This document shows, piece by piece, positions 1 to 64,000 of a stretch of 64,000 bases of DNA. The notes under the pieces are model-generated. The model ran no database searches. It saw only the letters and a list, made by a program, of their open reading frames with translations, and was not told the DNA's origin. The stretch is taken from positions 62,001-126,000 of the forward strand of contig CAINED010000021.1 in the NCBI GenBank assembly GCA_903847605.1, given 5' to 3'. Source of the DNA: an uncultured Hyphomicrobiales bacterium (GTDB lineage Bacteria; Pseudomonadota; Alphaproteobacteria; Rhizobiales; Beijerinckiaceae). The position numbers and the translations under genes were made by a program. The stretch's first letter is position 1, and each line of letters starts with the position of its first letter.

Positions 1-1
1 G

Positions 2-292
2 ACGAAAGAACAGCAGGACTGGATCGATTTCCGCGACGACATCAGAAAGATCGGGCGGTTGCTGATCGCGCCGCCGAACATGGATGCCGGCAAGCTCGCC
101 TTCCTGCGCCGTGTGTCCAGGGAAATTCTCACCGATCCGGAAGCGCTGGCGAATTTCGAAAAGATCAGGCAGCCAGCGCTCTACGGGACGCCCGAGGAGA
201 TCACCGCGATCATCGAGCGCCATGCGGTCGAAAAGATATCCGAGGCGCGGCGCAAGCAGATCCAGCACATCATCATGGATAAATACTATTAG
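2..292 (+). CDS. TctC/Bug-family solute-binding protein, C-terminal part (cut by window edge)
   Basis: The frame is open to the left edge and ends at a stop at 290-292, so only the last 96 residues are visible. They contain the late part of a tripartite tricarboxylate transporter receptor (Bug) protein: a stretch starting IAPPNMDAGKLAFLR, then a segment around LTDPEALANFEKI, then an ending around TPEEITAIIE. These periplasmic proteins bind carboxylates or aromatic acids. It is followed 39 bases later by a second Bug gene on the same strand, so the two may be co-transcribed. Family assignment rests on the C-terminal pattern only. Confidence 0.7.
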   Translation, partial: TKEQQDWIDFRDDIRKIGRLLIAPPNMDAGKLAFLRRVSREILTDPEALANFEKIRQPALYGTPEEITAIIERHAVEKISEARRKQIQHIIMDKYY

Positions 293-331
293 CGCGCACG
301 TTAGCGCCGCCAATCTCGGGAGGACTGCGGC

Positions 332-1408
332 ATGAAGAATTCCTTGTTGAAGCTTTCGGTACTGCTTGCGATGGTGTCCGCACCGGCGCTGGCCAACGAC
401 TTCTATCGCGACAAGCGTGTCACCATCCTCGTGAACTATGCGGCAGGCGGCCCAACGGACATCGAGGCGCGCGTGCTCATGCGCCACTTGCCAAACCATC
501 TGCCGGGCGTGCGATCCGTCGTCGTGCAGAACATGGATGGCGCGGGCGGCATCACCGGAACCAACTATCTCGGCGAGGTCGCGCCGAAAGACGGCACGGT
601 TGTCGGCTATCTCACCGGCACGGCGTTCCAATACGCCATGAAACCGCAAAGCCGGCGCGTCGACTATCTCACCTATAATTTCGTCGCCTATCAGCCGGGC
701 ACCAGCATCTATTTCATGCGCGCGGACATCAAGCCCGGCCTGAAATCCGCCGAAGATATCGTGAAGTCGCAGAACCTCATCTCCGGCGGCCTCGGCGTGG
801 ACAATGCGAAGGACATTCTCCTGCGTCTCACGCTCGACATGCTCGGCGTCAAATTCGGCTATGTCACGGCCTACAAGGGGTCGGCCGGGGCGCGCATCGC
901 TTTCCAGAACGGCGAGGTGAACTTTTATTCGGAATCGCCGCCGAGCTACCGTTCCGTGATCAAACCGCAACTTGTCGACAAGGGCGAAGCCATCGGCGTC
1001 TTCTACGATCCGAATTACGACGGCGAAACCTTTTCCAGTACATCGCAGACCGCCGGCCTCGGCCTGCTGCCGTTCCATGAGCTCTACAGAAAGATCAACG
1101 GCAGATTGCCGGAAGGCGAGTTGTGGGAAGTTTACAAGACGATCGTTACACTCAACGGCGCCATGCAGCGGCTGATCGTTCTGCCGCCCGGCGTGCCGAA
1201 AGAGGCGCATGAAGCCATGCAAGCCGCGATCGACAAGCTGAACGCAGACAAGGCCTATGGCGAGGACTCCTTGAAGACTTTCGGTTTCGTGCCGGAATGG
1301 ACTTCCAATCCGAAGGTGCAGGAAACGGTGCGCAAGAATCTCGTTCTGCCGGAAAAGGCGCGCATCTTTCTCGATAAATACGTCGCCAATCCGCCGAAGA
1401 ACCGCTAA
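332..1408 (+). CDS. TctC/Bug-family periplasmic binding protein
   Basis: This 358-residue protein has a Sec-type signal peptide ending near ALA at residues 20-22, then the family hallmark near residue 39 (AAGGPTDIEARV) and the VVQNMDGAGGITG segment. Both belong to the ligand-binding fold of Bug/TctC receptors, which capture organic acids in the periplasm. The start at 332 is preceded by GGGAGG at good spacing. No TctA or TctB membrane subunit is visible nearby, as is common for expanded Bug sets. It lies between another Bug gene and a phosphoesterase gene on the same strand. The ligand cannot be read from the sequence. Confidence 0.85.
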   Translation: MKNSLLKLSVLLAMVSAPALANDFYRDKRVTILVNYAAGGPTDIEARVLMRHLPNHLPGVRSVVVQNMDGAGGITGTNYLGEVAPKDGTVVGYLTGTAFQYAMKPQSRRVDYLTYNFVAYQPGTSIYFMRADIKPGLKSAEDIVKSQNLISGGLGVDNAKDILLRLTLDMLGVKFGYVTAYKGSAGARIAFQNGEVNFYSESPPSYRSVIKPQLVDKGEAIGVFYDPNYDGETFSSTSQTAGLGLLPFHELYRKINGRLPEGELWEVYKTIVTLNGAMQRLIVLPPGVPKEAHEAMQAAIDKLNADKAYGEDSLKTFGFVPEWTSNPKVQETVRKNLVLPEKARIFLDKYVANPPKNR

Positions 1409-1442
1409 GCCGGCCAACGAAAGACAAAGAAAAGAGCCCTAC

Positions 1443-2207
1443 GTGAAAGAAGCAGCGGGCGGCCCGAAGAGCCGCGAAATTCTGGTTGCGCATACGTCCG
1501 ACGTTCATGTCGATCACGACTATACGGCGCGGCTCTTTGGCGGCGACGGCGCCGGAGGCTTGCGCGCGGTACTGACGGCGGCGACGCAGGCGCAGGCCGA
1601 TGTCGTTCTTCTGGCCGGCGATACGTTCGATTGTCACAGACTGCCGGATGCGCTGCTCGTTCATACGGCGACGGTGATCCGCTCGTTCAACATTCCCGTC
1701 GTATTGCTTCCGGGCAATCACGACCCCGCCATCGACGAGGCGGTGTTTCATCACCCCGCTTTTGCAAAGGCCGACAACCTGCACATCCTCGGCGTGACGC
1801 ATGAAGACGCCGTGCATTTTCCCCGACTCGATCTCGAAGTCTGGGGCCGCGCCCATCGCGACTATTCGGACATGGATCCACTGGAGCGCGCGCGCGAGCG
1901 TACGACGCCGTGGCAGATCGCGATGGCGCATGGGCATTACACGCCTGCGCCCGACCGCTCGACGAAACTGCGGCCATCATGGCTCATCGGCGATGATGAG
2001 ATCGAGGCTACTGGCGCGGACTATATCGCGCTCGGCCACTGGAACCGCCATGTGCGTGTCGGCAACAGCAATATCCACGCCTGGTATTCCGGCTCGCCCG
2101 ATTACGCGCGCAGCATCAATCTCGTGCGCCTTTCCGGCAACGGCGCCGTCGATGTCGAACGGCGCGTACTCGATCTGCCGGAGGATTTCGGCGACGGCAT
2201 TTATTGA
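1443..2207 (+). CDS. calcineurin-like metallophosphoesterase
   Basis: This 254-residue protein carries the dimetal phosphoesterase motifs in order: D-V-H at residues 20-22, GD near 59-60, GNHD at 91-94, HGH around 163-165 and GHW at 198-200. The layout resembles the SbcD/YfcE-like phosphoesterase superfamily, but no partner SbcC is present. The start is GTG at 1443, 34 bases after the Bug gene, and the stop is just before the SDR start, so these genes probably form one transcription unit. The substrate is unknown. A phosphodiester or phosphomonoester in a catabolic setting is an inference. Confidence 0.8.
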   Translation: MKEAAGGPKSREILVAHTSDVHVDHDYTARLFGGDGAGGLRAVLTAATQAQADVVLLAGDTFDCHRLPDALLVHTATVIRSFNIPVVLLPGNHDPAIDEAVFHHPAFAKADNLHILGVTHEDAVHFPRLDLEVWGRAHRDYSDMDPLERARERTTPWQIAMAHGHYTPAPDRSTKLRPSWLIGDDEIEATGADYIALGHWNRHVRVGNSNIHAWYSGSPDYARSINLVRLSGNGAVDVERRVLDLPEDFGDGIY

Positions 2208-2218
2208 GAGCATGGACT

Positions 2219-3082
2219 ATGGCGGACGCATTGAAATCCACCGCTGACATTCGTCTTGATGGCCGTGTCGCCATCGTCACCGGCGGCGCGCGTGGTCTCG
2301 GCAAGACGATGGGGCAAGCCCTGCAACGCGCGGGCTGCCATGTCGTCTATGCCGACATCGATGGCGCTGTCGCTGAAAAAACAGCGCGCGAACTCGACGG
2401 CGTCGCGGGCGCAGGCAAAGGCTATGGCCTTGCTTGCGATATCCAGGACCTCGCTCAATGCCGCGCACTCGTGGACGAAGCCATTGCGAGGTTTGGGGGC
2501 CTGCATATCGTCGTCAACAATGCGGCGCGCGGGCCTGTTCACATCGAGCGTGCGCCGAAAACCCGCTCGCTGAAATTCTACGAAGCTGATCCCGCCGCAT
2601 GGGCGGAAGCGATTGCGACCAATATCACCGGCACGTTCAACGTGGCGCATTGCGCCGCACCGCATCTCCTTGCAAACGGCTGGGGCCGCATCGTCAACAT
2701 CACGACGTCGCTCTCGACTATGCAGCGCAAGAACAATTCGCCGTACGGCGTCACCAAGGTCGCCATCGAAGCAGAAACGCTGATCTGGGCCCAGGATCTG
2801 GAAGGCGTCGGCGTTACTGTGAATTCGCTGATCCCCGGCGGCGCGGCGGATACGGATTTCGTCAGCGACATGGGCCGCGCCGACGCCGCTGCGCGCGGAC
2901 AGACGTTGCTGAGCCCGGAGGTGATGGTCGCGCCAATCCTATGGCTCGCCTCGACGGACTCCGATGGCGTTACCGGCGGGCGCTTCGTGGGCAAGTTGTG
3001 GGACTTCTCTCTGTCGCCACGCGCCGCCGCCGACAAGGCGCGGGAGAAGCCGGTGTTGCGTCCAGCATCCGAGGCGAGTTGA
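2219..3082 (+). CDS. short-chain dehydrogenase/reductase (SDR)
   Basis: This 287-residue protein has the classical SDR cofactor motif TGGARGLG at residues 21-28, NNAA at 100-103, a catalytic serine region around 164-166, and Y-G-V-T-K giving Tyr176 and Lys180. It should use NAD(P)(H) to oxidise or reduce an alcohol or ketone. I chose ATG 2219 over the in-frame TTG at 2204 because it gives the normal short leader before the nucleotide-binding strand. The gene starts 11 bases after the phosphoesterase stop and is probably in the same operon. Its substrate is not predictable from sequence. Confidence 0.85.
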   Translation: MADALKSTADIRLDGRVAIVTGGARGLGKTMGQALQRAGCHVVYADIDGAVAEKTARELDGVAGAGKGYGLACDIQDLAQCRALVDEAIARFGGLHIVVNNAARGPVHIERAPKTRSLKFYEADPAAWAEAIATNITGTFNVAHCAAPHLLANGWGRIVNITTSLSTMQRKNNSPYGVTKVAIEAETLIWAQDLEGVGVTVNSLIPGGAADTDFVSDMGRADAAARGQTLLSPEVMVAPILWLASTDSDGVTGGRFVGKLWDFSLSPRAAADKAREKPVLRPASEAS

Positions 3083-3264
3083 GGCGGGCGAAACGGCCCC
3101 GGACTTTTGACTCTTATCAAGCCGGACGACTTTCCCTGCGGCAGACCTCGTTTCACAGCCGGTCTCAAACCTTTGCATGCTTGTCAGCGGCAAGCCGGGC
3201 TGGCAAAGGACGGCGGCCCGGCCATGCCGGAGGAGGCCTTTTTCGTTTTCAGAGGGAGAACCCT

Positions 3265-4377
3265 ATGCCCGTCATGTCCCCACCGTTCCGCGCCGATCAC
3301 GTCGGCTCGATCCTGCGCACCGCGCCGCTGAAGAAGGCGCGCGAGCAGAAAGCCAAGGGCGAGATATCAGCCGACCAGCTTAAGGCGGTCGAGGACGCCG
3401 AAATCCTCAAGATCATCAAGAAGCAGGAAGAGGTCGGTCTCAAGGCGATCACCGACGGCGAGTTCCGCCGCTCCTGGTGGCACTACGACTTCCTTTCGAT
3501 GCTCGATGGCGTCGAACTGCGCGAAGTGCAGAGCGGCATCAAGTTCACGGGTGTGACGACCAAGGCGGAAGCGCCCTACGTCCACGGTCTGCTCGGCTCG
3601 AAGCATCATCCGCATATCGAGCATTTCAAGTTCGTGAAGGCGAATACCTCGCAGACGCCGAAAATGTCGATCCCAAGCCCCTCCATGCTGCACTATCGCG
3701 GCGGTTCGAGCATGATCAACAAGGACGTCTATCCCAAGCTCGACGACCTCTGGCCCGCCCTCGGCAAGGCCTACCAGCAGGCGATCAAGGGCTTTTACGA
3801 CGCCGGCTGCCGCTATCTGCAGATCGACGATTGCGCGATGGCCTATTTCTGCGATCCCAAGCAGGTGCAGATGCTCAGGGATCGCGGCGACAATCCGGAA
3901 GAGCTCGAGAAGGCCTATGCCTACATGCTCAATGTCGCGCTGGAGAACCGCCCGCGCGACATGCGTATCACCATGCATGTCTGCCGCGGCAATTTCCGTT
4001 CGACCTTCGTTGCCGCCGGCGGCTACGAGCACATTGCCGACCTGATGTTCAACAAGATCGACCTCGACGGCTATTTCCTCGAATGGGACAACGAGCGCTC
4101 GGGCGACCTCTCGCCGCTGCGTCACCTGCCCAAGGACAAGATGGTTGTCGTCGGGCTTGTGACCTCCAAGACCGGCGAACTCGAAACCAAGGATTCGATC
4201 AAGCGCCGCATCGAGGAAGCAACCAAATACGCCGACCTCAACCAGCTCTGCCTGTCGCCGCAATGCGGCTTCTCTTCCACCGAGGAAGGCAACACGCTGA
4301 CCGAGGACCAGCAATGGGACAAGCTGCGCTTCGTGGTCGAGACCGCCCAGGAAATCTGGGGCAAGCAGACGGCGTGA
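3265..4377 (+). CDS. cobalamin-independent methionine synthase-like protein (MetE C-terminal domain family)
   Basis: This 370-residue protein matches the MetE catalytic barrel without the N-terminal MetE domain. The opening RADHVGSILR and the ITDGEFRRSWWHYDF segment are typical of stand-alone UROD/MetE-like proteins. The zinc ligands are all present: His238 and Cys240 (MHVC), Glu273 (FLEWD) and Cys334 (QCGF). Known relatives transfer methyl groups or act in degradation clusters, so true methionine synthesis is not certain. The frame is open further upstream, but ATG 3265 with GAGGGAGAA just before it is the convincing start; the upstream stretch overlaps the SDR gene. Confidence 0.8.
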   Translation: MPVMSPPFRADHVGSILRTAPLKKAREQKAKGEISADQLKAVEDAEILKIIKKQEEVGLKAITDGEFRRSWWHYDFLSMLDGVELREVQSGIKFTGVTTKAEAPYVHGLLGSKHHPHIEHFKFVKANTSQTPKMSIPSPSMLHYRGGSSMINKDVYPKLDDLWPALGKAYQQAIKGFYDAGCRYLQIDDCAMAYFCDPKQVQMLRDRGDNPEELEKAYAYMLNVALENRPRDMRITMHVCRGNFRSTFVAAGGYEHIADLMFNKIDLDGYFLEWDNERSGDLSPLRHLPKDKMVVVGLVTSKTGELETKDSIKRRIEEATKYADLNQLCLSPQCGFSSTEEGNTLTEDQQWDKLRFVVETAQEIWGKQTA

Positions 4378-4429
4378 TCTACTCTCCCCGCTAGCAAGTA
4401 CGGATTGCCGTAATTGCCTGGATGATTGT

Positions 4430-4453
4430 CGAAGTCGGATAAATCCGACTTCG
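4430..4453 (+). terminator. probable terminator hairpin after the MetE-like gene
   Basis: A perfect 10-bp stem (CGAAGTCGGA paired with TCCGACTTCG) closes a TAAA loop and is followed by TTTT. It lies about 50 bases after the stop of the MetE-like gene, so factor-independent termination is plausible. Confidence 0.55.
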
Positions 4454-4554
4454 TTTTGGGGAGGGTCGGCGCTGCCCAGCAGCGACGGGGTGGGGCCGCG
4501 CCAAAGTTCTCTATGGGGCACAGCCTTATTTTGCAGTTTCGGGTTACAGAACGG

Positions 4555-4578
4555 CCCCTCCCCGCAAGCGGGGAGGGG
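4555..4578. repeat. GC-rich palindromic repeat, copy 1
   Basis: An 11-bp perfect inverted repeat CCCCTCCCCGC / GCGGGGAGGGG with AA between the arms. The same palindrome occurs at 12908-12931 and 14123-14146. This copy lacks the GGGGTGGGG-like tail seen on the other two. It is likely a dispersed REP-like intergenic element. Confidence 0.8.
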
Positions 4579-4709
4579 AAAATCCGGAAATGCTTTCGCG
4601 CGATGCCATTGCGCCATTGTGTCTTTGCGCACGCCTCTCGTCGTGCATCTATTGTCTTTGCCAACGGTGATAGTTTGGTCCCCGCTTGACCAATGGCCGG
4701 GTTGGCAAA

Positions 4710-5234
4710 ATGGACGAGAAACCGAAACCAGTCGAAGTTTACCTTCCGCAGTTGCGCATGTTCGCCATACTGGCGTGCAGCGCGGCGTTCTTCGCCTTCT
4801 CCGTCTTCAGGACGTCGTCGGCGAGCACCAGCGGCCGCGATCAGTTCTACGGTCCTGTCGGCATTGTGGTCTTCGGGCTGGCGCTGATCGTTGTGATCTG
4901 GCGGATGATATCCACACAGGGGCCTGTGCTGACGCTAAGCGATACCGGCATTCGCGACGTTCGCATTCTGGAGAATGAGGTTCCCTGGACGGCGGTCAGG
5001 AATGTTCGCGAGTGGAGAGACGGCGATGGTTTCAAATACCTGGTGCTCGACGTGGATCCGGGGGCCCTGCCGGGCATCCGGATGACGCGCGTCGCACGAA
5101 CCGTCAACTACCCTTTCGTCCCCGTGAGCGAGGATGGCGTGATCTTTGCCGCCGCCTGGCTGCCAATCGATTTTGAAACTCTCTTGCAGGAAGCGACACG
5201 CCGCATGAATCTGGCCAGATCGGCGCGCGATTGA
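4710..5234 (+). CDS. membrane protein, STM3941-like
   Basis: The 174-residue product has two predicted membrane helices near residues 15-35 and 48-66, followed by a soluble domain of about 100 residues with short beta-strand-like segments (GPVLTLSDTGI, VPWTAVRNV). That layout resembles small PH-like membrane proteins such as the STM3941 group. I prefer ATG 4710 over TTG 4686, since it gives a charged N-terminus (MDEKPKP) before the first helix. It stands alone between the MetE-like gene and pobA. Its function is unknown. Confidence 0.65.
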   Translation: MDEKPKPVEVYLPQLRMFAILACSAAFFAFSVFRTSSASTSGRDQFYGPVGIVVFGLALIVVIWRMISTQGPVLTLSDTGIRDVRILENEVPWTAVRNVREWRDGDGFKYLVLDVDPGALPGIRMTRVARTVNYPFVPVSEDGVIFAAAWLPIDFETLLQEATRRMNLARSARD

Positions 5235-5310
5235 ACGGAAGCGTCTAATCGCGCATAAGCTGGTCCGGAGAGCCGCCGGGGATCGGGCGGCGCCGAACGG
5301 AGGAAAATGC

Positions 5311-6495
5311 ATGCGCACGCAGGTCGGCATCATCGGCGCGGGGCCAGCAGGGCTGCTTCTGTCGCACCTGCTGCATCTGGAAGGCATTTCCTCCATCATC
5401 ATCGAGTCGCGCAGTCGCGACTATTGTGAGACGCGCGTTCGCGCGGGCCTGCTGGAACAGAATTCCGTCGACCTGCTGAACGAGACCGGCCTCGCCGAGC
5501 GCATGAACAAGATTGCGCTGCCGCACGACGGCGTGCAGTTCACCTTCGACGATACTTACCACCGCATCGACATGACCGAGCTGATCGGCCGGCGCGTCAC
5601 CATCTATGCGCAGCAGGAGATCGTGAAGGACATTATCGCGGTGCGCCTGCGCGATGGCGGCGAGATTCTTTTCGAGGCCGAAGCCAGGCAAGTCGGCGGT
5701 ATCGATGGCGACAAGCCCTTCATCAAATTCATGCATGAAGGCAGCGAGAAAACGATCGAATGCGATTACATTGCTGGCTGCGATGGCTTTCATGGAATTG
5801 CGCGCGACTCGATGCCTTCGTCCGTCGTGCGCGGGTACGATCGCGTCTATCCCTTCGGCTGGCTCGGCATGCTCATCGCAGCAAAGCCGCCCTCGCACGA
5901 ACTCATCTATTCGCATCATCCTGAAGGCTTCACGCTGTTCTCCATGCGTGCGCCCGAAATCACGCGCTCCTACCTGCAGGTGCCGCCGGACGACGACATC
6001 AAGAACTGGTCGGAAGACCGCATGTGGAGCGAGATGCGCAAGCGCCTCGGCAAGCACGAGGGGCTTGAACTGCACGAAGGCGAGATCATGCAGGCCTCGA
6101 TCACGCCCATGCGCTCCTATGTCAGCGAACCCATGCGGTACGGACGCCTGTTCCTCGCGGGGGACAGCGCGCATATCGTGCCGCCGACCGGCGCGAAGGG
6201 CATGAATCTCGCGATGGCCGATGTCTGCGTTCTCGCGCGCGCCCTCATCGCGAAATACAAGCTCAATCGCAACGACTATATGGAGAGCTACAGCGAGACC
6301 TGCCTCAAGCGCGTATGGCGCGCCGAACATTTCTCGTGGTGGATGACGACGATGCTGCATCCCTTCTACGAAGCAAGCCCCTTCGACCTGCGCCGTCAGA
6401 TCGCGGAATTGCACACGGTGTTCGGCTCGCGTTCCGGCCAGACGCTTGTGGCCGAAAATTACGCCGGCCTGCCCATCGTGCCGTGGCGTCCATGA
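5311..6495 (+). CDS. pobA: 4-hydroxybenzoate 3-monooxygenase
   Basis: This 394-residue flavoprotein has the length and motifs of p-hydroxybenzoate hydroxylase: GAGPAG at residues 9-14, the RVRAGLLEQ segment at 42-50, the CDG motif near 155, and GDSAH at 284-288 followed by PPTGAKGMNLA. It hydroxylates 4-hydroxybenzoate to protocatechuate with NADPH and oxygen. The start is supported by GGAGGAAA just upstream. A hotdog thioesterase gene follows within 14 bases. No pcaGH ring-cleavage genes and no AraC- or IclR-type pob regulator are visible here, so the rest of the pathway must lie elsewhere. Confidence 0.93.
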   Translation: MRTQVGIIGAGPAGLLLSHLLHLEGISSIIIESRSRDYCETRVRAGLLEQNSVDLLNETGLAERMNKIALPHDGVQFTFDDTYHRIDMTELIGRRVTIYAQQEIVKDIIAVRLRDGGEILFEAEARQVGGIDGDKPFIKFMHEGSEKTIECDYIAGCDGFHGIARDSMPSSVVRGYDRVYPFGWLGMLIAAKPPSHELIYSHHPEGFTLFSMRAPEITRSYLQVPPDDDIKNWSEDRMWSEMRKRLGKHEGLELHEGEIMQASITPMRSYVSEPMRYGRLFLAGDSAHIVPPTGAKGMNLAMADVCVLARALIAKYKLNRNDYMESYSETCLKRVWRAEHFSWWMTTMLHPFYEASPFDLRRQIAELHTVFGSRSGQTLVAENYAGLPIVPWRP

Positions 6496-6508
6496 ACCGC
6501 GCACACCC

Positions 6509-6940
6509 ATGACTGCCAAACATCCGCTCATCATCCCCTTTCTCGATCACTGTCACATCGAGCGGCCGGAGCCCGTGCCCGGCAGCGGCGAATGCACGGC
6601 GTGGTTCGATCCGCAGCCGGAATTGATGAACTCCATGGGCATGGCGCATGGCGGCCTCGTGATGACCCTGATGGACGCGGCCATGGGCGGCGCGTGCCGC
6701 TCCAGCCAGCCTCCCGGCGCGAGCGTCGTCACCATCGACATGCAGTCGCAATTCCTTGCCCCGGCGCGCGGGCGCATCACCGCCATCGCCCGCGTGATCC
6801 GCGCCAGCACGACGCTGATCTTCGCGGAATGCGAGGTGCGCGGCGGCGACGGAGATCTCGTGGCCAGGGGAACCGGCCTGTTCCGCCCGGTCGACCGGGC
6901 GAGGATGAGCAAGGCGCGAAGCAAGGGCACTGCGGATTAG
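6509..6940 (+). CDS. PaaI-type hotdog thioesterase
   Basis: This 143-residue protein has the hotdog-fold signature around residues 41-60: NSMGMAHGGL followed by a helix with Asp56, the usual acidic residue of PaaI-type acyl-CoA thioesterases. It probably hydrolyses aryl- or acyl-CoA thioesters in the cytoplasm. It starts 13 bases after the pobA stop. That pairing suggests it releases an aromatic acid such as 4-hydroxybenzoate from its CoA ester to feed PobA, which is an inference from position. ATG 6509 was chosen because the longer frame runs back into pobA. Confidence 0.82.
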   Translation: MTAKHPLIIPFLDHCHIERPEPVPGSGECTAWFDPQPELMNSMGMAHGGLVMTLMDAAMGGACRSSQPPGASVVTIDMQSQFLAPARGRITAIARVIRASTTLIFAECEVRGGDGDLVARGTGLFRPVDRARMSKARSKGTAD

Positions 6941-6966
6941 CGCAAGAGCAGCACCCGGTATGCCGA

Positions 6967-7019
6967 CGCTTGCATCGCGTGGCGAAGCGGTTCAATATTT
7001 AAGCCACCCGATGCAAGCG
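6967..7019. repeat. 17-bp inverted repeat, possible operator or terminator
   Basis: CGCTTGCATCGCGTGGC at 6967-6983 is matched by GCCACCCGATGCAAGCG at 7003-7019, with one mismatch and a 19-base AT-richer spacer. It could be the terminator of the pobA-thioesterase pair or a regulator site for the next gene. There is no clear T-run after it. Confidence 0.6.
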
Positions 7020-7289
7020 AGGTTTTGCTTGACCACGAGCAACCGCGAACCCGGCAAACAACGAGCGTCACGCGCCTCGCATTTTCGCGACCGCACGGAC
7101 TACGAGCACCGGCACTTCGTCAATCTCGCTGCGACCGCCTTCATTCTCGCGCTGGCGTTTATTATCGGCTGGACCGTCAAGGCTTTCGACAGCCAGCGCG
7201 CGCTTGAGAAATGCCTCGATTCCGGCCGCAAGGATTGCGTGAAGGTGACCGAGGATTCCGTGCGCAGCTTCATCAAGCTCGGCAAATGA
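7011..7289 (+). CDS. small single-pass membrane protein, unknown function
   Basis: The product is about 92 residues from ATG 7011, or 86 from TTG 7029. The TTG has a better Shine-Dalgarno (GCGAGG), and the ATG lies inside the inverted repeat, so the start is uncertain. It has a basic N-terminal third, one membrane helix (FILALAFIIGWTV) and a charged tail with two cysteines (KCLDSGRKDC). The product is probably an inner-membrane protein with the tail outside. I recognise no family. A strong terminator follows directly. Confidence 0.55.
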   Translation: MQARFCLTTSNREPGKQRASRASHFRDRTDYEHRHFVNLAATAFILALAFIIGWTVKAFDSQRALEKCLDSGRKDCVKVTEDSVRSFIKLGK

Positions 7290-7317
7290 AAACGCCCGCA
7301 TTTTCGTGCGGGCGTTT
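7290..7317. terminator. bidirectional terminator between the small membrane protein and terC-like gene
   Basis: AAACGCCCGCA pairs with TGCGGGCGTTT around a TTTTCG loop. The A-run before and T-run after allow it to work for both converging genes. Confidence 0.85.
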
Positions 7318-7338
7318 CGATTTCACATGACCTGAAGC

Positions 7339-8034
7339 TCAGGCCAGTTCGTCGGATTCGGCGTGCTTGTGCCGCGACTTCAACACATAGCCGATGACCA
7401 GCACGATGGCCGCGCCGAGCGCCGCAAGCCCATAGTGGACGGCCTTTTCATTGAACTGCGAGAAGAAGCCCTTCAGGCCCTGTTCGTCGGCGATCAACTC
7501 GCCGGCCACCCAGCCGAGCAGCGCCGCGCCGACCCACACCATCCACGGCCAGCGTTCGATCATCATGATGACGAGTTGCGCGCCGAAAACGATCAGCGGG
7601 ATGGAGATGCCGAGACCGAGGATGATCAGCGTCCAGTTGCCGCCGGCGGCCGCCGCAATCGCGATGACGTTATCGAGGGACATCACAAGATCGGCGATTG
7701 CGATGACGCGCACCGCGCCCCAGACGTTCGCGGATTCCTTGATGTCTTTCTCGTCGTTGTTTTCGACCAAGAGTTGCACGGCGATCCAGAACAGCAGGAT
7801 CGAGCCGATCAACTTAAGCCAGGGCAAGCCCATCAGCGTCGCGACGATGGCCGTGAAGATGATGCGCATCACGATGGCGACGCCCGCGCCCATGATGATG
7901 CCCCACTTGCGCTGGCTGGGCGGCAATCCCCGGCAGGCGAGCGCGATCACAACCGCGTTGTCGCCCGACAGCAGGATATTGATCCACATGATCTTGAGAA
8001 GCTGCACCAGAAAGGTGCCGGCATCGCCTTCCAT
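7339..8034 (-). CDS. TerC/YjbE-family integral membrane protein
   Basis: This 231-residue protein has the TerC-family pattern: about seven hydrophobic helices with paired acidic motifs inside the membrane, LSGDNAVVIA near residues 22-31 and MSLDNVIAIA near 118-127. Relatives move manganese or other metal ions, or are linked to tellurite resistance. The family match is clear but the ion is unknown. No yybP-ykoY riboswitch can lie upstream, since only about 50 bases separate it from the neighbouring gene. It converges on the small membrane protein gene across a shared terminator. Confidence 0.85.
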   Translation of the reverse strand: MEGDAGTFLVQLLKIMWINILLSGDNAVVIALACRGLPPSQRKWGIIMGAGVAIVMRIIFTAIVATLMGLPWLKLIGSILLFWIAVQLLVENNDEKDIKESANVWGAVRVIAIADLVMSLDNVIAIAAAAGGNWTLIILGLGISIPLIVFGAQLVIMMIERWPWMVWVGAALLGWVAGELIADEQGLKGFFSQFNEKAVHYGLAALGAAIVLVIGYVLKSRHKHAESDELA

Positions 8035-8084
8035 TTCGTCCCCCGTAATTTTACGTCCCGACGTATGCTAGGGGGGCGGAGAGG

Positions 8085-8735
8085 TCAAGTCGGGCCCCGG
8101 CGGCTCGCCAGTCTGTGATCGGCGGCAAGCTGCTGCAGAGCATGTTCGAACGCCCTCACCATTTCCGAGATCGTCGGCCGCCTTATGGCCAAGTTTCCGG
8201 CCCGGCGCGGCCTCAGCAGAACCCGCGGTCGCGGAACGTGAATGAAGCCACATAGCCCCTGGTGCAGGCCGAGCGAAAGATAGAGTGTCTGGTTGCAGAG
8301 ATAGTCGCCAGCGTCGATCGAAAGCCTCGCGGGGGCGCGCGCTTGCGACATCGTGCGCGCCAGCCGCACCGGCGCATAACGGGCGCGGCGAACCGGTGGC
8401 GCGCCCTTTTCCACGGTGATCGCGCCTGCGCGCCGCTTCCCGGCGTCCACATGCAGGAGCGTCAGCCTGTTCAGCGCGCGGGTCTCGACGGTGATCGTCC
8501 TGCGCCGTCCCGCGAGGCCGAGATGCAGGATCACGTCGGGTTTCAGCCGCCGGACAGCGTCCTGAAGACGCTCCCGCGTCCCCTCGAAGACGACCGGGAG
8601 AACCAGCGTTTCGATCTCGATGCCGCGCAGGCGAAAGTAGCGTCTGCGTTTACGGAGCGCCGCGGCAATCCTCATCGTCGGATTGACGGGCGCGCCGGGA
8701 AACGCGCCAAAGGCCGTGACAAGAATGCGGATCAA
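8085..8735 (-). CDS. pyroglutamyl-peptidase I-like cysteine peptidase (C15 family)
   Basis: This 216-residue protein keeps the three catalytic positions of peptidase C15: Glu84 (TVETRALN), Cys147 (DAGDYLCN) and His166 (GFIHVPRP). Family members remove N-terminal pyroglutamate from peptides. The protein is arginine-rich and the segments between motifs look divergent, so substrate choice may differ from the classical enzyme. Its start overlaps the stop of the upstream DUF2339 gene by 4 bases (ATGA), so the two are translationally coupled. Confidence 0.8.
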   Translation of the reverse strand: MIRILVTAFGAFPGAPVNPTMRIAAALRKRRRYFRLRGIEIETLVLPVVFEGTRERLQDAVRRLKPDVILHLGLAGRRRTITVETRALNRLTLLHVDAGKRRAGAITVEKGAPPVRRARYAPVRLARTMSQARAPARLSIDAGDYLCNQTLYLSLGLHQGLCGFIHVPRPRVLLRPRRAGNLAIRRPTISEMVRAFEHALQQLAADHRLASRRGPT

Positions 8736-11620
8736 GCCGGGCTCTCTCCCCTGACCTCGCCGGCCTCCGGCGCTTTCCGCACGAAGACGAACTTCTGATA
8801 GACGAGCCCGATGCCGATCAGCACGAGGCCGAGGCCGATGAAGGAGAGAGCGCGCAGAACGCCTTCAAGTCCGGCCATATCGAAGAGGAAGACCTTCAGC
8901 ACACTGAGGACGATGAAGAGGGCGGAAGCAATGCGCACTTCCACCGAACGCCGCCACAACCCGTAAGCGAGCAAGGCGACGCCGAATGCGAGCCAGACCA
9001 CCGAATAGGTGTACCATTCGCCATCGCTCGTTACGCGCAGCAGATGGATATGCGCGCCCTGAAATGCACGGCGTACCTGCAGGCTGAGATAGCCGAAGAT
9101 GAGCCCGACCGCGAGAATGCGCATCATCATCACATACCACGATGGCCGCACGCCATCGGCCAGACGGCCGATCAGGAGCGCCATCAGTCCGGGCATGAGA
9201 TAGGCGAGCATGAGCGCATTGAAGATGGGCCCGCCTTCGACCGGATTGGCGCGCGTGGCAAACAGCGGATTTGCAACGAGGCCGAGACCGAGACCGGCGA
9301 TTGCTACAGTGCCGATACCGAAGATGTAGGATGCCACGTTCATGACAATGGAGCGTCTGCGCAGATCAAGCCGCATCAGCACCAGCGCGAAGGCGAGCGA
9401 GGCAATCGTGAAGAGGCCGACTTCGATGGTCTTCGACGTCTTCGCATAGGGATCGCCGCCATTGATGAAGTGGCGAATCTCGAAGAAGACGAGCAACGCC
9501 GAACACATGATGGCGAGCGCCTGCGCGACGCGCACGGGAATGTCCTCGCCGCGTGCGATACGCATAAGACGTGCCGCATAGCCGAAAGCGAGCGCAGGAA
9601 TGCCATAGCCGAACAGCAGCCAGTTCAGGATCGGCGTCGTACCGATTTCTGCGGAAATGCGCGGCTCCCAGAGATAGCGCGCAGCGACAGCAGCGCCGAG
9701 GCCGACGACACACAGGCGCAGCGCCGGTATATCGAGGCGCACCGAAACGAAGGCCGCGCCGAGCGCGGCGAGTGCGAGCGCGACCGTGAGCGCGCCGCCA
9801 TCCAGCACCATCACAAAGCCCAGCGCGAGCGCGCCGATGGCGCCGCTGGCAAAAATGCCGAGGCCGAGATTCCACGCCGCCGGTTCGCCCTCGCGCACAC
9901 CACTGCGGAAGAGATGCGCCAGCACGGTGAAGCCGACGGCAAGACCCGCCGCCAGCGAAGCATAATATGTGCTCGTCGTGCCGCCGGTGACGCGCAGATA
10001 GCCGACGATGAGCGCAAGCAGCGGCGTCAGCACGGCGACGGCCGCGTAAATCGAGGCGAAATGAATCTTGAGTTGCGGCCCGCGCAAGACGCGCCAGGCT
10101 CCCGCTGCAGCAATGCCCAGTGACGCGACAAATCCAAAGACAGCGAAAGCGCCTATCGAATGCGGCATGAGCGGCAAGTCGATGGCGACTGTGGTCGTCG
10201 CTCGCGCATCGTCTGCGTTGCGCCAGAAGAGGAGCGTCAGGACACTCAGCAGACCCGCGACGGCAACGCCTGAAATGGCGGGCAAGGTCAGCACGCCGCT
10301 CGCGGCGAGAAGCGCGACAAACGCAAAGGCGCTCGCGATCCATGTCGTCGAAGGCGGCGCATCGGTTCCGTTCCAGATTAGGAGAACGGCGAACAGTCCT
10401 GCTGCGAGCGAAATGAACGACGCCAGCGGATCGAGCTTGGCTTCCTCCTCGTTCGCGCCACGCCATGGCTCGTAGCAGAAGATGAACAGGGCCAGCGCTA
10501 CATGAATGACGCCGTAGATCTGGCTCGCCTGATCGAAGCCCTCGCCGCCGTGAGTCATTAGCGCAAGGCCCCAGAGCCCTGCGCCGACCGCGGAGGCAAG
10601 CGCCAGCCACAGCCAGCGCCGCAAGCGCGCCAGCGCATAGGCCGCGATGCAAACGACCGTGACGTAGATCACGACAGGCCACGGCGCGGGCTTGCTGGAG
10701 GTGATCAGCAGCGGCGTCGCAAGCGCGCCGATGAGGCCGACGCCGGCGAGCATCGGCCCATGCAGCGCCGCCGCAAACATCGTCGCGACGCCGATCACGC
10801 CGAGTGCGACGAAGGTGAAGGCCGGGCCGATGAATTCATAGAGCGCATGCGCGGCATAGACCGAGCCGAAGAGGCCAATGGTGCCTGCCGCGGTCAGGAT
10901 CGCAGGAACGCTCGGGCGGGCAAAGCTGAACGTATCGGTCGCCTGCGCTACGTCGCCGGAGCCTTTCTCCTTGCGACGCATCCATTCGCCGGCCGCGACA
11001 AGCGCACCAGAGAACAACAGCCCCATGAAGATGCGCGCGCCCGGGCCGAAAAATCCCTGAATGATGGCCTGCCGCACCAGCAGCAGCGCGCCGACTGCGA
11101 GGGCCAGACCGCCGACCCAGACCGCCCAGCGCGTGCCGAGACGTTCTTCGAGGCTGGGGCCTGCTGGCTTCGGCCTGCGGGCATCGTAATCGGCAGCGCC
11201 GGGCATTTGCGGCGGCGGGGGCGTCTGCGCATCGCCGGTTGCGGCGGAGGGCGACGCGCCACCCGGCAGCGCCTCCGTCGAGGTTTCCGCGGGCGTCTCC
11301 TGCGGAAGCTGCGAACCGGGCAAAGGTTCGGTGCGGACGGGTTCGGGCTCTGCGGCCGGTTCGACGATTTTGATTTCTGTCTCCGGCTCGGCAGGCGGAG
11401 CCGCAGCCTCGGTCGCATCGCCGGTGGTTTCGGACGGCGGCGCGGCCCGTTGCAAGCCGCGCGCGAGCATGCGCTCGGCGTCGGCAATGCGCACTTCCAT
11501 CGCGCGCACTTTGCGCTCGGCGAGTTCGAGGCGCTTGCGCGCGCCGAGCGTCAGGAAAAACGCGATGGGACCAAGGAAGACATAACCGATGCCGAGAAGG
11601 CCGAAGAAGACATATTCCAT
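8732..11620 (-). CDS. large DUF2339 polytopic membrane protein
   Basis: The product has 962 residues from ATG 11620. One N-terminal membrane helix (about 1-25) is followed by a charged coiled-coil-like stretch (KRLELAERKVRAMEVRI) and a Pro/Glu/Ala-rich linker to about residue 150. The rest is a very long series of hydrophobic helices, more than twenty, starting near ERLGTRWAVWVGGLAL. This is the layout of DUF2339 membrane proteins, whose function is not known. The frame is open back to 11725, but that extension lacks a good start. It is coupled to the downstream peptidase gene. Confidence 0.8.
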   Translation of the reverse strand: MEYVFFGLLGIGYVFLGPIAFFLTLGARKRLELAERKVRAMEVRIADAERMLARGLQRAAPPSETTGDATEAAAPPAEPETEIKIVEPAAEPEPVRTEPLPGSQLPQETPAETSTEALPGGASPSAATGDAQTPPPPQMPGAADYDARRPKPAGPSLEERLGTRWAVWVGGLALAVGALLLVRQAIIQGFFGPGARIFMGLLFSGALVAAGEWMRRKEKGSGDVAQATDTFSFARPSVPAILTAAGTIGLFGSVYAAHALYEFIGPAFTFVALGVIGVATMFAAALHGPMLAGVGLIGALATPLLITSSKPAPWPVVIYVTVVCIAAYALARLRRWLWLALASAVGAGLWGLALMTHGGEGFDQASQIYGVIHVALALFIFCYEPWRGANEEEAKLDPLASFISLAAGLFAVLLIWNGTDAPPSTTWIASAFAFVALLAASGVLTLPAISGVAVAGLLSVLTLLFWRNADDARATTTVAIDLPLMPHSIGAFAVFGFVASLGIAAAGAWRVLRGPQLKIHFASIYAAVAVLTPLLALIVGYLRVTGGTTSTYYASLAAGLAVGFTVLAHLFRSGVREGEPAAWNLGLGIFASGAIGALALGFVMVLDGGALTVALALAALGAAFVSVRLDIPALRLCVVGLGAAVAARYLWEPRISAEIGTTPILNWLLFGYGIPALAFGYAARLMRIARGEDIPVRVAQALAIMCSALLVFFEIRHFINGGDPYAKTSKTIEVGLFTIASLAFALVLMRLDLRRRSIVMNVASYIFGIGTVAIAGLGLGLVANPLFATRANPVEGGPIFNALMLAYLMPGLMALLIGRLADGVRPSWYVMMMRILAVGLIFGYLSLQVRRAFQGAHIHLLRVTSDGEWYTYSVVWLAFGVALLAYGLWRRSVEVRIASALFIVLSVLKVFLFDMAGLEGVLRALSFIGLGLVLIGIGLVYQKFVFVRKAPEAGEVRGESPA

Positions 11621-11789
11621 GAGCGTTCCCGCGAATCCGGCTGCTGCGTCCGGGGCGCCGGTCGAGCTTGGCGCAATCGCATGAGCGGAACAAGCGGCCT
11701 GTGCGATTTCGCACATTGCCGCCAATTTCCGCGCTTTCTTGCGGGTCTAGCCACAACGACCCATATTCGATGGTAAATGGGAGATTGCA

Positions 11790-12905
11790 ATGCGCGTCGG
11801 CGTGCCGAAAGAAATCAAGGACAACGAATTCCGCGTCGGGCTGACGCCCTCCTCCGTCTCCGAACTCGTGCATCACGGCCACGAAGTGATCGTCGAGACC
11901 AACGCCGGCGCAGGAAGCGGGCTTTCCGACGGCGAATACGAAGCGGCGGGCGCTGCAATCGTTGCGTCTGCTGCGGATATTTTCACCCGCGCCGACATGA
12001 TCGTGAAGGTGAAAGAGCCGCTGGCGGGCGAGCGCCCTATGCTCCGACCGGGCCAGACTCTCTTCACCTATCTGCACCTCGCGCCGGACCGGCAGCAGAC
12101 GCTCGATCTCATGCAATCGGGCGCGACCTGCATCGCCTACGAGACCGTGACGTCGCCTTCAGGCACGCTGCCGCTGCTGACGCCGATGTCGGAAGTCGCG
12201 GGCCGGCTCGCGCCGCAGGTGGGCGCGCATTGTCTCGAGCGCGAGGCGGGCGGGCGCGGCGTGCTGCTCGGCGGCGTGCCCGGCGTGCCCGCCGGCGATG
12301 TCATCATTCTGGGCGGCGGGGTCGCGGGCTCGCATGCGGCCACCATCGCGCTCGGCATGGGCGCGAATGTCACCGTGGTCGACCGCAATCCCGAAGCGCT
12401 GCGCCGTCTCGACTTCCGCTTCGGCACCGGCGTGCGCACCATCTTTTCGACGCGCGCGGCCATAGCGGAAATCGTGAAGCGCGCGGACCTCTTGATCGGC
12501 ACGGTGCTCGTGCCCGGCGCCGCCGCGCCGAAACTCGTCTCGCGCGACATGGTGCGTTCGATGAAGAACGGCTCCGTCATCGTCGACATATCCATTGATC
12601 AGGGCGGCTGCTGCGAAACCTCGCGGCCCACATCGCATTCGCATCCGACCTATGTGGAGGAAGGCGTCGTGCACTACTGCGTGACGAACATGCCCGGCGC
12701 CGTGCCGCGCACATCGACATTCGCACTCAACAACGCCACCCTGCCCTTCGTGCTGGCGCTCGCCAACAAGGGCGTAACAAAAGCGCTCGCCGACGATCCG
12801 CATCTGCGCAACGGGCTGAATGTGTTTGCGGGCAAGGTGACGTGCAAGCCGGTGGCGGATGCGCATGGGCTGGAGTTTGTGGAGGCGGGGAAGGCAGTGG
12901 GGTAA
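11790..12905 (+). CDS. ald: alanine dehydrogenase
   Basis: The 371-residue protein has the expected length and opens with MRVGVPKEIKDNEFRVGLTP, a family signature. Substrate residues Lys75 (KVKEP) and His96 (YLHLAP), the NAD-binding GGGVAG at 175-180 and catalytic Asp270 (VDISIDQGG) are in place. It interconverts L-alanine and pyruvate plus ammonia with NAD. The start has GGGAGA upstream. It is transcribed away from the DUF2339 gene and is followed at once by a GC-rich palindromic repeat that may end transcription. Confidence 0.95.
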   Translation: MRVGVPKEIKDNEFRVGLTPSSVSELVHHGHEVIVETNAGAGSGLSDGEYEAAGAAIVASAADIFTRADMIVKVKEPLAGERPMLRPGQTLFTYLHLAPDRQQTLDLMQSGATCIAYETVTSPSGTLPLLTPMSEVAGRLAPQVGAHCLEREAGGRGVLLGGVPGVPAGDVIILGGGVAGSHAATIALGMGANVTVVDRNPEALRRLDFRFGTGVRTIFSTRAAIAEIVKRADLLIGTVLVPGAAAPKLVSRDMVRSMKNGSVIVDISIDQGGCCETSRPTSHSHPTYVEEGVVHYCVTNMPGAVPRTSTFALNNATLPFVLALANKGVTKALADDPHLRNGLNVFAGKVTCKPVADAHGLEFVEAGKAVG

Positions 12906-12907
12906 TT

Positions 12908-12944
12908 CCCCTCCCCGCTTGCGGGGAGGGGGTAGGGGTGGGGA
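12908..12944. repeat. GC-rich palindromic repeat, copy 2 (left border of HNH islet)
   Basis: The 11-bp palindrome at 12908-12931 continues into a tail reading TAGGGGTGGGG. It starts three bases after the ald stop. Its reverse complement, with two or three differences, is found at 14111-14146. The two copies therefore form inverted repeats around the HNH gene pair. Confidence 0.8.
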
Positions 12945-12947
12945 TTG

Positions 12948-13697
12948 TCACGCTGCCTTGAACACCTTCGTCCGGTGATAATTTAGAAATTGTGGATCGG
13001 GAAGAAATCGGTTCGGCAAGTTCAAGCGATCGCCACCAAGCGTGTGAATTTTGCTTCGTATGCCCAAGGGCAATCGCGGCGAATAGATCACGCTAAGATC
13101 GTCGTCAAACGAGACGAAGCCTCTGTCGAATGCGCGGTCATGCAGTGCGTTGAGGCAAATGCCGTTGCGTGGATTTGTTCGCGTCTTAGGGTCTACAGAC
13201 CAAGGTACTATGTGACTGGTCGTCAATAACTCCGTCTCAGCTATCCCGCTGACGGCGCATTTACAGTCATAGGAAGCAAGCACCATCTCACGAAAGAAGC
13301 CCTGATTAATTCGGATTTTCGAAAGACCGGGTGCGTCAATGCCTTCAGGCAGCGATGCAATGTACTCATCTTGCGCGGCTTCGTCGAACCCTTTGTTGGG
13401 CGAAACTTGCTCTGGCTGTTCGAGAAACTGATCGAGGTTCGTAAAGAACTCGTCCCACACAGCGCGATCTAGTGCGCTGGCGTTGGACATTCCTTTTCTG
13501 TCAATCGTTGGATCGAGACTGGCAAAATTGACCGCTTTCAGAGCAATTGCGCTGGGTGTGCGGCCGATTTCCGCCGCAAGTTTGATGATGTCGGGATTGC
13601 GCGAATGCAGCCGGCCGAAAGGTGTGCGGCAGTAGAGTTTCAAAACTTCAATGAGTTGTTCGCGGGTCCAAGGAATTCGCACGAAAGTTTCCCTCAA
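12948..13697 (-). CDS. HNH endonuclease-domain protein
   Basis: The 249-residue product ends in an HNH nuclease domain: CKCAVSG at about 145-151, TSHIVPWS with His162, then NGICLNALHD with Asn183 and His186. The N-terminal half (TREQLIEVLKLYCRTPFGRL) is common in putative HNH restriction endonucleases. DNA cleavage is the likely activity; defence or restriction is an inference. It overlaps the upstream small gene by 4 bases, and both are lower in GC than the flanking genes, which suggests acquisition. The pair is enclosed by inverted palindromic repeats. Confidence 0.8.
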   Translation of the reverse strand: MRETFVRIPWTREQLIEVLKLYCRTPFGRLHSRNPDIIKLAAEIGRTPSAIALKAVNFASLDPTIDRKGMSNASALDRAVWDEFFTNLDQFLEQPEQVSPNKGFDEAAQDEYIASLPEGIDAPGLSKIRINQGFFREMVLASYDCKCAVSGIAETELLTTSHIVPWSVDPKTRTNPRNGICLNALHDRAFDRGFVSFDDDLSVIYSPRLPLGIRSKIHTLGGDRLNLPNRFLPDPQFLNYHRTKVFKAA

Positions 13698-14029
13698 TCA
13701 AATACAATACATTCCGCTTCCGTGGGCGCAATTAGGCCCCAATCTCCAAAATAGCCAATATCTCCATTCTCAAATTTCGCGACGAGCAACTTGTCATGAT
13801 ATTTCATAACCAAACTATTTGCTTCCCATCTTTCCCAACCTGTCAGTTGTTCGGCAACTTCACAGTCCCTTGGCGTCTCAAAATATGCATACATGTTCTT
13901 GTAGGTTGAATGGATGCCAATACAGTTTTTAAGCTTCGGGCCGTTCGGTCCCCAGTCGTCGAGTTCTTCAGTCGGATGCTTGCGCCCATGCTGGATATAA
14001 AGATCAAAATTGCGACCTAACGTCGTCAT
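13694..14029 (-). CDS. small acidic protein coupled to the HNH endonuclease gene
   Basis: The product has 111 residues from ATG 14029, which is preceded by an AGGA box; the longer frame to 14062 has no good start. I do not recognise the family. It is rich in aromatic and acidic residues (ELDDWGPNGPK, GYFGDWGLIAPTEAECIVFD) and has no signal peptide or membrane helix. Its stop overlaps the HNH start, so the two are made together. A partner or immunity role for the nuclease is possible but rests only on the coupling. Base composition is clearly AT-richer than its surroundings. Confidence 0.6.
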   Translation of the reverse strand: MTTLGRNFDLYIQHGRKHPTEELDDWGPNGPKLKNCIGIHSTYKNMYAYFETPRDCEVAEQLTGWERWEANSLVMKYHDKLLVAKFENGDIGYFGDWGLIAPTEAECIVFD

Positions 14030-14110
14030 GATGGAAAATCCTATAAGAGGATATAGGGACACAACTGACTATAAATATAACACGACTAAAGCAAAAATCT
14101 AAAACGCTTT

Positions 14111-14146
14111 CCCCACCCCTGACCCCTCCCCGCAAGCGGGGAGGGG
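14111..14146. repeat. GC-rich palindromic repeat, copy 3 (right border of HNH islet)
   Basis: The 11-bp palindrome at 14123-14146 is preceded by CCCCACCCCTGA. This is the inverted counterpart of the copy at 12908-12944. It lies about 8 bases beyond the stop of the minus-strand Bug gene. Confidence 0.8.
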
Positions 14147-14154
14147 AAACACGC

Positions 14155-15150
14155 TCAATCCGGCTTGATGCCATTCTCCTTCACCACGTCGCCCCAGACT
14201 TTCATCTGCTGGTCGAAGAAATCGGCGAACGGCTTTGCGGGCGAAAGTTCGAGCTTCACCTGCTGGCCGGTTTCGAGTTTCGGGCGCACGGAAGCGTCTT
14301 CGAGCGACGCTTTAAGGTCCGCATAGATGCGATCCTTGATCGGCGCGGGCGTGTCAGCGCGCACGAAGACGCCCCACCAGGCATAGGCCTCGCTGCCGGG
14401 AAAGCCGGATTCGGCGATCGTCGGCACGTCTTTCAGCGTCGGCGCGCGTGTCGCGCCCGATTGCATCAAGGGGCGTAGCGTCTTCGCCTCGATCTGCGCC
14501 GACAGGAGCGCCGCAGAACCGATGATCAGATCGATATGGCCGCCGACGGCGTCGTTCACGGCTGGGCCACCGCCGCGATAGGGCAAGTGGCGCGTGACGA
14601 AGCCGCCCTTCTTGCCGAGCAGAACCATGAGCAGGTGGCCGAGCGAGCCGTTGCCGACCGTGCCGTAGGTGAGACTGTCGGGCTTGGCCTTCGAGGCGTC
14701 GATGACATCCTTCAGCGACTTGAACGGACGCGAGGGATGGCAGGCGAGCACCATCGGCGCGGTGCCGATGAGCATGACCGGATCGAGATCCTTCTTCGAG
14801 TCGTATTGCAGCGGCAACAGCGCGGGCAGCACGGCGTGGGAATCGAAGACGACGAGTATGTTTGTGCCGTCAGGCGCGGATTTCGCAACGCTGTTGGCCC
14901 CGACCGCGCCGCCCGCGCCCGGCCGGTTCTCGACGACGACCGTTGCGCCAAGGCGCTGCTGCAGGCCCGGCTGCATCATGCGCGAGATGGCGTCGACCGA
15001 TCCGCCGGGCGGAAAGGGCGATACGATCTTGATCGTCTGGCCCCTGGCCCAGTCCGGCGTTTGTTGCGCCAGAGCGCGCCACGGCAGAACCACCGTACCA
15101 AAGCCCGCGCCCATTCCTGCGCCAAAAGCGCGCCGCGAAATCCTGTCCAT
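14155..15150 (-). CDS. TctC/Bug-family binding protein with Tat-like signal
   Basis: The product has 331 residues from ATG 15150, which has an excellent AGGAGGGG box 6 bases upstream; the longer frame is not needed. The N-terminus ISRRAFGAGMGAG looks like a twin-arginine signal and ends near RALAQQ. The mature part shows the Bug hallmarks IVSPFPPGGSVDAISRMM, VVENRPGAGGAVGANSVA and a PDGT turn. It binds an organic acid in the periplasm, but the ligand is unknown. No transporter subunits adjoin it. A GC-rich palindrome follows its stop. Confidence 0.88.
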   Translation of the reverse strand: MDRISRRAFGAGMGAGFGTVVLPWRALAQQTPDWARGQTIKIVSPFPPGGSVDAISRMMQPGLQQRLGATVVVENRPGAGGAVGANSVAKSAPDGTNILVVFDSHAVLPALLPLQYDSKKDLDPVMLIGTAPMVLACHPSRPFKSLKDVIDASKAKPDSLTYGTVGNGSLGHLLMVLLGKKGGFVTRHLPYRGGGPAVNDAVGGHIDLIIGSAALLSAQIEAKTLRPLMQSGATRAPTLKDVPTIAESGFPGSEAYAWWGVFVRADTPAPIKDRIYADLKASLEDASVRPKLETGQQVKLELSPAKPFADFFDQQMKVWGDVVKENGIKPD

Positions 15151-15324
15151 TGAACCCCTCCTGATCCCCGCCCGAACATTGCGCATTGGCGGGAAATTGC
15201 AAGGGACGGGCAACTCACGCTGCGGCATGTGCAAATCGGCGATCCCGCGCCAACAGCCCTTCTTGGCCAAGGCGGGAAGGGTTAGTGTTCGCGTTCACGC
15301 TTCCGATTCCCGGGTTCAGCTTTC

Positions 15325-17148
15325 ATGCCCGTCCGCCGCCTCGATCCCATTCTCGTCGACCGCATCGCAGCGGGCGAGGTGGTGGAGCGTCCGGCGTCGG
15401 CCGTGAAGGAACTCGTCGAGAATGCGCTCGACGCCGATGCGCGGCGTATCGACATCGCGCTCGAGTCCGGCGGGCGAAAACTCATTCGCGTCACCGACGA
15501 CGGGCGCGGCATGGGGCCTGACGATCTCGCGCTGGCTGTCGAACGCCACGCGACCTCGAAGCTGCCGGATGGCGATCTTTCGAACATTGCGACGCTGGGC
15601 TTTCGCGGCGAGGCCTTGCCTTCCATCGGCTCCGTCGCCGAACTCGATATTCTCTCGCGCGAGCGCGATGCCGCCAATGCTTTCGCCATTCGTGTCGATC
15701 AGGGCCGCAAGAGCGTGGTCATGCCTGCGGCGGGTTCGCAGGGCACGCGCGTCGAAGTGCGCGATCTCTTCGCCGCGACACCTGCCCGCCTCAAGTTTCT
15801 CAAGAGCGATCGCGCGGAAGCGCAGGCCGTCGCCGATATTGTGAAGCGTCTGGCGATGGCGCATCCGCAGGTGCGATTCTCGCTCGGCGGCGATCATCTC
15901 TCCGGTCTCGACTATGCGGCCTGCCCCGAGGGCGCGGAGGGATGGCTGATGCGCATTGCGCAGGTGCTGGGCCGCGACTTCCGCGAGAATGCGCTCGCCA
16001 TCGACGCGCAGCGCGAGGGCTTTCGCATCCGCGGCTTTGCGGGCCTGCCGACCTTTCATCGCGCCAATGCGATGGCGCAGTTCATGTACGTGAACGGCCG
16101 GCCTGTGCGCGACAAGCTGTTTCATTCGGGCGTACGCGCCGCCTACATGGATTATCTGCCGGGAGACCGGCATCCCGCGCTGGCGCTGTTTCTCGAATGC
16201 GATCCGCATCTCGTCGATGTGAACGTGCATCCCGCGAAAGCCGAAGTGCGTTTTCGCGATGCGGGCCTCGTGCGCGGCCTCATCATCGGCGCGCTGAAGG
16301 AAGCGCTGGCCGGCGCGATGCATCGCGCGACGACGACGGGTGGAGCGAACACGATCAACGCTTTGCAGCAGCGATCCTTCGCGCCACCGCAGTTTTCGCG
16401 GCCGTTCCCAGCCGCACCCGCGAACTGGGACTGGCGGCAATCTCCGAACATGCCGTCTGCGCCATCGACCAACGGCTTTCACGAAGCCTCGCAGGCCGCC
16501 TTCGCGCATGACGCCACGCCATCCGCAGACATGCGCGCGCACCATGCGCCGTTAGAGGAAAATGCCGAGAGCCATCCACTCGGGGCGGCGCGCGCGCAAT
16601 TGCACGACACCTATATCGTCGCACAGACGAAGGACGGCATCGTCATCGTCGACCAGCATGCGGCGCACGAGCGGCTCGTCTACGAACGGCTGAAGCGCCA
16701 GAGAGACGAGCATGGTATCTCAAGCCAGATGCAGCTCATCCCCATTGTGGTTGAGATGGACGGCGCCGATGTGGACCGGTTGCTGGAACATCAGGGCACG
16801 CTGGCGGGGCTCGGTCTCGTTCTCGACAGTTTTGGACCCGGCGCGGTCGCCGTGAGCGAAACGCCCGCGATGCTCAAGGGCGACATGACCCGCCTCGTGC
16901 GGGATATTGCCGACGCATTGGCCGAGGATGGCGCGACGACGCCGCTGGAACGCCGCATCGATCATGTGCTGGCGACGATGGCCTGCCATCATTCCGTACG
17001 CGCCGGGCGGCGATTGACCGGCGAGGAAATGAACGCATTATTGCGCGAGATGGAATCGACGCCCGGATCGGGCCAATGCAATCACGGGCGTCCGACCTAT
17101 GTCGAGTTGCGCCTCGCCGACGTGGAGCGCCTGTTTGGCCGCAAATGA
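15325..17148 (+). CDS. mutL: DNA mismatch repair protein MutL (endonuclease type)
   Basis: The 607-residue protein begins with the GHKL ATPase: AAGEVVERPASAVKELVENALDA split across residues 12-35, DDGRGM near 57-62, and GFRGEAL near 93-99. The C-terminal domain carries DQHAAHERLVYE at 443-454, which fits the DQHA-x2-E-x4-E nicking motif, followed by ACHHSVRAG and CNHGRPT. It is therefore the endonuclease form of MutL, as expected where MutH is absent. A proline-rich linker joins the halves. Downstream genes follow on the same strand. Confidence 0.96.
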   Translation: MPVRRLDPILVDRIAAGEVVERPASAVKELVENALDADARRIDIALESGGRKLIRVTDDGRGMGPDDLALAVERHATSKLPDGDLSNIATLGFRGEALPSIGSVAELDILSRERDAANAFAIRVDQGRKSVVMPAAGSQGTRVEVRDLFAATPARLKFLKSDRAEAQAVADIVKRLAMAHPQVRFSLGGDHLSGLDYAACPEGAEGWLMRIAQVLGRDFRENALAIDAQREGFRIRGFAGLPTFHRANAMAQFMYVNGRPVRDKLFHSGVRAAYMDYLPGDRHPALALFLECDPHLVDVNVHPAKAEVRFRDAGLVRGLIIGALKEALAGAMHRATTTGGANTINALQQRSFAPPQFSRPFPAAPANWDWRQSPNMPSAPSTNGFHEASQAAFAHDATPSADMRAHHAPLEENAESHPLGAARAQLHDTYIVAQTKDGIVIVDQHAAHERLVYERLKRQRDEHGISSQMQLIPIVVEMDGADVDRLLEHQGTLAGLGLVLDSFGPGAVAVSETPAMLKGDMTRLVRDIADALAEDGATTPLERRIDHVLATMACHHSVRAGRRLTGEEMNALLREMESTPGSGQCNHGRPTYVELRLADVERLFGRK

Positions 17149-17173
17149 TTGTCTCGACGACGATCTCATCCGC

Positions 17174-17893
17174 ATGATCCGCGATGTCGCGGGCGAGGCG
17201 GAAGAAGCGGCGATTCGGAAAATGCAAGCGGCGTCCATTCGCGCGGCCGAAGTTTACCAGGACATCGCGGACGTGCGCGATTTCACGCGGCCTTTTGTCG
17301 TCAGAAATTTTTCCGGTCTGTCGCGCGATCGAAACCTGTTCGAGCATGAATTGTCGCGCGAGCCGGAAATCTGGGGTTACGACGCATCGCCGCTGGACAA
17401 CAGCGAGGTCGATGCGATTACGCTGCCGGGCGCGGAAGTCCTCGCGCGCTATCGCAAGCGCAATCTCGCATTCAATATCGTCGACAGCGAATGCAGCGAT
17501 CCCTCACCACTGCTGACGCAATGGCCGCGAGACATGCTGAAAGTCCCGCCTTCGGTGTCGTGGATTCTCACGCTCGCGCCGGCGCGCACCTACTTTCACT
17601 GCGATCCGCCCTATGGCGACTGCTTCATGTATCTGTGCGAGGGTCACAAGGTCTGGCTGTTCATCACACCCGGGGACATTGCGGAGATCGAGCGGCGGCA
17701 CGGCTTTGAAACAGTCAATCGCCTGCCACTCTCTGAACTGCTGGCGCTCGACGGCGGCTTTCTGCGCGGGCGCATTGTGATCGGCGAAATCCGTCGCGGC
17801 GATTTCGTGTATTTCCCGCAGGACTGGGCGCATTACGTGCGCACGCTCGAAGACAGTTTCGGTTACGGCGGCTATTTCGGCGGCGAAGAATAA
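17174..17893 (+). CDS. cupin/JmjC-like Fe(II)/2-oxoglutarate oxygenase
   Basis: The 239-residue product has a JmjC-type iron site: His142 and Asp144 in YFHCDPPYGDCFM, and distal His220 in YFPQDWAHYV. The lysine of GHKVWLFI is placed like a 2-oxoglutarate ligand. Such cupin_8 proteins hydroxylate proteins, RNA or small molecules. ATG 17174 gives a normal start 25 bases after mutL; the frame is also open into the mutL end. The substrate is unknown. A link to repair is suggested only by adjacency. Confidence 0.7.
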   Translation: MIRDVAGEAEEAAIRKMQAASIRAAEVYQDIADVRDFTRPFVVRNFSGLSRDRNLFEHELSREPEIWGYDASPLDNSEVDAITLPGAEVLARYRKRNLAFNIVDSECSDPSPLLTQWPRDMLKVPPSVSWILTLAPARTYFHCDPPYGDCFMYLCEGHKVWLFITPGDIAEIERRHGFETVNRLPLSELLALDGGFLRGRIVIGEIRRGDFVYFPQDWAHYVRTLEDSFGYGGYFGGEE

Positions 17894-17961
17894 ACCCACG
17901 TGCGCATTCGCACGGCGCAACTTTCGATCCTTGCTATGTGCAGTCCGTGGAGTACACGGCG

Positions 17962-18480
17962 ATGCGCGAAACCGACCTCGATGGCAAGGGACAGTGGAGC
18001 TATTCCGCCATCCTTGCACGCTATCGCAATGCCTGCCGCAATCTCAAGGTTCACCCGAGGGCGATAGCTCCAAACGCTGCAGACTACATGACCCAGCGCG
18101 GCTGGATCAGCCCGGTCATGGATGAAATCTTCAAGGGCATGCGCGCTGGCGATCTCGCCTGCGCTTCCATTGCCATCGACCTGATCGAGGAAGACAGCGG
18201 CTTTGCCTTCGGCTCCATCATGAAGGCGCGCGCCGCGCGCGAACTGAAACGCATGAGCCTGACGGAAGATCAGAAACGGCGCATTCGCGCGCGCGTTCTG
18301 GACATGCTGGAGCGGCGTTTCATGCCGCAAGAGTTCAAATATTATGCGCGACTCGTGGCCGGAATTGGCGCGGGTGACTCTACGGAAGGGTTCGCTTATC
18401 TTCGAAATGACGACAATCTCTGGGTCTGTTTCTTCGCACGCATCGCGCTCTGCGAAAATCCCGGAAGGAAGCCGGTGTGA
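17962..18480 (+). CDS. hypothetical protein
   Basis: The 172-residue product is predicted soluble and mostly helical, with a basic middle (KARAARELKRMSLTEDQKRRIRARV) shown here only as a region near residues 85-110. I recognise no family. ATG 17962 has GGAG about 9 bases upstream and is preferred to GTG 17938. The C-terminus WVCFFARIALCENPGRKPV ends just before a paired-palindrome repeat. It follows the JmjC-like gene on the same strand with a 68-base gap. Confidence 0.6.
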   Translation: MRETDLDGKGQWSYSAILARYRNACRNLKVHPRAIAPNAADYMTQRGWISPVMDEIFKGMRAGDLACASIAIDLIEEDSGFAFGSIMKARAARELKRMSLTEDQKRRIRARVLDMLERRFMPQEFKYYARLVAGIGAGDSTEGFAYLRNDDNLWVCFFARIALCENPGRKPV

Positions 18481-18485
18481 CGAAG

Positions 18486-18578
18486 GTCATCCCGGCCGAG
18501 CGCAGTGAGAGCCGGGATCGCCCGCTTATTATTCCTGCACGATCCCGGATAAATCGCTTTGCGATTTTCCGGGATGAC
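18486..18578. repeat. modular paired-palindrome repeat, copy 1
   Basis: The 93-base element is bounded by GTCATCCCGG and CCGGGATGAC, a perfect 10-bp inverted pair. It contains two separate hairpins, one in each half. The right half (18541-18578) recurs nearly unchanged at 62343-62379. It lies between convergent genes and supplies the last codons of rsmD. Confidence 0.85.
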
Positions 18579-19131
18579 AATCAACTTTCAGAATAAGAAT
18601 CTGCGTGTCGCCGTAGTCGCGCTTTTCGATCAGCCTGTAGGCCTCGGGAATATCTATCTCCGCGTCAGCGGCTTCCTCGACAACAACAAGCGCATCGCCA
18701 GCGAGCCAGCTCCCGTCGCGCAACGACACAAGCGCGCGTCCCGCAAGGCCCTTGCCATAGGGTGGATCGAGAAAGGCGAGCGTGAAGCGATCCTGCGGCG
18801 GCATGGGACCAAGCTTCGTCGCATCGCGGCGAAAGATTTTCGTCACGCCGCCAAGGCCAAGCGCTTCGATATTCTCGCGCAGCAAGGCACGGCCTTCGGC
18901 GCTGTCATCGACAAAGAGCGCGAATGCCGCGCCGCGCGAAAGCGCCTCGATGCCGAGCGCGCCGGTGCCGGCGAAGAGATCGATCACGCGCGCGCCATTC
19001 GCCACATCATCATAGGTATGGGCGAGCACGTTGAAGATGGACGCGCGCAGACGGTCCGATGTCGGGCGTACGTTCTGCGACGACGGCCCTTTCAGCGTGC
19101 GTCCTCCGAGCGTGCCGCCGCCAACGCGCAT
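18529..19131 (-). CDS. rsmD: 16S rRNA (guanine966-N2)-methyltransferase
   Basis: The 200-residue protein opens with MRVGGGTLGGRTLKGP and RPTSDRLRASIFNVL, typical of RsmD. The SAM site is VIDLFAGTGALGIEALSRGA, and the catalytic loop is DPPYGKG near residue 123. It methylates G966 in 30S precursors. The gene starts 9 bases after rluB on the same strand, a common alphaproteobacterial pair. The last 16 or so residues (HPGKSQSDLSGIVQE) are encoded by a dispersed palindromic repeat, so the native C-terminus has been replaced or extended. Confidence 0.93.
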   Translation of the reverse strand: MRVGGGTLGGRTLKGPSSQNVRPTSDRLRASIFNVLAHTYDDVANGARVIDLFAGTGALGIEALSRGAAFALFVDDSAEGRALLRENIEALGLGGVTKIFRRDATKLGPMPPQDRFTLAFLDPPYGKGLAGRALVSLRDGSWLAGDALVVVEEAADAEIDIPEAYRLIEKRDYGDTQILILKVDCHPGKSQSDLSGIVQE

Positions 19132-19140
19132 CGCTCACCG

Positions 19141-21582
19141 TCAGCTGTTGCGCGGCTTGCGCGGCGGGCGATCGCCACCGGGACGGCCGCCACTCGGGCG
19201 GCCACCGGATGGACGATCACCGGACGGCTTGCGCGGAGGCCTGGCGCCGGTGGGGCGATCTCCAAACGACCTTTTCGCCCCGAATTTTTTCTCGCCGCCG
19301 AATTTTCCGTCCGCGGATTTGCGCGGCCCGGCAGAACGCGCCGCATAGGTTTTCGGCCTGTCGCCCTCGTCCCTGCGCGGCGGACGTTCGCTGAACTCCC
19401 GGCGAGGTGGACGATCTCCAGCCTCCCGGCGTGGCGGACGGTCACCGCTGTCGCGGCGGGGCGGACGCTCGCTGAACTCCCGACGCGGCGGACGCTCGCC
19501 GGCCTCGCGGCGTGGTGGACTGTCTCCACCTTCACGGCGTGGCGGACGCTCGCTGAACTCGCGGCGTGGCGGACGATCTCCACCTTCGCGCCGTGGCGGG
19601 CGCTCCCCCGCATCCCTGCGCGGTGGCCGGTCGCCGAAGTCGCGGCGTGGCGGACGTTCTCCGGCTTCGCGACGGGGCGGGCGGTCGCCCCCTTCACGAC
19701 GCGGCGGACGTTCGCTCCATTCCCTGCGCGGCGCGGCCGATCCCTCTTCGCGCGCCTCGCGGCGGCGCGGCGGGCTCTCGCCGCGTTCGGAAGCGAAGCG
19801 GCGCGCGTTGCGCGTATCGGGTGCATCGTCGCGATCGCGCCAGCCGGGCGAGACGCGACGCTCGACAGGCACGGCGCGGCCCTTGCGGTCGGCGGTTTCG
19901 GATTTTTCGACGCGCGTGCGCTCGCCATTGGTTTCACGCTCGCGCGCGATCTCGCGCGAGGCCGAAATATGCTTGCGCTTGCGCGGCGGCTCGGTGCCCG
20001 GACGTGGCCCGTGCGCTTCGTCGCTGGCGTCGCGCGACCGCGGGTGCGCTCCAAAACTGCCGCGCCCGGTGCTTTCCACTTCGATACGCGGAGCCTGTTC
20101 GCGCCTGTCGAAGATCGGCGCGTCGAAATCCGCGCTCGCTTCCTGCGCGAGTTTTTCGCCGAGCTGGTCCTTCAGAATGCGCGTGCTCACTTCGTCGAGC
20201 GCGCCCTCGCCGAGTTCGGCAAGCTGGAACGGTCCGTAGGAAATACGGATGAGGCGGTTCACTTCGAGCCCAAGCGACTCGAGCACGCGCTTTACCTCGC
20301 GGTTCTTGCCTTCGCGCAGGCCGATAGTGAGCCAGAGATTTGCGCCCTGCTCGCGATCGATGCGCGCCTCGATGCCGCGATATTCGATGCCTTCGACGGT
20401 AATGCCATCGCGCAGCTTGTCCAGTTCATGCTGGTTCGTTTCGCCATGCGCGCGCACGCGATAGCGGCGCAGCCAGCCCGTGGCGGGCAGTTCGAGCACG
20501 CGCGCGAGGCCGCCATCGTTGGTCAGCAGCATCAGGCCTTCGGTGTTGATGTCGAGACGGCCGACGCTGACGAGACGCGGGATATTGTCGGGCAGCGCAT
20601 CGAATATGGTCGGGCGCCCTTCCGGATCGCTGTTCGTCGTGACCAGACCGCGCGGTTTGTGAAACAGGAAAAGGCGCGTGCGCTCGCGGCCGGCCAGCGG
20701 CTTGCCGTCGATGGTGATCTTGTCGTCCGGACCTACATTGAACGCCGGCGAATCCAGAACCGTGCCGTTGACGGCGACGCGTCCCTCCGTGATCCAGACT
20801 TCGGCATCGCGGCGCGAACATGCGCCGGCACGGGCGATCACCTTGGCGATGCGTCCGCCGCCATGGGCGGCTGTGCTCTGCGCCGACGCGGCTTCGCTAT
20901 CGTCGCTGCGCACGAAACGACCCGTACGGCGCGGCGCGTCCTGATCCCGACGCGGCGCGCGCGCGGGACGGTCTCCATAGGAACGGTCGCCTTGGGGACG
21001 GTCGCCAGATGGTCTGTCGCCATGGGCGCGTGGCGCGCGAGGCCTGTCGCCAGATGGTCTATCGCCAGATGGTCTATCGCCTTGCCGTTCGCGGAAGGGA
21101 CGACCCGCGCCGGGCTTACGGGCATCGCGGTCAGGTGCGGGGCGATCGCCGGATTTGCGGTCGGCGAACGGCTTGCCGCCAAACGTGCGGCCTTCCGATC
21201 TGCTGCCCTGAAAACCTCCGCCCTCGGCTTTGCGCTCACGAAACGGCCTCCCCTCGGGCTTGCCGCCTTCGCCGTCGCGATTGCGAAACGGGCGTTCTCC
21301 GGAGGATTTTGCGCCAAAGGGTCTGTTGCCGAAAGATTTGTTCGGGCGCTCATCCTTGTTGCGCCCGGTGATCGGGCGCTCGCCCGAAGTGGCGTCGCGG
21401 CGCTTGTCGCCGAAATTGCGCGAACCGCCTTCGGTGCGCCCGAAACCGGGCTTGCCCCCACGGCTGCCACCCTTGCCCGGCCCGCCGCGTTCCTGATTGC
21501 CCCTCGCCGAACCAAAATTCCCGCGCGGTTTGCCGGCCCCCGCCTTGCGGGGAGGGCGGCCGTCTGATGTTCTGTCGCTCAT
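19141..21582 (-). CDS. rluB: 23S rRNA pseudouridine synthase (RluB-like) with long disordered arms
   Basis: The product has 813 residues from ATG 21582, which abuts the divergent tadA region; the longer frame runs antisense to tadA. A basic Gly/Arg/Asp-rich arm fills residues 1 to about 240. An S4 RNA-binding domain (RIAKVIARAGACSRRDAE) comes next, then the synthase core with GRLDINTEGLMLLT, whose catalytic Asp is residue 344. The C-terminal arm after about residue 480 contains 13 tandem 9-residue RPPRRexGD/E units. Typical RluB is about 300 residues, so more than half of this protein is low-complexity. Confidence 0.9.
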   Translation of the reverse strand: MSDRTSDGRPPRKAGAGKPRGNFGSARGNQERGGPGKGGSRGGKPGFGRTEGGSRNFGDKRRDATSGERPITGRNKDERPNKSFGNRPFGAKSSGERPFRNRDGEGGKPEGRPFRERKAEGGGFQGSRSEGRTFGGKPFADRKSGDRPAPDRDARKPGAGRPFRERQGDRPSGDRPSGDRPRAPRAHGDRPSGDRPQGDRSYGDRPARAPRRDQDAPRRTGRFVRSDDSEAASAQSTAAHGGGRIAKVIARAGACSRRDAEVWITEGRVAVNGTVLDSPAFNVGPDDKITIDGKPLAGRERTRLFLFHKPRGLVTTNSDPEGRPTIFDALPDNIPRLVSVGRLDINTEGLMLLTNDGGLARVLELPATGWLRRYRVRAHGETNQHELDKLRDGITVEGIEYRGIEARIDREQGANLWLTIGLREGKNREVKRVLESLGLEVNRLIRISYGPFQLAELGEGALDEVSTRILKDQLGEKLAQEASADFDAPIFDRREQAPRIEVESTGRGSFGAHPRSRDASDEAHGPRPGTEPPRKRKHISASREIARERETNGERTRVEKSETADRKGRAVPVERRVSPGWRDRDDAPDTRNARRFASERGESPPRRREAREEGSAAPRREWSERPPRREGGDRPPRREAGERPPRRDFGDRPPRRDAGERPPRREGGDRPPRREFSERPPRREGGDSPPRREAGERPPRREFSERPPRRDSGDRPPRREAGDRPPRREFSERPPRRDEGDRPKTYAARSAGPRKSADGKFGGEKKFGAKRSFGDRPTGARPPRKPSGDRPSGGRPSGGRPGGDRPPRKPRNS
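19360..19710 (-). repeat. 13 tandem 27-bp coding repeats in rluB
   Basis: The segment encodes 13 copies of a 9-residue unit of the form RPPRR[E/D]xx[D/E], with variants GGD, AGE, FGD, FSE, SGD and EGD; one copy begins SPP. Units are not identical at DNA level, so the array is old or under coding constraint. Confidence 0.9.
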
Positions 21583-21642
21583 GCGCCCTGATACTCGAAA
21601 ACTGCCGCGCTGCGGAATGAAATCGCGTCGCGGAACGGGAAA

Positions 21643-22125
21643 ATGACGAAGAATTCCTCGGAATCTCGCAAAGACCCGATGTCCTCGGCCTTCGGTGAAG
21701 CGCGCGCGGCCGCCGCGCGCGGCGAAGTGCCTGTCGGCGCGGTCATCGTCTGGGAGGGACGAGAGATCGCCGCCGCCGGCAACCGTACGCTTGAAGACCG
21801 CGATCCGACGGCGCATGCGGAAGTGCTGGCCATCCGCGCCGCCGCCGCCGTGCTCGGCTCGGAACGGCTCACTGGCTGCGACCTCTATGTGACGCTCGAG
21901 CCCTGCGCAATGTGCGCCGGCGCGATTTCCTTCGCACGCATCAGGCGGCTTTATTTCGCCGCCAGCGACGAGAAAGGCGGCGCGGTCGAAAACGGCCCGC
22001 GCTTCTTCGCGCAGCCGACATGCCATCACGCGCCGGAAGTCTATGGCGGCATCCGGGAGAGCGAGGCGGCGGAATTGCTGCGCGGGTTTTTCAAGGAGAG
22101 GCGGGAAGTGGGGAATTCGGAATGA
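21643..22125 (+). CDS. tadA: tRNA(adenine34) deaminase
   Basis: The 160-residue protein has the deaminase zinc site: His58 and catalytic Glu60 in TAHAEVLAIR, and Cys88 and Cys91 in LEPCAMCAGAI. Pro30, Val31 and Gly32 (EVPVGAV) complete the CDA fold opening. It converts A34 to inosine in tRNA-Arg(ACG) and is normally essential. The start is ATG 21643, though ATG 21679 is also possible. It is divergent from rluB with 60 bases between them and overlaps the next gene by 4 bases. Confidence 0.95.
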   Translation: MTKNSSESRKDPMSSAFGEARAAAARGEVPVGAVIVWEGREIAAAGNRTLEDRDPTAHAEVLAIRAAAAVLGSERLTGCDLYVTLEPCAMCAGAISFARIRRLYFAASDEKGGAVENGPRFFAQPTCHHAPEVYGGIRESEAAELLRGFFKERREVGNSE

Positions 22126-22520
22126 TTGTTCGCATACCAAATCTGCACATGGGCTATTTTACCTTCAACGATCCGACGCTTCTCCTGGCTGGAGATAGAC
22201 CCGCGGCGGACGCATTATCGAAGCTTATTCAATCGGGTGAACCATTTTGCATTGAAGGAGATGTCGGCGAACAGCCGATAAGCCTGACGTTCTCGCGCTC
22301 TGCAAAGCCGAGCAGGCAATCAGAACAGGGTGGCCGTTTTACTTTCACGCTGGACGAAGAGCTAGCCACAGAGTTTTTCGAAAAGCTTCGGCACATTCAT
22401 CTAAGCGATTGCCCGTGTCATGACTACCTCGACCCAGAGATCAACGAGACGCCGGTTACGATTGTTGTTTCACTCGAAGAGTACAGTTTTGAATGGCTTA
22501 AGCGCGCTTCAACCACGTGA
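22122..22520 (+). CDS. hypothetical protein coupled to tadA
   Basis: The 132-residue product starts at ATG 22122, overlapping the tadA stop as ATGA. It looks like a single soluble domain with alternating strands (FTFTLDEELATEFFEKL, VTIVVSLEEYSF). I recognise no family. Codon use is more AT-rich than in tadA, which hints at a recent arrival. The earlier in-frame start at 21912 lies inside tadA and is not credible. Confidence 0.6.
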   Translation: MIVRIPNLHMGYFTFNDPTLLLAGDRPAADALSKLIQSGEPFCIEGDVGEQPISLTFSRSAKPSRQSEQGGRFTFTLDEELATEFFEKLRHIHLSDCPCHDYLDPEINETPVTIVVSLEEYSFEWLKRASTT

Positions 22521-22625
22521 CACAAGCTCCGAGAAATCCGTAAAACTACGCCTGCCTAGCCGCTTGCAAACTTCGGCTTTCGCGCCAATTCTACTGGCAG
22601 AGAAGGAAGGAAACGGGAGTTGGAA

Positions 22626-23645
22626 ATGTCGAAGTCACACAGGGGCATTGCCTTGGCAGCACTGGTCGCGTTGGCCATTTGCGCTAACAGCGCATCGGCT
22701 CAATCGCCTGCCGAATTCTACAAGGGCAAGACGGTCAACATCATTGTCGGCTTTTCGCCGGGCGGCGGCTACGACCAATACGGACGTCTGCTGGCGCGGC
22801 GCTATGGCGAGCATATTCCGGGCAAGCCTGTTGTCGTCGTGCAGAATGCGCCGGGCGCCGGCAGCCTCACGGCGGTGCGCCGCCTCGATGCAAGCCTCCC
22901 GCGCGACGGCACGGCTATCGTGATTTTCAATCCGGCCTTGATCACGGAAACCATTCTCGAGCCCGAAAAGCTGAAGTTCAAATTCACCGATGTCGAATTC
23001 ATCGGCAGCATCACCCGCGATTTCCGGGTCTGCTTCATGTGGCATGCGAGCGGCGCCCGGACATGGGACGACGTGATGAAGAAGCCGGAAGTGATCTTTG
23101 GCTCAACGAGCAAGGGCACGGGCGCCTATGTCAATCAGGCAATTCTGAAGAACGTGTTCGGCATCAAGGCGAGGCAAATTCTCGGCTTTCCCGGCAGCGC
23201 CGAGCAGCGCATCGCCATCGAACGCGGCGAACTCGACGGCGATTGCGGCTCGTGGAGCAGCATTCCCGATGAATGGATCAGGGACAAGAAGGCCTTCCCC
23301 TTCGTGATGTTCTCGCCATACAAAACGCCCGATATGCCCGATGGCATTCCTTATATCGGCACGTTCGCGACGAGCGAGGAGCAGAAGGGCGTGCTCGATA
23401 TTCTCAATGCTGCGGGCGAACTCGGCCGCCCCTTCGTCGTATCGAAATCCATCCCCGCCGACAGGCTGGAGGCGTTGCGCAAGGCTTTCGACGACACGAT
23501 GAAGGATCCGGAATTTCTCGCCGATGCGAAGAAGCAGCAGCTGCCGGTCTTTCCCATCGATGGCAAGGAGGCGCTGGAGATCGTGCGGAAGATTTATGCC
23601 GCTTCGCCCGCACTCGTCGCAAAGGCGCGCGCGGCGGCGGAGTGA
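22626..23645 (+). CDS. TctC/Bug-family binding protein
   Basis: The 339-residue product has a Sec signal ending near ASAQS at residue 24, followed by VNIIVGFSPGGGYDQYGRLLA and VVVVQNAPGAGSLTAVRR, the Bug ligand-site signatures. It binds an unknown carboxylate in the periplasm. GGAG lies 7 bases before ATG 22626, so I prefer that to TTG 22620. There are no adjacent transporter subunits. A paired-palindrome repeat follows the stop and separates it from a convergent GlcD-like gene. Confidence 0.87.
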   Translation: MSKSHRGIALAALVALAICANSASAQSPAEFYKGKTVNIIVGFSPGGGYDQYGRLLARRYGEHIPGKPVVVVQNAPGAGSLTAVRRLDASLPRDGTAIVIFNPALITETILEPEKLKFKFTDVEFIGSITRDFRVCFMWHASGARTWDDVMKKPEVIFGSTSKGTGAYVNQAILKNVFGIKARQILGFPGSAEQRIAIERGELDGDCGSWSSIPDEWIRDKKAFPFVMFSPYKTPDMPDGIPYIGTFATSEEQKGVLDILNAAGELGRPFVVSKSIPADRLEALRKAFDDTMKDPEFLADAKKQQLPVFPIDGKEALEIVRKIYAASPALVAKARAAAE

Positions 23646-23657
23646 AGCAGCTAGAAT

Positions 23658-23787
23658 GTCATCCCGCAAAACGCGCAGCGTTTATGCGGGATCGGCTGCC
23701 GACATTATTGCGGTCTCAGCTCTCGCTCTGAACGGCTACGTCACGGCAACTAAGCGATCCCGGATCGCCTTTGGCGTCCGGGATGAC
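23658..23787. repeat. modular paired-palindrome repeat, copy 2
   Basis: The 130-base element opens with GTCATCCCG and closes with CGGGATGAC. Each half forms its own hairpin. The right half is, with one mismatch, the reverse complement of the left half of the copy at 62288-62379. It lies between convergent genes. Confidence 0.82.
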
Positions 23788-23798
23788 GTCGCAAACGC

Positions 23799-25229
23799 TC
23801 AAATCACCTTGCCGGGATTGAGAATATTCTTCGGATCAAGCGCGCCTTTGAGCGTGCGCATCACCTGCAGGGCCACCGGGTCTTTCACATGCGGCAGGAG
23901 ATCGCGTTTCAAAGTGCCGATGCCGTGTTCTGCGGAGATGGAGCCGTCGAGTTTTGTGACTATGGCATGCACGACTTCGTTCATTTCGTACCACTGGTCG
24001 AGGAAGGCCTGCTTGTCCATGCCGAGAGGTTGCGAGATATTCGCGTGAATGTTGCCATCCCCGAGATGGCCGAAGGGACAGCAACGCGAACCCGGCAGGA
24101 ATTTTTCGACCGCCGGATACATCTCGTCGAGGAATTGAGGCACTTTCGCCACGGGCACGGAAACGTCGTGCTTGATCGAGCCGCCCTCGAATTTCTGCAT
24201 GTCGGACAATTCCTCGCGCAGCTTCCAGAAAGCCTTGCGCTGATCGAGCGATGAAGCGACAGCGGCATCGTCGATAATGCCTTTCTCGGCTGCGGCTTCG
24301 AGAATCTTCATCATCGTCTCGGCAAGCCCGCCCTCGAGCTGCGATCCCAGCTCCATCAGCACATACCAGGCGTGCTGCGTTTCCAGCGGATCGCGCGCGC
24401 CGGGCGCGTGACGCAACACGACGTCGATGCCGAAACGCGCGATGAGCTCGAAGGTCTTGACGTCGCTGCCCGCCATGGCCTGCGCGAGGTTGAGCAGGGC
24501 GAGCGCGTCATGCGGGGTCTTCATGCCGACAAAAGCCGTCTCCACTGCGCGGGGGCGCGGATAAAGCTTTACGACAGCGGCGGTGATGACGCCGAGCGTA
24601 CCTTCCGAACCCATGAAGAGGTGCTTGAGATCGTAGCCGGTGTTGTCCTTCTTCAGCTTGGAAAGATTGCTGAGCACGCGCCCGTCCGCGAGCACGATTT
24701 CGAGCCCCGTGACGAGATCGCGCGCATTGCCATAGGCGAGAACAGCGGTGCCGCCCGCATTGGTGGCAAGATTGCCGCCTATGGTGCACGAGCCTTCCGA
24801 CGCCAGAGAAAGAGGAAACAGCGCGCCGGCCTTTTCCGCCGCTTCCTGCACCTGAAGAAGCGTCATGCCGGCCTCGACCGTCATGGTGAGCGATGCGGGG
24901 TCGGTTTCGCGGATCGCATTCATGCGCTTGAGCGACAGAACCACTTCGCCAGCGCGGCCCTCCTGCCCGGGAATCTGGCCGCCGACGAGGCCGGTGTTGC
25001 CGCCCTGCGGCACGACCGCGATGTTGCGTTCCGAGCAGAGTTTCAGCACCGCCGCGACTTCGGCCGTGGACCCCGGCCGTACCACGCAGCGCGCGCTGCC
25101 GCGAAAGAGGTCGCGCGGCTCCATCAGATAGGCGGCCATGTCGGCGGCTTCGGAAATCACGTTCTTCGCGCCGACGATTTTGGCGAGATTGGCGGAAATG
25201 TCGTCGGCAGCGGTATCGGTCATGGTCAT
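23799..25229 (-). CDS. FAD-linked oxidase, GlcD/D-lactate dehydrogenase family
   Basis: The product has about 476 residues. The N-terminal PCMH FAD domain shows VVPQGGNTGLVGGQIP near residues 75-90 and the GGNLATNAGGT region near 140. The C-terminal oxidase domain ends with HLGDGNIHANIS and a histidine-containing EHGIGTLK loop, both family marks. It probably oxidises a 2-hydroxy acid such as D-lactate or D-2-hydroxyglutarate and passes electrons to the quinone pool. Three in-frame ATGs (25235, 25229, 25223) are available; AGGAG spacing favours 25229. No GlcE or GlcF subunit is present. Confidence 0.88.
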   Translation of the reverse strand: MTMTDTAADDISANLAKIVGAKNVISEAADMAAYLMEPRDLFRGSARCVVRPGSTAEVAAVLKLCSERNIAVVPQGGNTGLVGGQIPGQEGRAGEVVLSLKRMNAIRETDPASLTMTVEAGMTLLQVQEAAEKAGALFPLSLASEGSCTIGGNLATNAGGTAVLAYGNARDLVTGLEIVLADGRVLSNLSKLKKDNTGYDLKHLFMGSEGTLGVITAAVVKLYPRPRAVETAFVGMKTPHDALALLNLAQAMAGSDVKTFELIARFGIDVVLRHAPGARDPLETQHAWYVLMELGSQLEGGLAETMMKILEAAAEKGIIDDAAVASSLDQRKAFWKLREELSDMQKFEGGSIKHDVSVPVAKVPQFLDEMYPAVEKFLPGSRCCPFGHLGDGNIHANISQPLGMDKQAFLDQWYEMNEVVHAIVTKLDGSISAEHGIGTLKRDLLPHVKDPVALQVMRTLKGALDPKNILNPGKVI

Positions 25230-25300
25230 GGGCATGGCTCCTCGCCGCAAAATAGAGGGAGGAACCGCCCGCGTGAAGGGCTTGCGGAAACCGGCCAGCG

Positions 25301-25675
25301 TCAGGAGGGGCGCTGGTAACGGCTGGCAATCGCTGCCGCAATGAGGGCCATTGCTAAAATGGCGTACTGGATCATCGGCGCGAAGATCACGATGAGTCCG
25401 GCAAGGCTTTCGCGTCCTGTCACTGTCACGTAAATCGCATCGGCATAGGCCCAGAGCACAAAGGCGAGCGCGAGCGCGCTGCCGGCGACCGTGATCTTCA
25501 GCGCCAGCGGGGTGCGCGCCGCATAGCGGCTCAGCCACCAGGCGACCGGTAGCGGCGACATCGCCCAGAAGAGCAACAGGTTCATCCCGCCGCGAAAGCC
25601 CGGCGCGAAGAACAGGAAAGTCACGGCGCCGACAACGGCGCCGGCTATGGCGAGATATTTCGCGATCCTGTTCAT
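25301..25675 (-). CDS. small polytopic membrane protein
   Basis: The 124-residue product from ATG 25675 has about four hydrophobic segments (AIAGAVVGAVTFLFF, LLLFWAMSPLPVAWWL, ITVAGSALALAFVLWAY, YAILAMALIAAAI) and ends with a short basic tail. GGGAAA precedes the start. The longer frame upstream is antisense to the VOC gene and not credible. No family is recognised. It may be transcribed together with the downstream GlcD-like gene, 71 bases away. Confidence 0.6.
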   Translation of the reverse strand: MNRIAKYLAIAGAVVGAVTFLFFAPGFRGGMNLLLFWAMSPLPVAWWLSRYAARTPLALKITVAGSALALAFVLWAYADAIYVTVTGRESLAGLIVIFAPMIQYAILAMALIAAAIASRYQRPS

Positions 25676-25801
25676 GTCATTATTTCCCGGCATTCTTTTC
25701 AAGCTCGCCACTTTGAAGCATTTGCACCGTTCCATCGGTGCTGGATCGCACGCGGCTCTGGTGTATGCTTGGTCGACCAAACGAATGCACGGGAGGCAGA
25801 C

Positions 25802-26314
25802 ATGGCGCAGACGGAAACCCTGGCGCGGCCGGAAGCGCGCGTTTCGGGGCCGCCGATCTTCCAGTCCTTCGCGCATGTGTCCCTGCCCTGCCGCGATCTC
25901 GAACAGGGCAAGAAATTCTATGTCGGCGTGATGGGCGGACGGTTGCGCGTGAATACGCCGACATTCTGCGCCATCAACGTCTGCGGCACGGAAATCGGCA
26001 TCGGCAACGAAGGCTGCACATTCGTTTCGCCCGGCAGCGAATATCCGCATATCGCCTTTTATGTCGGACCGAGAGAAATCGTGCAGATGAAGGAATGGCT
26101 GGCGCAATGCGGCATTCCCACCTCCAACTTCTGGACACGCAGCGGTGTCGAAGCGCTGATGTTTTTCCGCGATCCCAGCGGCAACATGATCGAACTCTTC
26201 TGCACGGGCGGCGTGCCCGGCGCTGACAAATTTCCGAAGGGGCCGCCGCGCGGGCATGGCACGGCTGTCGATATCGAGACGTTGTATTACGAGACGTTCC
26301 GCGTGCCGGAGTGA
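25802..26314 (+). CDS. VOC-family (glyoxalase/dioxygenase fold) protein
   Basis: The 170-residue product shows paired VOC modules: FAHVSLPCRDLEQGKKFYVGVMGG near the N-terminus (residues 24-47) and MFFRDPSGNMIELFCTGG near the end. His26 and the Glu of MIELF are placed as metal ligands. Such proteins act as isomerases, lyases or extradiol-type dioxygenases on small molecules. ATG 25802 is preferred because GGGAGG lies 6 bases upstream. Its substrate cannot be read. The neighbouring genes are unrelated. Confidence 0.78.
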   Translation: MAQTETLARPEARVSGPPIFQSFAHVSLPCRDLEQGKKFYVGVMGGRLRVNTPTFCAINVCGTEIGIGNEGCTFVSPGSEYPHIAFYVGPREIVQMKEWLAQCGIPTSNFWTRSGVEALMFFRDPSGNMIELFCTGGVPGADKFPKGPPRGHGTAVDIETLYYETFRVPE

Positions 26315-26344
26315 TTAGCCGTCAGACTGGCGGGGAGAATTTGG

Positions 26345-26992
26345 TTGGAACTGCGAGAAACCTCGAAATCGTCAAAAGGCGACCTCGTGAAATGCATTGC
26401 GGCATTGGTCATTAGCTTTACAATTCTCGCGATAGCAAATCTGTTTCACTGGATATTCGTCGAACTGTTTTTTCCGCTCGGACTCTTTCCACTTCATTTA
26501 TGGATCGCGGGAGCGCCATTCGTCATTTGCGCCGTATGGAGTCTGATTCAGGTACGTCATGTCCGTAAGCATGGCATTGTTTGGCTCGTACCCGCTGCCC
26601 TTTCTTTCGCTGCTTATGTTTTTCTGGCTACAGTCCCCTTCACCGAATGGTGGCTCGACCTCAATTTTTGGCGGCATCGCGCGGAACGTGAGAAGGTTGT
26701 TACTCTCGTAGCGCAAGACGAACTGAAGCCGAATGTTGCTCACAGTCGCCAACTGATTGCGCTGGACAGCACATTCGGTCGGGTATCGGCCGGAGGGAAC
26801 GACATTATCGTCCGCAGGAAAGATGGGCGAACTTACGTCCTGTTCTTCACTTTCAGGGGCATCCTGTCGCGTTATTCAGGCTTCCTGAACATTCCTCCCG
26901 ATGGGTCGGTAGAGGAGTACCGAGAGCTTGGAGGTGACAGGGGGCGCGAAAAAGTGCGCATTACAGATCGCTGGTATTTTGTCTCCCACTGA
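26345..26992 (+). CDS. membrane protein, unknown function
   Basis: The 215-residue product starts at TTG 26345 after a GGGGAGAA box. Three hydrophobic helices lie within the first 100 residues (CIAALVISFTILAIANLF, LWIAGAPFVICAVWSL, WLVPAALSFAAYVFLATV), followed by a soluble C-terminal domain of about 110 residues. I recognise no family. GC content is lower than in neighbours. Its stop abuts the stop of the convergent RNA methyltransferase gene without a spare base. Confidence 0.65.
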   Translation: MELRETSKSSKGDLVKCIAALVISFTILAIANLFHWIFVELFFPLGLFPLHLWIAGAPFVICAVWSLIQVRHVRKHGIVWLVPAALSFAAYVFLATVPFTEWWLDLNFWRHRAEREKVVTLVAQDELKPNVAHSRQLIALDSTFGRVSAGGNDIIVRRKDGRTYVLFFTFRGILSRYSGFLNIPPDGSVEEYRELGGDRGREKVRITDRWYFVSH

Positions 26993-28276
26993 TCACCCCA
27001 GCAACCGCTTCTTCGCCTTCTGCGCCTTCGTAAACGAAGCGACCATCTCGACATGCGGCGAGTGACGGAACTGGTCGACCGGCGTCACCGGCCCCATCGC
27101 ATAGCCGCCATCCATGAGGATCCGCGCATCGCGCGCAAAGCTCTGCACATTGCAGGACACGGATACGACTAACGATACAGATGATGTGCAAAGCTCGCGC
27201 ATTTGCGCTTCGGCGCCTGCGCGTGGCGGATCGATGACGACGGCGTCGTAGAGCTTTAACTCGTCTCCTGCCAGCGGACGGCGGAAGAGATCGCGCACTT
27301 CGCCGGATACCTGCCGCAATCCCGATGCACTGCGCGACGCGGCTTCAAGCGCGTTGACGGCTGCCGCGTCCTCTTCGACGGCATGAAACATGAAGCGTTC
27401 GGCGAGTCGCAGAGAGAACGTGCCCACGCCTGCGAATAGATCGGCGATGCGTTTGGCTTTTGGAGCATGAGCGCCGATGGCATCGAGAACAAGGCCGACA
27501 AGCACATCTTCGCCGGCCTGCGTCGCCTGAAGAAAAGTTCCCGGTGGAGGCGAAAGTGTCGCCCGGCCCATTTTCAATGTCGGCGTCCGGCGCTCGATGA
27601 CGACTTCGCCATGATTGGACATGCGCGCGAGATCGTGGCGTGCGGACACCTTCACGAGCGCCTGCTGCAGTTCTTCGTTAATTCGCCCCGAGCCGCGAAA
27701 GTCCGCATCGAGGCCTTCGAGCGTCGATGTCAGCGTAATGTCCAGCGGTTTGTCGAGCGAGGCCAAAGCCGTTGCGATCGCGCGCGCAGCCATGGGCGCG
27801 TCCTTCATCGCGGGCGCGAGAATGGGACAGGCCTCGATGTCGACGATGTCATGAGCCCGCGCGCGCATGAAGCCCGAACGAATGGTCGCGCGGTTCAGCC
27901 CGTCGCGCAGGACACGGGCATGAAACGTGGCGCGGCGCCGGCCTTCGCCATGCGCATCCATGAGCTCGCGCACCTGCGCCTTCACGCCGGCATGGTTGAG
28001 AGCGGCAACTACGAGGCCGCGTTTCCACGCGCGATAAGCCGATATTTCCAGAGCCTGTACGGCGCAGCCGCCGCAGATGGAATAATGCGGACAGAACGGC
28101 TCGATGCGGTCTTTTGACGGCGTGACGATTTCCGCGAGCGCGCCGCGTTCGCCGTCCACATCGGCCGTGATTTCATCGCCCGGCAGGGCATAGGGCACGA
28201 AGACCTGCCCTTCGCGCCCCTGCGCTACGCCTTCGCCGCGCTGGCCGAGACGGTCGATTTTCAGGCGCTGGAACAT
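26993..28276 (-). CDS. TrmA/RumA-family RNA (uracil-5-)-methyltransferase
   Basis: The 427-residue protein has a short TRAM-like N-terminus, an iron-sulphur cysteine cluster (Cys62, Cys68 and Cys71 in CPHYSICGGC, plus a later Cys in DIEACPIL), the SAM motif DLFAGVGTFSLRLA and DPPRAGAEA. The catalytic cysteine is in VVSVSCNVQSFARD. It methylates uridine C5 in rRNA or tRNA. The cluster suggests an RlmC/RlmD-type enzyme, but the exact site is not predictable. It ends immediately against the convergent membrane protein gene. Confidence 0.88.
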   Translation of the reverse strand: MFQRLKIDRLGQRGEGVAQGREGQVFVPYALPGDEITADVDGERGALAEIVTPSKDRIEPFCPHYSICGGCAVQALEISAYRAWKRGLVVAALNHAGVKAQVRELMDAHGEGRRRATFHARVLRDGLNRATIRSGFMRARAHDIVDIEACPILAPAMKDAPMAARAIATALASLDKPLDITLTSTLEGLDADFRGSGRINEELQQALVKVSARHDLARMSNHGEVVIERRTPTLKMGRATLSPPPGTFLQATQAGEDVLVGLVLDAIGAHAPKAKRIADLFAGVGTFSLRLAERFMFHAVEEDAAAVNALEAASRSASGLRQVSGEVRDLFRRPLAGDELKLYDAVVIDPPRAGAEAQMRELCTSSVSLVVSVSCNVQSFARDARILMDGGYAMGPVTPVDQFRHSPHVEMVASFTKAQKAKKRLLG

Positions 28277-28298
28277 CAGGAATGGAGGTTAATGTGGA

Positions 28299-28631
28299 TC
28301 ATGCAGCCTTCTTGTACCGCATGCCCCAGCGGCGCAAGGGGTCGAGCGCCTGAAAGAGCGCCTGCCCGTCGCGTGTCAGCGTATATTCCGTGCGTGGCGG
28401 AACTTCTGCGAAGACCTTCCGGTCTATGAAACCGAACTCCCGCAGTGTTTTCAATTCCTGCGCAAGAACGCGCGCCGAGATGCCATCCACGGCCAGCTTA
28501 AGCTCGCCAAACCGCCTGATACCCTTGCCGATACGATAGATGATCAAGGTCCGCCATCTTCCGCCTGCCAGATGAATAGCCAGCTGCAGCGGGCAGGAAA
28601 AATCCAGTTCATGTTTGACGAAGCGCGCCAT
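28299..28631 (-). CDS. HxlR-family transcriptional regulator
   Basis: The 110-residue winged-helix protein has the HxlR signature: Cys13 in FSCPLQLAIHLAGGRWRTLI, then RFGELKLAVDGISARVLAQELKTL and the wing around VPPRTEYTLT. The single conserved N-terminal cysteine can sense electrophiles or oxidants in this family. It is divergent from a GFA-family gene with a 99-base intergenic region, so it probably controls that gene and itself. The AT-rich stretch just upstream is the likely site. Confidence 0.88.
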   Translation of the reverse strand: MARFVKHELDFSCPLQLAIHLAGGRWRTLIIYRIGKGIRRFGELKLAVDGISARVLAQELKTLREFGFIDRKVFAEVPPRTEYTLTRDGQALFQALDPLRRWGMRYKKAA

Positions 28632-28730
28632 GGTCGTTCCAATGGTTACTTTTAAATCACTATATGACTTATTTTGCAGTACTTGAAGTCAGTTGGACCA
28701 TGATCGATGTTTCCTCTGATGGAGGTCGAC

Positions 28731-29105
28731 ATGAGCGACATGATGAAGGGTCAGTGCTTTTGCGGAAATGTCCGCTTTTCATTCCCCAAAAAGAATATGC
28801 AGGGAGCGGTCGCTTGCCATTGCAGGGACTGTCAGCAGATGCATGGCAACTATAATGCGATGGCAGCGGTAGATCGGGATGCGCTCGTCATTGAAAGTTC
28901 GGAAACTCTGCGCTGGTTCGACTCCTCGGAAAAGGCCCGCCGGGGCTTTTGCAGCCATTGCGGCGGACGGCTCTTCAAGGACAACCTGTGTTCTCCGAAG
29001 ATGATGGTCTCCATGGGCACGATCGATCCGCCGACCGGCTTGCGCATAGTTCGCAATATCTGGACCGAATCCAAAGGCGACTGGTACGAAATACCACCAG
29101 CCTAG
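28731..29105 (+). CDS. GFA/CENP-V family zinc protein
   Basis: The 124-residue protein has the cysteine pattern of the GFA fold: Cys9 and Cys11, Cys29, Cys31 and Cys34 (CHCRDC), and Cys74 and Cys77 (CSHCGG). The family was named after glutathione-dependent formaldehyde activation, but most members have no proven activity. ATG 28731 follows GGAGG by 5 bases. The divergent HxlR gene suggests induction by an aldehyde or other electrophile, which is an inference. Its TAG stop shares the palindrome CTAG with the convergent tlyA stop. Confidence 0.85.
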   Translation: MSDMMKGQCFCGNVRFSFPKKNMQGAVACHCRDCQQMHGNYNAMAAVDRDALVIESSETLRWFDSSEKARRGFCSHCGGRLFKDNLCSPKMMVSMGTIDPPTGLRIVRNIWTESKGDWYEIPPA

Positions 29106-29836
29106 GATCTCTGCGCGCAGATCAGGAACTCGCGGTTCCCGTCGCCGCCCTCGATCGGCGAGGGAACGATACCTTTCACAGTCCAGCCCTGCTGGGCCAC
29201 GAATGCTGCGACACCGTCGCAGACTTGCCGATGGATTGCGGGATCGCGCACGATGCCCTTGCGGGTGGCTTCGCGACCCGCTTCGAATTGCGGCTTGATC
29301 AGCGCAACAAGCCGCGCACCTTCCGTCGCGAGAGCGAAGGCCGGCGGCAGCACCAGCCTCAGCGAGATGAAGCTCACGTCGCAGACAATCAGTTGCGGAC
29401 GCGTGTTTCCCAATAGCGCCGGCGTCAGGTTGCGAATGTCCGTTTGTTCGAGCTTGGTGACGCGCGCATCGGCCTCGACAGAAGGATGCAATTGCGCGCT
29501 GCCGACATCGACGGCGTAAACATGCGCCGCCCCGCGCTCCAGCAGCACGTGCGTAAATCCACCGGTGGATGCGCCGACATCGAGGCAGACGAGACCATTG
29601 GGATCGATGGCAAATTCATCGAGCGCATGAGCCAGCTTCACGCCGCCGCGCGACACCCAGGGATAAGCCTGTTGCGCCCTTATGTCGGCCTCGCCGCCGA
29701 AAATCTCAGACGGCTTTGAAACCTTGCGGCCATCGACGATGACGAGTCCGGCCTCTATGGCCTCGCGCGCCTTGGCGCGGCTCGCAAAGAGACCTTTCTC
29801 GACAAGCAGCACATCAATGCGCTTGCCGACAGCCAT
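29102..29836 (-). CDS. tlyA: TlyA-family rRNA 2'-O-methyltransferase
   Basis: The 244-residue protein starts with an S4 RNA-binding domain (RIDVLLVEKGLFASRAKAREA) shown near residues 5-25, followed by an FtsJ-type SAM domain with DVGASTGGFTHVLLERGA. TlyA proteins methylate 16S and 23S rRNA ribose and are often misnamed hemolysins. The start ATG 29836 is one base from the stop of the upstream MBL gene, so the two form an operon. The longer frame to 29983 runs into that gene and is not used. Confidence 0.9.
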   Translation of the reverse strand: MAVGKRIDVLLVEKGLFASRAKAREAIEAGLVIVDGRKVSKPSEIFGGEADIRAQQAYPWVSRGGVKLAHALDEFAIDPNGLVCLDVGASTGGFTHVLLERGAAHVYAVDVGSAQLHPSVEADARVTKLEQTDIRNLTPALLGNTRPQLIVCDVSFISLRLVLPPAFALATEGARLVALIKPQFEAGREATRKGIVRDPAIHRQVCDGVAAFVAQQGWTVKGIVPSPIEGGDGNREFLICAQRS

Positions 29837-29837
29837 A

Positions 29838-30755
29838 TCAGCCCGCGACGAAGCGATAGGCGCTGTCCTTGCGCTCGACGCTACCGGCGCCGGCGCCCGG
29901 CAGATGATAGCCGATGATGCGCAGCTTCTCGCTCGCGAGCCGATCCAGCAGCTTCCTGCGCGTTGCGACAGCGCGCTCGCCATCCTGATCGGATGCGGGC
30001 ATCCACTGCGGATAAGCGAAGGACACCAGCGGATGCGTCAGCGCATCGCCGAGCACGATGAAGCGGTCATTGCCGCCCTGAATTTCGAAGGATACATGGC
30101 CCTGCGTGTGGCCGCCGGTATCGAGCGCGGCAATGCCGGGCGCGACTTCTTCACCTGCCTTGAATGTCGCAAGCTTGTCGTCGAGCTGCTTGATCACGCG
30201 CTGCGCGCCAGCAGCCATCATGTGAAAGGCTTCCGGCACTTTCTGCAACACGTCGCCAGCCATCCAGAAGTCGCGTTCCGCATGGGGCATCGCGAACTTC
30301 GCATTGGGAAACAGCGGCTCGTCGAATTCGTCGACCGCGCCCCAGAAATGATCGGCATGAGCATGGGTGAACAGAACGCGTGTCACCCTGGCGCGATCGA
30401 TGCCGGCGGCGTCGAGCGCGCTGGCGAGTTTGCCGGAGCCTTCGAGAAAGCGCCCGCCCGCGCCGCAATCGATGAAGATGTAATTGTCGCCCTCGCGAAT
30501 GACGGACACATTGAGCGGCATGCGGTTGACGTCCGGCGTGAAACCGTTGTCGCGCAGCGTCCTGGCGAGTTCGTCCGGTGTGCGGTCGCGCGCGATCATG
30601 CCTGCTGGGACGGTCACTGCGCCGTCGCTGATCGAGAGAATTTCGCGTGTCCCGAGTTTGGCGACCGTCGTCGCGCGCGCGCCGGTGGCGAGCGGTGCGA
30701 GCAGGCTCGCGCCGAGCCCTGCCAACGCCTCGCGGCGAGTGATGGAAATGGACAT
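29838..30755 (-). CDS. exported MBL-fold metallohydrolase
   Basis: The 305-residue product has a twin-arginine-like signal (TRREALAGLGASLLAPL, residues 6-22) and the metallo-beta-lactamase zinc motif THAHADHFWG near residue 114. Later metal ligands lie in DTGGHTQGHVSF and VLGDALTHP. The layout resembles lactonase-type MBL hydrolases, so periplasmic hydrolysis of a lactone or ester is possible. GGGAGA lies 6 bases before ATG 30755. It is directly upstream of tlyA. Confidence 0.82.
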   Translation of the reverse strand: MSISITRREALAGLGASLLAPLATGARATTVAKLGTREILSISDGAVTVPAGMIARDRTPDELARTLRDNGFTPDVNRMPLNVSVIREGDNYIFIDCGAGGRFLEGSGKLASALDAAGIDRARVTRVLFTHAHADHFWGAVDEFDEPLFPNAKFAMPHAERDFWMAGDVLQKVPEAFHMMAAGAQRVIKQLDDKLATFKAGEEVAPGIAALDTGGHTQGHVSFEIQGGNDRFIVLGDALTHPLVSFAYPQWMPASDQDGERAVATRRKLLDRLASEKLRIIGYHLPGAGAGSVERKDSAYRFVAG

Positions 30756-30816
30756 AAGCGTCTCCCTTTCGGGCAAGACATATAACGTAATTTGAATGTG
30801 TAGCAATACCGCCTTA

Positions 30817-33696
30817 TCAGGCGGCTGCGGTTTCGGCGGCGCCCATGATCCGGCGCGCCTCAAGGGCGCTGATCGGCTGGCCGAAGGCGAAGCCCTGCGC
30901 ATATTCGCAGCCGAGCTGATAAAGCTCGATCGTATCGCTCTCGGTCTCCGCCCCCTCTGCGACGACATCCATGCCGAGATCGTGCGCCATGGCGATGATC
31001 GAACGCAGGATCACCGGGCGTGCGCCCTTGTTGTCCTGCTTCACGAGGCTGCGGTCGATCTTGATCGTGTCGAAGGGGAAGCGCTGGAGATAACTGAGCG
31101 AAGAATAGCCGGTGCCGAAATCGTCGAGGGAAAGGCCAGCGCCCAGTTCGCGAATACGCTGGAGAATCTGCGCGGAATATTCCGGGTTCTCCATCACGAG
31201 GCTTTCGGTGAGTTCGAGTTTCAGCGTGCCCTTTTGAACGCCCGAACGCGTCAGCGCCGCTTTCACATCGTTGAGGAGATCGTGGCGCAGCAATTGCCGC
31301 GAGGACACATTCACTGAGCAGAAGATCGGCGGAAACACGTCGAGCGCATGCTGCCATGCCGCAAGTTCGCGCGCCGCCTGTTCGATGACGAATATGCCGA
31401 GATCGACGATCAGACCGGTCTCCTCCGCCATCGGAATGAATTCGGTCGGCGGCAGGCGGCCAAGGCGCGGATGATCCCAGCGGATCAGCGCCTCGAAACC
31501 GGCGATGGTGCGATCTTCCAGCCGCACGATCGGCTGGTAAACGATCTTCATCTCGTTGCGTTCGAGCGCGCGGCGCAGATCGGTTTCAAGCGTCAGCCGG
31601 TCGGATCGCTGCTGGCGCATGCCGGGCCTGAAGAATTCGATGCGATTGCCGCCGAGACGCTTGGCGAAAGTCGTTGCGATCTCGCCGTCCTTCACCATGT
31701 CGTCGCGGCGCGCATGAAGCTGCGCATCGTAGAGCGCGATGCCGATGGAAGCCGTCAGAGAGATTTCGCGGTCGTTGAGCGAGACCGGCGTAGACAGGGT
31801 GCGTCGCACCTGATCGGCAGCGGAAATGATCGCATCGTTCTCCTGCTCGGACATCAGGATGATCGCAAACTGATCGCTCGACATGCGCGCGAGCGTATCG
31901 GAGGGATGCATCAGTCGGCTGAGACGGCGCGCAAAGGTGAGCAGGATGCTGTCGCCGGCCGCCATGCCCACGGCTTCGTTCACATGACGGAAGCGATCTA
32001 TGTCGATCGTCATGACGACGGGCCGCGAGGCCGCATTGGCGTTGAATTGCGCGATGGCTGATTCCAGCCGGTCGAAGAATATTTCGCGATTGGGCAGGCC
32101 GGTGAGATTGTCGTGCACGGCATCGTGTAGCAGACGCTCTTCAGCGGTCTTTTGATCGGTCACATCGGTCAGCGTGCCGATGACCCTGATGACATCGCCC
32201 GTCGGACCGACGACGGGACGCGCCTTCAGCATGTACCAGTGATAATGGCTGTCGGATGTGCGCAGGCGGAAATCGAGCGCAATGCGCCCGCGCCGCTGTT
32301 CGATCACCGTATCGAGCGAGGCGCGATAGCCATCGACATCATAGGGATGCAACATGTCGAGCCAGGATGTCGCCGGCCCTTCCAGCGCCCCGCGCTTGAG
32401 GCCGAGGCTCGCCTCGACATCCGGGCTCACGTAAATCTTGTCGGTGGTTACGTCCCAGTCGAAAACCTGATCGCCCGATCCCATCAGCGCGAGCGCGCGA
32501 CGGTCGAGATCGGACATCGCGCCATGGACGAGGCCGCCTGTCGCGAAGGCGTTTTGCATCACGGTAAAGCCGATGAGCAGAACGATCAGTACGAGACCGC
32601 CGATGAGCGCGGGCTGCACGAGTTCGCCGGAAAGATTGCCCGTCACCGTCATGGCTGCAGCGCCGATCCACAACACCAGCAGCAGCCAGGTCGGAATCAG
32701 CATGACAGCGCGATCGTAGCCCGCGACGGCCGCCAGATAGATTACGAGAATGAATCCGAAGATCGCAATCGAGGCGAGCGAGATGCGCGCGACGCCCGCC
32801 GCCAGCGGCGCGTCGTAAACGGCAAGGCCGATCAGCGCGAGGATGAAGATGAACCACGCAATCGTCATGTGCGAGAGACGCACGTGCCAGCGGTTGAGAT
32901 TGAGATAGGCGAAGAGGAAGACGAGCAGCGTCGCAGAGAGCACGGCTTCCGCGATGGCGCGCCAGACCCTGTCCGCCTCGCCCGCCGAACCGAAAAGCTT
33001 GTTCCAGAATCCGAAGTCGATGCAGACATAGGCAAGCACCGCCCATGCCAGCGCCGCCGCCGCAGGAAAGATCACCGCGCCGCGCACGACGAAGACGATG
33101 GAGAGGAAGAGCGCCAGCAGGCCGGCGATGCCGATGATGATGCCCTTGTAGAGCGTGAAATTGGCGACCCGGTCCTTGTAGGCGTCCGGCTCCCATAAAT
33201 AGATTTTGGAAAAATTCGGCGAGCGCAATTCGGCGACATAGGTGACGATGGTGCCGGGATCGAGCGTCAGGCGGAAAATGTCGGCGTCCGGGCTTTCCTC
33301 GCGGTCGGGCGGGAAGCCCTGACTGGTGGTGATGCCGGCGATGCGCGAAGCGCCGAGATCGGGCGAGATCACGCCGGAACCCGCCAGCCGGAAATGCGGC
33401 ACGACGATGAGGCGCTCGATCTGCTCGTTGGTCTGATTGGCGAGCGCGAAGACGATCCACGACGGCTGGGTGCCGGCCTCGCGCGCGCTCACCTCAATGC
33501 GGCGGATGATGCCGTCGGAATCGGGCGCTGTGGATATCTGGATGCGGTCTCCCTGCGCCGCATAGAACTCGGTGCGCGAGGTGAGGTCGATGGCCTTGGC
33601 GTCGAGCGGCACGGGAACAGGTTCGATCGCGCGCGCGGCCGTAGCGAGGCTCGAAAGCGCCAGCACGGCCAGAACGAATGCAATGATGCGGCGCAC
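30817..33696 (-). CDS. membrane GGDEF-EAL protein with 7TM sensor and PAS domain
   Basis: The 959-residue product starts at GTG 33696 with a signal-like helix ending near AARA. An extracytoplasmic 7TMR-DISM-type sensor comes first, then seven or eight membrane helices (about 165-395). A PAS domain with DVTDQKTAEERL, a GGDEF-like domain and an EAL domain follow. The cyclase signature is degenerate (SSDQF near 605), so cyclase activity is unlikely. The phosphodiesterase side keeps EAL (Glu735) and DDFGTGYSSL, so c-di-GMP breakdown is expected, perhaps tuned by GTP binding to the dead GGDEF. Confidence 0.88.
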   Translation of the reverse strand: MRRIIAFVLAVLALSSLATAARAIEPVPVPLDAKAIDLTSRTEFYAAQGDRIQISTAPDSDGIIRRIEVSAREAGTQPSWIVFALANQTNEQIERLIVVPHFRLAGSGVISPDLGASRIAGITTSQGFPPDREESPDADIFRLTLDPGTIVTYVAELRSPNFSKIYLWEPDAYKDRVANFTLYKGIIIGIAGLLALFLSIVFVVRGAVIFPAAAALAWAVLAYVCIDFGFWNKLFGSAGEADRVWRAIAEAVLSATLLVFLFAYLNLNRWHVRLSHMTIAWFIFILALIGLAVYDAPLAAGVARISLASIAIFGFILVIYLAAVAGYDRAVMLIPTWLLLVLWIGAAAMTVTGNLSGELVQPALIGGLVLIVLLIGFTVMQNAFATGGLVHGAMSDLDRRALALMGSGDQVFDWDVTTDKIYVSPDVEASLGLKRGALEGPATSWLDMLHPYDVDGYRASLDTVIEQRRGRIALDFRLRTSDSHYHWYMLKARPVVGPTGDVIRVIGTLTDVTDQKTAEERLLHDAVHDNLTGLPNREIFFDRLESAIAQFNANAASRPVVMTIDIDRFRHVNEAVGMAAGDSILLTFARRLSRLMHPSDTLARMSSDQFAIILMSEQENDAIISAADQVRRTLSTPVSLNDREISLTASIGIALYDAQLHARRDDMVKDGEIATTFAKRLGGNRIEFFRPGMRQQRSDRLTLETDLRRALERNEMKIVYQPIVRLEDRTIAGFEALIRWDHPRLGRLPPTEFIPMAEETGLIVDLGIFVIEQAARELAAWQHALDVFPPIFCSVNVSSRQLLRHDLLNDVKAALTRSGVQKGTLKLELTESLVMENPEYSAQILQRIRELGAGLSLDDFGTGYSSLSYLQRFPFDTIKIDRSLVKQDNKGARPVILRSIIAMAHDLGMDVVAEGAETESDTIELYQLGCEYAQGFAFGQPISALEARRIMGAAETAAA

Positions 33697-33833
33697 GAAA
33701 ACCCGATCTTCCGGCGGCAAGCGCCCCAGCCCCAATTCGATAGTCCCCGGCAGGTCTAAAACCCTACACCGTGTCGGAATTGTGATAGGTACAGGCCAAG
33801 TCGCACGGGGGCAAGGCGGCTCTGCCGCGGGCC

Positions 33834-34457
33834 CTATTGCGCCCGGTCCCAGGGGTGGGGGCGCGGCGCGGGCGGCGGGATTTCGTCGCTGTCGAGCAGC
33901 GCGTAAAGGCGATGGTCCTGCCAGATGCCATTGATCCGCAGATAGGACCGCGCCTGCCCCTCGTATTTGAAGCCGCAGCGCTCCAGAAGGCGCATAGAGG
34001 CCTCGTTGTGCAACAGGCAGGCGGCTTCCACGCGATGCAGGCCGAGATTGCCGAAGGCGAAGCGGCACGCGGCGCGCACGGCGCGGGACATGTGGCCCTT
34101 ACCAGCATGGGCTTCGCCGGACCAGTAGCCCAGAGTTCCCGTCTGCGCGACGCCGCGGCGGATATGGCCGAGCGTGAGGCCGCCGGTGAGCACGCGGTCG
34201 CGCTCGCGGAAGACGAAAAAGGGATAGGTTTCGTCGCGGGCCAGTTCCTCTTCCTGCCGCTTGAGGCGGCGGCGGAAGGCAGCGCGGGTGAGATCGTCCG
34301 CCGGCCAGATCGGCTCCCACGGTACGAGGAAATCGCGACTCGCCGAACGCAGGGCCGCCCATTGCGGAAAATCCGCCATGGCAGGCGGGCGCAGGAACAC
34401 GCCGTCGCCCTTGATGACGGGCGGAGCTTCCGGGGAGCCGAGACGAAAAAGCGCCAT
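33834..34457 (-). CDS. rimJ: GNAT acetyltransferase, RimJ/RimL-like
   Basis: The 207-residue protein contains the GNAT core: LRPPAMADFPQWAALR near the N-terminus, GTLGYWSGEAHAGKGHMSRA with the acetyl-CoA loop near residues 108-127, and LHRVEAACLLHNEASMRLL. This is the RimJ pattern for N-terminal acetylation of ribosomal protein S5. The gene name rests on similarity only; related enzymes act on other proteins. It is on the minus strand, between the GGDEF-EAL gene and a monooxygenase remnant on the other strand. Confidence 0.78.
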   Translation of the reverse strand: MALFRLGSPEAPPVIKGDGVFLRPPAMADFPQWAALRSASRDFLVPWEPIWPADDLTRAAFRRRLKRQEEELARDETYPFFVFRERDRVLTGGLTLGHIRRGVAQTGTLGYWSGEAHAGKGHMSRAVRAACRFAFGNLGLHRVEAACLLHNEASMRLLERCGFKYEGQARSYLRINGIWQDHRLYALLDSDEIPPPAPRPHPWDRAQ

Positions 34458-34511
34458 GGGGTGAGACTAGCGAATAGTGCGAGCGGAGTAAGGCCGGTGA
34501 CAGCAGTTTAA

Positions 34512-34811
34512 GTGCTCCCCTTGCCGTTTGGCAAACGGGCGGGCAGCGTTTCGATCCTCGACCGTTTTGGCGGCGGCTTCACGCTCGTCTGCCGCGACGA
34601 CGCGGATGGAACGGATATCCTCGACGCAGCATCGGCGCACAACATTCCCATCGCGTCGCTCGATCTCGCTGGCGATGGAGGCGTCGAGCTCTATCCCTGC
34701 CCCCTCACGCTCGCGCGGCCTGACGGCCATGTCGCGTGGCGCGGCGAGAATATGGCGGATGCGGACAATCTGTGGCGAATCGAGACGGGCAGACAGGGAG
34801 ACCAATGCTGA
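34512..34811 (+). pseudogene. C-terminal remnant of an FAD-dependent aromatic monooxygenase
   Basis: About 99 codons encode only the thioredoxin-like C-terminal domain of a PheA/TfdB/MhpA-type hydroxylase: SILDRFGGGFTLVCRDD at the start, then LARPDGHVAWRG, the signature that ends these enzymes. The FAD-binding and substrate domains, over 400 residues, are missing. A TAA lies directly before the GTG at 34512. It is a lone plus-strand piece between minus-strand genes, so a decayed gene is the best reading. Confidence 0.75.
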
Positions 34812-34839
34812 CTGCGCCGCGCGCCGAGATTAAAACGCC

Positions 34840-35577
34840 TTAATAATCCACCTGCATGAGATAAAGCCCGTGCGGCGGCGCGACCGTTCCGCAACGCGCC
34901 CTGTCGCGCGCATCGAGCGCGGCGCGCAGATCGTCCGCGCTCCACTTGCCGGAGCCGACATGCTCGAGCGAACCGACGAGTGAGCGCACCTGATTGTGCA
35001 GATAGGACTGCGCGTTTGTATAGATTTCGATGCGGTCGCCCTTGCGTGCCACATCGAGCACGTCGAGCGTGCGCACGGGTGAATTCGCCTGGCATTCCGC
35101 CGCGCGAAAGGTCGTGAAATCGTGCTTGCCGGTCAGGCGCTGCGCGGCGGCGTGCATGGCTTGCGCATCGAGCCCGCGCGCGACATGCCAGACATGGTTG
35201 CGGTCGAGCGCCGGCGGCGCGCGCCTGTTGTCAATGATGTAGAGGTAGTGACGGCGTATCGCCGAAAAACGTGCCTCGAATTCCGACCCGACAGCTTCCG
35301 CCGCAATCACGGATACCGGATGCGGACGGATCAGCGCATTCAGGGCGTCGCGGATCTTGTCGGTGCGCCAGTCGCGCGTCAGGTCGATGTGCGCCACCTG
35401 CCCGCGTGCGTGTACGCCAGCATCCGTGCGCCCCGCGCCATGCACGACGATGGTTTCGCCGCTCATCGCGAAGACGGCTTCTTCCAGCGCCTGCTGCACC
35501 GACATGCCGTTCGCTTGCCGCTGCCAGCCGACGAAGGGCGAGCCGTCATATTCGATGGTGAGTTTGTAGCGCGGCAT
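34840..35577 (-). CDS. truA: tRNA pseudouridine(38-40) synthase
   Basis: The 245-residue protein opens with [19 protein letters not shown] and has the catalytic Asp52 in [14 protein letters not shown]. Later segments ([32 protein letters not shown]) are also typical. It makes pseudouridine at positions 38-40 of many tRNAs. It starts 3 bases after the fmt stop and so ends the def/TA/fmt/truA minus-strand cluster. Confidence 0.95.
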
Positions 35578-35580
35578 GGA

Positions 35581-36522
35581 TCAGAGCGCCTTCATGCCGG
35601 GCTTGATATTCGCGCCGCGCAGAAAGTCGCCGATGTTTACCGGCGTCTTGCCAGCGCGTTGCACTTCGACGAGCCGCACTGCGCTCGCGCCGCAGGCGAT
35701 TACGAGTTCGCCCTCGCAAACAAGGATTGCGCCCGGCGCCCCGCTGCCCTCCGCGCCTTGGGAGCGCAGCGCCTTGATGCGCTCCGGGCCCTTGCCGAAG
35801 TCGATCTCGAACCATGCGCCGGGAAATGGCGACAAGCCCCGGATGCGATTGTGCACCTCGCTCGCGGGCAGACTCCAGTCGATGCGGCTTTCGGATTTCT
35901 CGATCTTGCTGGCGTAGGTGACGCCATCCATCGCCTGCGGCGTAAAGGCAAGTTCGCCGCGTTCGAGCGAAGCCAGCGCGCGGCCCATCAGGCGCGTGCC
36001 GGAATGCATCAACGCATCGTGCAATTCGCCTGCCGTCATGTCAGCGCCGATGTCGCTACGTTCGGTCATCGCGACAGGGCCGGTATCGAGGCCCTCGTCC
36101 ATCTGCATGACCATCACGCCTGTCTCTTTGTCGCCCGCCATGATCGCGCGTTGAATTGGCGCAGCGCCCCGCCAGCGCGGCAGCAACGATGCATGCAGGT
36201 TCAGGCAGCCGAAACGCGGCGCATCGAGAATGGGCTTGGGCAAAATCAAGCCATAGGCAACCACGACGGCGACATCGGCGCCGTGCGAAGCGAAAAGCTT
36301 TGCGGCATCCTCATTGCGCAGACTTTTCGGTGTGAATACGGGAATGCCGGCCTTCTCCGCCGCGACATGAACAGGCGATTTCGTCAGTTCGAGGCCACGC
36401 CTGCCGGCGGGCTTGGGCGCGCGCGTATAACAGGCGACGATATCGTGACCATTGCCAAGAATTCCTTCGAGCACCGGGACAGAGAAGTCCGGCGTGCCCA
36501 TGAAGACGATTCGAAGGCTCAT
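35581..36522 (-). CDS. fmt: methionyl-tRNA formyltransferase
   Basis: The 313-residue protein has [17 protein letters not shown] at the start and the signature [18 protein letters not shown], with the catalytic Asn-His pair, near residues 108-125. A C-terminal RNA-binding domain follows. It formylates initiator Met-tRNA using 10-formyl-THF. The usual upstream partner def is present but separated by a toxin-antitoxin pair, and the fmt start overlaps the toxin stop by 4 bases. fmt translation may therefore depend on ribosomes leaving the toxin gene. Confidence 0.95.
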
Positions 36523-36947
36523 TGTGCTGTGGCCTCGAATGGATTGATAAGCGTGATGCCGAGATCTTCAAAGTGGTACAGATTGCGTGTTGCGAGTGTC
36601 ATCGAATTTGCGCGGGCGATTGCGGCAATGAGAATATCCATCGGAGCAACACTTCGGCCGGCCTTGTAACGCAGCGCTCTGATTTCTCCGAAATGACGGG
36701 CGGCAACAGCGTCGATCGGCAGCACACGATGTGCAAAAAACTCCAATTCCAACTCTTCGGTAACACGCGCCAATTCGCGCTTCTTCTTGCCATCCGGCAA
36801 GAGGTTTACGCCGTAGTGCAGTTCCGCGAGAACCGGCGTGCAGATGAAGAGCTCCGCCTCGGGCTGCGCGAGAAACCATCGCTCGACATTCCGGTCGGGA
36901 AGCTTCTTGAACGCTTCCGAAACGATGTTGGTGTCAATCAGGATCAT
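36519..36947 (-). CDS. vapC: PIN-domain toxin, VapC/FitB type
   Basis: The 142-residue protein has the PIN acidic site: Asp5 in [11 protein letters not shown], Glu42 in VLAELHYGV, Asp104 in [10 protein letters not shown] and the ATRN motif near 119-122. PIN toxins of this class are RNases, and some VapC enzymes cut initiator tRNA. It overlaps the antitoxin gene by 14 bases and the downstream fmt gene by 4 bases. Both overlaps show one transcript with coupled translation. It splits the def-fmt operon. Confidence 0.9.
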
Positions 36948-37212
36948 GAAAATCCAGGTCGTCGAAGTTCGGGGGCGGCCGGTCGCCGAAGTCCCGGTGC
37001 GGAACCAGATCGCCTTCCAGCCGGCAGTCTTCGGGAAGCTGTTGCCGAATGCGGAACCACAGATTTCCTTCCACTGCGGAGGGTTGCGGCAGCAGGGCGT
37101 CCTGAAGCAGCAGTTTCGCTTCGGCGGAAAGCGAGCGTCCGCTCTTGCGCGCGCGCTCTTCCAGTTGGCGCTTGAGCGCTGCAGACAAGTCTCGCACCAA
37201 AAGATCGGGCAT
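36934..37212 (-). CDS. FitA/VapB-type ribbon-helix-helix antitoxin
   Basis: The 92-residue protein begins with DLLVRDLSAALKRQLEERA and SLSAEAKLLLQDAL, the FitA-like ribbon-helix-helix DNA-binding domain. The C-terminal half is acidic and aromatic, suited to wrap the toxin (DDLDFHDPD). It should neutralise the PIN toxin and repress its own promoter. Two TGATATCA palindromes lie 13-29 bases before its start and form the likely operator. Confidence 0.88.
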   Translation of the reverse strand: MPDLLVRDLSAALKRQLEERARKSGRSLSAEAKLLLQDALLPQPSAVEGNLWFRIRQQLPEDCRLEGDLVPHRDFGDRPPPNFDDLDFHDPD

Positions 37213-37224
37213 CGCTCACCTCTT

Positions 37225-37241
37225 TGATATCAATGATATCA
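37225..37241. promoter_or_regulatory. likely antitoxin operator: two TGATATCA palindromes
   Basis: TGATATCA occurs twice, at 37225-37232 and 37234-37241, one base apart. Each is a perfect 8-bp palindrome just upstream of the FitA-type gene. Tandem palindromes are usual for autoregulating ribbon-helix-helix antitoxins. Confidence 0.6.
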
Positions 37242-37267
37242 CGACAGGCCTGCGCCCGATAGGGCGC

Positions 37268-37849
37268 TCACCCCAGGCCGCCGCGCGGCCCCGCGTCTTC
37301 GTCTTCCAAGCGCCGCCTCGCCTCCTTGGCGAATTTCTTGATGACGCGCTCGCGCTTCAGCCGGGAGATGTGATCGATGAACAAGACGCCGTTGAGATGG
37401 TCGATTTCATGCTGGAGGCAGGTCGCGAGAAGGCCGTCGGCCTCCAGTTCCTGCCGCGCGCCCATGCGGTCGAGGTATCCGACCCTTACGCGGGCGGGCC
37501 TTTCGACCTCGGCATAGAACTCGGGGATCGAGAGGCAGCCTTCCTCGTAAACCGACTTCTCTTCGGAAACCCTGATGATCTCGGGGTTGACGAGGAAAAT
37601 CGGATTCTTCTTCTCGACGACCTCTTCCGGATTCTCGCCCTCGCCCGCCTCGCGTTTGGCGACATCGACGACGATCACACGTTTGGGCACTGCGACCTGG
37701 ATCGCGGCGAGCCCGATGCCCGGCGCGTCGTACATCGTCTCCAGCATGTCATCCATGAGTTTGCGGATGTCGCCATCGACACCCGTGACAGGGGCTGAAA
37801 TCTGCCGGAGCACGGCGTCGGGAATGATAACGATCTTGCGCAGGGACAT
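37268..37849 (-). CDS. def: peptide deformylase
   Basis: The 193-residue protein has the three deformylase motifs: GIGLAA at 44-49, EGCLS at 103-107 and HEIDH at 147-151, giving the Cys and two His metal ligands and the catalytic Glu. It removes formyl groups from nascent proteins. It lies 55 bases upstream of the antitoxin gene, which separates it from its usual partner fmt. An insertion of about 20 residues between motifs 1 and 2 ([15 protein letters not shown]) is seen in many alphaproteobacterial enzymes. Confidence 0.95.
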
Positions 37850-37939
37850 GGGTGTTTTCGGAGACGTGATGGAGTTCGCGTGCGGATTTCCCTGCAGATA
37901 GGGGTTCGCGGCAAACCGGTCAAACTCTGCGGCAAAGCA

Positions 37940-37963
37940 AAGCGGCGGCCGAAGCCGCCGCTT
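37940..37963 (-). terminator. terminator of the 38 kb hypothetical gene
   Basis: On the minus strand AAGCGGCGGC and GCCGCCGCTT close a TTCG tetraloop, and the transcript then runs into TGCTTTG. It lies 25 bases beyond the stop of the 149-residue hypothetical gene. Confidence 0.75.
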
Positions 37964-37987
37964 AAACTTCAGGCCTTCCGGAACAGG

Positions 37988-38437
37988 TCAGCCGGAGCGG
38001 GTCAGGTCGAACACCCGCACGCGGCCGGGCAGCGTCAGGCGGCCGGCAGCGCCGGTCTTGCGCTCAACGGAGACCTGCGGACGCGCAGCCAGCGGGCGCA
38101 TGCGTTCGACCGTCGCCTGCGGCAGGGGCTGGCGTACGCGGCCGGTGCGCTGCACCACCACGGCGCGCTCGCTGCCGGCGCGGTCGCGGACGACGACGCG
38201 CCCACCGTCTTCGATCTGCTTCTGGATCTTCGCGGCGGCGAGCACAGCGTCGCGAACCTCATCCGCGCTGACTCCCATGAGGCCGGCGGCAATTTCCACT
38301 TGGCCTTCGATATCGTCTTCGGCGAGCCCTTGTGCGGCGGCAACTGCCTCTTCGATCGTCGGCGGGAGGTATTTCACGCGGACGGGCGACGGCGCACGCT
38401 GGGACTTTGCGGAGGAATTGGTAGCAGGACGGGTCAT
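37988..38437 (-). CDS. hypothetical protein
   Basis: The 149-residue product starts at ATG 38437 (MTRPATNSSAK), preceded by GAAGAAGACAG; the frame is open further upstream but has no good start. An acidic helical part (PTIEEAVAAAQGLAEDDIEG) precedes VSADEVRDAVLAAAK and a basic strand-rich end. No signal peptide is seen. I recognise no family. A clear terminator follows. Confidence 0.6.
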   Translation of the reverse strand: MTRPATNSSAKSQRAPSPVRVKYLPPTIEEAVAAAQGLAEDDIEGQVEIAAGLMGVSADEVRDAVLAAAKIQKQIEDGGRVVVRDRAGSERAVVVQRTGRVRQPLPQATVERMRPLAARPQVSVERKTGAAGRLTLPGRVRVFDLTRSG

Positions 38438-38780
38438 TGTTCTGTCTTCTTCGGGAACGCACGGCCATCGAACTCGGCCTGATAACGCCATGATGACGCA
38501 GATTGTGCGTTGCAGCAAGAAATTTTTGTGCGCTGCACTGTCAAAATTGTCGCGGCTTGCGGGTGCGCACGCCGCCCGATCGACGAATCACAATATAACG
38601 AAATCCCTAGCAAAATCCTGTCCTCCCTCTTTCCCGCTCTCGCGAGCCTTTATAGCCATGCGATTCGGGCGTGATCTTGACCGCAGGCAAGTATCCGGTT
38701 GTTCGGGACAGAAAATGGAGGCGCCGCGCCTCCCGGCAAGAGGGTGCGGCCGGGAATCCGCTGTGGGGCCAGGCGCCGAA
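38438..38780. other. intergenic region, nothing recognised
   Basis: The 343 bases between two minus-strand genes hold no supported ORF, RNA or repeat. The part around 38520-38610 is AT-rich and may contain the promoter of the 149-residue hypothetical gene. Confidence 0.5.
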
Positions 38781-39302
38781 TCAGGCCGTGAAATACATGA
38801 CGATCAGGACAAGGCAGACGGCGGCCCAGAGCGCCGCCAGGGGCCTTGTATGTAGCGGGTAGAAGATGCCGAGAACCGGAATGGCGAACAGCGCCGCCAG
38901 CCCGAGCTGGGTCTCGGTGTTGCTCGTGAAGGATCGATGGACCTTCTCGCCCTCGTCCCCGAGAAAGCGATTCAGCCCTGCGACGACCGTCTCGGCCTTG
39001 TCCTGCGCATGCGAAGCCCATTCCCGACCATCACGATGCGTCAGGACGAGATGATAGGTATGGTAGGACGAGCCATCGGAGTCGCGATTTTCCTTGCGCT
39101 CCAGCCGCACCGCCGCAAGCGTTCCGCCGGGATAGGAAAAGCGGTACTGGCCCCATCCCCTGACTTCCGTGACCTCGCAACTGGGAACGCCTGCGCCGTC
39201 GCGGTCGCAGGCGATTTGCAACTCCTGCCGGAAGTACCAGGCGACAGCAAAACCGGCGACGACAAGCAAGGCAGCGGCGGAAGCTTTGAGCAGGGAAGGC
39301 AT
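38781..39302 (-). CDS. membrane protein with extracytoplasmic loop, unknown function
   Basis: The 173-residue product has an N-terminal helix (ASAAALLVVAGFAVAWYF), a hydrophilic loop of about 110 residues with two cysteines (IACDRDGAGVPSCEV), and two C-terminal helices (LGLAALFAIPVLGIFYPL, PLAALWAAVCLVLIVMYF). This is a membrane-anchored layout with the loop probably in the periplasm. TTG 39317 is a second possible start. I recognise no family. Confidence 0.6.
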   Translation of the reverse strand: MPSLLKASAAALLVVAGFAVAWYFRQELQIACDRDGAGVPSCEVTEVRGWGQYRFSYPGGTLAAVRLERKENRDSDGSSYHTYHLVLTHRDGREWASHAQDKAETVVAGLNRFLGDEGEKVHRSFTSNTETQLGLAALFAIPVLGIFYPLHTRPLAALWAAVCLVLIVMYFTA

Positions 39303-39468
39303 GCCCGATTGCAGCACGGGCTTTGCCGCGGAGCAATTGCCGCGGTGCGGATTAATTCACGTTGCAGATGCCGCGTGCGCCCGCGCACATCGGCAAGAAT
39401 TGTTCTCGCCTAATCTCCAACCATCGACAGACGGCAAGGACGCCGCTGCCAAATCAGGAGAGAGAACG

Positions 39469-39759
39469 ATGAACACCTTCAAGAAGATCGCCACCGGAAC
39501 CCTCGCCGCCCTCACGCTGGGCGTGACCCTCGCCGCCTCGTCCGCGCCTGCGGAAGCGAAGTTCGGCCGCAACGCAGCTTTCTTCGGCGGCCTCGCCGTC
39601 GGCGCGCTGGCGATCGGCGCTGCCTCGCATGCTTACGCCGCGCCGTCCTACGGCGGTGGCTACTATGTCTCCGGCGGCAACTGCTGGATCGAGAAGCGCG
39701 CTGTCCACAACAACTGGGGCGACTTCGTCGGCTACCGCCGCATCCGCGTCTGCAACTAA
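39469..39759 (+). CDS. small secreted protein with C-terminal cysteine pair
   Basis: The 96-residue product has a Sec signal ending near APAEA at about residue 30, an Ala/Gly-rich hydrophobic segment and a short domain with Cys72 in GGNCWIEKRAV and a C-terminal cysteine in RRIRVCN. The pair may form a disulfide. AGGAGAG precedes the start. A similar cysteine pattern is seen in the proteins at 42365-42634 and 42655-42921. The function is unknown. A terminator follows. Confidence 0.75.
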   Translation: MNTFKKIATGTLAALTLGVTLAASSAPAEAKFGRNAAFFGGLAVGALAIGAASHAYAAPSYGGGYYVSGGNCWIEKRAVHNNWGDFVGYRRIRVCN

Positions 39760-39789
39760 GACGACGCGAACCAATTTCACCGCAACAGA

Positions 39790-39816
39790 AGCCCTTCAGG
39801 AATCGCCTGAAGGGCT
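39790..39816. terminator. terminator between the small secreted protein and acyl-CoA dehydrogenase genes
   Basis: AGCCCTTCAGG pairs with CCTGAAGGGCT around AATCG and is followed by TTTT. It serves the plus-strand gene and may also serve the convergent dehydrogenase gene. Confidence 0.88.
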
Positions 39817-39832
39817 TTTTCCGTTTCCAGAA

Positions 39833-40993
39833 TTACTTGCGCTGATCGAAACGGCGGCCAACGAGTGCGGAGGCGATGTTGATCTTCTGAATGTCGATCG
39901 TACCGCCCGCGATGCCCCAGCCCCAGGCGTCGCGCAACCGCCGCTCCATGTCGTATTCCTTGCTGTAGCCGTAGCCGCCCATGAGCTGCATCGCGATGCC
40001 CGTGACCTCCCGCACCATTTCGTTGGCGCTGCATTTGGCCATGGAACTGTCGAGCATCGTTGGAAAGCCATCCCCCGCGTTGACGACCGCGCGATAGAGC
40101 AGCAGCCGCGCGGCTTCGACTTTCAGCGCGATTTCCGCAAGCTTCAGTTGCACGGCCTGAAACTCGATAATCGGCTTGCCGAACTGCTTGCGCTCCTGAA
40201 CATAGGCGAGAACGTCCGCGAACGCGCCGGCGGCAATGCCAACGGACATCGTCGTGTTACCGCAGCGTTCGAGATCGAAGGCTTCCATCAGTTTGCGGAA
40301 GGAACCTGCGGGAACGATCATGTTCTCGAGGGGAATCTCGACATCGTCGAAAAACATGTCGGCAGTCTCGATGCCGCGAAAGCCCATCAGCGGCTCACGC
40401 TTGCCAAAAGTGAGGCCTTTCGCGCCCTTCTCGACGAGCACCGCGCCGATGCCCGCTGCGCCGGGCGAATCGCCCATGCGGCAATAGACGACATAGGCGT
40501 CCGCATGGCCCGCGCCGGAGCACCAGCGCTTCATCCCGTTGACGATGATCTTGTCGCCGCGAATGTCCGCCCTGGTACGCAGATCGGTGAGCGCGGTCCC
40601 GGCTTCGGGCTCTGACATGCTGACGGCGACGATGTACTCGCCCCGGCAGACGCGCGGCAAAATGCGTTGCTTCATTTCTTCCGAAGCGAAATGGGTCAGC
40701 ACCGCCATCGGGCCGAAATTCGCTTCGAAGACGGGCATGGCGACGGCCGAAGACACTCGCACCAGTTCTTCCAGCACGATCACCGCATCAAGGTGTAAAA
40801 GCCCGTGCCCGCCATAGGCCTCGGGCACGTTGATGCCCATGAAGCCCATCTCGGCAAAACGCTTCATCCATGCGGCCGGGAGCGGCTTGTCCTCTGCTTC
40901 CAGCTCGCGCGCCAGCGAGCGCAACTCGGCCTGCGCGAAGGCGCGGACAGTGGACTGGAGATGGCGTTGCTCTTCCGAAAGTTCGAAATTCAT
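39833..40993 (-). CDS. acyl-CoA dehydrogenase
   Basis: The 386-residue protein has the family signatures MSEPEAGTALTDLRTRA near residues 122-138, the FAD loop KRWCSGAGHADAYVV, and the C-terminal MQLMGGYGYSKEYDMERRLRDA. It oxidises an acyl-CoA to the enoyl-CoA with ETF as acceptor. The ETF-quinone oxidoreductase at 60602-62275 would take its electrons onward. The exact acyl group is not predictable. A MarR gene is divergent from it 131 bases away and may regulate it. Confidence 0.92.
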   Translation of the reverse strand: MNFELSEEQRHLQSTVRAFAQAELRSLARELEAEDKPLPAAWMKRFAEMGFMGINVPEAYGGHGLLHLDAVIVLEELVRVSSAVAMPVFEANFGPMAVLTHFASEEMKQRILPRVCRGEYIVAVSMSEPEAGTALTDLRTRADIRGDKIIVNGMKRWCSGAGHADAYVVYCRMGDSPGAAGIGAVLVEKGAKGLTFGKREPLMGFRGIETADMFFDDVEIPLENMIVPAGSFRKLMEAFDLERCGNTTMSVGIAAGAFADVLAYVQERKQFGKPIIEFQAVQLKLAEIALKVEAARLLLYRAVVNAGDGFPTMLDSSMAKCSANEMVREVTGIAMQLMGGYGYSKEYDMERRLRDAWGWGIAGGTIDIQKINIASALVGRRFDQRK

Positions 40994-41124
40994 GGGCGGG
41001 AATCCCTCGGTGACACGGCGAGACTGTTAAGCCGCTCTGCCGGCGGCGGAAAGTGTCTTGCCTTTCCCGCTGTCCCGGGCGAATAATTCGCTTCCGTAAC
41101 GAACTTGCCGCGAGAGCGTCGGAC

Positions 41125-41502
41125 ATGAGCGTCGAGATTCGCGCAGCGAGCGCCTTGCAACTGCTGCACGACATATCGCTGTCGATGGTGCGCGAAACGC
41201 GGCCGGACGGGCTCGCGGACCTTTCCATGCGCCAGCTTTCGATTCTGCTCGTCGTTTATCTCGAGCCACCGCCGCACACGGTGCGCGGCCTCGCCGCCAA
41301 ATTGCGCGTCACCAAACCTGTCGTCACCCGTGCGCTCGATTCCATGGGCAAGGCAGGACTTCTGTCGCGCCGGCGCGACGATGCAGACAGGCGCAATGTC
41401 ATTGTCCAGCGCACGGTGAAGGGCGCGCTTTACGTCGAACAGGCCGGCGACATGGTGCGCGAAAAAGTCCGGCATCTCCCTGCCGAAAGCCTGCCGGTAT
41501 GA
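41125..41502 (+). CDS. MarR-family transcriptional regulator
   Basis: The 125-residue protein has a winged helix: MRQLSILLVVYLEPPPHTVRGLAAKL shown near residues 36-60, recognition helix TKPVVTRALDSM, and the wing LSRRRDDADRRNVIVQRT. It is shorter than many MarR proteins. ATG 41125 is preferred over the longer frame. Its stop overlaps the NlpC/P60 gene by 4 bases, so a regulator and a wall hydrolase are made together. The divergent acyl-CoA dehydrogenase gene is another possible target. Confidence 0.82.
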   Translation: MSVEIRAASALQLLHDISLSMVRETRPDGLADLSMRQLSILLVVYLEPPPHTVRGLAAKLRVTKPVVTRALDSMGKAGLLSRRRDDADRRNVIVQRTVKGALYVEQAGDMVREKVRHLPAESLPV

Positions 41503-42356
41503 GCATGACGTTCGACAAGCGGCGCACGCCGGCGCGCCCGGATCTCGCCGCCGCGCATCTGCGCGGCAAGATCGACGCGCCGCGTTACGTGGAAGGCCGG
41601 CGTGAGGAGATCGTCGCGGAAGTGGCGGACATGCGCAACGCGCCTTCGCCAGAGGCCGGACTCGACACGCAGGCGATCCGCGGCGAGCGCGTGACGGTTT
41701 ACGAAATCGAGGAAGGCTGGGCCTGGGGCCAGCTTGAACGTGATTTCTATGTCGGCTTTCTGCCGGCGGCAGCCTTGCGGCCCGCCGGCCCTGCGCCAAC
41801 GCATCGCGTGAATGTATTGCGCACGTTTCTCTATCCCGGCGCTTCCATGAAACTCGCGGTGGAACAAGCGGTGCCACTGAATGGGGAATTATGCGTGCGG
41901 GAATTTTCGGGCGACTTCGCGCGCGTAGGCGAAGAGGGATTTGTGTGGGCCGGGCATCTCGCGCCCGTCGCCGCATTCGAAAAGGATTTTGTCGCCGTCG
42001 CGGAACGCTTCATCGGCGCGCCCTATCTCTGGGGCGGCAAGACGGCGCTCGGGGTCGACTGTTCCGGTCTCGTGCAGACTTCGCTTTGCGCTGCAGGCGT
42101 TTTCGCGCCGCGCGACACGGACATGCAGGAAAAGGAACTGGGCGCGCCGCTTGACCCCGCGGAACTCAAAAGTCTGCAGCGCGGCGATCTCGTATTCTGG
42201 AAAGGCCATGTGGGCATCATGCGCGATGCGCATACGCTCTTGCACGCGAACGGCCATCACATGCTGGTCGCCAGCGAACCGTTCGTGGAAGCCGCCGCGC
42301 GGATCGAGGCAAAGTCATTTGGCAGGGTGACGAGCGTGAAACGTCTCGTCAGTTAA
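41499..42356 (+). CDS. NlpC/P60-family peptidase with SH3-like domains
   Basis: The 285-residue product has two SH3-like modules (about 45-155) and a C-terminal NlpC/P60 domain: Cys188 in GVDCSGLVQ, His237 in KGHVGIM and His249 near LLHANGHH. Such enzymes cut peptide stems in peptidoglycan. No signal peptide is visible, so action on recycled muropeptides or export by another route is possible. It is translationally coupled to a MarR gene. Confidence 0.88.
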   Translation: MSMTFDKRRTPARPDLAAAHLRGKIDAPRYVEGRREEIVAEVADMRNAPSPEAGLDTQAIRGERVTVYEIEEGWAWGQLERDFYVGFLPAAALRPAGPAPTHRVNVLRTFLYPGASMKLAVEQAVPLNGELCVREFSGDFARVGEEGFVWAGHLAPVAAFEKDFVAVAERFIGAPYLWGGKTALGVDCSGLVQTSLCAAGVFAPRDTDMQEKELGAPLDPAELKSLQRGDLVFWKGHVGIMRDAHTLLHANGHHMLVASEPFVEAAARIEAKSFGRVTSVKRLVS

Positions 42357-42364
42357 GGCCGCGA

Positions 42365-42634
42365 CTACCGATAACCCGGCGACGGGCAAGTCTTGATCGG
42401 ACGCCACACCAGCGCGCCGTTGCTCCAGACCTGCTCGCGGCTGACGTAGCAATTGGCGGGCACGTAAACGACAACGCCGTTTTCCATATAAGCGCCGGGC
42501 CCATAAGGCCGCACCTGCGGGCCGACCTGCCCCGGGGGATTGCTCGGGCGCGGCGGCGACCAGCGGTCCCATGCGGCAGCGGGAAGAGTTGTAAGTGCGA
42601 TGGCGGCCGCAGCCCCTGCGATTTTAATGTGCAT
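42365..42634 (-). CDS. small secreted protein, paralogue A
   Basis: The 89-residue product has a Sec signal ending near PAAAW at about residue 22, a Pro-rich segment, then YGPGAYMENGVVVYVPANCYVS and WRPIKTCP (given as two segments). The two cysteines are probably joined. It is a tandem paralogue of the gene at 42655-42921. It converges on the NlpC/P60 gene with 8 bases between stops. The function is unknown; a periplasmic or surface role is inferred from the signal. Confidence 0.7.
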   Translation of the reverse strand: MHIKIAGAAAAIALTTLPAAAWDRWSPPRPSNPPGQVGPQVRPYGPGAYMENGVVVYVPANCYVSREQVWSNGALVWRPIKTCPSPGYR

Positions 42635-42654
42635 ATGCGAATTCCCTGGATGGA

Positions 42655-42921
42655 TCAGCGATAGTCATCGTAGGGGCATGTCACCAGCGGACGCCAGATC
42701 AGCTGGCCGCCGACGCGCACCTGCTCGCGGCTGACATAGCAATTGCGCGGAACATTCACGGTATAACCGTTCTCGCTGTAAACGCCGGGGCCATAAGTCG
42801 GTCCGGACGGCGCGGTGTGGCCCGGCTGCGCCATCCGCTGCTGCGCCTGCACCGCCGGAATAAGGGCGAGTGTAGCAAGCGCCAGCGCTGCCCCGAGCGA
42901 TTTATGAATTGTGTTTCTCAT
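42655..42921 (-). CDS. small secreted protein, paralogue B
   Basis: The 88-residue product has a signal peptide ending near AVQAQ (residue 27) and a domain matching paralogue A: YGPGVYSENGYTVNVPRNC, then YVSREQV, then WRPLVTCPYDDYR. The two share the NCYVSREQV core and spacing of both cysteines. The genes are 20 bases apart on the same strand, so this is a tandem duplication in one operon. The function is unknown. Confidence 0.72.
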   Translation of the reverse strand: MRNTIHKSLGAALALATLALIPAVQAQQRMAQPGHTAPSGPTYGPGVYSENGYTVNVPRNCYVSREQVRVGGQLIWRPLVTCPYDDYR

Positions 42922-43013
42922 GGCCTGATCCTTTCGATGCTGAAAGAACGCCTATCGCGCCGTAATGTTCAAACTTGGGCATTCGGATGTTTGCGCGCAA
43001 GTAAGCCCGCCAT

Positions 43014-43619
43014 TCAAAATGTCGTGCGCTGCCGCAAGGCAGCCGACAGCGTGCCATCGTCGAGATAATCGAGTTCCCCGCCGACCGGCACGCCGTGGGC
43101 GAGGCGCGTGATCTTCACATCCGCATGAGAAAGGACATCGGTGATGTAATGGGCCGTGGTCTGGCCATCGACGGTGGCGTTCACGGCCAGGATCACTTCC
43201 TTGACGCCATTTTCGCCGACACGGCGCACGAGCGCGGCGATGTTGAGATCGTCGGGGCCGACGCCGTCGAGCGGCGAAAGCGTGCCACCCAGAACATGAT
43301 AACGCGCGCGCATGGCGCCCGCGCGCTCGAGCGCCCAGAGATCCGCCACCGTCTCGACGACGATAATCGTCCCGCGATCGCGCGCCGTATCGCGGCAAAT
43401 CGTGCAGGGATCGATGGTATCGACATTGCCGCATTCGCTACATACGACGATGCGCTCGCGCGCGACCTGCATGGCGTCGGCGAGAGGCCCGAGCAATTCT
43501 TCGCGCTTGCGGATGAGATGCAGCGCGACGCGACGCGCCGAGCGCGGCCCGAGCCCCGGCAAACGCGCCAGAAGCTGGATCAGGCGCTCGATTTCGGGAC
43601 CGGCGACGCGTTCGGCCAT
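43014..43619 (-). CDS. recR: recombination protein RecR
   Basis: The 201-residue protein has the N-terminal helix-hairpin-helix ([17 protein letters not shown]), the four-cysteine zinc finger in [18 protein letters not shown] and the Toprim domain starting [14 protein letters not shown]. It works with RecF and RecO to load RecA at gaps. Its usual neighbours dnaX and ybaB are about 2.2 kb upstream here, with unrelated genes between. Confidence 0.96.
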
Positions 43620-43940
43620 GGGTTCGGAATCTCGCGGATTCGTTCAAGACGGCGCGGACACTAGCGCGCTTTCCGACCGGATGGAATCATTTGGCCGAAA
43701 GGAAATCGCGCCGGTTCAGTGAAGTGGAGCCAGCGAAAGCGATTCGCTTAGCTGCCGAATTGCGCCGCTAAATCCCCAAATGGCCGCCTGGCATTTGAAT
43801 TGATGATTGGCGGGATGGTTGCATTCAAGGTAAGGTCGCGCAGTGTCGAATTTCAAAATGCCCTTATTTTCAGCAGCAATATTGCCGATGCGACCGATAA
43901 TTTTCCTTTTGTCGGCAAGCTCTGCGGGAACAATGTCCAA
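43620..43940. other. divergent intergenic region between recR and transglutaminase genes
   Basis: About 320 bases, AT-rich between 43780 and 43940. The plus-strand frame is open from 43800 but that stretch has no family-like sequence, so I read it as promoter region. No repeat or RNA was recognised. Confidence 0.5.
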
Positions 43941-44747
43941 ATGAAAATAAGTGTTGGCTACGAAATCATCTATGACTTCCCGCAACCGACGCCGATGATT
44001 GTGATGCTGGGCATCCACTTCACGCGTGCGTCGGACGTCATCCAGCTCGATTTTCTCACCACCAGCCCGGCGGTTCCGATTTTTCCCTACAGGGATGGTT
44101 TCGGCAATTGGTGCAGCCGGTTGACCGCTCCCGCCGGCCGCATGACCCTTAGCGCACGCGGGATGGTGCGCGACAGTGGCTTGCCGGAACCCGTTGTCCC
44201 TACGGCCATTCAGCATGCGGTCGAGGACCTGCCATCGGAGACGTTGGTCTATCTGCTCGGCAGCCGCTATTGCGAGACCGACCGGTTGTCCGACACGGCC
44301 TGGCGGCTTTTCGAACGCACGCCAACCGGCTGGGCGCGCGTTCAGGCCATCTGCGATTTCGTGCATCATCACATCAAGTTCGGTTACGAATATGCGCGCG
44401 CGACCAAGACTGCGTGGGAAGTTTTCAACGAAGGCCAGGGTGTATGCCGCGATTACGCGCATCTCGCGATCACGCTGTGCCGCTGCATGAACATTCCGGC
44501 GCGCTATTGCACCGGCTATCTCGGCGACATCGGCATGCCGCCGCCCTATGGACCGATGGATTTCGCGGGCTGGTTCGAGGCCTATATCGGCGGACACTGG
44601 CACACGTTCGACGCGCGCAACAATATCCCGCGCATAGGCCGCGTCCTGATCGCGCAAGGCCGCGACGCCGCGGACGTTCCGATCACCCACACATTCGGTC
44701 CCAACACGCTCGCGAGCTTCAAGGTCTGGACAGACGAAGTGCCGTGA
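43941..44747 (+). CDS. transglutaminase-like protein
   Basis: The 268-residue product has an N-terminal beta-rich domain (ISVGYEIIYDFPQPTPMIVML, near residues 3-23) and a transglutaminase core with Cys169 in GQGVCRDYAHLA. The later region is DFAGWFEAYIGGHWHTFDARNN, split by the membrane-free core; many relatives have His in a DFHAWFE motif, and that position is Ala here. Asp224 is present. Function as an active peptidase or transferase is uncertain. ATG 43941 is chosen because the upstream extension is unlike the family. Confidence 0.8.
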   Translation: MKISVGYEIIYDFPQPTPMIVMLGIHFTRASDVIQLDFLTTSPAVPIFPYRDGFGNWCSRLTAPAGRMTLSARGMVRDSGLPEPVVPTAIQHAVEDLPSETLVYLLGSRYCETDRLSDTAWRLFERTPTGWARVQAICDFVHHHIKFGYEYARATKTAWEVFNEGQGVCRDYAHLAITLCRCMNIPARYCTGYLGDIGMPPPYGPMDFAGWFEAYIGGHWHTFDARNNIPRIGRVLIAQGRDAADVPITHTFGPNTLASFKVWTDEVP

Positions 44748-44856
44748 AGCGGCGCGAAGGCGGTTCGCCATGCTTTACGCACGTCCTGTTCCCGGGAGAA
44801 CATCTGCGCGATAACAGCGCTGGCATAACGCCGTAATCTCCAACGCGAAAAGCTTC

Positions 44857-45507
44857 ATGAATACCCGCCTCATCGAAACCGCAGATCCAACAGCCCGCCA
44901 GTGGCGGCGCTGGCTTTGGCAAACCGCGCAGACGGGCCAGCCAGCTCCCGACCTGTCATTTGACGACGCGGTCTATGAAGGTAGCGATCTCGCCGGTTTG
45001 ATGGGTGACGAAGCCTATGCATCGCTGGTGGAGTGGCTGGCGAGCGACCCGTCAGCGCACGAGTTCCCCGACATGGCGCGCCGTGTGCTCGATAAGCTAT
45101 TCCCCCACAGGTGCCGATGCCGCCGCCCGGCAGCAATGGATCGCGATAATCTTAATTTTGCGGGGCCGAATGTTTACCGCTCTCTCTATTTTACCGACAA
45201 GAGCGTGACCCAGAGCATGCGTCTCCTCTTTCGCAGGACGCCGGAATTGAAGCTGTTGGAATGCGTCGAGTGCGGCGACGTCTGGCTGCAGGCGCTGGAT
45301 CAGGTCGAGTGGATTCAGCATCTCCTGCTGATCCAGCCAGAAGACATCAAGCGCATCGAGACGACTGGCGTCTGGCCGGTGGGTCTCGACAAATATGAAG
45401 ACGCGTGGGTATCCGAATTCGCTATTATCGGCCGGAATTCACCGCAATTGCGCGAATGGCAGGCAGCTCACAATACGCCCGAGGCTTTCGCGAGATTTGG
45501 GAAATAG
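44857..45507 (+). CDS. hypothetical protein with a C-x2-C motif
   Basis: The 216-residue product is predicted soluble. A helical N-terminal half is followed by a cysteine-containing stretch (HRCRCRRP) and then LLECVECGDVWLQALDQVEW, whose C-x2-C might bind zinc. I recognise no family. It follows the transglutaminase gene on the same strand with a 109-base gap and is part of the material that separates ybaB from recR. Confidence 0.6.
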   Translation: MNTRLIETADPTARQWRRWLWQTAQTGQPAPDLSFDDAVYEGSDLAGLMGDEAYASLVEWLASDPSAHEFPDMARRVLDKLFPHRCRCRRPAAMDRDNLNFAGPNVYRSLYFTDKSVTQSMRLLFRRTPELKLLECVECGDVWLQALDQVEWIQHLLLIQPEDIKRIETTGVWPVGLDKYEDAWVSEFAIIGRNSPQLREWQAAHNTPEAFARFGK

Positions 45508-45513
45508 GCGCGC

Positions 45514-45842
45514 TCACTTCAGCCGGTCGGAGTGGGTATACCACTCCTTGCCGCGCCACTTGACGCGCGCCGCGCCCTGGCCGTCGTCTTCCTCGATCAC
45601 TTCGATCTTCGCACCTCTGGCGATCGACGTCGGACAGTGCTGACTGAATCGCGCCCCTTGGGGCGCAACGACGCCTGCACCCATTCGCGCCAGCCCGCCC
45701 AGCTCGTGCAGGCTGGCGTCTCCATGACGACAGTCATGGTCTTTGCAGCCGCCGGTTGATTCATCGCTGCGCCCAGTGAGGCGATGAGGGCGAATATCCC
45801 AACTTGCAGTTTGGCGTTTCGCATAGCCGTCATCGTCGGCAT
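45514..45842 (-). pseudogene. small secreted SH3-like protein, broken by a one-base frameshift
   Basis: The upstream frame gives a signal peptide (FALIASLGAAMNQPAAA) and METPACTSWAGWREWVQASL, then drifts into arginine-rich sequence and stops at 45597. In the next frame the sequence continues as ARFSQHCPTSIARGAKIEV and ends DGQGAARVKWRGKEWYTHSD, a sensible SH3-like tail with stop at 45514-45516. Adding one base to the four-base run at 45660-45663 joins both parts. This is a recent mutation or an assembly error. Confidence 0.72.
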
Positions 45843-45859
45843 CTCTGCAACTGAGTGCG

Positions 45860-46183
45860 CTAGAACGGCAGCTTCATGCCCGGCGGCAGCGGCAGGCCGG
45901 CGGTCATGTCCTTCATCTTCTCGGCCATCAGGTTTTCGGCCTTGCGGCGCGCGTCTTCATGCGCGGCGACGATGAGGTCTTCGACGATTTCGGCTTCTTC
46001 GGGCTTCAGCAGGGAGGGATCGATGGCGACGCTCTTGAGCGCGCCCTTGGCGGTGAGCGTGATCTTCACCATGCCGCCGCCGGATTGGCCCTCCACAAGC
46101 GTGTTCTCCATCTCGGCCTGCATGTCCTGCATGCGGCTTTGCATTTCCTGGGCCTTCTTCATCAAGCCCATAATGTCCTTCAT
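45860..46183 (-). CDS. ybaB: YbaB/EbfC-family nucleoid-associated protein
   Basis: The 107-residue protein opens MKDIMGLMKKAQEMQSRM and has the family core GMVKITLTAKGALKSVAIDP, then DLIVAAHEDARRKAE and a C-terminal GLPLPPGMKLPF. It forms a DNA-binding dimer. It lies 42 bases downstream of dnaX in the usual order. recR, normally next, has been moved away by about 2.2 kb. Confidence 0.95.
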   Translation of the reverse strand: MKDIMGLMKKAQEMQSRMQDMQAEMENTLVEGQSGGGMVKITLTAKGALKSVAIDPSLLKPEEAEIVEDLIVAAHEDARRKAENLMAEKMKDMTAGLPLPPGMKLPF

Positions 46184-46225
46184 GGCAGCCTCGCATCGGT
46201 TCGTGTGAGAGCGCGTCCTGTCGCG

Positions 46226-48169
46226 CTAGAAATCCACTTCGTCGTCATCTGTCGCCGGCGCATCGTCATAGGCGACATCTTCGCTGACCGTCGGCCCTTC
46301 GATGGTAGCCGGCGTTTCGGCGACAGCGTCCGGCTTGCGGACGGAAACAATCTGCGCGCCGGGGAAATGTTCGAGTACCGAGCGCACCAGCGGATCGGCG
46401 CGCACGCCGACGAGTTCCTGTTCTTCCTTCGCGCGCTTCTGCTGCTGCAGGGTCGGCGCGCCCTCTCCGGAGGAAATCGCCACCATCCAGCGCTGGCCGG
46501 TCCATTCCTGCAACCGCCGCATGAGATTGGCGGCAACCTGAGGCGACGCGCCATCCGCCAATGCAAATTCGATCGCGCCCTGTTCGAAACGCACCAGATG
46601 CACGTCGCGTTCGAGCGCCATCCGCAATTGAATGTCGCGATTGACTTGCGCCAGCGCAACGATGTCTTCGAACTGCGCGATCTGCACGCGCGGGGCCGAA
46701 GATTCCTGGACACGAGCGGACGGCGCATTGCGCTCGAAAGCCTGCGGGGCTTGCAGGGGCGCGGCGCGTGACGTCGCGAGCATCGGACGGGCCCCCGCCT
46801 GCGCCTGCGCGCCGCCGCCACTCGTCCCTGCGCTTGCGCCCGAAGGCGCAGCGCCAGAACCGCCATCCTGCATCCGCATTTCGCGCAGGCGGCGCAGGGC
46901 GTCTTCCGGAGTCGGCAGGTCGGCGGCATAAGCCAGGCGCACGAGCACCATGTCGGCGGCGGCCAGCGGGCGCGGCGATGTCTTTACATCGCCGAGGCCC
47001 TTGGTGATGACCTGCCAGGCGCGCGTGAGCGTCTGCATCGACAGCGCGTTCGCAAATTGCGGCCCGCGCGTGCGCTCGTCCTGCGTCACCGAGGCGTCGA
47101 AGCGCATGTCCGGCGCGACCTTCAGGCGTGTCACGAAATGTACGAATTCCGCGAGATCGGTGAGCACCAGCGCGGGGTCCGCGCCCTGATCGTATTGTTC
47201 TTTCAGATTGTCGAGCGCCGATGCGACATCGCCTTTCATCACGGATTCGAAGAGGTCGATGATGCGGCCGCGATCGCCGGTGCCGAGCATGGCGCGGATC
47301 GCGCGCGCATTGACCGTGTCCGCGCCGGACGAAGCGCCATAGGCAATCGCCTGATCGAGCAGCGAAAGGGAATCGCGCACGGAGCCTTCCGCCGCGCGGG
47401 CCAGAAGCGCGAGGGCGCGATCGTTGATCTTCACGCCTTCCTTTTCGCAGATGCCGGCAAGATGTTTGATCAGCACATCGGCTTCCACGCGGCGCAGGTC
47501 GAAGCGCTGGCAGCGCGAGCGCACGGTGACCGGCACTTTCTCGATTTCAGTCGTTGCGAAGAGAAAGCGCACATGCTCCGGCGGTTCTTCCAGCGTCTTC
47601 AACAGAGCGTTGAAGGCGTTCTTGGTGAGCATATGCACTTCGTCGATGATATAGACCTTGCAGCGCGCTGTGACGGGCCGGTAACGCACGCCCTCGATGA
47701 TGTCGCGTACGTCGTCGACGCCGGTGTGCGAGGCGGCGTCCATCTCGATCACGTCGACATGCCGCGACTCGATGATTGCCTGGCAATGCGAGCCAAGCTC
47801 CTTCATGTCGATGGTCGGTTTGTCGATGGCGGGCCGGCCGTCCTTCGCGGGCAATTGGTAATTGAAGGCGCGCGCGAGAATGCGCGCCGTCGTCGTCTTG
47901 CCGACGCCGCGCACGCCGGTCAGCATATAGGCCTGATGGATGCGGCCGAGTTCGAAAGCGTTGGTGAGCGTGCGCACCATCGCCTCCTGCCCGATCAGAT
48001 CTTCGAACGACGAGGGACGGTATTTGCGCGCCAGCACGCGATAAGGCGAGGCGCCGGAGGGGGCGGGCGCAGGACCCAGATCGAGCCCGAGAGAAGGCTC
48101 TTCGGACGCGCCCTGTCCGGTGGCGCCGGAAGCGCCGCCAGCCGTGCTCTGGGACTGCCGGTCATCCAT
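46226..48169 (-). CDS. dnaX: DNA polymerase III subunit gamma/tau
   Basis: The 647-residue protein has RKYRPSSFEDLIGQEAMVRTL, the Walker A site GVRGVGKTTTARILA, the sensor region IIDEVHMLTKNAFNALLKTLEEPP (near residues 174-197, named here by its DEVH box) and a lid domain. A proline/alanine-rich linker near 430-490 leads to the tau C-terminal domain. It is the clamp-loader motor. It follows ffs and precedes ybaB, the standard bacterial order. A translational frameshift to gamma was not evident. Confidence 0.96.
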   Translation of the reverse strand: MDDRQSQSTAGGASGATGQGASEEPSLGLDLGPAPAPSGASPYRVLARKYRPSSFEDLIGQEAMVRTLTNAFELGRIHQAYMLTGVRGVGKTTTARILARAFNYQLPAKDGRPAIDKPTIDMKELGSHCQAIIESRHVDVIEMDAASHTGVDDVRDIIEGVRYRPVTARCKVYIIDEVHMLTKNAFNALLKTLEEPPEHVRFLFATTEIEKVPVTVRSRCQRFDLRRVEADVLIKHLAGICEKEGVKINDRALALLARAAEGSVRDSLSLLDQAIAYGASSGADTVNARAIRAMLGTGDRGRIIDLFESVMKGDVASALDNLKEQYDQGADPALVLTDLAEFVHFVTRLKVAPDMRFDASVTQDERTRGPQFANALSMQTLTRAWQVITKGLGDVKTSPRPLAAADMVLVRLAYAADLPTPEDALRRLREMRMQDGGSGAAPSGASAGTSGGGAQAQAGARPMLATSRAAPLQAPQAFERNAPSARVQESSAPRVQIAQFEDIVALAQVNRDIQLRMALERDVHLVRFEQGAIEFALADGASPQVAANLMRRLQEWTGQRWMVAISSGEGAPTLQQQKRAKEEQELVGVRADPLVRSVLEHFPGAQIVSVRKPDAVAETPATIEGPTVSEDVAYDDAPATDDDEVDF

Positions 48170-48227
48170 GCCGCGCCTTGCGAGATTTGCGCCGGCCCGG
48201 CGGCCGGAACGCCCTGAAATCAGTGAG

Positions 48228-48326
48228 GTGGGAGGCTGGACAGAGACCCGCCCGGTCTCGTTAGGGCTGCTTCCTTCCGGACCTGACCCGATTGGCGAGT
48301 GGAACGTCCACCGCCAACCTCCCGGC
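48228..48326 (-). ncRNA. ffs: SRP RNA (4.5S type)
   Basis: The minus strand reads through the invariant SRP domain IV: GGTCCGGAAGGAAGCAGC followed by CCTAACGA. The 5' segment GGGAGGTTGG pairs with the 3' segment CCAGCCTCCC to close the long hairpin, giving about 99 nt. It binds Ffh and directs membrane protein targeting. It lies just upstream of dnaX, as in many bacteria. Exact ends are estimated from the closing stem. Confidence 0.93.
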
Positions 48327-48469
48327 CCCTATTTGGCAGGGCGAAGCCGCGGATGCAAGGGGCGGTTGCAGGCCTTCCGTGAAACTCCGGCGTCTGTCAT
48401 CGCGTTGTAGTGGCAGTGTCACCCAAGCGCTGCAAGCTTCGGCCGGCACACCCAGCCGAAAGCGTCGCC

Positions 48470-49306
48470 ATGATTCACACCACCGTCGCCGACAATCTTG
48501 TCCAGCTCGTGCCTGCGATGAAATTGGACTGCAGCCCCGGCATGCATGCCAACGGTCTCGATCTTCCCGCCATCGGGATCAACCTCGACGGCCGGCCGGA
48601 CAAGTGGCGAATGCTGTCTTCCCGCATGGCGTCAATCGGACTGGATAAATTGATTCGCGCTCCTGCAATCCACGGCAAGTCTCTTCCCGACGACCTCGTG
48701 GCAGAATTGCTCGGCTATCCAACAGCGGAGATCGAGGCGGCCCCGGACGATCACCTGCGGCTCACGCGACCGGCCATCGGCTGCTTTCTTTCGCATCTTT
48801 CGGTCTGGAAGTGGGTCGTGGCCAACAATATCGACCGCGCGATCGTCTTCGAAGACGACGCGATGCCTGCGCACGCCTTCGATCCGCATCGCTTCTTCAA
48901 GACGATCACGTCGCTGACGCCGGACAAAAGTCTTGTCTTTCTCGGCCGGTCCGTCATGCATGGCATGGCGGAAATTCCCGAGCGTCCGTCCCTCGCGCGG
49001 CTCTACTATTTCAACGGAACCTTCGCCTATCTCATCACGCGCGAGGCCTGCCGGCACCTGCTGCGCGCCCTCCTGCCGATGCACGCCCATATCGACCACC
49101 AGATGAGCCGGCTTTTCGTCGAACAGCGCGACAGCTTTCCGGTCTGGCACGCGGAGCCCAGTTTCTTCGAGCCGGACTGGTCGCTCGGCAGCGACTGTTT
49201 TGTGGCGCTATCGGACGAGAGCGCGGCGGACCGCGAATTGAACGCGTTGCTGAATGCAACCCGCGCAACATTGCTCGCGGAAGGACGCGCGCTGGCGGCG
49301 CGTTAA
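48470..49306 (+). CDS. glycosyltransferase family 25-like protein
   Basis: The 278-residue product has the GT25 pattern: AIGINLDGRPDKWRMLSSRM near the N-terminus, RPAIGCFLSHLSVWKWVV, then the acidic motif AIVFEDDAMP near residue 122. A tyrosine- and His-rich C-terminal half completes it. GT25 enzymes add sugars to lipooligosaccharide cores. The start ATG 48470 has only a weak ribosome site. It is divergent from ffs and not linked to other envelope genes here. Confidence 0.82.
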   Translation: MIHTTVADNLVQLVPAMKLDCSPGMHANGLDLPAIGINLDGRPDKWRMLSSRMASIGLDKLIRAPAIHGKSLPDDLVAELLGYPTAEIEAAPDDHLRLTRPAIGCFLSHLSVWKWVVANNIDRAIVFEDDAMPAHAFDPHRFFKTITSLTPDKSLVFLGRSVMHGMAEIPERPSLARLYYFNGTFAYLITREACRHLLRALLPMHAHIDHQMSRLFVEQRDSFPVWHAEPSFFEPDWSLGSDCFVALSDESAADRELNALLNATRATLLAEGRALAAR

Positions 49307-49351
49307 CTCTCGATGTTGCGGCGCGTGGTTTGAGTGCGCGGTTGCTTAAAC

Positions 49352-50386
49352 CTACCGTCCCGCGAGCTTGCGCGAAAACTCGACTTCAAGCGCGTTGATC
49401 TGCTTGGAATGTTCGATGGACTGCATGGCCGTGTGATAGGAGAGCTTTCGTCCTTCCAGCAGTTTGGCGGTTTCGGTCCCTTTGACGAAGGCGTTGCCGC
49501 GCTTGGTCATGCTCTCGAACTTGATCGCGCCTTCCGGGCTCGCGAGCCAGGCGATGAAGAGGCGGGCCGTGTTGGGGCTCTTGCCGAATTTCATCACAGC
49601 CCCCGAGATCATGCCCATCGCCGTCGGCTCCATGCTGGCGATCTTTACCGGCGCGCCTTTCTCGACGATGCGAATGGCGGAATCATAGGCGGTGATGGCC
49701 AGCGCGAGCTCGCCGGAGCCTACGGCCTGCGACAACGGGAACAGGCCTTCGAAAAGCCGTGGCTTCAACGAGGCGAGTTGTTCCAGCAGGGCGCGCGCCT
49801 TGGCCTCTCCGACAGCGGATGAAAGATTGACGAAGGCTGCCGCGCGCATCCAGTGGCCCGTGCGTCCCTTCCACTTGTCGGCGACCGCGTCGTCCCATGT
49901 GCGCGGCGCTTCGTCGTCCTTCACCAGGTTGGTGTTGTAGAGAACGACGTAAGGCGGCGTCAGCGCCGAAACAAGAAAGGGCGTCGGGGCAAGAGCGGGA
50001 TCGACGCCGAGCGCGGCAGCTTCCGTGTCCAGCACGAAACCGCGATCGCGCAGCAGTTTCACGATGGAGGCGTCGTTCAGCAATATGTCCGTCGTCGGCC
50101 CGCCTGCGGTGCTTTCCTGAATGATGCGCGCCGTCTTCTGCGCCGAGGGCACCGAAATAAACTCGGTCTTCTTCACGAACGGATAGACCTTGCGAAATGT
50201 CGCCAGAACTTCTTCCGTGGCGTCGCGATCGTAGTGATCGTACCAGAGGAGGCCCGCCTCGCCTTTCGCCGCTTCGACAATCTGCTCTTTCGTTGCGGCA
50301 TGAGCTTGCAGCGGCGCTGCTAGTCCCGCTGCAGTTGCAGCGATCCCACGCAGGACGAAACGGCGGTCAAGAATTTGGTCTTGCAT
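49352..50386 (-). CDS. ABC transporter periplasmic binding protein, FbpA-like class
   Basis: The 344-residue product has a twin-arginine-like signal (DRRFVLRGIAATAAGLAAPL) ending near AHAAT, then KEQIVEAAKGEAGLLWYDHY. Type II binding-protein segments follow (TDILLNDASIVKLLRDRG, PYVVLYNTNLV, WDDAVADKWKGRTG). This class carries iron(III), phosphonates or similar ligands. GGAGGG lies before ATG 50386. It is the last gene of the minus-strand operon that contains the selenoprotein, 51 bases after the permease. Confidence 0.85.
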   Translation of the reverse strand: MQDQILDRRFVLRGIAATAAGLAAPLQAHAATKEQIVEAAKGEAGLLWYDHYDRDATEEVLATFRKVYPFVKKTEFISVPSAQKTARIIQESTAGGPTTDILLNDASIVKLLRDRGFVLDTEAAALGVDPALAPTPFLVSALTPPYVVLYNTNLVKDDEAPRTWDDAVADKWKGRTGHWMRAAAFVNLSSAVGEAKARALLEQLASLKPRLFEGLFPLSQAVGSGELALAITAYDSAIRIVEKGAPVKIASMEPTAMGMISGAVMKFGKSPNTARLFIAWLASPEGAIKFESMTKRGNAFVKGTETAKLLEGRKLSYHTAMQSIEHSKQINALEVEFSRKLAGR

Positions 50387-50437
50387 GTTTCCCTCCATCA
50401 GGCCGGCATTGCTGCCATCATCGAAGCATCTTTGTTG

Positions 50438-52225
50438 TCACAACTCCATCCCTCGCCGCGACGGCCGCGCAAAAAGCGCGGTAAGCGCCAGCAGGAACAG
50501 CATCAGCAGCACCGCAAGCGCTGCCGCTTTTTCCGGACTGCCGGTTTCCCAGAAATTGAAGAGAATGGTCGAGAGCACGCTGTTGCGGCCGGACTGCAAC
50601 ATCACCGCAATGGAAAATTCCCGCACCGAATGAACGAGAACCCAGATCGCCATGGCGACGATGGCCGGTACGAGAAGCGGCAGGACGATGCGTCCCATCA
50701 CCGAAAGCCACGATGCGCCAGCGACGGAGGCCGCTTCCTCGAGTTCGCCTGTCAATTGCAGGAGGCCCGATTGCATCATGCGCGACGCGACCGGCAGATA
50801 GGCGATGATGTGGCCGATGGCGATGAGCCATACCGTGCCGTAGATCGGCACCGAGCGCACGGTAAATGCGGCGAAGACCAGCGCGACGCCGATCATCAGA
50901 TGCGGCACGCCGAGCGGGATCATCGCGAGCACGTCGAGCATCCAGGCCTTGCGCACTTTCGACTTCAGCACGATCCACGCCGTTACCAACGCGATAAGGA
51001 CAAGCGCCACCGTCGCCGTGACGGCGACCAGCGCGGAATTCAGCGCCGCCTCGTGCAGGCGCGGGCTTGCGAGAATATCCCCATAGGCGCGGAATGAGGC
51101 GCGCTTGAGCATGTCGGTGCTGAAGCCGGCGAAGTAGGGAATGACGCTCGCCCAGAGCAGCGCGAGAAACGGCAGGACGACTGCCAGCACGAAATAGAGC
51201 GAGGCGAAGGTGACGGCTGCACCGCGCCATTTCCCGAGCGCCACCTGCGCGGGCCTGTAGCCCTTGCCCGTGATGGTCGCATAGCGCGCGCCCTGCTTGA
51301 TCGTGTTGCGATAGACAATGAGGCTCACGACCAGCAACAGCAGGTACATCGTATTGATGGCGGCTGCCGCGCCGTATTCGGGAAAGCCCGAAGCCGGCGT
51401 CATCAATCGAAAGATCTCGATGCTCATCAGATCGACGCGGCCGGGAATACCAATCACAGCAGGCACATCGAAGGCGAGCATGCCGATGATGAGCTGGATG
51501 GTAATAACGCTCAGGAGCGCAGGCGTCAGGATCGGCAAACCGATGCGCCAGAGAATCTGCCAGCGTCCTGCGCCTGCCGACAGCGCTGCTTCTTCGAGCG
51601 AGGGATCCAGTGCGCGGATCGCTGGCGACAGCATCAGCACCGATGTCGGCACGAAGGCGAGCGCCTGCACGAAGATCGCGCCGCCAAGAGAATAAATGTT
51701 GAAATAATTTTCGACGGGGCCGATGAGTGGATGCAAGGCTGCCGACACGATGCCGATCTTCGGCGCAAGAACCAGCGACCATCCGATGGCGAGAAGCAGC
51801 GGCGGCGTCGCCATGGGCATGACGATCAGCGCGCGAAACAGATTGCGCGCCGGAAGGTCGGTGCGTTCGAGCAGCCAGCTCAACGTCGCGCCGAGCACCA
51901 GCGCAAGCAGCGTGCTGCCCGCTGCAAAGACCAGCGTGTTCGCCGCCAGCTTCCAGTAGCGCAGATTGCCCCAGACGGTCTGGTAATGCTCGAGCGTCCA
52001 GCCGCTACCCGATGGCAGGCCATCGGGACGCAAGCTGCCGGTGAGAAGAATGGCGAGCGGGACGATTGTCAGCAGCGCCAGAAAAATTCCTGCGCCTGTG
52101 ACCGCGGCGCGAATGCCGAATACATCAAGGATCTTCAGGCCGCTCGAACCACCGCCACCCGGCAAGGCGACGGCCCCGGCGGGGCCGTGCGCAAGTTCCA
52201 CATTCGAGGTCGGGCGCCCGCTCAA
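50438..52225 (-). CDS. ABC transporter permease, two fused permease domains (FbpB-like)
   Basis: The 595-residue product holds two permease units with about twelve helices in total. Each has an EAA loop that contacts the ATPase: EEAALSAGAGRWQILWRIG near 211 and EEAASVAGASWLSVMGRIV near 496. This fused layout is typical of FbpB-type importers. The start TTG 52225 follows GGAGACGCAC. It lies 45 bases after the selenoprotein gene. No ATPase gene is seen in the operon, so the energy subunit must be encoded elsewhere. Confidence 0.88.
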   Translation of the reverse strand: MSGRPTSNVELAHGPAGAVALPGGGGSSGLKILDVFGIRAAVTGAGIFLALLTIVPLAILLTGSLRPDGLPSGSGWTLEHYQTVWGNLRYWKLAANTLVFAAGSTLLALVLGATLSWLLERTDLPARNLFRALIVMPMATPPLLLAIGWSLVLAPKIGIVSAALHPLIGPVENYFNIYSLGGAIFVQALAFVPTSVLMLSPAIRALDPSLEEAALSAGAGRWQILWRIGLPILTPALLSVITIQLIIGMLAFDVPAVIGIPGRVDLMSIEIFRLMTPASGFPEYGAAAAINTMYLLLLVVSLIVYRNTIKQGARYATITGKGYRPAQVALGKWRGAAVTFASLYFVLAVVLPFLALLWASVIPYFAGFSTDMLKRASFRAYGDILASPRLHEAALNSALVAVTATVALVLIALVTAWIVLKSKVRKAWMLDVLAMIPLGVPHLMIGVALVFAAFTVRSVPIYGTVWLIAIGHIIAYLPVASRMMQSGLLQLTGELEEAASVAGASWLSVMGRIVLPLLVPAIVAMAIWVLVHSVREFSIAVMLQSGRNSVLSTILFNFWETGSPEKAAALAVLLMLFLLALTALFARPSRRGMEL

Positions 52226-52270
52226 GTGCGTCTCCAGGAAATGGAGATGGGCGACGCCTGTTCGGGCCGC

Positions 52271-53896
52271 CTATCGCCAGTCGTCCACGCTGATGGTCGT
52301 CACGTAATCCGCGCCGAAGATTTTCCACGCGCCCTGCGTCTCGCCGCCAGTCACGACGACATTGACCTCTTCGGGCTCGTACATCTGCACGATCTCGTCA
52401 GGCGCTGCCTTGAGACGCGAGGCATAAGGCTCGACGCCGGCCACAGCATGCGGACGGATGAGCGTCTGCATCCACTGATCGTCCCAGTATTCGCGCGCCG
52501 GCAGCCGCGCATGCGCGACGACCCAGTCGATCAGCGACTGCTTGGTTTTGATGCCCTTGTCGACGAACAGGCGCGCGACGATGGGATCCATGATCAGACA
52601 GGGCGGCAGATAGGCCGATGCCTGCAGGCTGCGCGTGAATTTTTCTTCCCACGTCTCGCGCGGGCCGAAGCCTTCATGGATGTAGCGGTTGCCGACGAAG
52701 ACGCTGACGGCGCTCTCGTCCTTGCGCTTGCCCTTCTGCACATGCAGCGGCTCCCACGGGCTGCGCTCCTCATTTTCCGCGAAGACGAGGCTGTAGGCGA
52801 GCGGATTGCCGAGCGTACCCATATAGGTTTCGCCCGGCACCGACCCGCCCTGTCCGTTCTGCGACAGGAGGCTGTAGGCGCGGCCGATGGTGACATTGGC
52901 GTGGTTGTACGGACCCATCGCGCCGATGCCGCTGTTCATCCCGATCTCCTGGCGAACGGGGCCGTTGACGACGCCGAAGGCGACCTGCGAGGTCGTCGAG
53001 CCCTGTCGCGAAGTCTGGTTCGAGGCGGCGATGGCGAGAATGACCGGCAGATATTCAGGCTTTGCGCCGGCCATCACCGCGTTCACCGCGACCTTCTCGA
53101 CCGTATATTCCCAGCTCTCGCGGAAATTGCCGGCTTTCATGCGGCCGACCACCTTGTCCGGCGGCTGCGACGTGCCTTTCAGCATGGCCGCGACGCGCTC
53201 CTGCGTCGGCAGGACGATGGGCATGAAATCGGTCCAGCGGTTCTCCTCGAAGAGCTTGCGCAGGTTTTCTTCAGTATCGGGCGCGAGCAGGCGCGGCGTC
53301 GTGCGCTCGAATGTCTCGCCCGTGAGGTCCGCGCCTTCGAGCGGACGCAGGAGACCCTCGACCACTTCCTGCATGAACGGACGGCCGGTTACGGCGTCCT
53401 TGCCCTCGATGTATTCGCGCAATTGCGCGGGCGTGCGGTCCACGACCGGTTGCGGCACGAAGGCGTGGCGCATGGTGGGAATGCCGCGCAGGCGCGCAGT
53501 CGATTTCGCGACGCGCTGGAAAATATGCGTATGGACGGCAATGCTCGGCACGCCCATTTCTTCCATCAATGCGGTGAGCCCCACGACCGTGGGGCTACAG
53601 GAGCTTCATAAGCCGACGCCGAGAATCGCCGCGCTGCCGTCGGCGGCGATCTTCTTGCGCATGTCGGGATCGTCGACCCAGCTTTCGCGCGGGCGGATGA
53701 TGCGCGCATCGACCTTGGGCATGTTTTTCGCGAACCAGTCCTTCAACTGGTCGACGAAAGCCGCCGAATTGTCGAACAGGCAATCGACGAGATAGACAAC
53801 CTTACCGTCGAGGCTCTGCAGGCGGTTGGCCAGGCGCTTGCCGGTCACTTTGGGCGGATAACCGCGCGGATCGTGAACGGTGAGCTTTTCGATCAT
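52271..53896 (-). CDS. UGSC-family selenoprotein with in-frame UGA (Sec97)
   Basis: Two open frames, 53609-53896 and 52271-53605, share one reading frame and are parted by a single TGA at 53606-53608. Read through as selenocysteine, they give 541 residues. ATG 53896 has GGAGGA 7 bases upstream. The UGA falls between a hydrophobic strand (AAILGVGL) and SSCSPTVVGLTALMEEMG, so residues 97-100 are U-S-S-C, a redox-type UxxC before a helix, matching the UGSC family layout with Ser for Gly. A SECIS-like hairpin follows. The remaining 440 residues are unbroken and end GAWKIFGADYVTTISVDDWR. The reaction is unknown; a thiol/selenol redox role is inferred. Read as ordinary stop, both halves would be broken. 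Confidence 0.85.
53577..53596 (-). promoter_or_regulatory. SECIS-like hairpin for selenocysteine insertion
   Basis: On the minus strand, 9 nt after the UGA, AGCCCCAC pairs perfectly with GTGGGGCT around a GGTC loop. The first loop G is 18 nt after the UGA. E. coli fdhF has the same GGUC apical loop. The bulged U of fdhF is not seen in this stem. Confidence 0.75.
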
Positions 53897-53961
53897 TATG
53901 TTTCCTCCGGGAGTCGCGAATTTATTTGTTACGCTCATCTTGCGGCGCGGCTGCCGGGCCG

Positions 53962-54570
53962 TCAAGCGCGAGCGGCGGCGCGGTACTCTTGCAAATAGTC
54001 TTCCATGAAGTCGAAGCGGTCGTTGCCCCACCACATCTGCCCTTCCGCGATCATGGTGGGCACGCCGAATATGCCGTCGGCATTGGCTTTTATGGTTTCG
54101 GTCTGAAGCCGCTCCGTCGCTTCCTCGCCTGCAACGAATGCATCGAATTCCAGGACGCTCCAACCGCAATGCTGCGCCAGTTCCTCGATCAGTGCGCGAT
54201 CGATCATGCTGCAGCCTTCGCCCCAGACGCGATGGTAGGCGTGCGTGATGTAAAGCTCGATATGGCCGCGATCGAGCGCGAAGAAACAGCCGCGATTGAG
54301 AATCCCGCCCTCGTAATGCGCGGGGGTTGCGATGGGAACGCCATAGCGTTTGGCCCAGCGGCGCTGGTCTTCTTTCATATATTTAATACGGATCGGCATG
54401 GTGCGGGCGGAGGGTCCAGTATTTCCGGCGCGCAGCTTGAGGTCCGCGAGATCGACGGGGTGAAAAACGATCTCCCGTTCGAACCGTTTCGCGATGGCAG
54501 GCAGGCGCTGCCATGCGAAATAGCTGAAGGGACTCATGAAGTCGAAATAGAAGTCGATTGGCCCAGCCAT
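53962..54570 (-). CDS. DsbA-fold protein, 2-hydroxychromene-2-carboxylate isomerase family
   Basis: The 202-residue product opens IDFYFDFMSPFSYFAWQRLP, with the serine in the position that replaces the DsbA catalytic cysteine in HCCA isomerases. It ends with GIFGVPTMIAEGQMWWGNDR, the cis-proline and substrate region. Such glutathione-dependent enzymes act in aromatic degradation. It sits 4 bases after the MDR reductase and 65 bases before the selenoprotein gene, in one operon. It may rearrange a glutathione adduct, though the pathway is unknown. Confidence 0.86.
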   Translation of the reverse strand: MAGPIDFYFDFMSPFSYFAWQRLPAIAKRFEREIVFHPVDLADLKLRAGNTGPSARTMPIRIKYMKEDQRRWAKRYGVPIATPAHYEGGILNRGCFFALDRGHIELYITHAYHRVWGEGCSMIDRALIEELAQHCGWSVLEFDAFVAGEEATERLQTETIKANADGIFGVPTMIAEGQMWWGNDRFDFMEDYLQEYRAAARA

Positions 54571-54574
54571 GTCT

Positions 54575-55498
54575 TTACCGGATCGCGAAGACGAGCTTGC
54601 CGCGGAGGTGACGCGCTTCCGAAATCTCATGCGCCTTTGCGGCATCCTGCAGCGAGAACAACGTCACCGGCGGAACGGTGATGGCCTTCGCGGCCAGCAA
54701 TTCGCCGATGCGTTCGAGATGTTTGCGGCTGCGGCCAACGGCCGGGCGAATGCTCTGGATGTCCGCGCGCGGCGGGGTCGGCGGCTGCTGACCACCCGCG
54801 ATGAAAGCCGCGCGACCGCCATGCTTGAGAACGGCAAAAGCCGACGCCGTGGCTTCGCCGCCAACCGTATCGAAGGCGCAATCGCAATCCTTCACCACTT
54901 CGGCGACATTCTGCGTGTTATAGTCGATCACTTCGTCGGCGCCGAGCGAGCGCACGTAATCGGCATTGCGCGCGCTGGCAGTCGTGACGACATGTGCGCC
55001 CAGATGTTTCGCATATTGAATGGCGAACCCGGCGACGCCGCCCGCCCCGCCGTGAATGAGAATCTTCTCGCCCTTCTGCAGCTTCAGGGATTCATCGAGC
55101 GTGACGATCGCCGTCAGCCCGATCAGCGCCAGAGCCGCAGCGTCGACATGCGACATCTGCGCGGGCTTCTTCGCGGTGATCGCGGCCTTGATCGCGATCT
55201 TCTCGCAATAGGTTCCTTCCTGTCCTGGCGGACAGACGGCAAAGACTTCATCGCCGATGGCAAGATCGCTCACGTTCGCGCCGACCGCGCTCACGACGCC
55301 GGAAAAGTCGCGGCCGAGCACATAGGGAAACTGCAATTTCGAACCATAGGCGTTGACCCGAACTTTCCAGTCCGCGGCATTGACGCTGGCGGCATGGATA
55401 TCGACCAGAACCTCGTCCGGGCCCGGCACGGGATCGGGAAGATCGTCGTAACGGAACATGTCGACGCCGCCATGGGCGACGAGATAAGCGGCTTTCAT
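54575..55498 (-). CDS. NADPH:quinone reductase-like MDR-family oxidoreductase
   Basis: The 307-residue product is a zinc-less MDR enzyme: MKAAYLVAHGGVDMFRYDDL start, VLGRDFSGVVSAVG near 70-83, and the NADPH motif ILIHGGAGGVAGFAIQYAK near 140-158. It would reduce enones, quinones or related electrophiles with NADPH. GGGAGA lies 8 bases before ATG 55498. It is the first gene of the operon that continues with the DsbA-fold protein and the selenoprotein. Promoter elements must lie in the 160 bases upstream. Confidence 0.87.
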   Translation of the reverse strand: MKAAYLVAHGGVDMFRYDDLPDPVPGPDEVLVDIHAASVNAADWKVRVNAYGSKLQFPYVLGRDFSGVVSAVGANVSDLAIGDEVFAVCPPGQEGTYCEKIAIKAAITAKKPAQMSHVDAAALALIGLTAIVTLDESLKLQKGEKILIHGGAGGVAGFAIQYAKHLGAHVVTTASARNADYVRSLGADEVIDYNTQNVAEVVKDCDCAFDTVGGEATASAFAVLKHGGRAAFIAGGQQPPTPPRADIQSIRPAVGRSRKHLERIGELLAAKAITVPPVTLFSLQDAAKAHEISEARHLRGKLVFAIR

Positions 55499-55659
55499 TT
55501 CAAGTTTCTCCCGGTGCGATTGAACCATCTTGTCCGGCGCTCAGGACTTTGTCGACTGCGCAAATCAGCATCCGCCTGATAGCGCGAAATTGCGCGCAGA
55601 AGCGCGCGACGCTTCGCGAGAACGAATCAACGCATGGCGCTCATTGATGGCGCGCCGCT

Positions 55660-56658
55660 CTAAAACGCCCCTTCGACTCCCGCCTTTCGCACGACATCGC
55701 CCCAATGCGCGATCTCGCTGACGATGAAGCTCTTGAGATCGGCCAGCGAGCGGTTCGGCAGGGGCAGAAAACCGTTGCGCACGATTTCGTCGGCCGTCGC
55801 CTTCTCGGCAAAGAAGCGATCGAGTTCCGCATGCAGCTTTGCGACGATTGGCGTCGGAGTTGCCGCGGGCGCAGCGAACATGAACCAGCCAGCCGCGTTG
55901 AATCCCGGCACGGTGTCGCCGATGGGCGGCACTTCGCTGAGCGAGGGGAAGCGCTGCGCCGTGCTGATGCCGATGGCGCGAACGCCGCCGCCGCGGATCG
56001 TGCCAAGCGAGGGACCGATATCCACCATCATCAGCGGCACATGGCCGGCGGCGACATCGTTGAGCGCAGGAAGACTGCCCTTGTAGGGCACCATGGTCAT
56101 CTTGAGGCCCGACATAGAACTCAGGAGTTCGATGAAGAGATGATGCGGCACGCCGGGTCCGGAGGTCGCATAGCTCAGCTGCCCCGGCCGTTCCTTCACA
56201 TAGGCGACGAATTCAGCGACTGTGTTGACCGGCAAGGAGGGGTTAACGACGAGTACGAAAGGCGTGCCGGCGACAAGCGCCAGCGGCGTGAAATCCTTCG
56301 CCGGATCGTAGGAGAGCTTCTTGTAGAGCGTGACGTTAACCGCGAGATTTGTGCCGGCCCCGAGCAACAAAGTATGTCCGTCCGGCGCTGCACGAGCGAC
56401 CGCCGTCGCGCCGACAATGCCGCCGGCCCCGGGCCGGTTTTCGATGACGACCGATTTGCCCCATGCGCTTTCGAGCCGCCGGCCGATCATGCGTGCGAGC
56501 ATATCGGTGCCGCCACCGGGTGCAAAAGGCACGACAATCGTGAGTTGTCGCGATGGATAGGAAGCTTCGCTATCCTGCGCTTTCGCACCCACCGACAGAG
56601 CAAGCGAAAGGGTCAGGCCCAGAATTGCGCCGAGCCTGCGGGACGGTTGCCACGCCAT
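55660..56658 (-). CDS. TctC/Bug-family binding protein
   Basis: The 332-residue product has a Sec signal (AILGLTLSLALSVGAKAQ) and the Bug hallmarks LTIVVPFAPGGGTDMLARMI and VVIENRPGAGGIVGATAVAR, plus PDGHTLLLG. It binds an unknown acid in the periplasm. ATG 56658 follows GGAGGATC. It lies upstream of the selenoprotein operon on the same strand with a 161-base gap, so co-transcription is possible but not clear. It is divergent from a histidine kinase gene. Confidence 0.88.
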   Translation of the reverse strand: MAWQPSRRLGAILGLTLSLALSVGAKAQDSEASYPSRQLTIVVPFAPGGGTDMLARMIGRRLESAWGKSVVIENRPGAGGIVGATAVARAAPDGHTLLLGAGTNLAVNVTLYKKLSYDPAKDFTPLALVAGTPFVLVVNPSLPVNTVAEFVAYVKERPGQLSYATSGPGVPHHLFIELLSSMSGLKMTMVPYKGSLPALNDVAAGHVPLMMVDIGPSLGTIRGGGVRAIGISTAQRFPSLSEVPPIGDTVPGFNAAGWFMFAAPAATPTPIVAKLHAELDRFFAEKATADEIVRNGFLPLPNRSLADLKSFIVSEIAHWGDVVRKAGVEGAF

Positions 56659-56871
56659 TTGATCCTCCCGAGTTTGGCAAACAGCCGTTTCACTGTGAAA
56701 TTCTCGAGTTTGCACATCGATTGTGCACTGTTCTTGGTTCCACCGTCAATTTCGCACGTTTGCGGCCGCGCGAAAAAGTTCCATCGCGCGCGAAAAATAA
56801 ATTCGTGGGTTTCATCGGAGTTCCATGCAACATTTGGCGCATCGAACCTCGACTGTTTCTGGAGTATCCGA

Positions 56872-58401
56872 TTGATCTCGCGCGCCGGGTGGGCGGCTGT
56901 AGGAATGCTCTTGTTGCTGCTCGCCTTTTTTGTCGGCGGCACCGCGCTTCTCATTCTCAATAACTATCGCAACGTCAGCGCGCTCACCGTGAATCGCGCG
57001 GTCATGGCGTCCGAAGTCGTTTCGACGAACGTGGACTGGGTGATGGAAATCGCGCACCAGATTCTGCGCACCGCCGATGTTCTCGCCAACGCTCAACTTG
57101 AATTTCCGGCCGAGGCAGCCGCCTTGCGGCTGACAGAAATGACCGAGCGTCTGCCAGGAGCGCCGAAAATCTACATCGTCCGCCATGATGGACGAACGAC
57201 TCTGACGACCGATCGCGAATTCAGGGATGTCGATATTCGCGACCGCGAGTATTTCAAGGCGGTTGCCGGCGGTAAGGCGACCTATGTGTCCTCGCTGCTG
57301 CAAAGCCGGCTGAACAACGAGCAGATTTTCGTCATCAGCCGCCGCATCGAGCGCGAAGGCCGATTTGCCGGCGCGGCCATGATTTCGTTCAACGCGGGGT
57401 TCATGCAGAAGATCTGGGCCTCGCTCAGCCTGGATCCGACATCTACGGTTTCACTGGTGCGCGACGACGGGCAACTCGTCTTGCGTTATCCGCAAGCGGC
57501 TGGACCGCTCGATCTGAGCCAGTATGTGCTTTTCACGGACTACCTCAAGCGCTCGCCATCCGGATATTACGACGCAATTTCACCGGCCGACCAGGTCGAA
57601 CGTGTGGTGGCCTACCGGCGCGCCGGCGACTCCGGGCTGATCGCATTGTCTTCGATGGGGCGGGAGGTCGCGTTAGCCGATTTTCGCAGATCGACTTATG
57701 CAACGCTCGCCATTGCGACGCCGGTGGGAATGGCCCTGCTGGTGGGGGCTTTCCTGACCATCAACTGGCTGAGACGGGACCGGGAACAGCGCCGCCGGCT
57801 GGCGGCGGCGCTTGAAGCCAATCAGATGCTGTTTCGCGAAATTCATCACCGTGTGAAGAACAACCTTCAAGCAGTCGCCTCGCTGATCAATCTCCAAAAG
57901 CTGGATCCGGACGCCAAGCGCGACATGATGCAGCGGATTCAGGCGATGGTTGCCGTTCACGAACATATTTATCGGAACGATGAGTTTGCAAACGTCGACG
58001 CGTCGATCTACCTGCCCACCATCGTCCAGAAAATGCTTGAGACATTCGGCGGGAACGTCAAGCTCGACCTTCATGCCGAGCCGATGATCGTCGACCGCGA
58101 AAGCGCCTTGCCGCTTGGCCTCATCACCAATGAAGTGGTTTCGAACGCGCTCAAATACGCCTTCGTGAATGGACGTGAAGGGCGGCTGCAATTCGAACTG
58201 CGCAAGGCAGACGACAACACAGGGATTCTCAAGATCAACGACAATGGCGACGGCTTCGACCCCAAGACGATCGCCAAGGGCATGGGAAGCCGGCTCGTGG
58301 CCGGCCTGTCGTCGCAAATTCGCGGCGAACACAGCTACACGTTCGACAAGGGCACGACCTTCAAGCTGAAATTTCCGCTCGTGCCTGCGCCAACAAACTG
58401 A
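56872..58401 (+). CDS. membrane sensor histidine kinase (HisKA_2/HWE type)
   Basis: The 509-residue product starts at TTG 56872, with GGAG 7 bases upstream. It has a first helix (AAVGMLLLLLAFFVGGTALL), a periplasmic double-Cache-like sensor domain, and a second helix near 285-305. The kinase domain begins REIHHRVKNNLQAVASL, with the phospho-His near residue 325, and ends with NEVVSNALKYAF and NDNGDGFDP ATP-site boxes. No response regulator is adjacent, as is usual for this class. The signal is unknown. It faces a convergent Bug gene 3 bases away. Confidence 0.85.
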   Translation: MISRAGWAAVGMLLLLLAFFVGGTALLILNNYRNVSALTVNRAVMASEVVSTNVDWVMEIAHQILRTADVLANAQLEFPAEAAALRLTEMTERLPGAPKIYIVRHDGRTTLTTDREFRDVDIRDREYFKAVAGGKATYVSSLLQSRLNNEQIFVISRRIEREGRFAGAAMISFNAGFMQKIWASLSLDPTSTVSLVRDDGQLVLRYPQAAGPLDLSQYVLFTDYLKRSPSGYYDAISPADQVERVVAYRRAGDSGLIALSSMGREVALADFRRSTYATLAIATPVGMALLVGAFLTINWLRRDREQRRRLAAALEANQMLFREIHHRVKNNLQAVASLINLQKLDPDAKRDMMQRIQAMVAVHEHIYRNDEFANVDASIYLPTIVQKMLETFGGNVKLDLHAEPMIVDRESALPLGLITNEVVSNALKYAFVNGREGRLQFELRKADDNTGILKINDNGDGFDPKTIAKGMGSRLVAGLSSQIRGEHSYTFDKGTTFKLKFPLVPAPTN

Positions 58402-58404
58402 ACT

Positions 58405-59394
58405 TCAATTGGCTTCAATACCCAGCGAGCGAATGAGCGCGGGAATTGCATCGTATTCCGCCTTCCATTCGCGATAAAAATCCTCCGGCGAGCTGCCTAC
58501 GGGCTCGAACGAGAGATTGGCGAGAAAGTCGCTGACGTCCTTGCGTTGCAGGGCGACTTGCGCGGCCTTTGAGGTCTTGTCGATAATGTCCCTCGGCGTT
58601 CCCGCCGGCGCAAGCAGTCCCTGCCAGATCGGCGTGGTGAAGACGAGTTCGTCGAACCCGGCCTCGGCGTAAGTCGGCACGTCTTTCAAAAGTCCGCGCG
58701 TCGAACCGAGTTGCGCGATCATCTTCACCTTGCCGTCGTTGATGAGTTGCGTCGCTGCGCCCGCGCCGAAAGAAATCGCGATCTGGCCGCTGAGCAATTC
58801 CTGCAAGGCCTGCGGGGTGCCGCGATAATGAATGGCATTGAACTTTGCGCCGCTTTTTCTGGCCAAAGCTTCGACGGCGATATGCGCGAAGGAGCCGACG
58901 CCGAACGTCCCGTAAGGCAGACCGCCCGGCGTTTTCTTCGCGAGTTCCACAAGCTCGGCCGCATTGTTGGCGGGCAGGGACGACAAAGCGATCATGGCGC
59001 CGCGGCTGTTCGTCAACTTTGTGATGAAGGCGAAGTCTTTGGCGGGATCGTAGGGCAAGTTTTTCTGCAGGGCGGCCTGCGACACGAGGGGATCGGAGAC
59101 GGTCGCGAGAATGGTGTAGCCATCCGGCTTCGATTTGGCGACGGCTCCAGCGCCGATGGTGCCGCCGCCACCGACGCGGTTCTGCACAACGATCGTGGCG
59201 CCGAGCGGTCCGGACATAGCCTCAGCGATCTTTCGCATGGTGATGTCGGCCGGCGCGCCCGGCGCATAGGGCAGAATCCAGGTGATGGGTTTCGATGGAT
59301 ATGTATCGCTCTGCGCGATGGCTGGAGAGATCGCGGCAAGCGACAGGAGGCCCAGTGCAGTTGCGGCAACGAGATCGCGTATCGGGTTTTGCAT
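58405..59394 (-). CDS. TctC/Bug-family binding protein
   Basis: The 329-residue product has a Sec signal ending near PAIAQS and the segments ITWILPYAPGAPADITMR and IVVQNRVGGGGTIGAGAVAK, clear Bug hallmarks. GGGAGG precedes ATG 59394. It follows the aldo/keto reductase gene on the same strand with a 63-base gap. No transport subunits are near. The ligand is unknown. Confidence 0.88.
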   Translation of the reverse strand: MQNPIRDLVAATALGLLSLAAISPAIAQSDTYPSKPITWILPYAPGAPADITMRKIAEAMSGPLGATIVVQNRVGGGGTIGAGAVAKSKPDGYTILATVSDPLVSQAALQKNLPYDPAKDFAFITKLTNSRGAMIALSSLPANNAAELVELAKKTPGGLPYGTFGVGSFAHIAVEALARKSGAKFNAIHYRGTPQALQELLSGQIAISFGAGAATQLINDGKVKMIAQLGSTRGLLKDVPTYAEAGFDELVFTTPIWQGLLAPAGTPRDIIDKTSKAAQVALQRKDVSDFLANLSFEPVGSSPEDFYREWKAEYDAIPALIRSLGIEAN

Positions 59395-59457
59395 AGCGCC
59401 CTCCCTCAGTATTTTTCTGTTCCCTTATAGGAAAGCTGTGCAGCTTTCTGCAAACAG

Positions 59458-60441
59458 CTAGAGCACGGGCGTCGGTCCGCCGCCCTTATATTTGCCTTCG
59501 CCGGCACCGCCCCCGGCCGCATCAAGTCTGCGTTTGGCTTCAGCCAGCAATGCTTCATCCAGCGGGCCCTTACTGGCAATGGCGATGTCCTCGGCAAGAT
59601 GGGCTTCGTTGGTCGTCGCGACGAGCGCGACATCGATATTGTCGTTGGAGAGCGCGAAGCGAATCATGAATTCGAGGCGCGACATACTCCCGATAATGTC
59701 GTCGAGACCCGCACGATCCCACAGCGCACGCACTTCCCCGTCCGCCGTGCCGATGGGCCGTGTCGCCCAATCCTTTGCAGGTGCGCCGCGCCCCGTGACG
59801 CCGCGCGCGACGATGGCTTTTCCGGAGCCCCTGAGCGCCGCGATCACGCCTTCGTTCGTGCGCTGCAGCGCGGAATAGGGAACCTGGATCAGATCGAAAT
59901 AATCTGCACCGACAAACTCCGCCAGCAGCGGCAGGCGCGAAGATATGCCGATATAGCGCACGGCGCCCTTCTGCTTCATCTGCAAGAGCGCTTCGATGAC
60001 GCCGCCGTCCTCGAGTTCCTTGCGTGTCGGATTGCCATGCACCTGCACGACATCGAGATGATCGGTGTTCATGCGGCGCAGACTCTGTTCGATGCCCGCA
60101 ATCACATTCTCGCCAGTGTAGGTGTGCTTTTCATGCGCGTCACCCGGTCCTTCGACCCCGACGGCGCAGGCGCATTTCGACGCGAGGAAGAAATCGCCGC
60201 GGCGATGCGCGAGCGCTTTGCCGATCAGTCTTTCGCTCAGGCCATAGTCGATGGACGTGTCGATATAGGTGATGCCGAGATCGACGATGCGGTTAAGAAA
60301 ACGGATAACCTCCGCTTCCGGAATGTCGCGGGCGCGCGGCGCGCCCGACAGTTCCATCGCGCCGTAACCGAGGCGGCTCGTGACGATATCCGTTTTGCCG
60401 ATCCTGCGTGCGCCGCCGGCCGGCGATGTTTCAGCGCTCAT
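59458..60441 (-). CDS. aldo/keto reductase
   Basis: The 327-residue product has the AKR tetrad pattern: Asp and Tyr in DTSIDYGLSERLIG, Lys in FLASKCA and His in VVQVHGNP. It reduces an aldehyde or ketone with NADPH. ATG 60441 is preferred because GGGGGA lies 6 bases upstream; the longer frame is unlikely. It is divergent from the ETF-quinone oxidoreductase gene, with a palindromic AT-rich site between them that may serve both. Confidence 0.85.
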   Translation of the reverse strand: MSAETSPAGGARRIGKTDIVTSRLGYGAMELSGAPRARDIPEAEVIRFLNRIVDLGITYIDTSIDYGLSERLIGKALAHRRGDFFLASKCACAVGVEGPGDAHEKHTYTGENVIAGIEQSLRRMNTDHLDVVQVHGNPTRKELEDGGVIEALLQMKQKGAVRYIGISSRLPLLAEFVGADYFDLIQVPYSALQRTNEGVIAALRGSGKAIVARGVTGRGAPAKDWATRPIGTADGEVRALWDRAGLDDIIGSMSRLEFMIRFALSNDNIDVALVATTNEAHLAEDIAIASKGPLDEALLAEAKRRLDAAGGGAGEGKYKGGGPTPVL

Positions 60442-60562
60442 CTGTCCCCCCATTCCCGATTGTGGTTGTCGCTTTCTAGCGCGCCTCTGCGCATTGGTCA
60501 TCGCTCGTATGGCCGCCTCGACAACGGGAGCCCGTGCCTGCAAATTGACGCAAGGGCGGTTG

Positions 60563-60576
60563 GTTTATATATAAAC
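60563..60576. promoter_or_regulatory. 14-bp palindrome, possible operator or promoter element
   Basis: GTTTATATATAAAC is a perfect palindrome in the otherwise GC-rich gap between the divergent aldo/keto reductase and ETF-quinone oxidoreductase genes. It may hold a -10 element or a dimeric regulator site. Confidence 0.45.
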
Positions 60577-60601
60577 TAAATTGAGGATGAGAGGACGGAC
60601 G

Positions 60602-62275
60602 ATGGCGGACGCGGCGGAACTCCCGGAACGGGAGGGGATGGACTATGACGTTGTAATCGTTGGCGCCGGCCCCGCCGGCCTCGCCGCGGCCATCCGGCTG
60701 AAGCAGGTCTCGCCGGATTCCACCGTAGTGGTCGTCGAAAAAGGCTCGGAGGCCGGCGCGCATATTCTTTCCGGGGCCGTGATCGATCCGATTGGGCTCG
60801 ACCGCCTGCTGCCGGACTGGCGCGATGACGCCGAGCGTCCGCTGAGCGTCGAAGTCACGGCCGACAGGTTTTACATGCTGCACGCCAATGGCGGGCTTCG
60901 CCTGCCGAATTTCGCCATGCCGCCGCTGATGAACAATCACGGCAATTTCGTCGGTTCTCTCGCCAATGTCGTACGCTACCTCGCCAAGCGCGCCGAGGCG
61001 CTGGGCGTCGAAATCTATCCGGGCTTTGCGGCTGCCGAGGTGCTCTATGACGAGAAGGGCGCGGTGCGCGGCATCGCCACCGGCGACATGGGCATCGGCA
61101 AGAACGGCGAGCCCAATGCTTCTTACACGCGCGGCATGGAATTGCGTGGGCGTTACACGCTCTTGGCGGAAGGCGCGCGGGGATCGCTGACGAAACAATT
61201 GATCGCGAAATTTTCGCTCGATGCGGGTAAGGAACCGCAGAAATACGGCATCGGGCTCAAGGAAATCTGGCAGATCGATCCAGCCAAACACACGCCGGGC
61301 CTCGTGCAGCATTCCTTCGGCTGGCCGCTCGACAATCGCACGGGCGGCGGCTCATTCCTCTATCACATGGAGGACAACCAGATTTCCATCGGCTTCGTCG
61401 TGCATCTCAATTACGAAAATCCGACGCTCTCGCCCTTCGATGAGTTCCAGCGTTTCAAAACGCATCCGATGATTGCCGAATTGCTGGAGGGCGGAAAGCG
61501 CATCGCCTATGGCGCACGGGCGATCACCGAAGGCGGCTGGCAGAGCGTTCCGAAGCTCACTTTCCCGGGCGGCGCGCTGATCGGCTGCGCGGCCGGCTTC
61601 GTGAATGTTCCGCGCATAAAGGGTTCGCACAATGCCGTGCTCTCGGGGATGCTGGCGGCAGATCATCTCGCGCTGGCGCTCGCGGAAAATCGTTCGCATG
61701 ACGAGCTCGCGAGCTATGAAGAGGCATGGCGCGGATCGGAGATCGGAAAGGATCTCTGGAAGGTGCGCAACGCCAAGCCGCTATGGTCGAAGTTCGGCAC
61801 CTGGCTTGGCATATCGCTGGGCGGCCTCGACATGTGGACGAACACGCTGGGGTTCTCGCTGTTCGGGACGATGAAACACGGCAAGCCGGATTACGCCTCG
61901 CTGAAAATGCTCTCCGAGGTGACGCCGAAGGTTTATCCCAAACCGGATGGCAGACTGACCTTCGACAAGCCTTCGTCCGTGTTCCTGTCGAACACCAATC
62001 ACGAGGAAGACCAGCCGCCGCATCTCGTGCTGACGGACCCGTCGATTCCCATCGCGAAGAATCTACCGCTTTACGGCGAACCGGCGCGGCTTTATTGTCC
62101 GGTCGGAGTCTATGAAGTCGTGTACGAGGATGATGCAAAGAAGACGAACCCACGCTTCGTCATCAACGCGCAGAACTGCGTGCACTGCAAGACCTGCGAC
62201 ATCAAGGACCCCGCGCAGAACATCACTTGGGTTCCGCCCGAAGGATCAGGCGGACCGAACTATCCGAACATGTGA
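60602..62275 (+). CDS. electron transfer flavoprotein-ubiquinone oxidoreductase
   Basis: The 557-residue protein has the FAD motif DVVIVGAGPAGLAAAIRLK near residues 15-33, a membrane-binding quinone domain and a C-terminal ferredoxin part with CPVGVYEV, then NCVHCKTCDIKDP, the 4Fe-4S ligands. It passes electrons from ETF, reduced by acyl-CoA dehydrogenases, to ubiquinone. ATG 60602 is preferred to TTG 60581. It probably serves the dehydrogenase at 39833-40993 among others. Confidence 0.95.
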   Translation: MADAAELPEREGMDYDVVIVGAGPAGLAAAIRLKQVSPDSTVVVVEKGSEAGAHILSGAVIDPIGLDRLLPDWRDDAERPLSVEVTADRFYMLHANGGLRLPNFAMPPLMNNHGNFVGSLANVVRYLAKRAEALGVEIYPGFAAAEVLYDEKGAVRGIATGDMGIGKNGEPNASYTRGMELRGRYTLLAEGARGSLTKQLIAKFSLDAGKEPQKYGIGLKEIWQIDPAKHTPGLVQHSFGWPLDNRTGGGSFLYHMEDNQISIGFVVHLNYENPTLSPFDEFQRFKTHPMIAELLEGGKRIAYGARAITEGGWQSVPKLTFPGGALIGCAAGFVNVPRIKGSHNAVLSGMLAADHLALALAENRSHDELASYEEAWRGSEIGKDLWKVRNAKPLWSKFGTWLGISLGGLDMWTNTLGFSLFGTMKHGKPDYASLKMLSEVTPKVYPKPDGRLTFDKPSSVFLSNTNHEEDQPPHLVLTDPSIPIAKNLPLYGEPARLYCPVGVYEVVYEDDAKKTNPRFVINAQNCVHCKTCDIKDPAQNITWVPPEGSGGPNYPNM

Positions 62276-62287
62276 TGTATGAAAATG

Positions 62288-62379
62288 GTCATCCCGGACG
62301 CCGAAGGCGATCCGGGATCGCATGGAGATTTATCGCTTGAAGATCCCGGATAAATCGCTTCGCGATTTTCCGGGATGAC
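62288..62379. repeat. modular paired-palindrome repeat, copy 3
   Basis: The 92-base element opens GTCATCCCGG and closes CCGGGATGAC, then T6. Its left hairpin matches the right half of the 23658-23787 copy and its right hairpin matches that of 18486-18578. It lies between convergent genes and may terminate both. Confidence 0.85.
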
Positions 62380-62391
62380 TTTTTTCAAAGC

Positions 62392-63921
62392 CTACCGCAC
62401 CGCCCCATGCGCCAACGGCTTCGACAGCATTTCCTTGATCTGCTCGCGCATGGCGTTCTGGTTGTAGCTGCGCTGCAGGTTGATCCGGTTCCGGTTCGGA
62501 TCGCCGCCATGCCAGTATTCGTAGATATCCTGGCGCATGCCGAAGGACGAGGCCGCGAGATCGTGCGCGAGACGGAAAAGGCGCGACTTGTATTCGACAT
62601 CGACATCCTTGCCGCGCATGTAGCGGTCGAGATATTTGCGCACCTGCGGATTGGAGAGGTCACGCTCGCTCGGCTGCATGATGATGCCCGAGCCGCAGAT
62701 CTCGCGCAGCAGTTCGGTCATCCGGCTCGATGTCTGCGCGAACCAGATATGCAAGCCCCGACCCGGACCAAGCGTCCACTGCCCTGACGGCGTAGGACCT
62801 GCGAGGTGTTCCATGCCTTCCATCGAATGACGCCAGACTTCGCAATAGGTGACCATCTCGCCAAGCTTTGCACCGACTTCACGATACTGGTTGACGCCTA
62901 TGGCTTCGGCCACCATCGTCGCGACGCAGGTCATCAGACGCATGCGGAAATAGGCGCGGCATAAATTGGCCCAGCCCAGAAAGTTGAAGTTGACGCTGCC
63001 GCCGCCCGCGCCAAGCATCTTGATCATCGGCGAGGGATCGTAAAGCATGAAGACGCGATCCCAGGGTACCAGCACATTCTCGAAGAATAGCATGGCGTCC
63101 TGCTCGTCCCACATTTGCAGCGGATGGCCCCACGAGCCGAACCAGCGCGAAACTGGTTCGCGCGCCAGCACTTTCAGGCCGGGCGTGTTCGTCGGGATCG
63201 AGAAGGCAATGACGCAGCGCGGATCGTTGCGATGCGCGAAGGTGGCGGAGAGAGCGACATAACATTCGTTGCTATGCGGGGCTGCTGTCGACAATTGCTT
63301 GCCGCCGGTGACGATCACGCCATCCTTCGTTTCTTCCACCACATGCAGCGCAATCATCTCGTCCTCGGGAACGGGACGCTGCTCGTTCTGCGTCTGCTCG
63401 CTGCGATCAACCTGCGGATCGCCGAGCGCATGCGTCAGGAAGAGATCGTTGCGCATGCAATGCTTGTAATAATTGGCGAGGTTCTCGCCAAAATCGCAGC
63501 GCGGGTGCTTGATGGCGCTGAAATTATCTTTGAGGTGCAGAGTTGAAATGATGTAAGGCGCGAGAATATCGGGACTGCGGCCGAGTTGGCCCCAGGTGAG
63601 TTCGCTCCACAATTCGCTGTTGCGGCGCTTCATCCGCAATTCGTCGGCATTGCGCGGCAGCAGCCAAGAGAGCGACGTGCGCACGCCGCTTTCGGAGTCG
63701 ACGAAAGTCATTTCGTCACGATAGGTGGTTGTCTGCTTGTCATAGACCGATGCGAGTGCGTCGATCATGTCCTTGAAGGCCGGATGCGTCGTGACATCGC
63801 TGACGCGCTCGCCGTCGATCCAGACCTCGCGGCCGTCCTGCAGGCTTTTCTTGAAACGGGCGCCGGTCATGGCGCCTTTGGCAGGCAAAGTCCGGGTATC
63901 GCGTTCGGCAAGGGCACTCAT
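62392..63921 (-). CDS. HpaB-family flavin-dependent aromatic hydroxylase
   Basis: The 509-residue protein has the large-component signature of 4-hydroxyphenylacetate 3-monooxygenase: AMTGARFKKSLQDGREVWI shown near the N-terminus, then SALATF-like ECYVALSATF, the FAD region NVLVPWDRVF and a long C-terminal helical part. It uses reduced FAD made by a separate reductase. No HpaC-like reductase is visible here. The start ATG 63921 follows GAGGAGATCC. The phenolic substrate is unknown; about 80 bases beyond the start remain before the window edge. Confidence 0.86.
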   Translation of the reverse strand: MSALAERDTRTLPAKGAMTGARFKKSLQDGREVWIDGERVSDVTTHPAFKDMIDALASVYDKQTTTYRDEMTFVDSESGVRTSLSWLLPRNADELRMKRRNSELWSELTWGQLGRSPDILAPYIISTLHLKDNFSAIKHPRCDFGENLANYYKHCMRNDLFLTHALGDPQVDRSEQTQNEQRPVPEDEMIALHVVEETKDGVIVTGGKQLSTAAPHSNECYVALSATFAHRNDPRCVIAFSIPTNTPGLKVLAREPVSRWFGSWGHPLQMWDEQDAMLFFENVLVPWDRVFMLYDPSPMIKMLGAGGGSVNFNFLGWANLCRAYFRMRLMTCVATMVAEAIGVNQYREVGAKLGEMVTYCEVWRHSMEGMEHLAGPTPSGQWTLGPGRGLHIWFAQTSSRMTELLREICGSGIIMQPSERDLSNPQVRKYLDRYMRGKDVDVEYKSRLFRLAHDLAASSFGMRQDIYEYWHGGDPNRNRINLQRSYNQNAMREQIKEMLSKPLAHGAVR

Positions 63922-64000
63922 CAAGGATCTCCTCTATGTTTGTTCGTTACTGCCAGATAGCGAATGCGTTCGCCGTGCCGGTTCCGGCGGGGCTGCGGTA

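Follow-up and report, generated by a model that had tools for sequence, protein, structure and literature searches.

The frame of 541 codons that runs from 53896 to 52271 on the minus strand of the window, which is the whole 64,000-nt stretch of DNA analysed here, is, judged by its sequence, a true selenoprotein gene encoding one protein, and its residue 97 is almost certainly selenocysteine (Sec). The frame begins with an ATG preceded at 7 nt by GGAGG, ends with TAG, and contains a single in-frame TGA, at 53608-53606, which is codon 97 (Table 1). The earlier note had described this region as two frames in the same phase parted by one TGA, with a 541-residue readthrough free of any further stop, and the scan of the minus-strand frame bore this out; translation placed the UGA at the first position of a U-S-S-C motif, as claimed. 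The proposed location of this motif between a beta strand and a helix agrees with a structure model (mean pLDDT 90.4), in which U97 lies between strand 89-95 and helix 100-113. The explanation that best accounts for the data as a whole, to which we assign a probability of about 0.55, is that the protein is a Sec-dependent reductase, which would work like GrdB and PrdB, with the conserved domain fused to its UGSC domain, called CTD here, as the partner.

Table 1. Positions of the selenoprotein gene, its predicted elements and neighboring genes in the window
Feature	Positions	Strand	Basis or remark
Selenoprotein gene, UGSC domain and CTD fused	52271..53896	-	541 aa; open except for one TGA; full-length relatives
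UGSC domain, residues 7-162	53411..53878	-	PF24696, 79.9 bits, cut-off 25
UGA codon 97, predicted selenocysteine, position 1 of U-S-S-C	53606..53608	-	TGA or Cys codon in 81/81 matches
Predicted bacterial SECIS hairpin, 8-bp stem, GGUC loop, 9 nt past UGA	53577..53596	-	Fold, covariation
CTD, residues 172-541, conserved domain	52274..53383	-	38/385 alphaproteobacterial genomes
DSBA-like thioredoxin-domain protein, 65 nt upstream	53962..54645	-	PF01323, 156.5 bits; possible operon member
Quinone-oxidoreductase/alcohol-dehydrogenase-like protein	54575..55528	-	PF13602, PF00107, PF08240; unit membership uncertain
TctC-type solute-binding protein	55660..56715	-	PF03401; unit membership uncertain
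ABC transporter permease, 45 nt downstream	50438..52225	-	PF00528; relative also near the closest ortholog (L017)
Solute-binding protein adjoining the permease	49352..50398	-	PF13531

Two frames joined by a TGA carry no significance by themselves in a window as GC-rich as this one, where a script counted 11 such pairs of at least 541 codons (3 on the plus and 8 on the minus strand, both parts having at least 90 codons); hence, it is the conservation, and not the TGA-joined frame as such, that lifts the selenoprotein call above chance. Together with the output of a plain gene finder, which reports this gene as two frames, as had been foreseen, these 11 pairs are what could be said for the opposite reading, in which there is no selenoprotein, but a degenerating gene, an error in the sequence, or two proteins, the second of them starting from GTG 53584. 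The comparison with homologs argues strongly against it. Among 81 tblastn matches (79 loci, the best 80 of 110), codon 97 was TGA in 59, TGC in 20 and TGT in two, so that this position, at which the earlier note had asked for Sec or Cys, was occupied solely by these two residues. The in-frame UGA thus stands where homologs carry Cys, as is asked of a selenoprotein gene. The ratios of nonsynonymous to synonymous changes before and after the TGA were 0.11 and 0.09 against L017, 0.21 and 0.24 against L018, 0.27 and 0.24 against L019, and 0.48 and 0.33 against L020, and these values for the four nearest relatives show purifying selection on both sides of the TGA. The Cys forms run as one continuous frame, with the exception of L083 (5001-6647), a Cys-form relative carrying one additional internal stop. 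In a tree of 84 proteins, built quickly with SH-aLRT as the sole support measure and rooted at the midpoint, the 62 Sec rows are set apart from the 22 Cys rows by a single change; because the Cys rows are nested in the Sec rows under this root, the simplest reading, which rests on the midpoint root, is that Sec may have been replaced by Cys once.

The region just downstream of the UGA contains the predicted SECIS hairpin expected of a bacterial selenoprotein gene. The GGUC loop closed by a C-G pair follows the UGA in all 43 distinct Sec-form sequences, and the three pairs below the closing pair form in 42, 43 and 42 of them, with compensatory changes in two of the three. The data showed that cells changed on both sides of the helix numbered 30, compared with 11.7 (sd 2.5) in shuffles, while the covariation score and the percentage paired exceeded those of all 500 shuffles; neither the number of pairs with changes on both sides (4 versus 3.6 in shuffles) nor that of further pair types (9 versus 8.8) was in excess. 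When the partner strand was slid by 1 to 3 columns, the pairing dropped from 80.5% to at most 62.5%. The lower four pairs are kept in only 24 to 28 of the 43 Sec forms, because some relatives, those from Chloroflexota and Rokubacteria among them, have a different lower stem. No such helix is formed in the 22 Cys-form sequences (31.8% paired versus 30.4% in shuffles). The RNA stability of the 60 bases past the window TGA was not unusual (z -1.23), which is uninformative when taken alone.

The earlier note, which had taken the absence of selA, selB, selC (tRNA-Sec) and selD as one of two findings that would refute its claim, had called for a search of the genome, and all four were found in one cluster on another contig, C56, of the same genome. 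The matches of selA (595 bits, cut-off 268), selB (389 bits, cut-off 242) and tRNA-Sec (Rfam, 78 bits, cut-off 47; anticodon tca by ARAGORN) were all above their thresholds, and so was that of the selD domain (302 bits, cut-off 125), which is fused to a flavoprotein domain; the same fusion scores 475 bits to the model fusion_not_SelD, the cut-off of which is 700. A second Rfam match to tRNA-Sec in this genome was barely over the threshold (48.1 versus 47). The genome contains four copies of the gene, which are the window copy, TGA copies on C56 and C90, and a Cys copy on C78, and the C56 copy is located inside the Sec gene cluster. A relative of selA and/or selB was also detected in eight of 83 fused-gene loci (L019, L022, L031, L038, L039, L041, L042 and L096, the last being that of C56), when a weak selA-like match in L043 was left out of the count. 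Between tRNA-Sec and selD on C56 there is a second selenoprotein candidate, a peroxiredoxin-like frame (L096, 8945 to ~9420, minus strand) with one TGA at 9289-9287 in the context FYRGHW-U-PYC, whose part past the TGA matches AhpC-TSA. Taken together, the conservation, including the shared TGA or Cys codon, purifying selection and the continuous Cys forms, the hairpin and the Sec machinery rule out a pseudogene or a pair of genes, and any reading without a selenoprotein is extremely improbable.

The assignment of the protein to the UGSC family, which had been made for the whole frame, holds for residues 7-162, which match Pfam PF24696, while the other ~370 residues are a separate unnamed domain. 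The NCBIfam equivalog model NF041046 was not passed (57.9 bits, cut-off 125). All of 52 relatives match PF24696 (E up to 5), and besides UGSC the Pfam scan at this threshold gave merely scattered matches with E of at least 0.044. Fused and stand-alone UGSC domains belong to one family (hhalign E 1e-23). The literal U-G-S-C motif is absent from the window protein. The substitution of Ser for Gly, which had been regarded as a variant, is indeed present, but it is not peculiar to this gene; Ser follows U or C in all 81 tblastn matches (U/C-S-[STN]-C), whereas U-G-[SA]-C prevails in UGSC relatives that are encoded on their own. The window protein resembles the family in its N-terminal domain and in having Sec or Cys first in UxxC, while it differs in its U-S-[STN]-C type of motif, in the CTD fusion and in its score under the NCBIfam cut-off. 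In the phylum, PF24696 was matched in three of 200 genomes, a sample other than that of 385 used for the CTD. Among further PF24696 loci, L107 and L104 have TGA, and L105 has TGC; the L104 gene is the one also seen in L141.

The order of secondary structure elements in the UGSC model (E33-38 H44-58 E63-67 H77-86 E89-95 U97 H100-113 E118-123 H124-136) is that of a predicted open alpha/beta layout with U97 between a strand and a helix. A thioredoxin fold was also considered for the domain, and it was rejected on account of this order in the predicted model. A fold search with the full model gave a best E of 3.8e-4 but a TM below 0.2, which provided no usable relative. These data bear on another reading, in which the protein is a true selenoprotein but works as a thiol-disulfide or peroxide oxidoreductase, with the CTD serving in regulation or in the binding of a substrate protein. 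The UxxC motif and the occurrence of TrxR-like and CxxC partners, described below, would fit such an enzyme, and a thioredoxin-like fold was called likely in the accessible text of the 2008 survey (PMC2398784). On the other hand, the model does not have that fold, no thioredoxin is found among the best 50 of 1537 PDB matches, and the weak, putative kinship is to GrdB and not to thioredoxins; overall, an oxidoreductase of this kind appears rather unlikely, if still a serious competitor of the GrdB-like reductase.

The resemblance to GrdB is best visible in stand-alone UGSC proteins, 9 of 14 of which matched TIGR01917 (best E 1.2e-4). The other GrdB-type models were matched by fewer or as many of the 14 (GrdF by nine, TIGR01918 and GrdH by five each, PrdB by one, with E 0.17). 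The matches of fused proteins were weaker (TIGR01917 in four of 24, best 0.0031; PrdB in five of 24, best 0.015), and the window UGSC domain matched no GrdB or PrdB model at E up to 1, its second-best match being nitrile hydratase at a chance-level 0.0036. All GrdB matches are far below the curated GrdB and PrdB cut-offs, none of which was reached. In L105, the part matched by GrdH and GrdF spans the motif Cys, which in an ungapped alignment would fall around model position 347 to 351, and the Sec of GrdB is presumably near residue 350. PF07355 (GRDB) was found in two of 150 genomes, in both as a partial match, and it was not found in the genome studied here. According to the accessible part of a 2026 review, GrdB carries the motif UxxCxxC, and a motif of this type is present in most stand-alone UGSC proteins. 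In the available text of another study, an attack by Sec on C-N and C-F bonds is proposed for proteins of the GrdB type (PMC10838667). The stand-alone UGSC proteins are similar to GrdB, GrdF, GrdH and PrdB (of glycine, sarcosine, betaine and D-proline reductases) in their weak profile matches at the Sec site and in the UxxCxxC motif, while the fused form does not have the third Cys, and the CTD replaces the known partner subunits. The window gene may be distantly related to glycine reductase, and the chances that it would use GrdB-like nucleophilic chemistry seem to us about even.

The CTD had no match among Pfam or NCBIfam models. A profile built for it detected relatives in the genomes counted in Table 1, often in several copies each, and the loci of 29 genomes beyond the one studied here were taken in (L114-L142). 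Within the stretch covered at each locus, to which these counts are limited, a UGSC domain adjoins the CTD in 22 of the 29, and 21 of these 22 domains have TGA at the motif; the exception, L130, has C-G-S-S, in which Cys takes the place of Sec and Ser that of the second Cys. Five loci (L116, L117, L119, L122 and L127) contain a tandem CTD pair with no UGSC profile match nearby, and two (L134 and L139) have neither an adjacent UGSC domain nor a tandem CTD. By eye, the sequence ahead of the tandem CTDs of L116, L117, L119 and L122 had looked like a UGSC tail, but it matched neither UGSC profile at E up to 10. The CTD of the five tandem loci may work with a second kind of partner. Of 16 larger stretches, 14 had a called UGSC frame next to the CTD; in the other two (L151 and L154) this frame was uncalled, though UGSC was seen there as L131 and L135. 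The split CTD proteins of these stretches carry C-[PAH]-T-C ahead of the CTD in 15 of 16 cases, L157 being the exception, and this CxxC stretch may be thioredoxin-like, judging by its look and by one weak match (19.7 bits, cut-off 96.8) in L105, which is outside the 16. On the plasmid of Acidovorax sp. T1 (L161, 7001-8536), the UGSC gene is annotated up to the TGA, as 97 codons, and no gene is annotated for the CTD in its gene table, which is known to be incomplete. Haloarchaeal plasmids contain CTD-UGSC-CTD gene triplets with the Cys motif CGSC (L160, 5858-8557, and L162, 5983-8645), which stand among CoA-transferase, TAXI-TRAP and dehydrogenase genes. These data suggest that UGSC and CTD very probably act together. 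Among 40 CTD proteins, of which 24 are fused and 16 split, the residues shared by 39 or more include D223, E267, K268, N272, N311, R339, N347, E374 and E376. The best match of the CTD model (mean pLDDT 76.9) in a fold search was to class I fumarate hydratases, with E 0.008 and TM ~0.2, and profile searches of PDB sequences gave E of at least 1.6 or nothing.

A thioredoxin-reductase-like (TrxR-like) flavoprotein gene is located in 25 of 83 fused-gene loci, in 21 of them on the same strand and within 142 nt, and it accompanies Sec forms and Cys forms alike. The motif C-A-[STA]-C is present in 24 of the 25 flavoproteins, the remaining one (L028) being partial. The C56 copy has such a gene close by, the window copy does not, and 58 of the 83 loci have none within the stretch covered; as many loci are covered by short stretches, the counts are lower bounds. 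A TrxR-like relative is also present at three tandem-CTD loci (L116, L117 and L127, but not L119 and L122) and on a Variovorax plasmid, and a remote one in merely two of the 16 split stretches. The C56 flavoprotein resembles thioredoxin-disulfide reductase TIGR01292 (257 bits, with C-A-S-C), while it differs in falling under the cut-off of 343 and in being a neighbor of UGSC-CTD genes. Because it adjoins these genes, it is probably a dedicated reductase, and reduction of the UGSC-CTD protein by a TrxR-like partner is likely.

Genes of transport recur around the UGSC-CTD genes, as an ABC transporter and a TctC-type protein are encoded in the window, TctC-type proteins on the Acidovorax and Variovorax plasmids, and TAXI-TRAP components in haloarchaea. 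Such solute-binding proteins are numerous in these bacteria, and for this reason the recurrence could perhaps be partly due to chance. The neighbor genes were chosen by a GC3-based heuristic, which can miss genes, since clustering of all ORFs was swamped by shadow ORFs. Farther away in the window, a bacterial small SRP RNA (48227-48323, minus strand) is located just upstream of a 647-aa frame (46226-48169), which was labeled DnaX-like by eye. The neighborhood also has to be weighed with regard to a reading in which the UxxC site of a true selenoprotein binds or detoxifies metals or electrophiles and reduces no nutrient. Other Sec families are tied to mercury or other metals in the accessible part of the 2026 review, and the DSBA-like and quinone-oxidoreductase-like genes adjoin the window gene, which could be consistent with such a role; however, no metal-resistance family was found among six window proteins scanned, and the solute-binding, CoA-transferase and aldehyde-dehydrogenase genes near the archaeal relatives suggest metabolism. 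A role with metals or electrophiles is therefore improbable.

Judged by the sequence, UGA97 is almost certainly read as Sec under the direction of the predicted hairpin just past it and of the genome's own Sec machinery. If the protein is a reductase of the GrdB/PrdB kind, NAD(P)H would reduce the TrxR-like flavoprotein, and this flavoprotein, or else the N-terminal CxxC domain of the split CTD proteins, would reduce the U97-C100 pair. The U97 selenolate would attack a substrate placed by the CTD, after which U97 and C100 would form a selenenylsulfide recycled by the thiol system. A small organic molecule brought in by transport is the probable substrate. A still broader proposal, which we put forward tentatively, is that UGSC and CTD could form a widespread and so far unrecognized selenium-dependent class of reductive-cleavage enzymes, kin to glycine and D-proline reductases, with a new catalytic partner domain and often with a dedicated TrxR-like flavoprotein. 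With the same reserve, the range of this class could take in Proteobacteria, Chloroflexota and Rokubacteria, as well as haloarchaea, whose forms have Cys instead of Sec.

Selenoproteins of the UGSC family have been described before, as has a fusion of UGSC with an unnamed domain. In the available text of the 2008 survey, UGSC ranks with the most frequent selenoproteins of marine data, with 255 sequences, and a UGSC/Unknown_1 fusion selenoprotein is described (PMC2398784). The latter is similar to the window protein, as in both cases a single selenoprotein joins UGSC to a conserved domain that has no name; Unknown_1 might or might not be the CTD. UGSC selenoproteins have also been reported in organisms with another Sec codon, according to the accessible literature. 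The accessible text of open-licence UGSC accounts gives no function, and neither the pairing with the CTD, nor the TrxR-like partner, nor the possible kinship to GrdB was found there. Such genes are easily lost in annotation, as illustrated by the window gene, which is split, and by the Acidovorax plasmid gene, which ends at the TGA. The pairing with the CTD, the redox neighbors and the resemblance to GrdB make the function of UGSC proteins a testable hypothesis.
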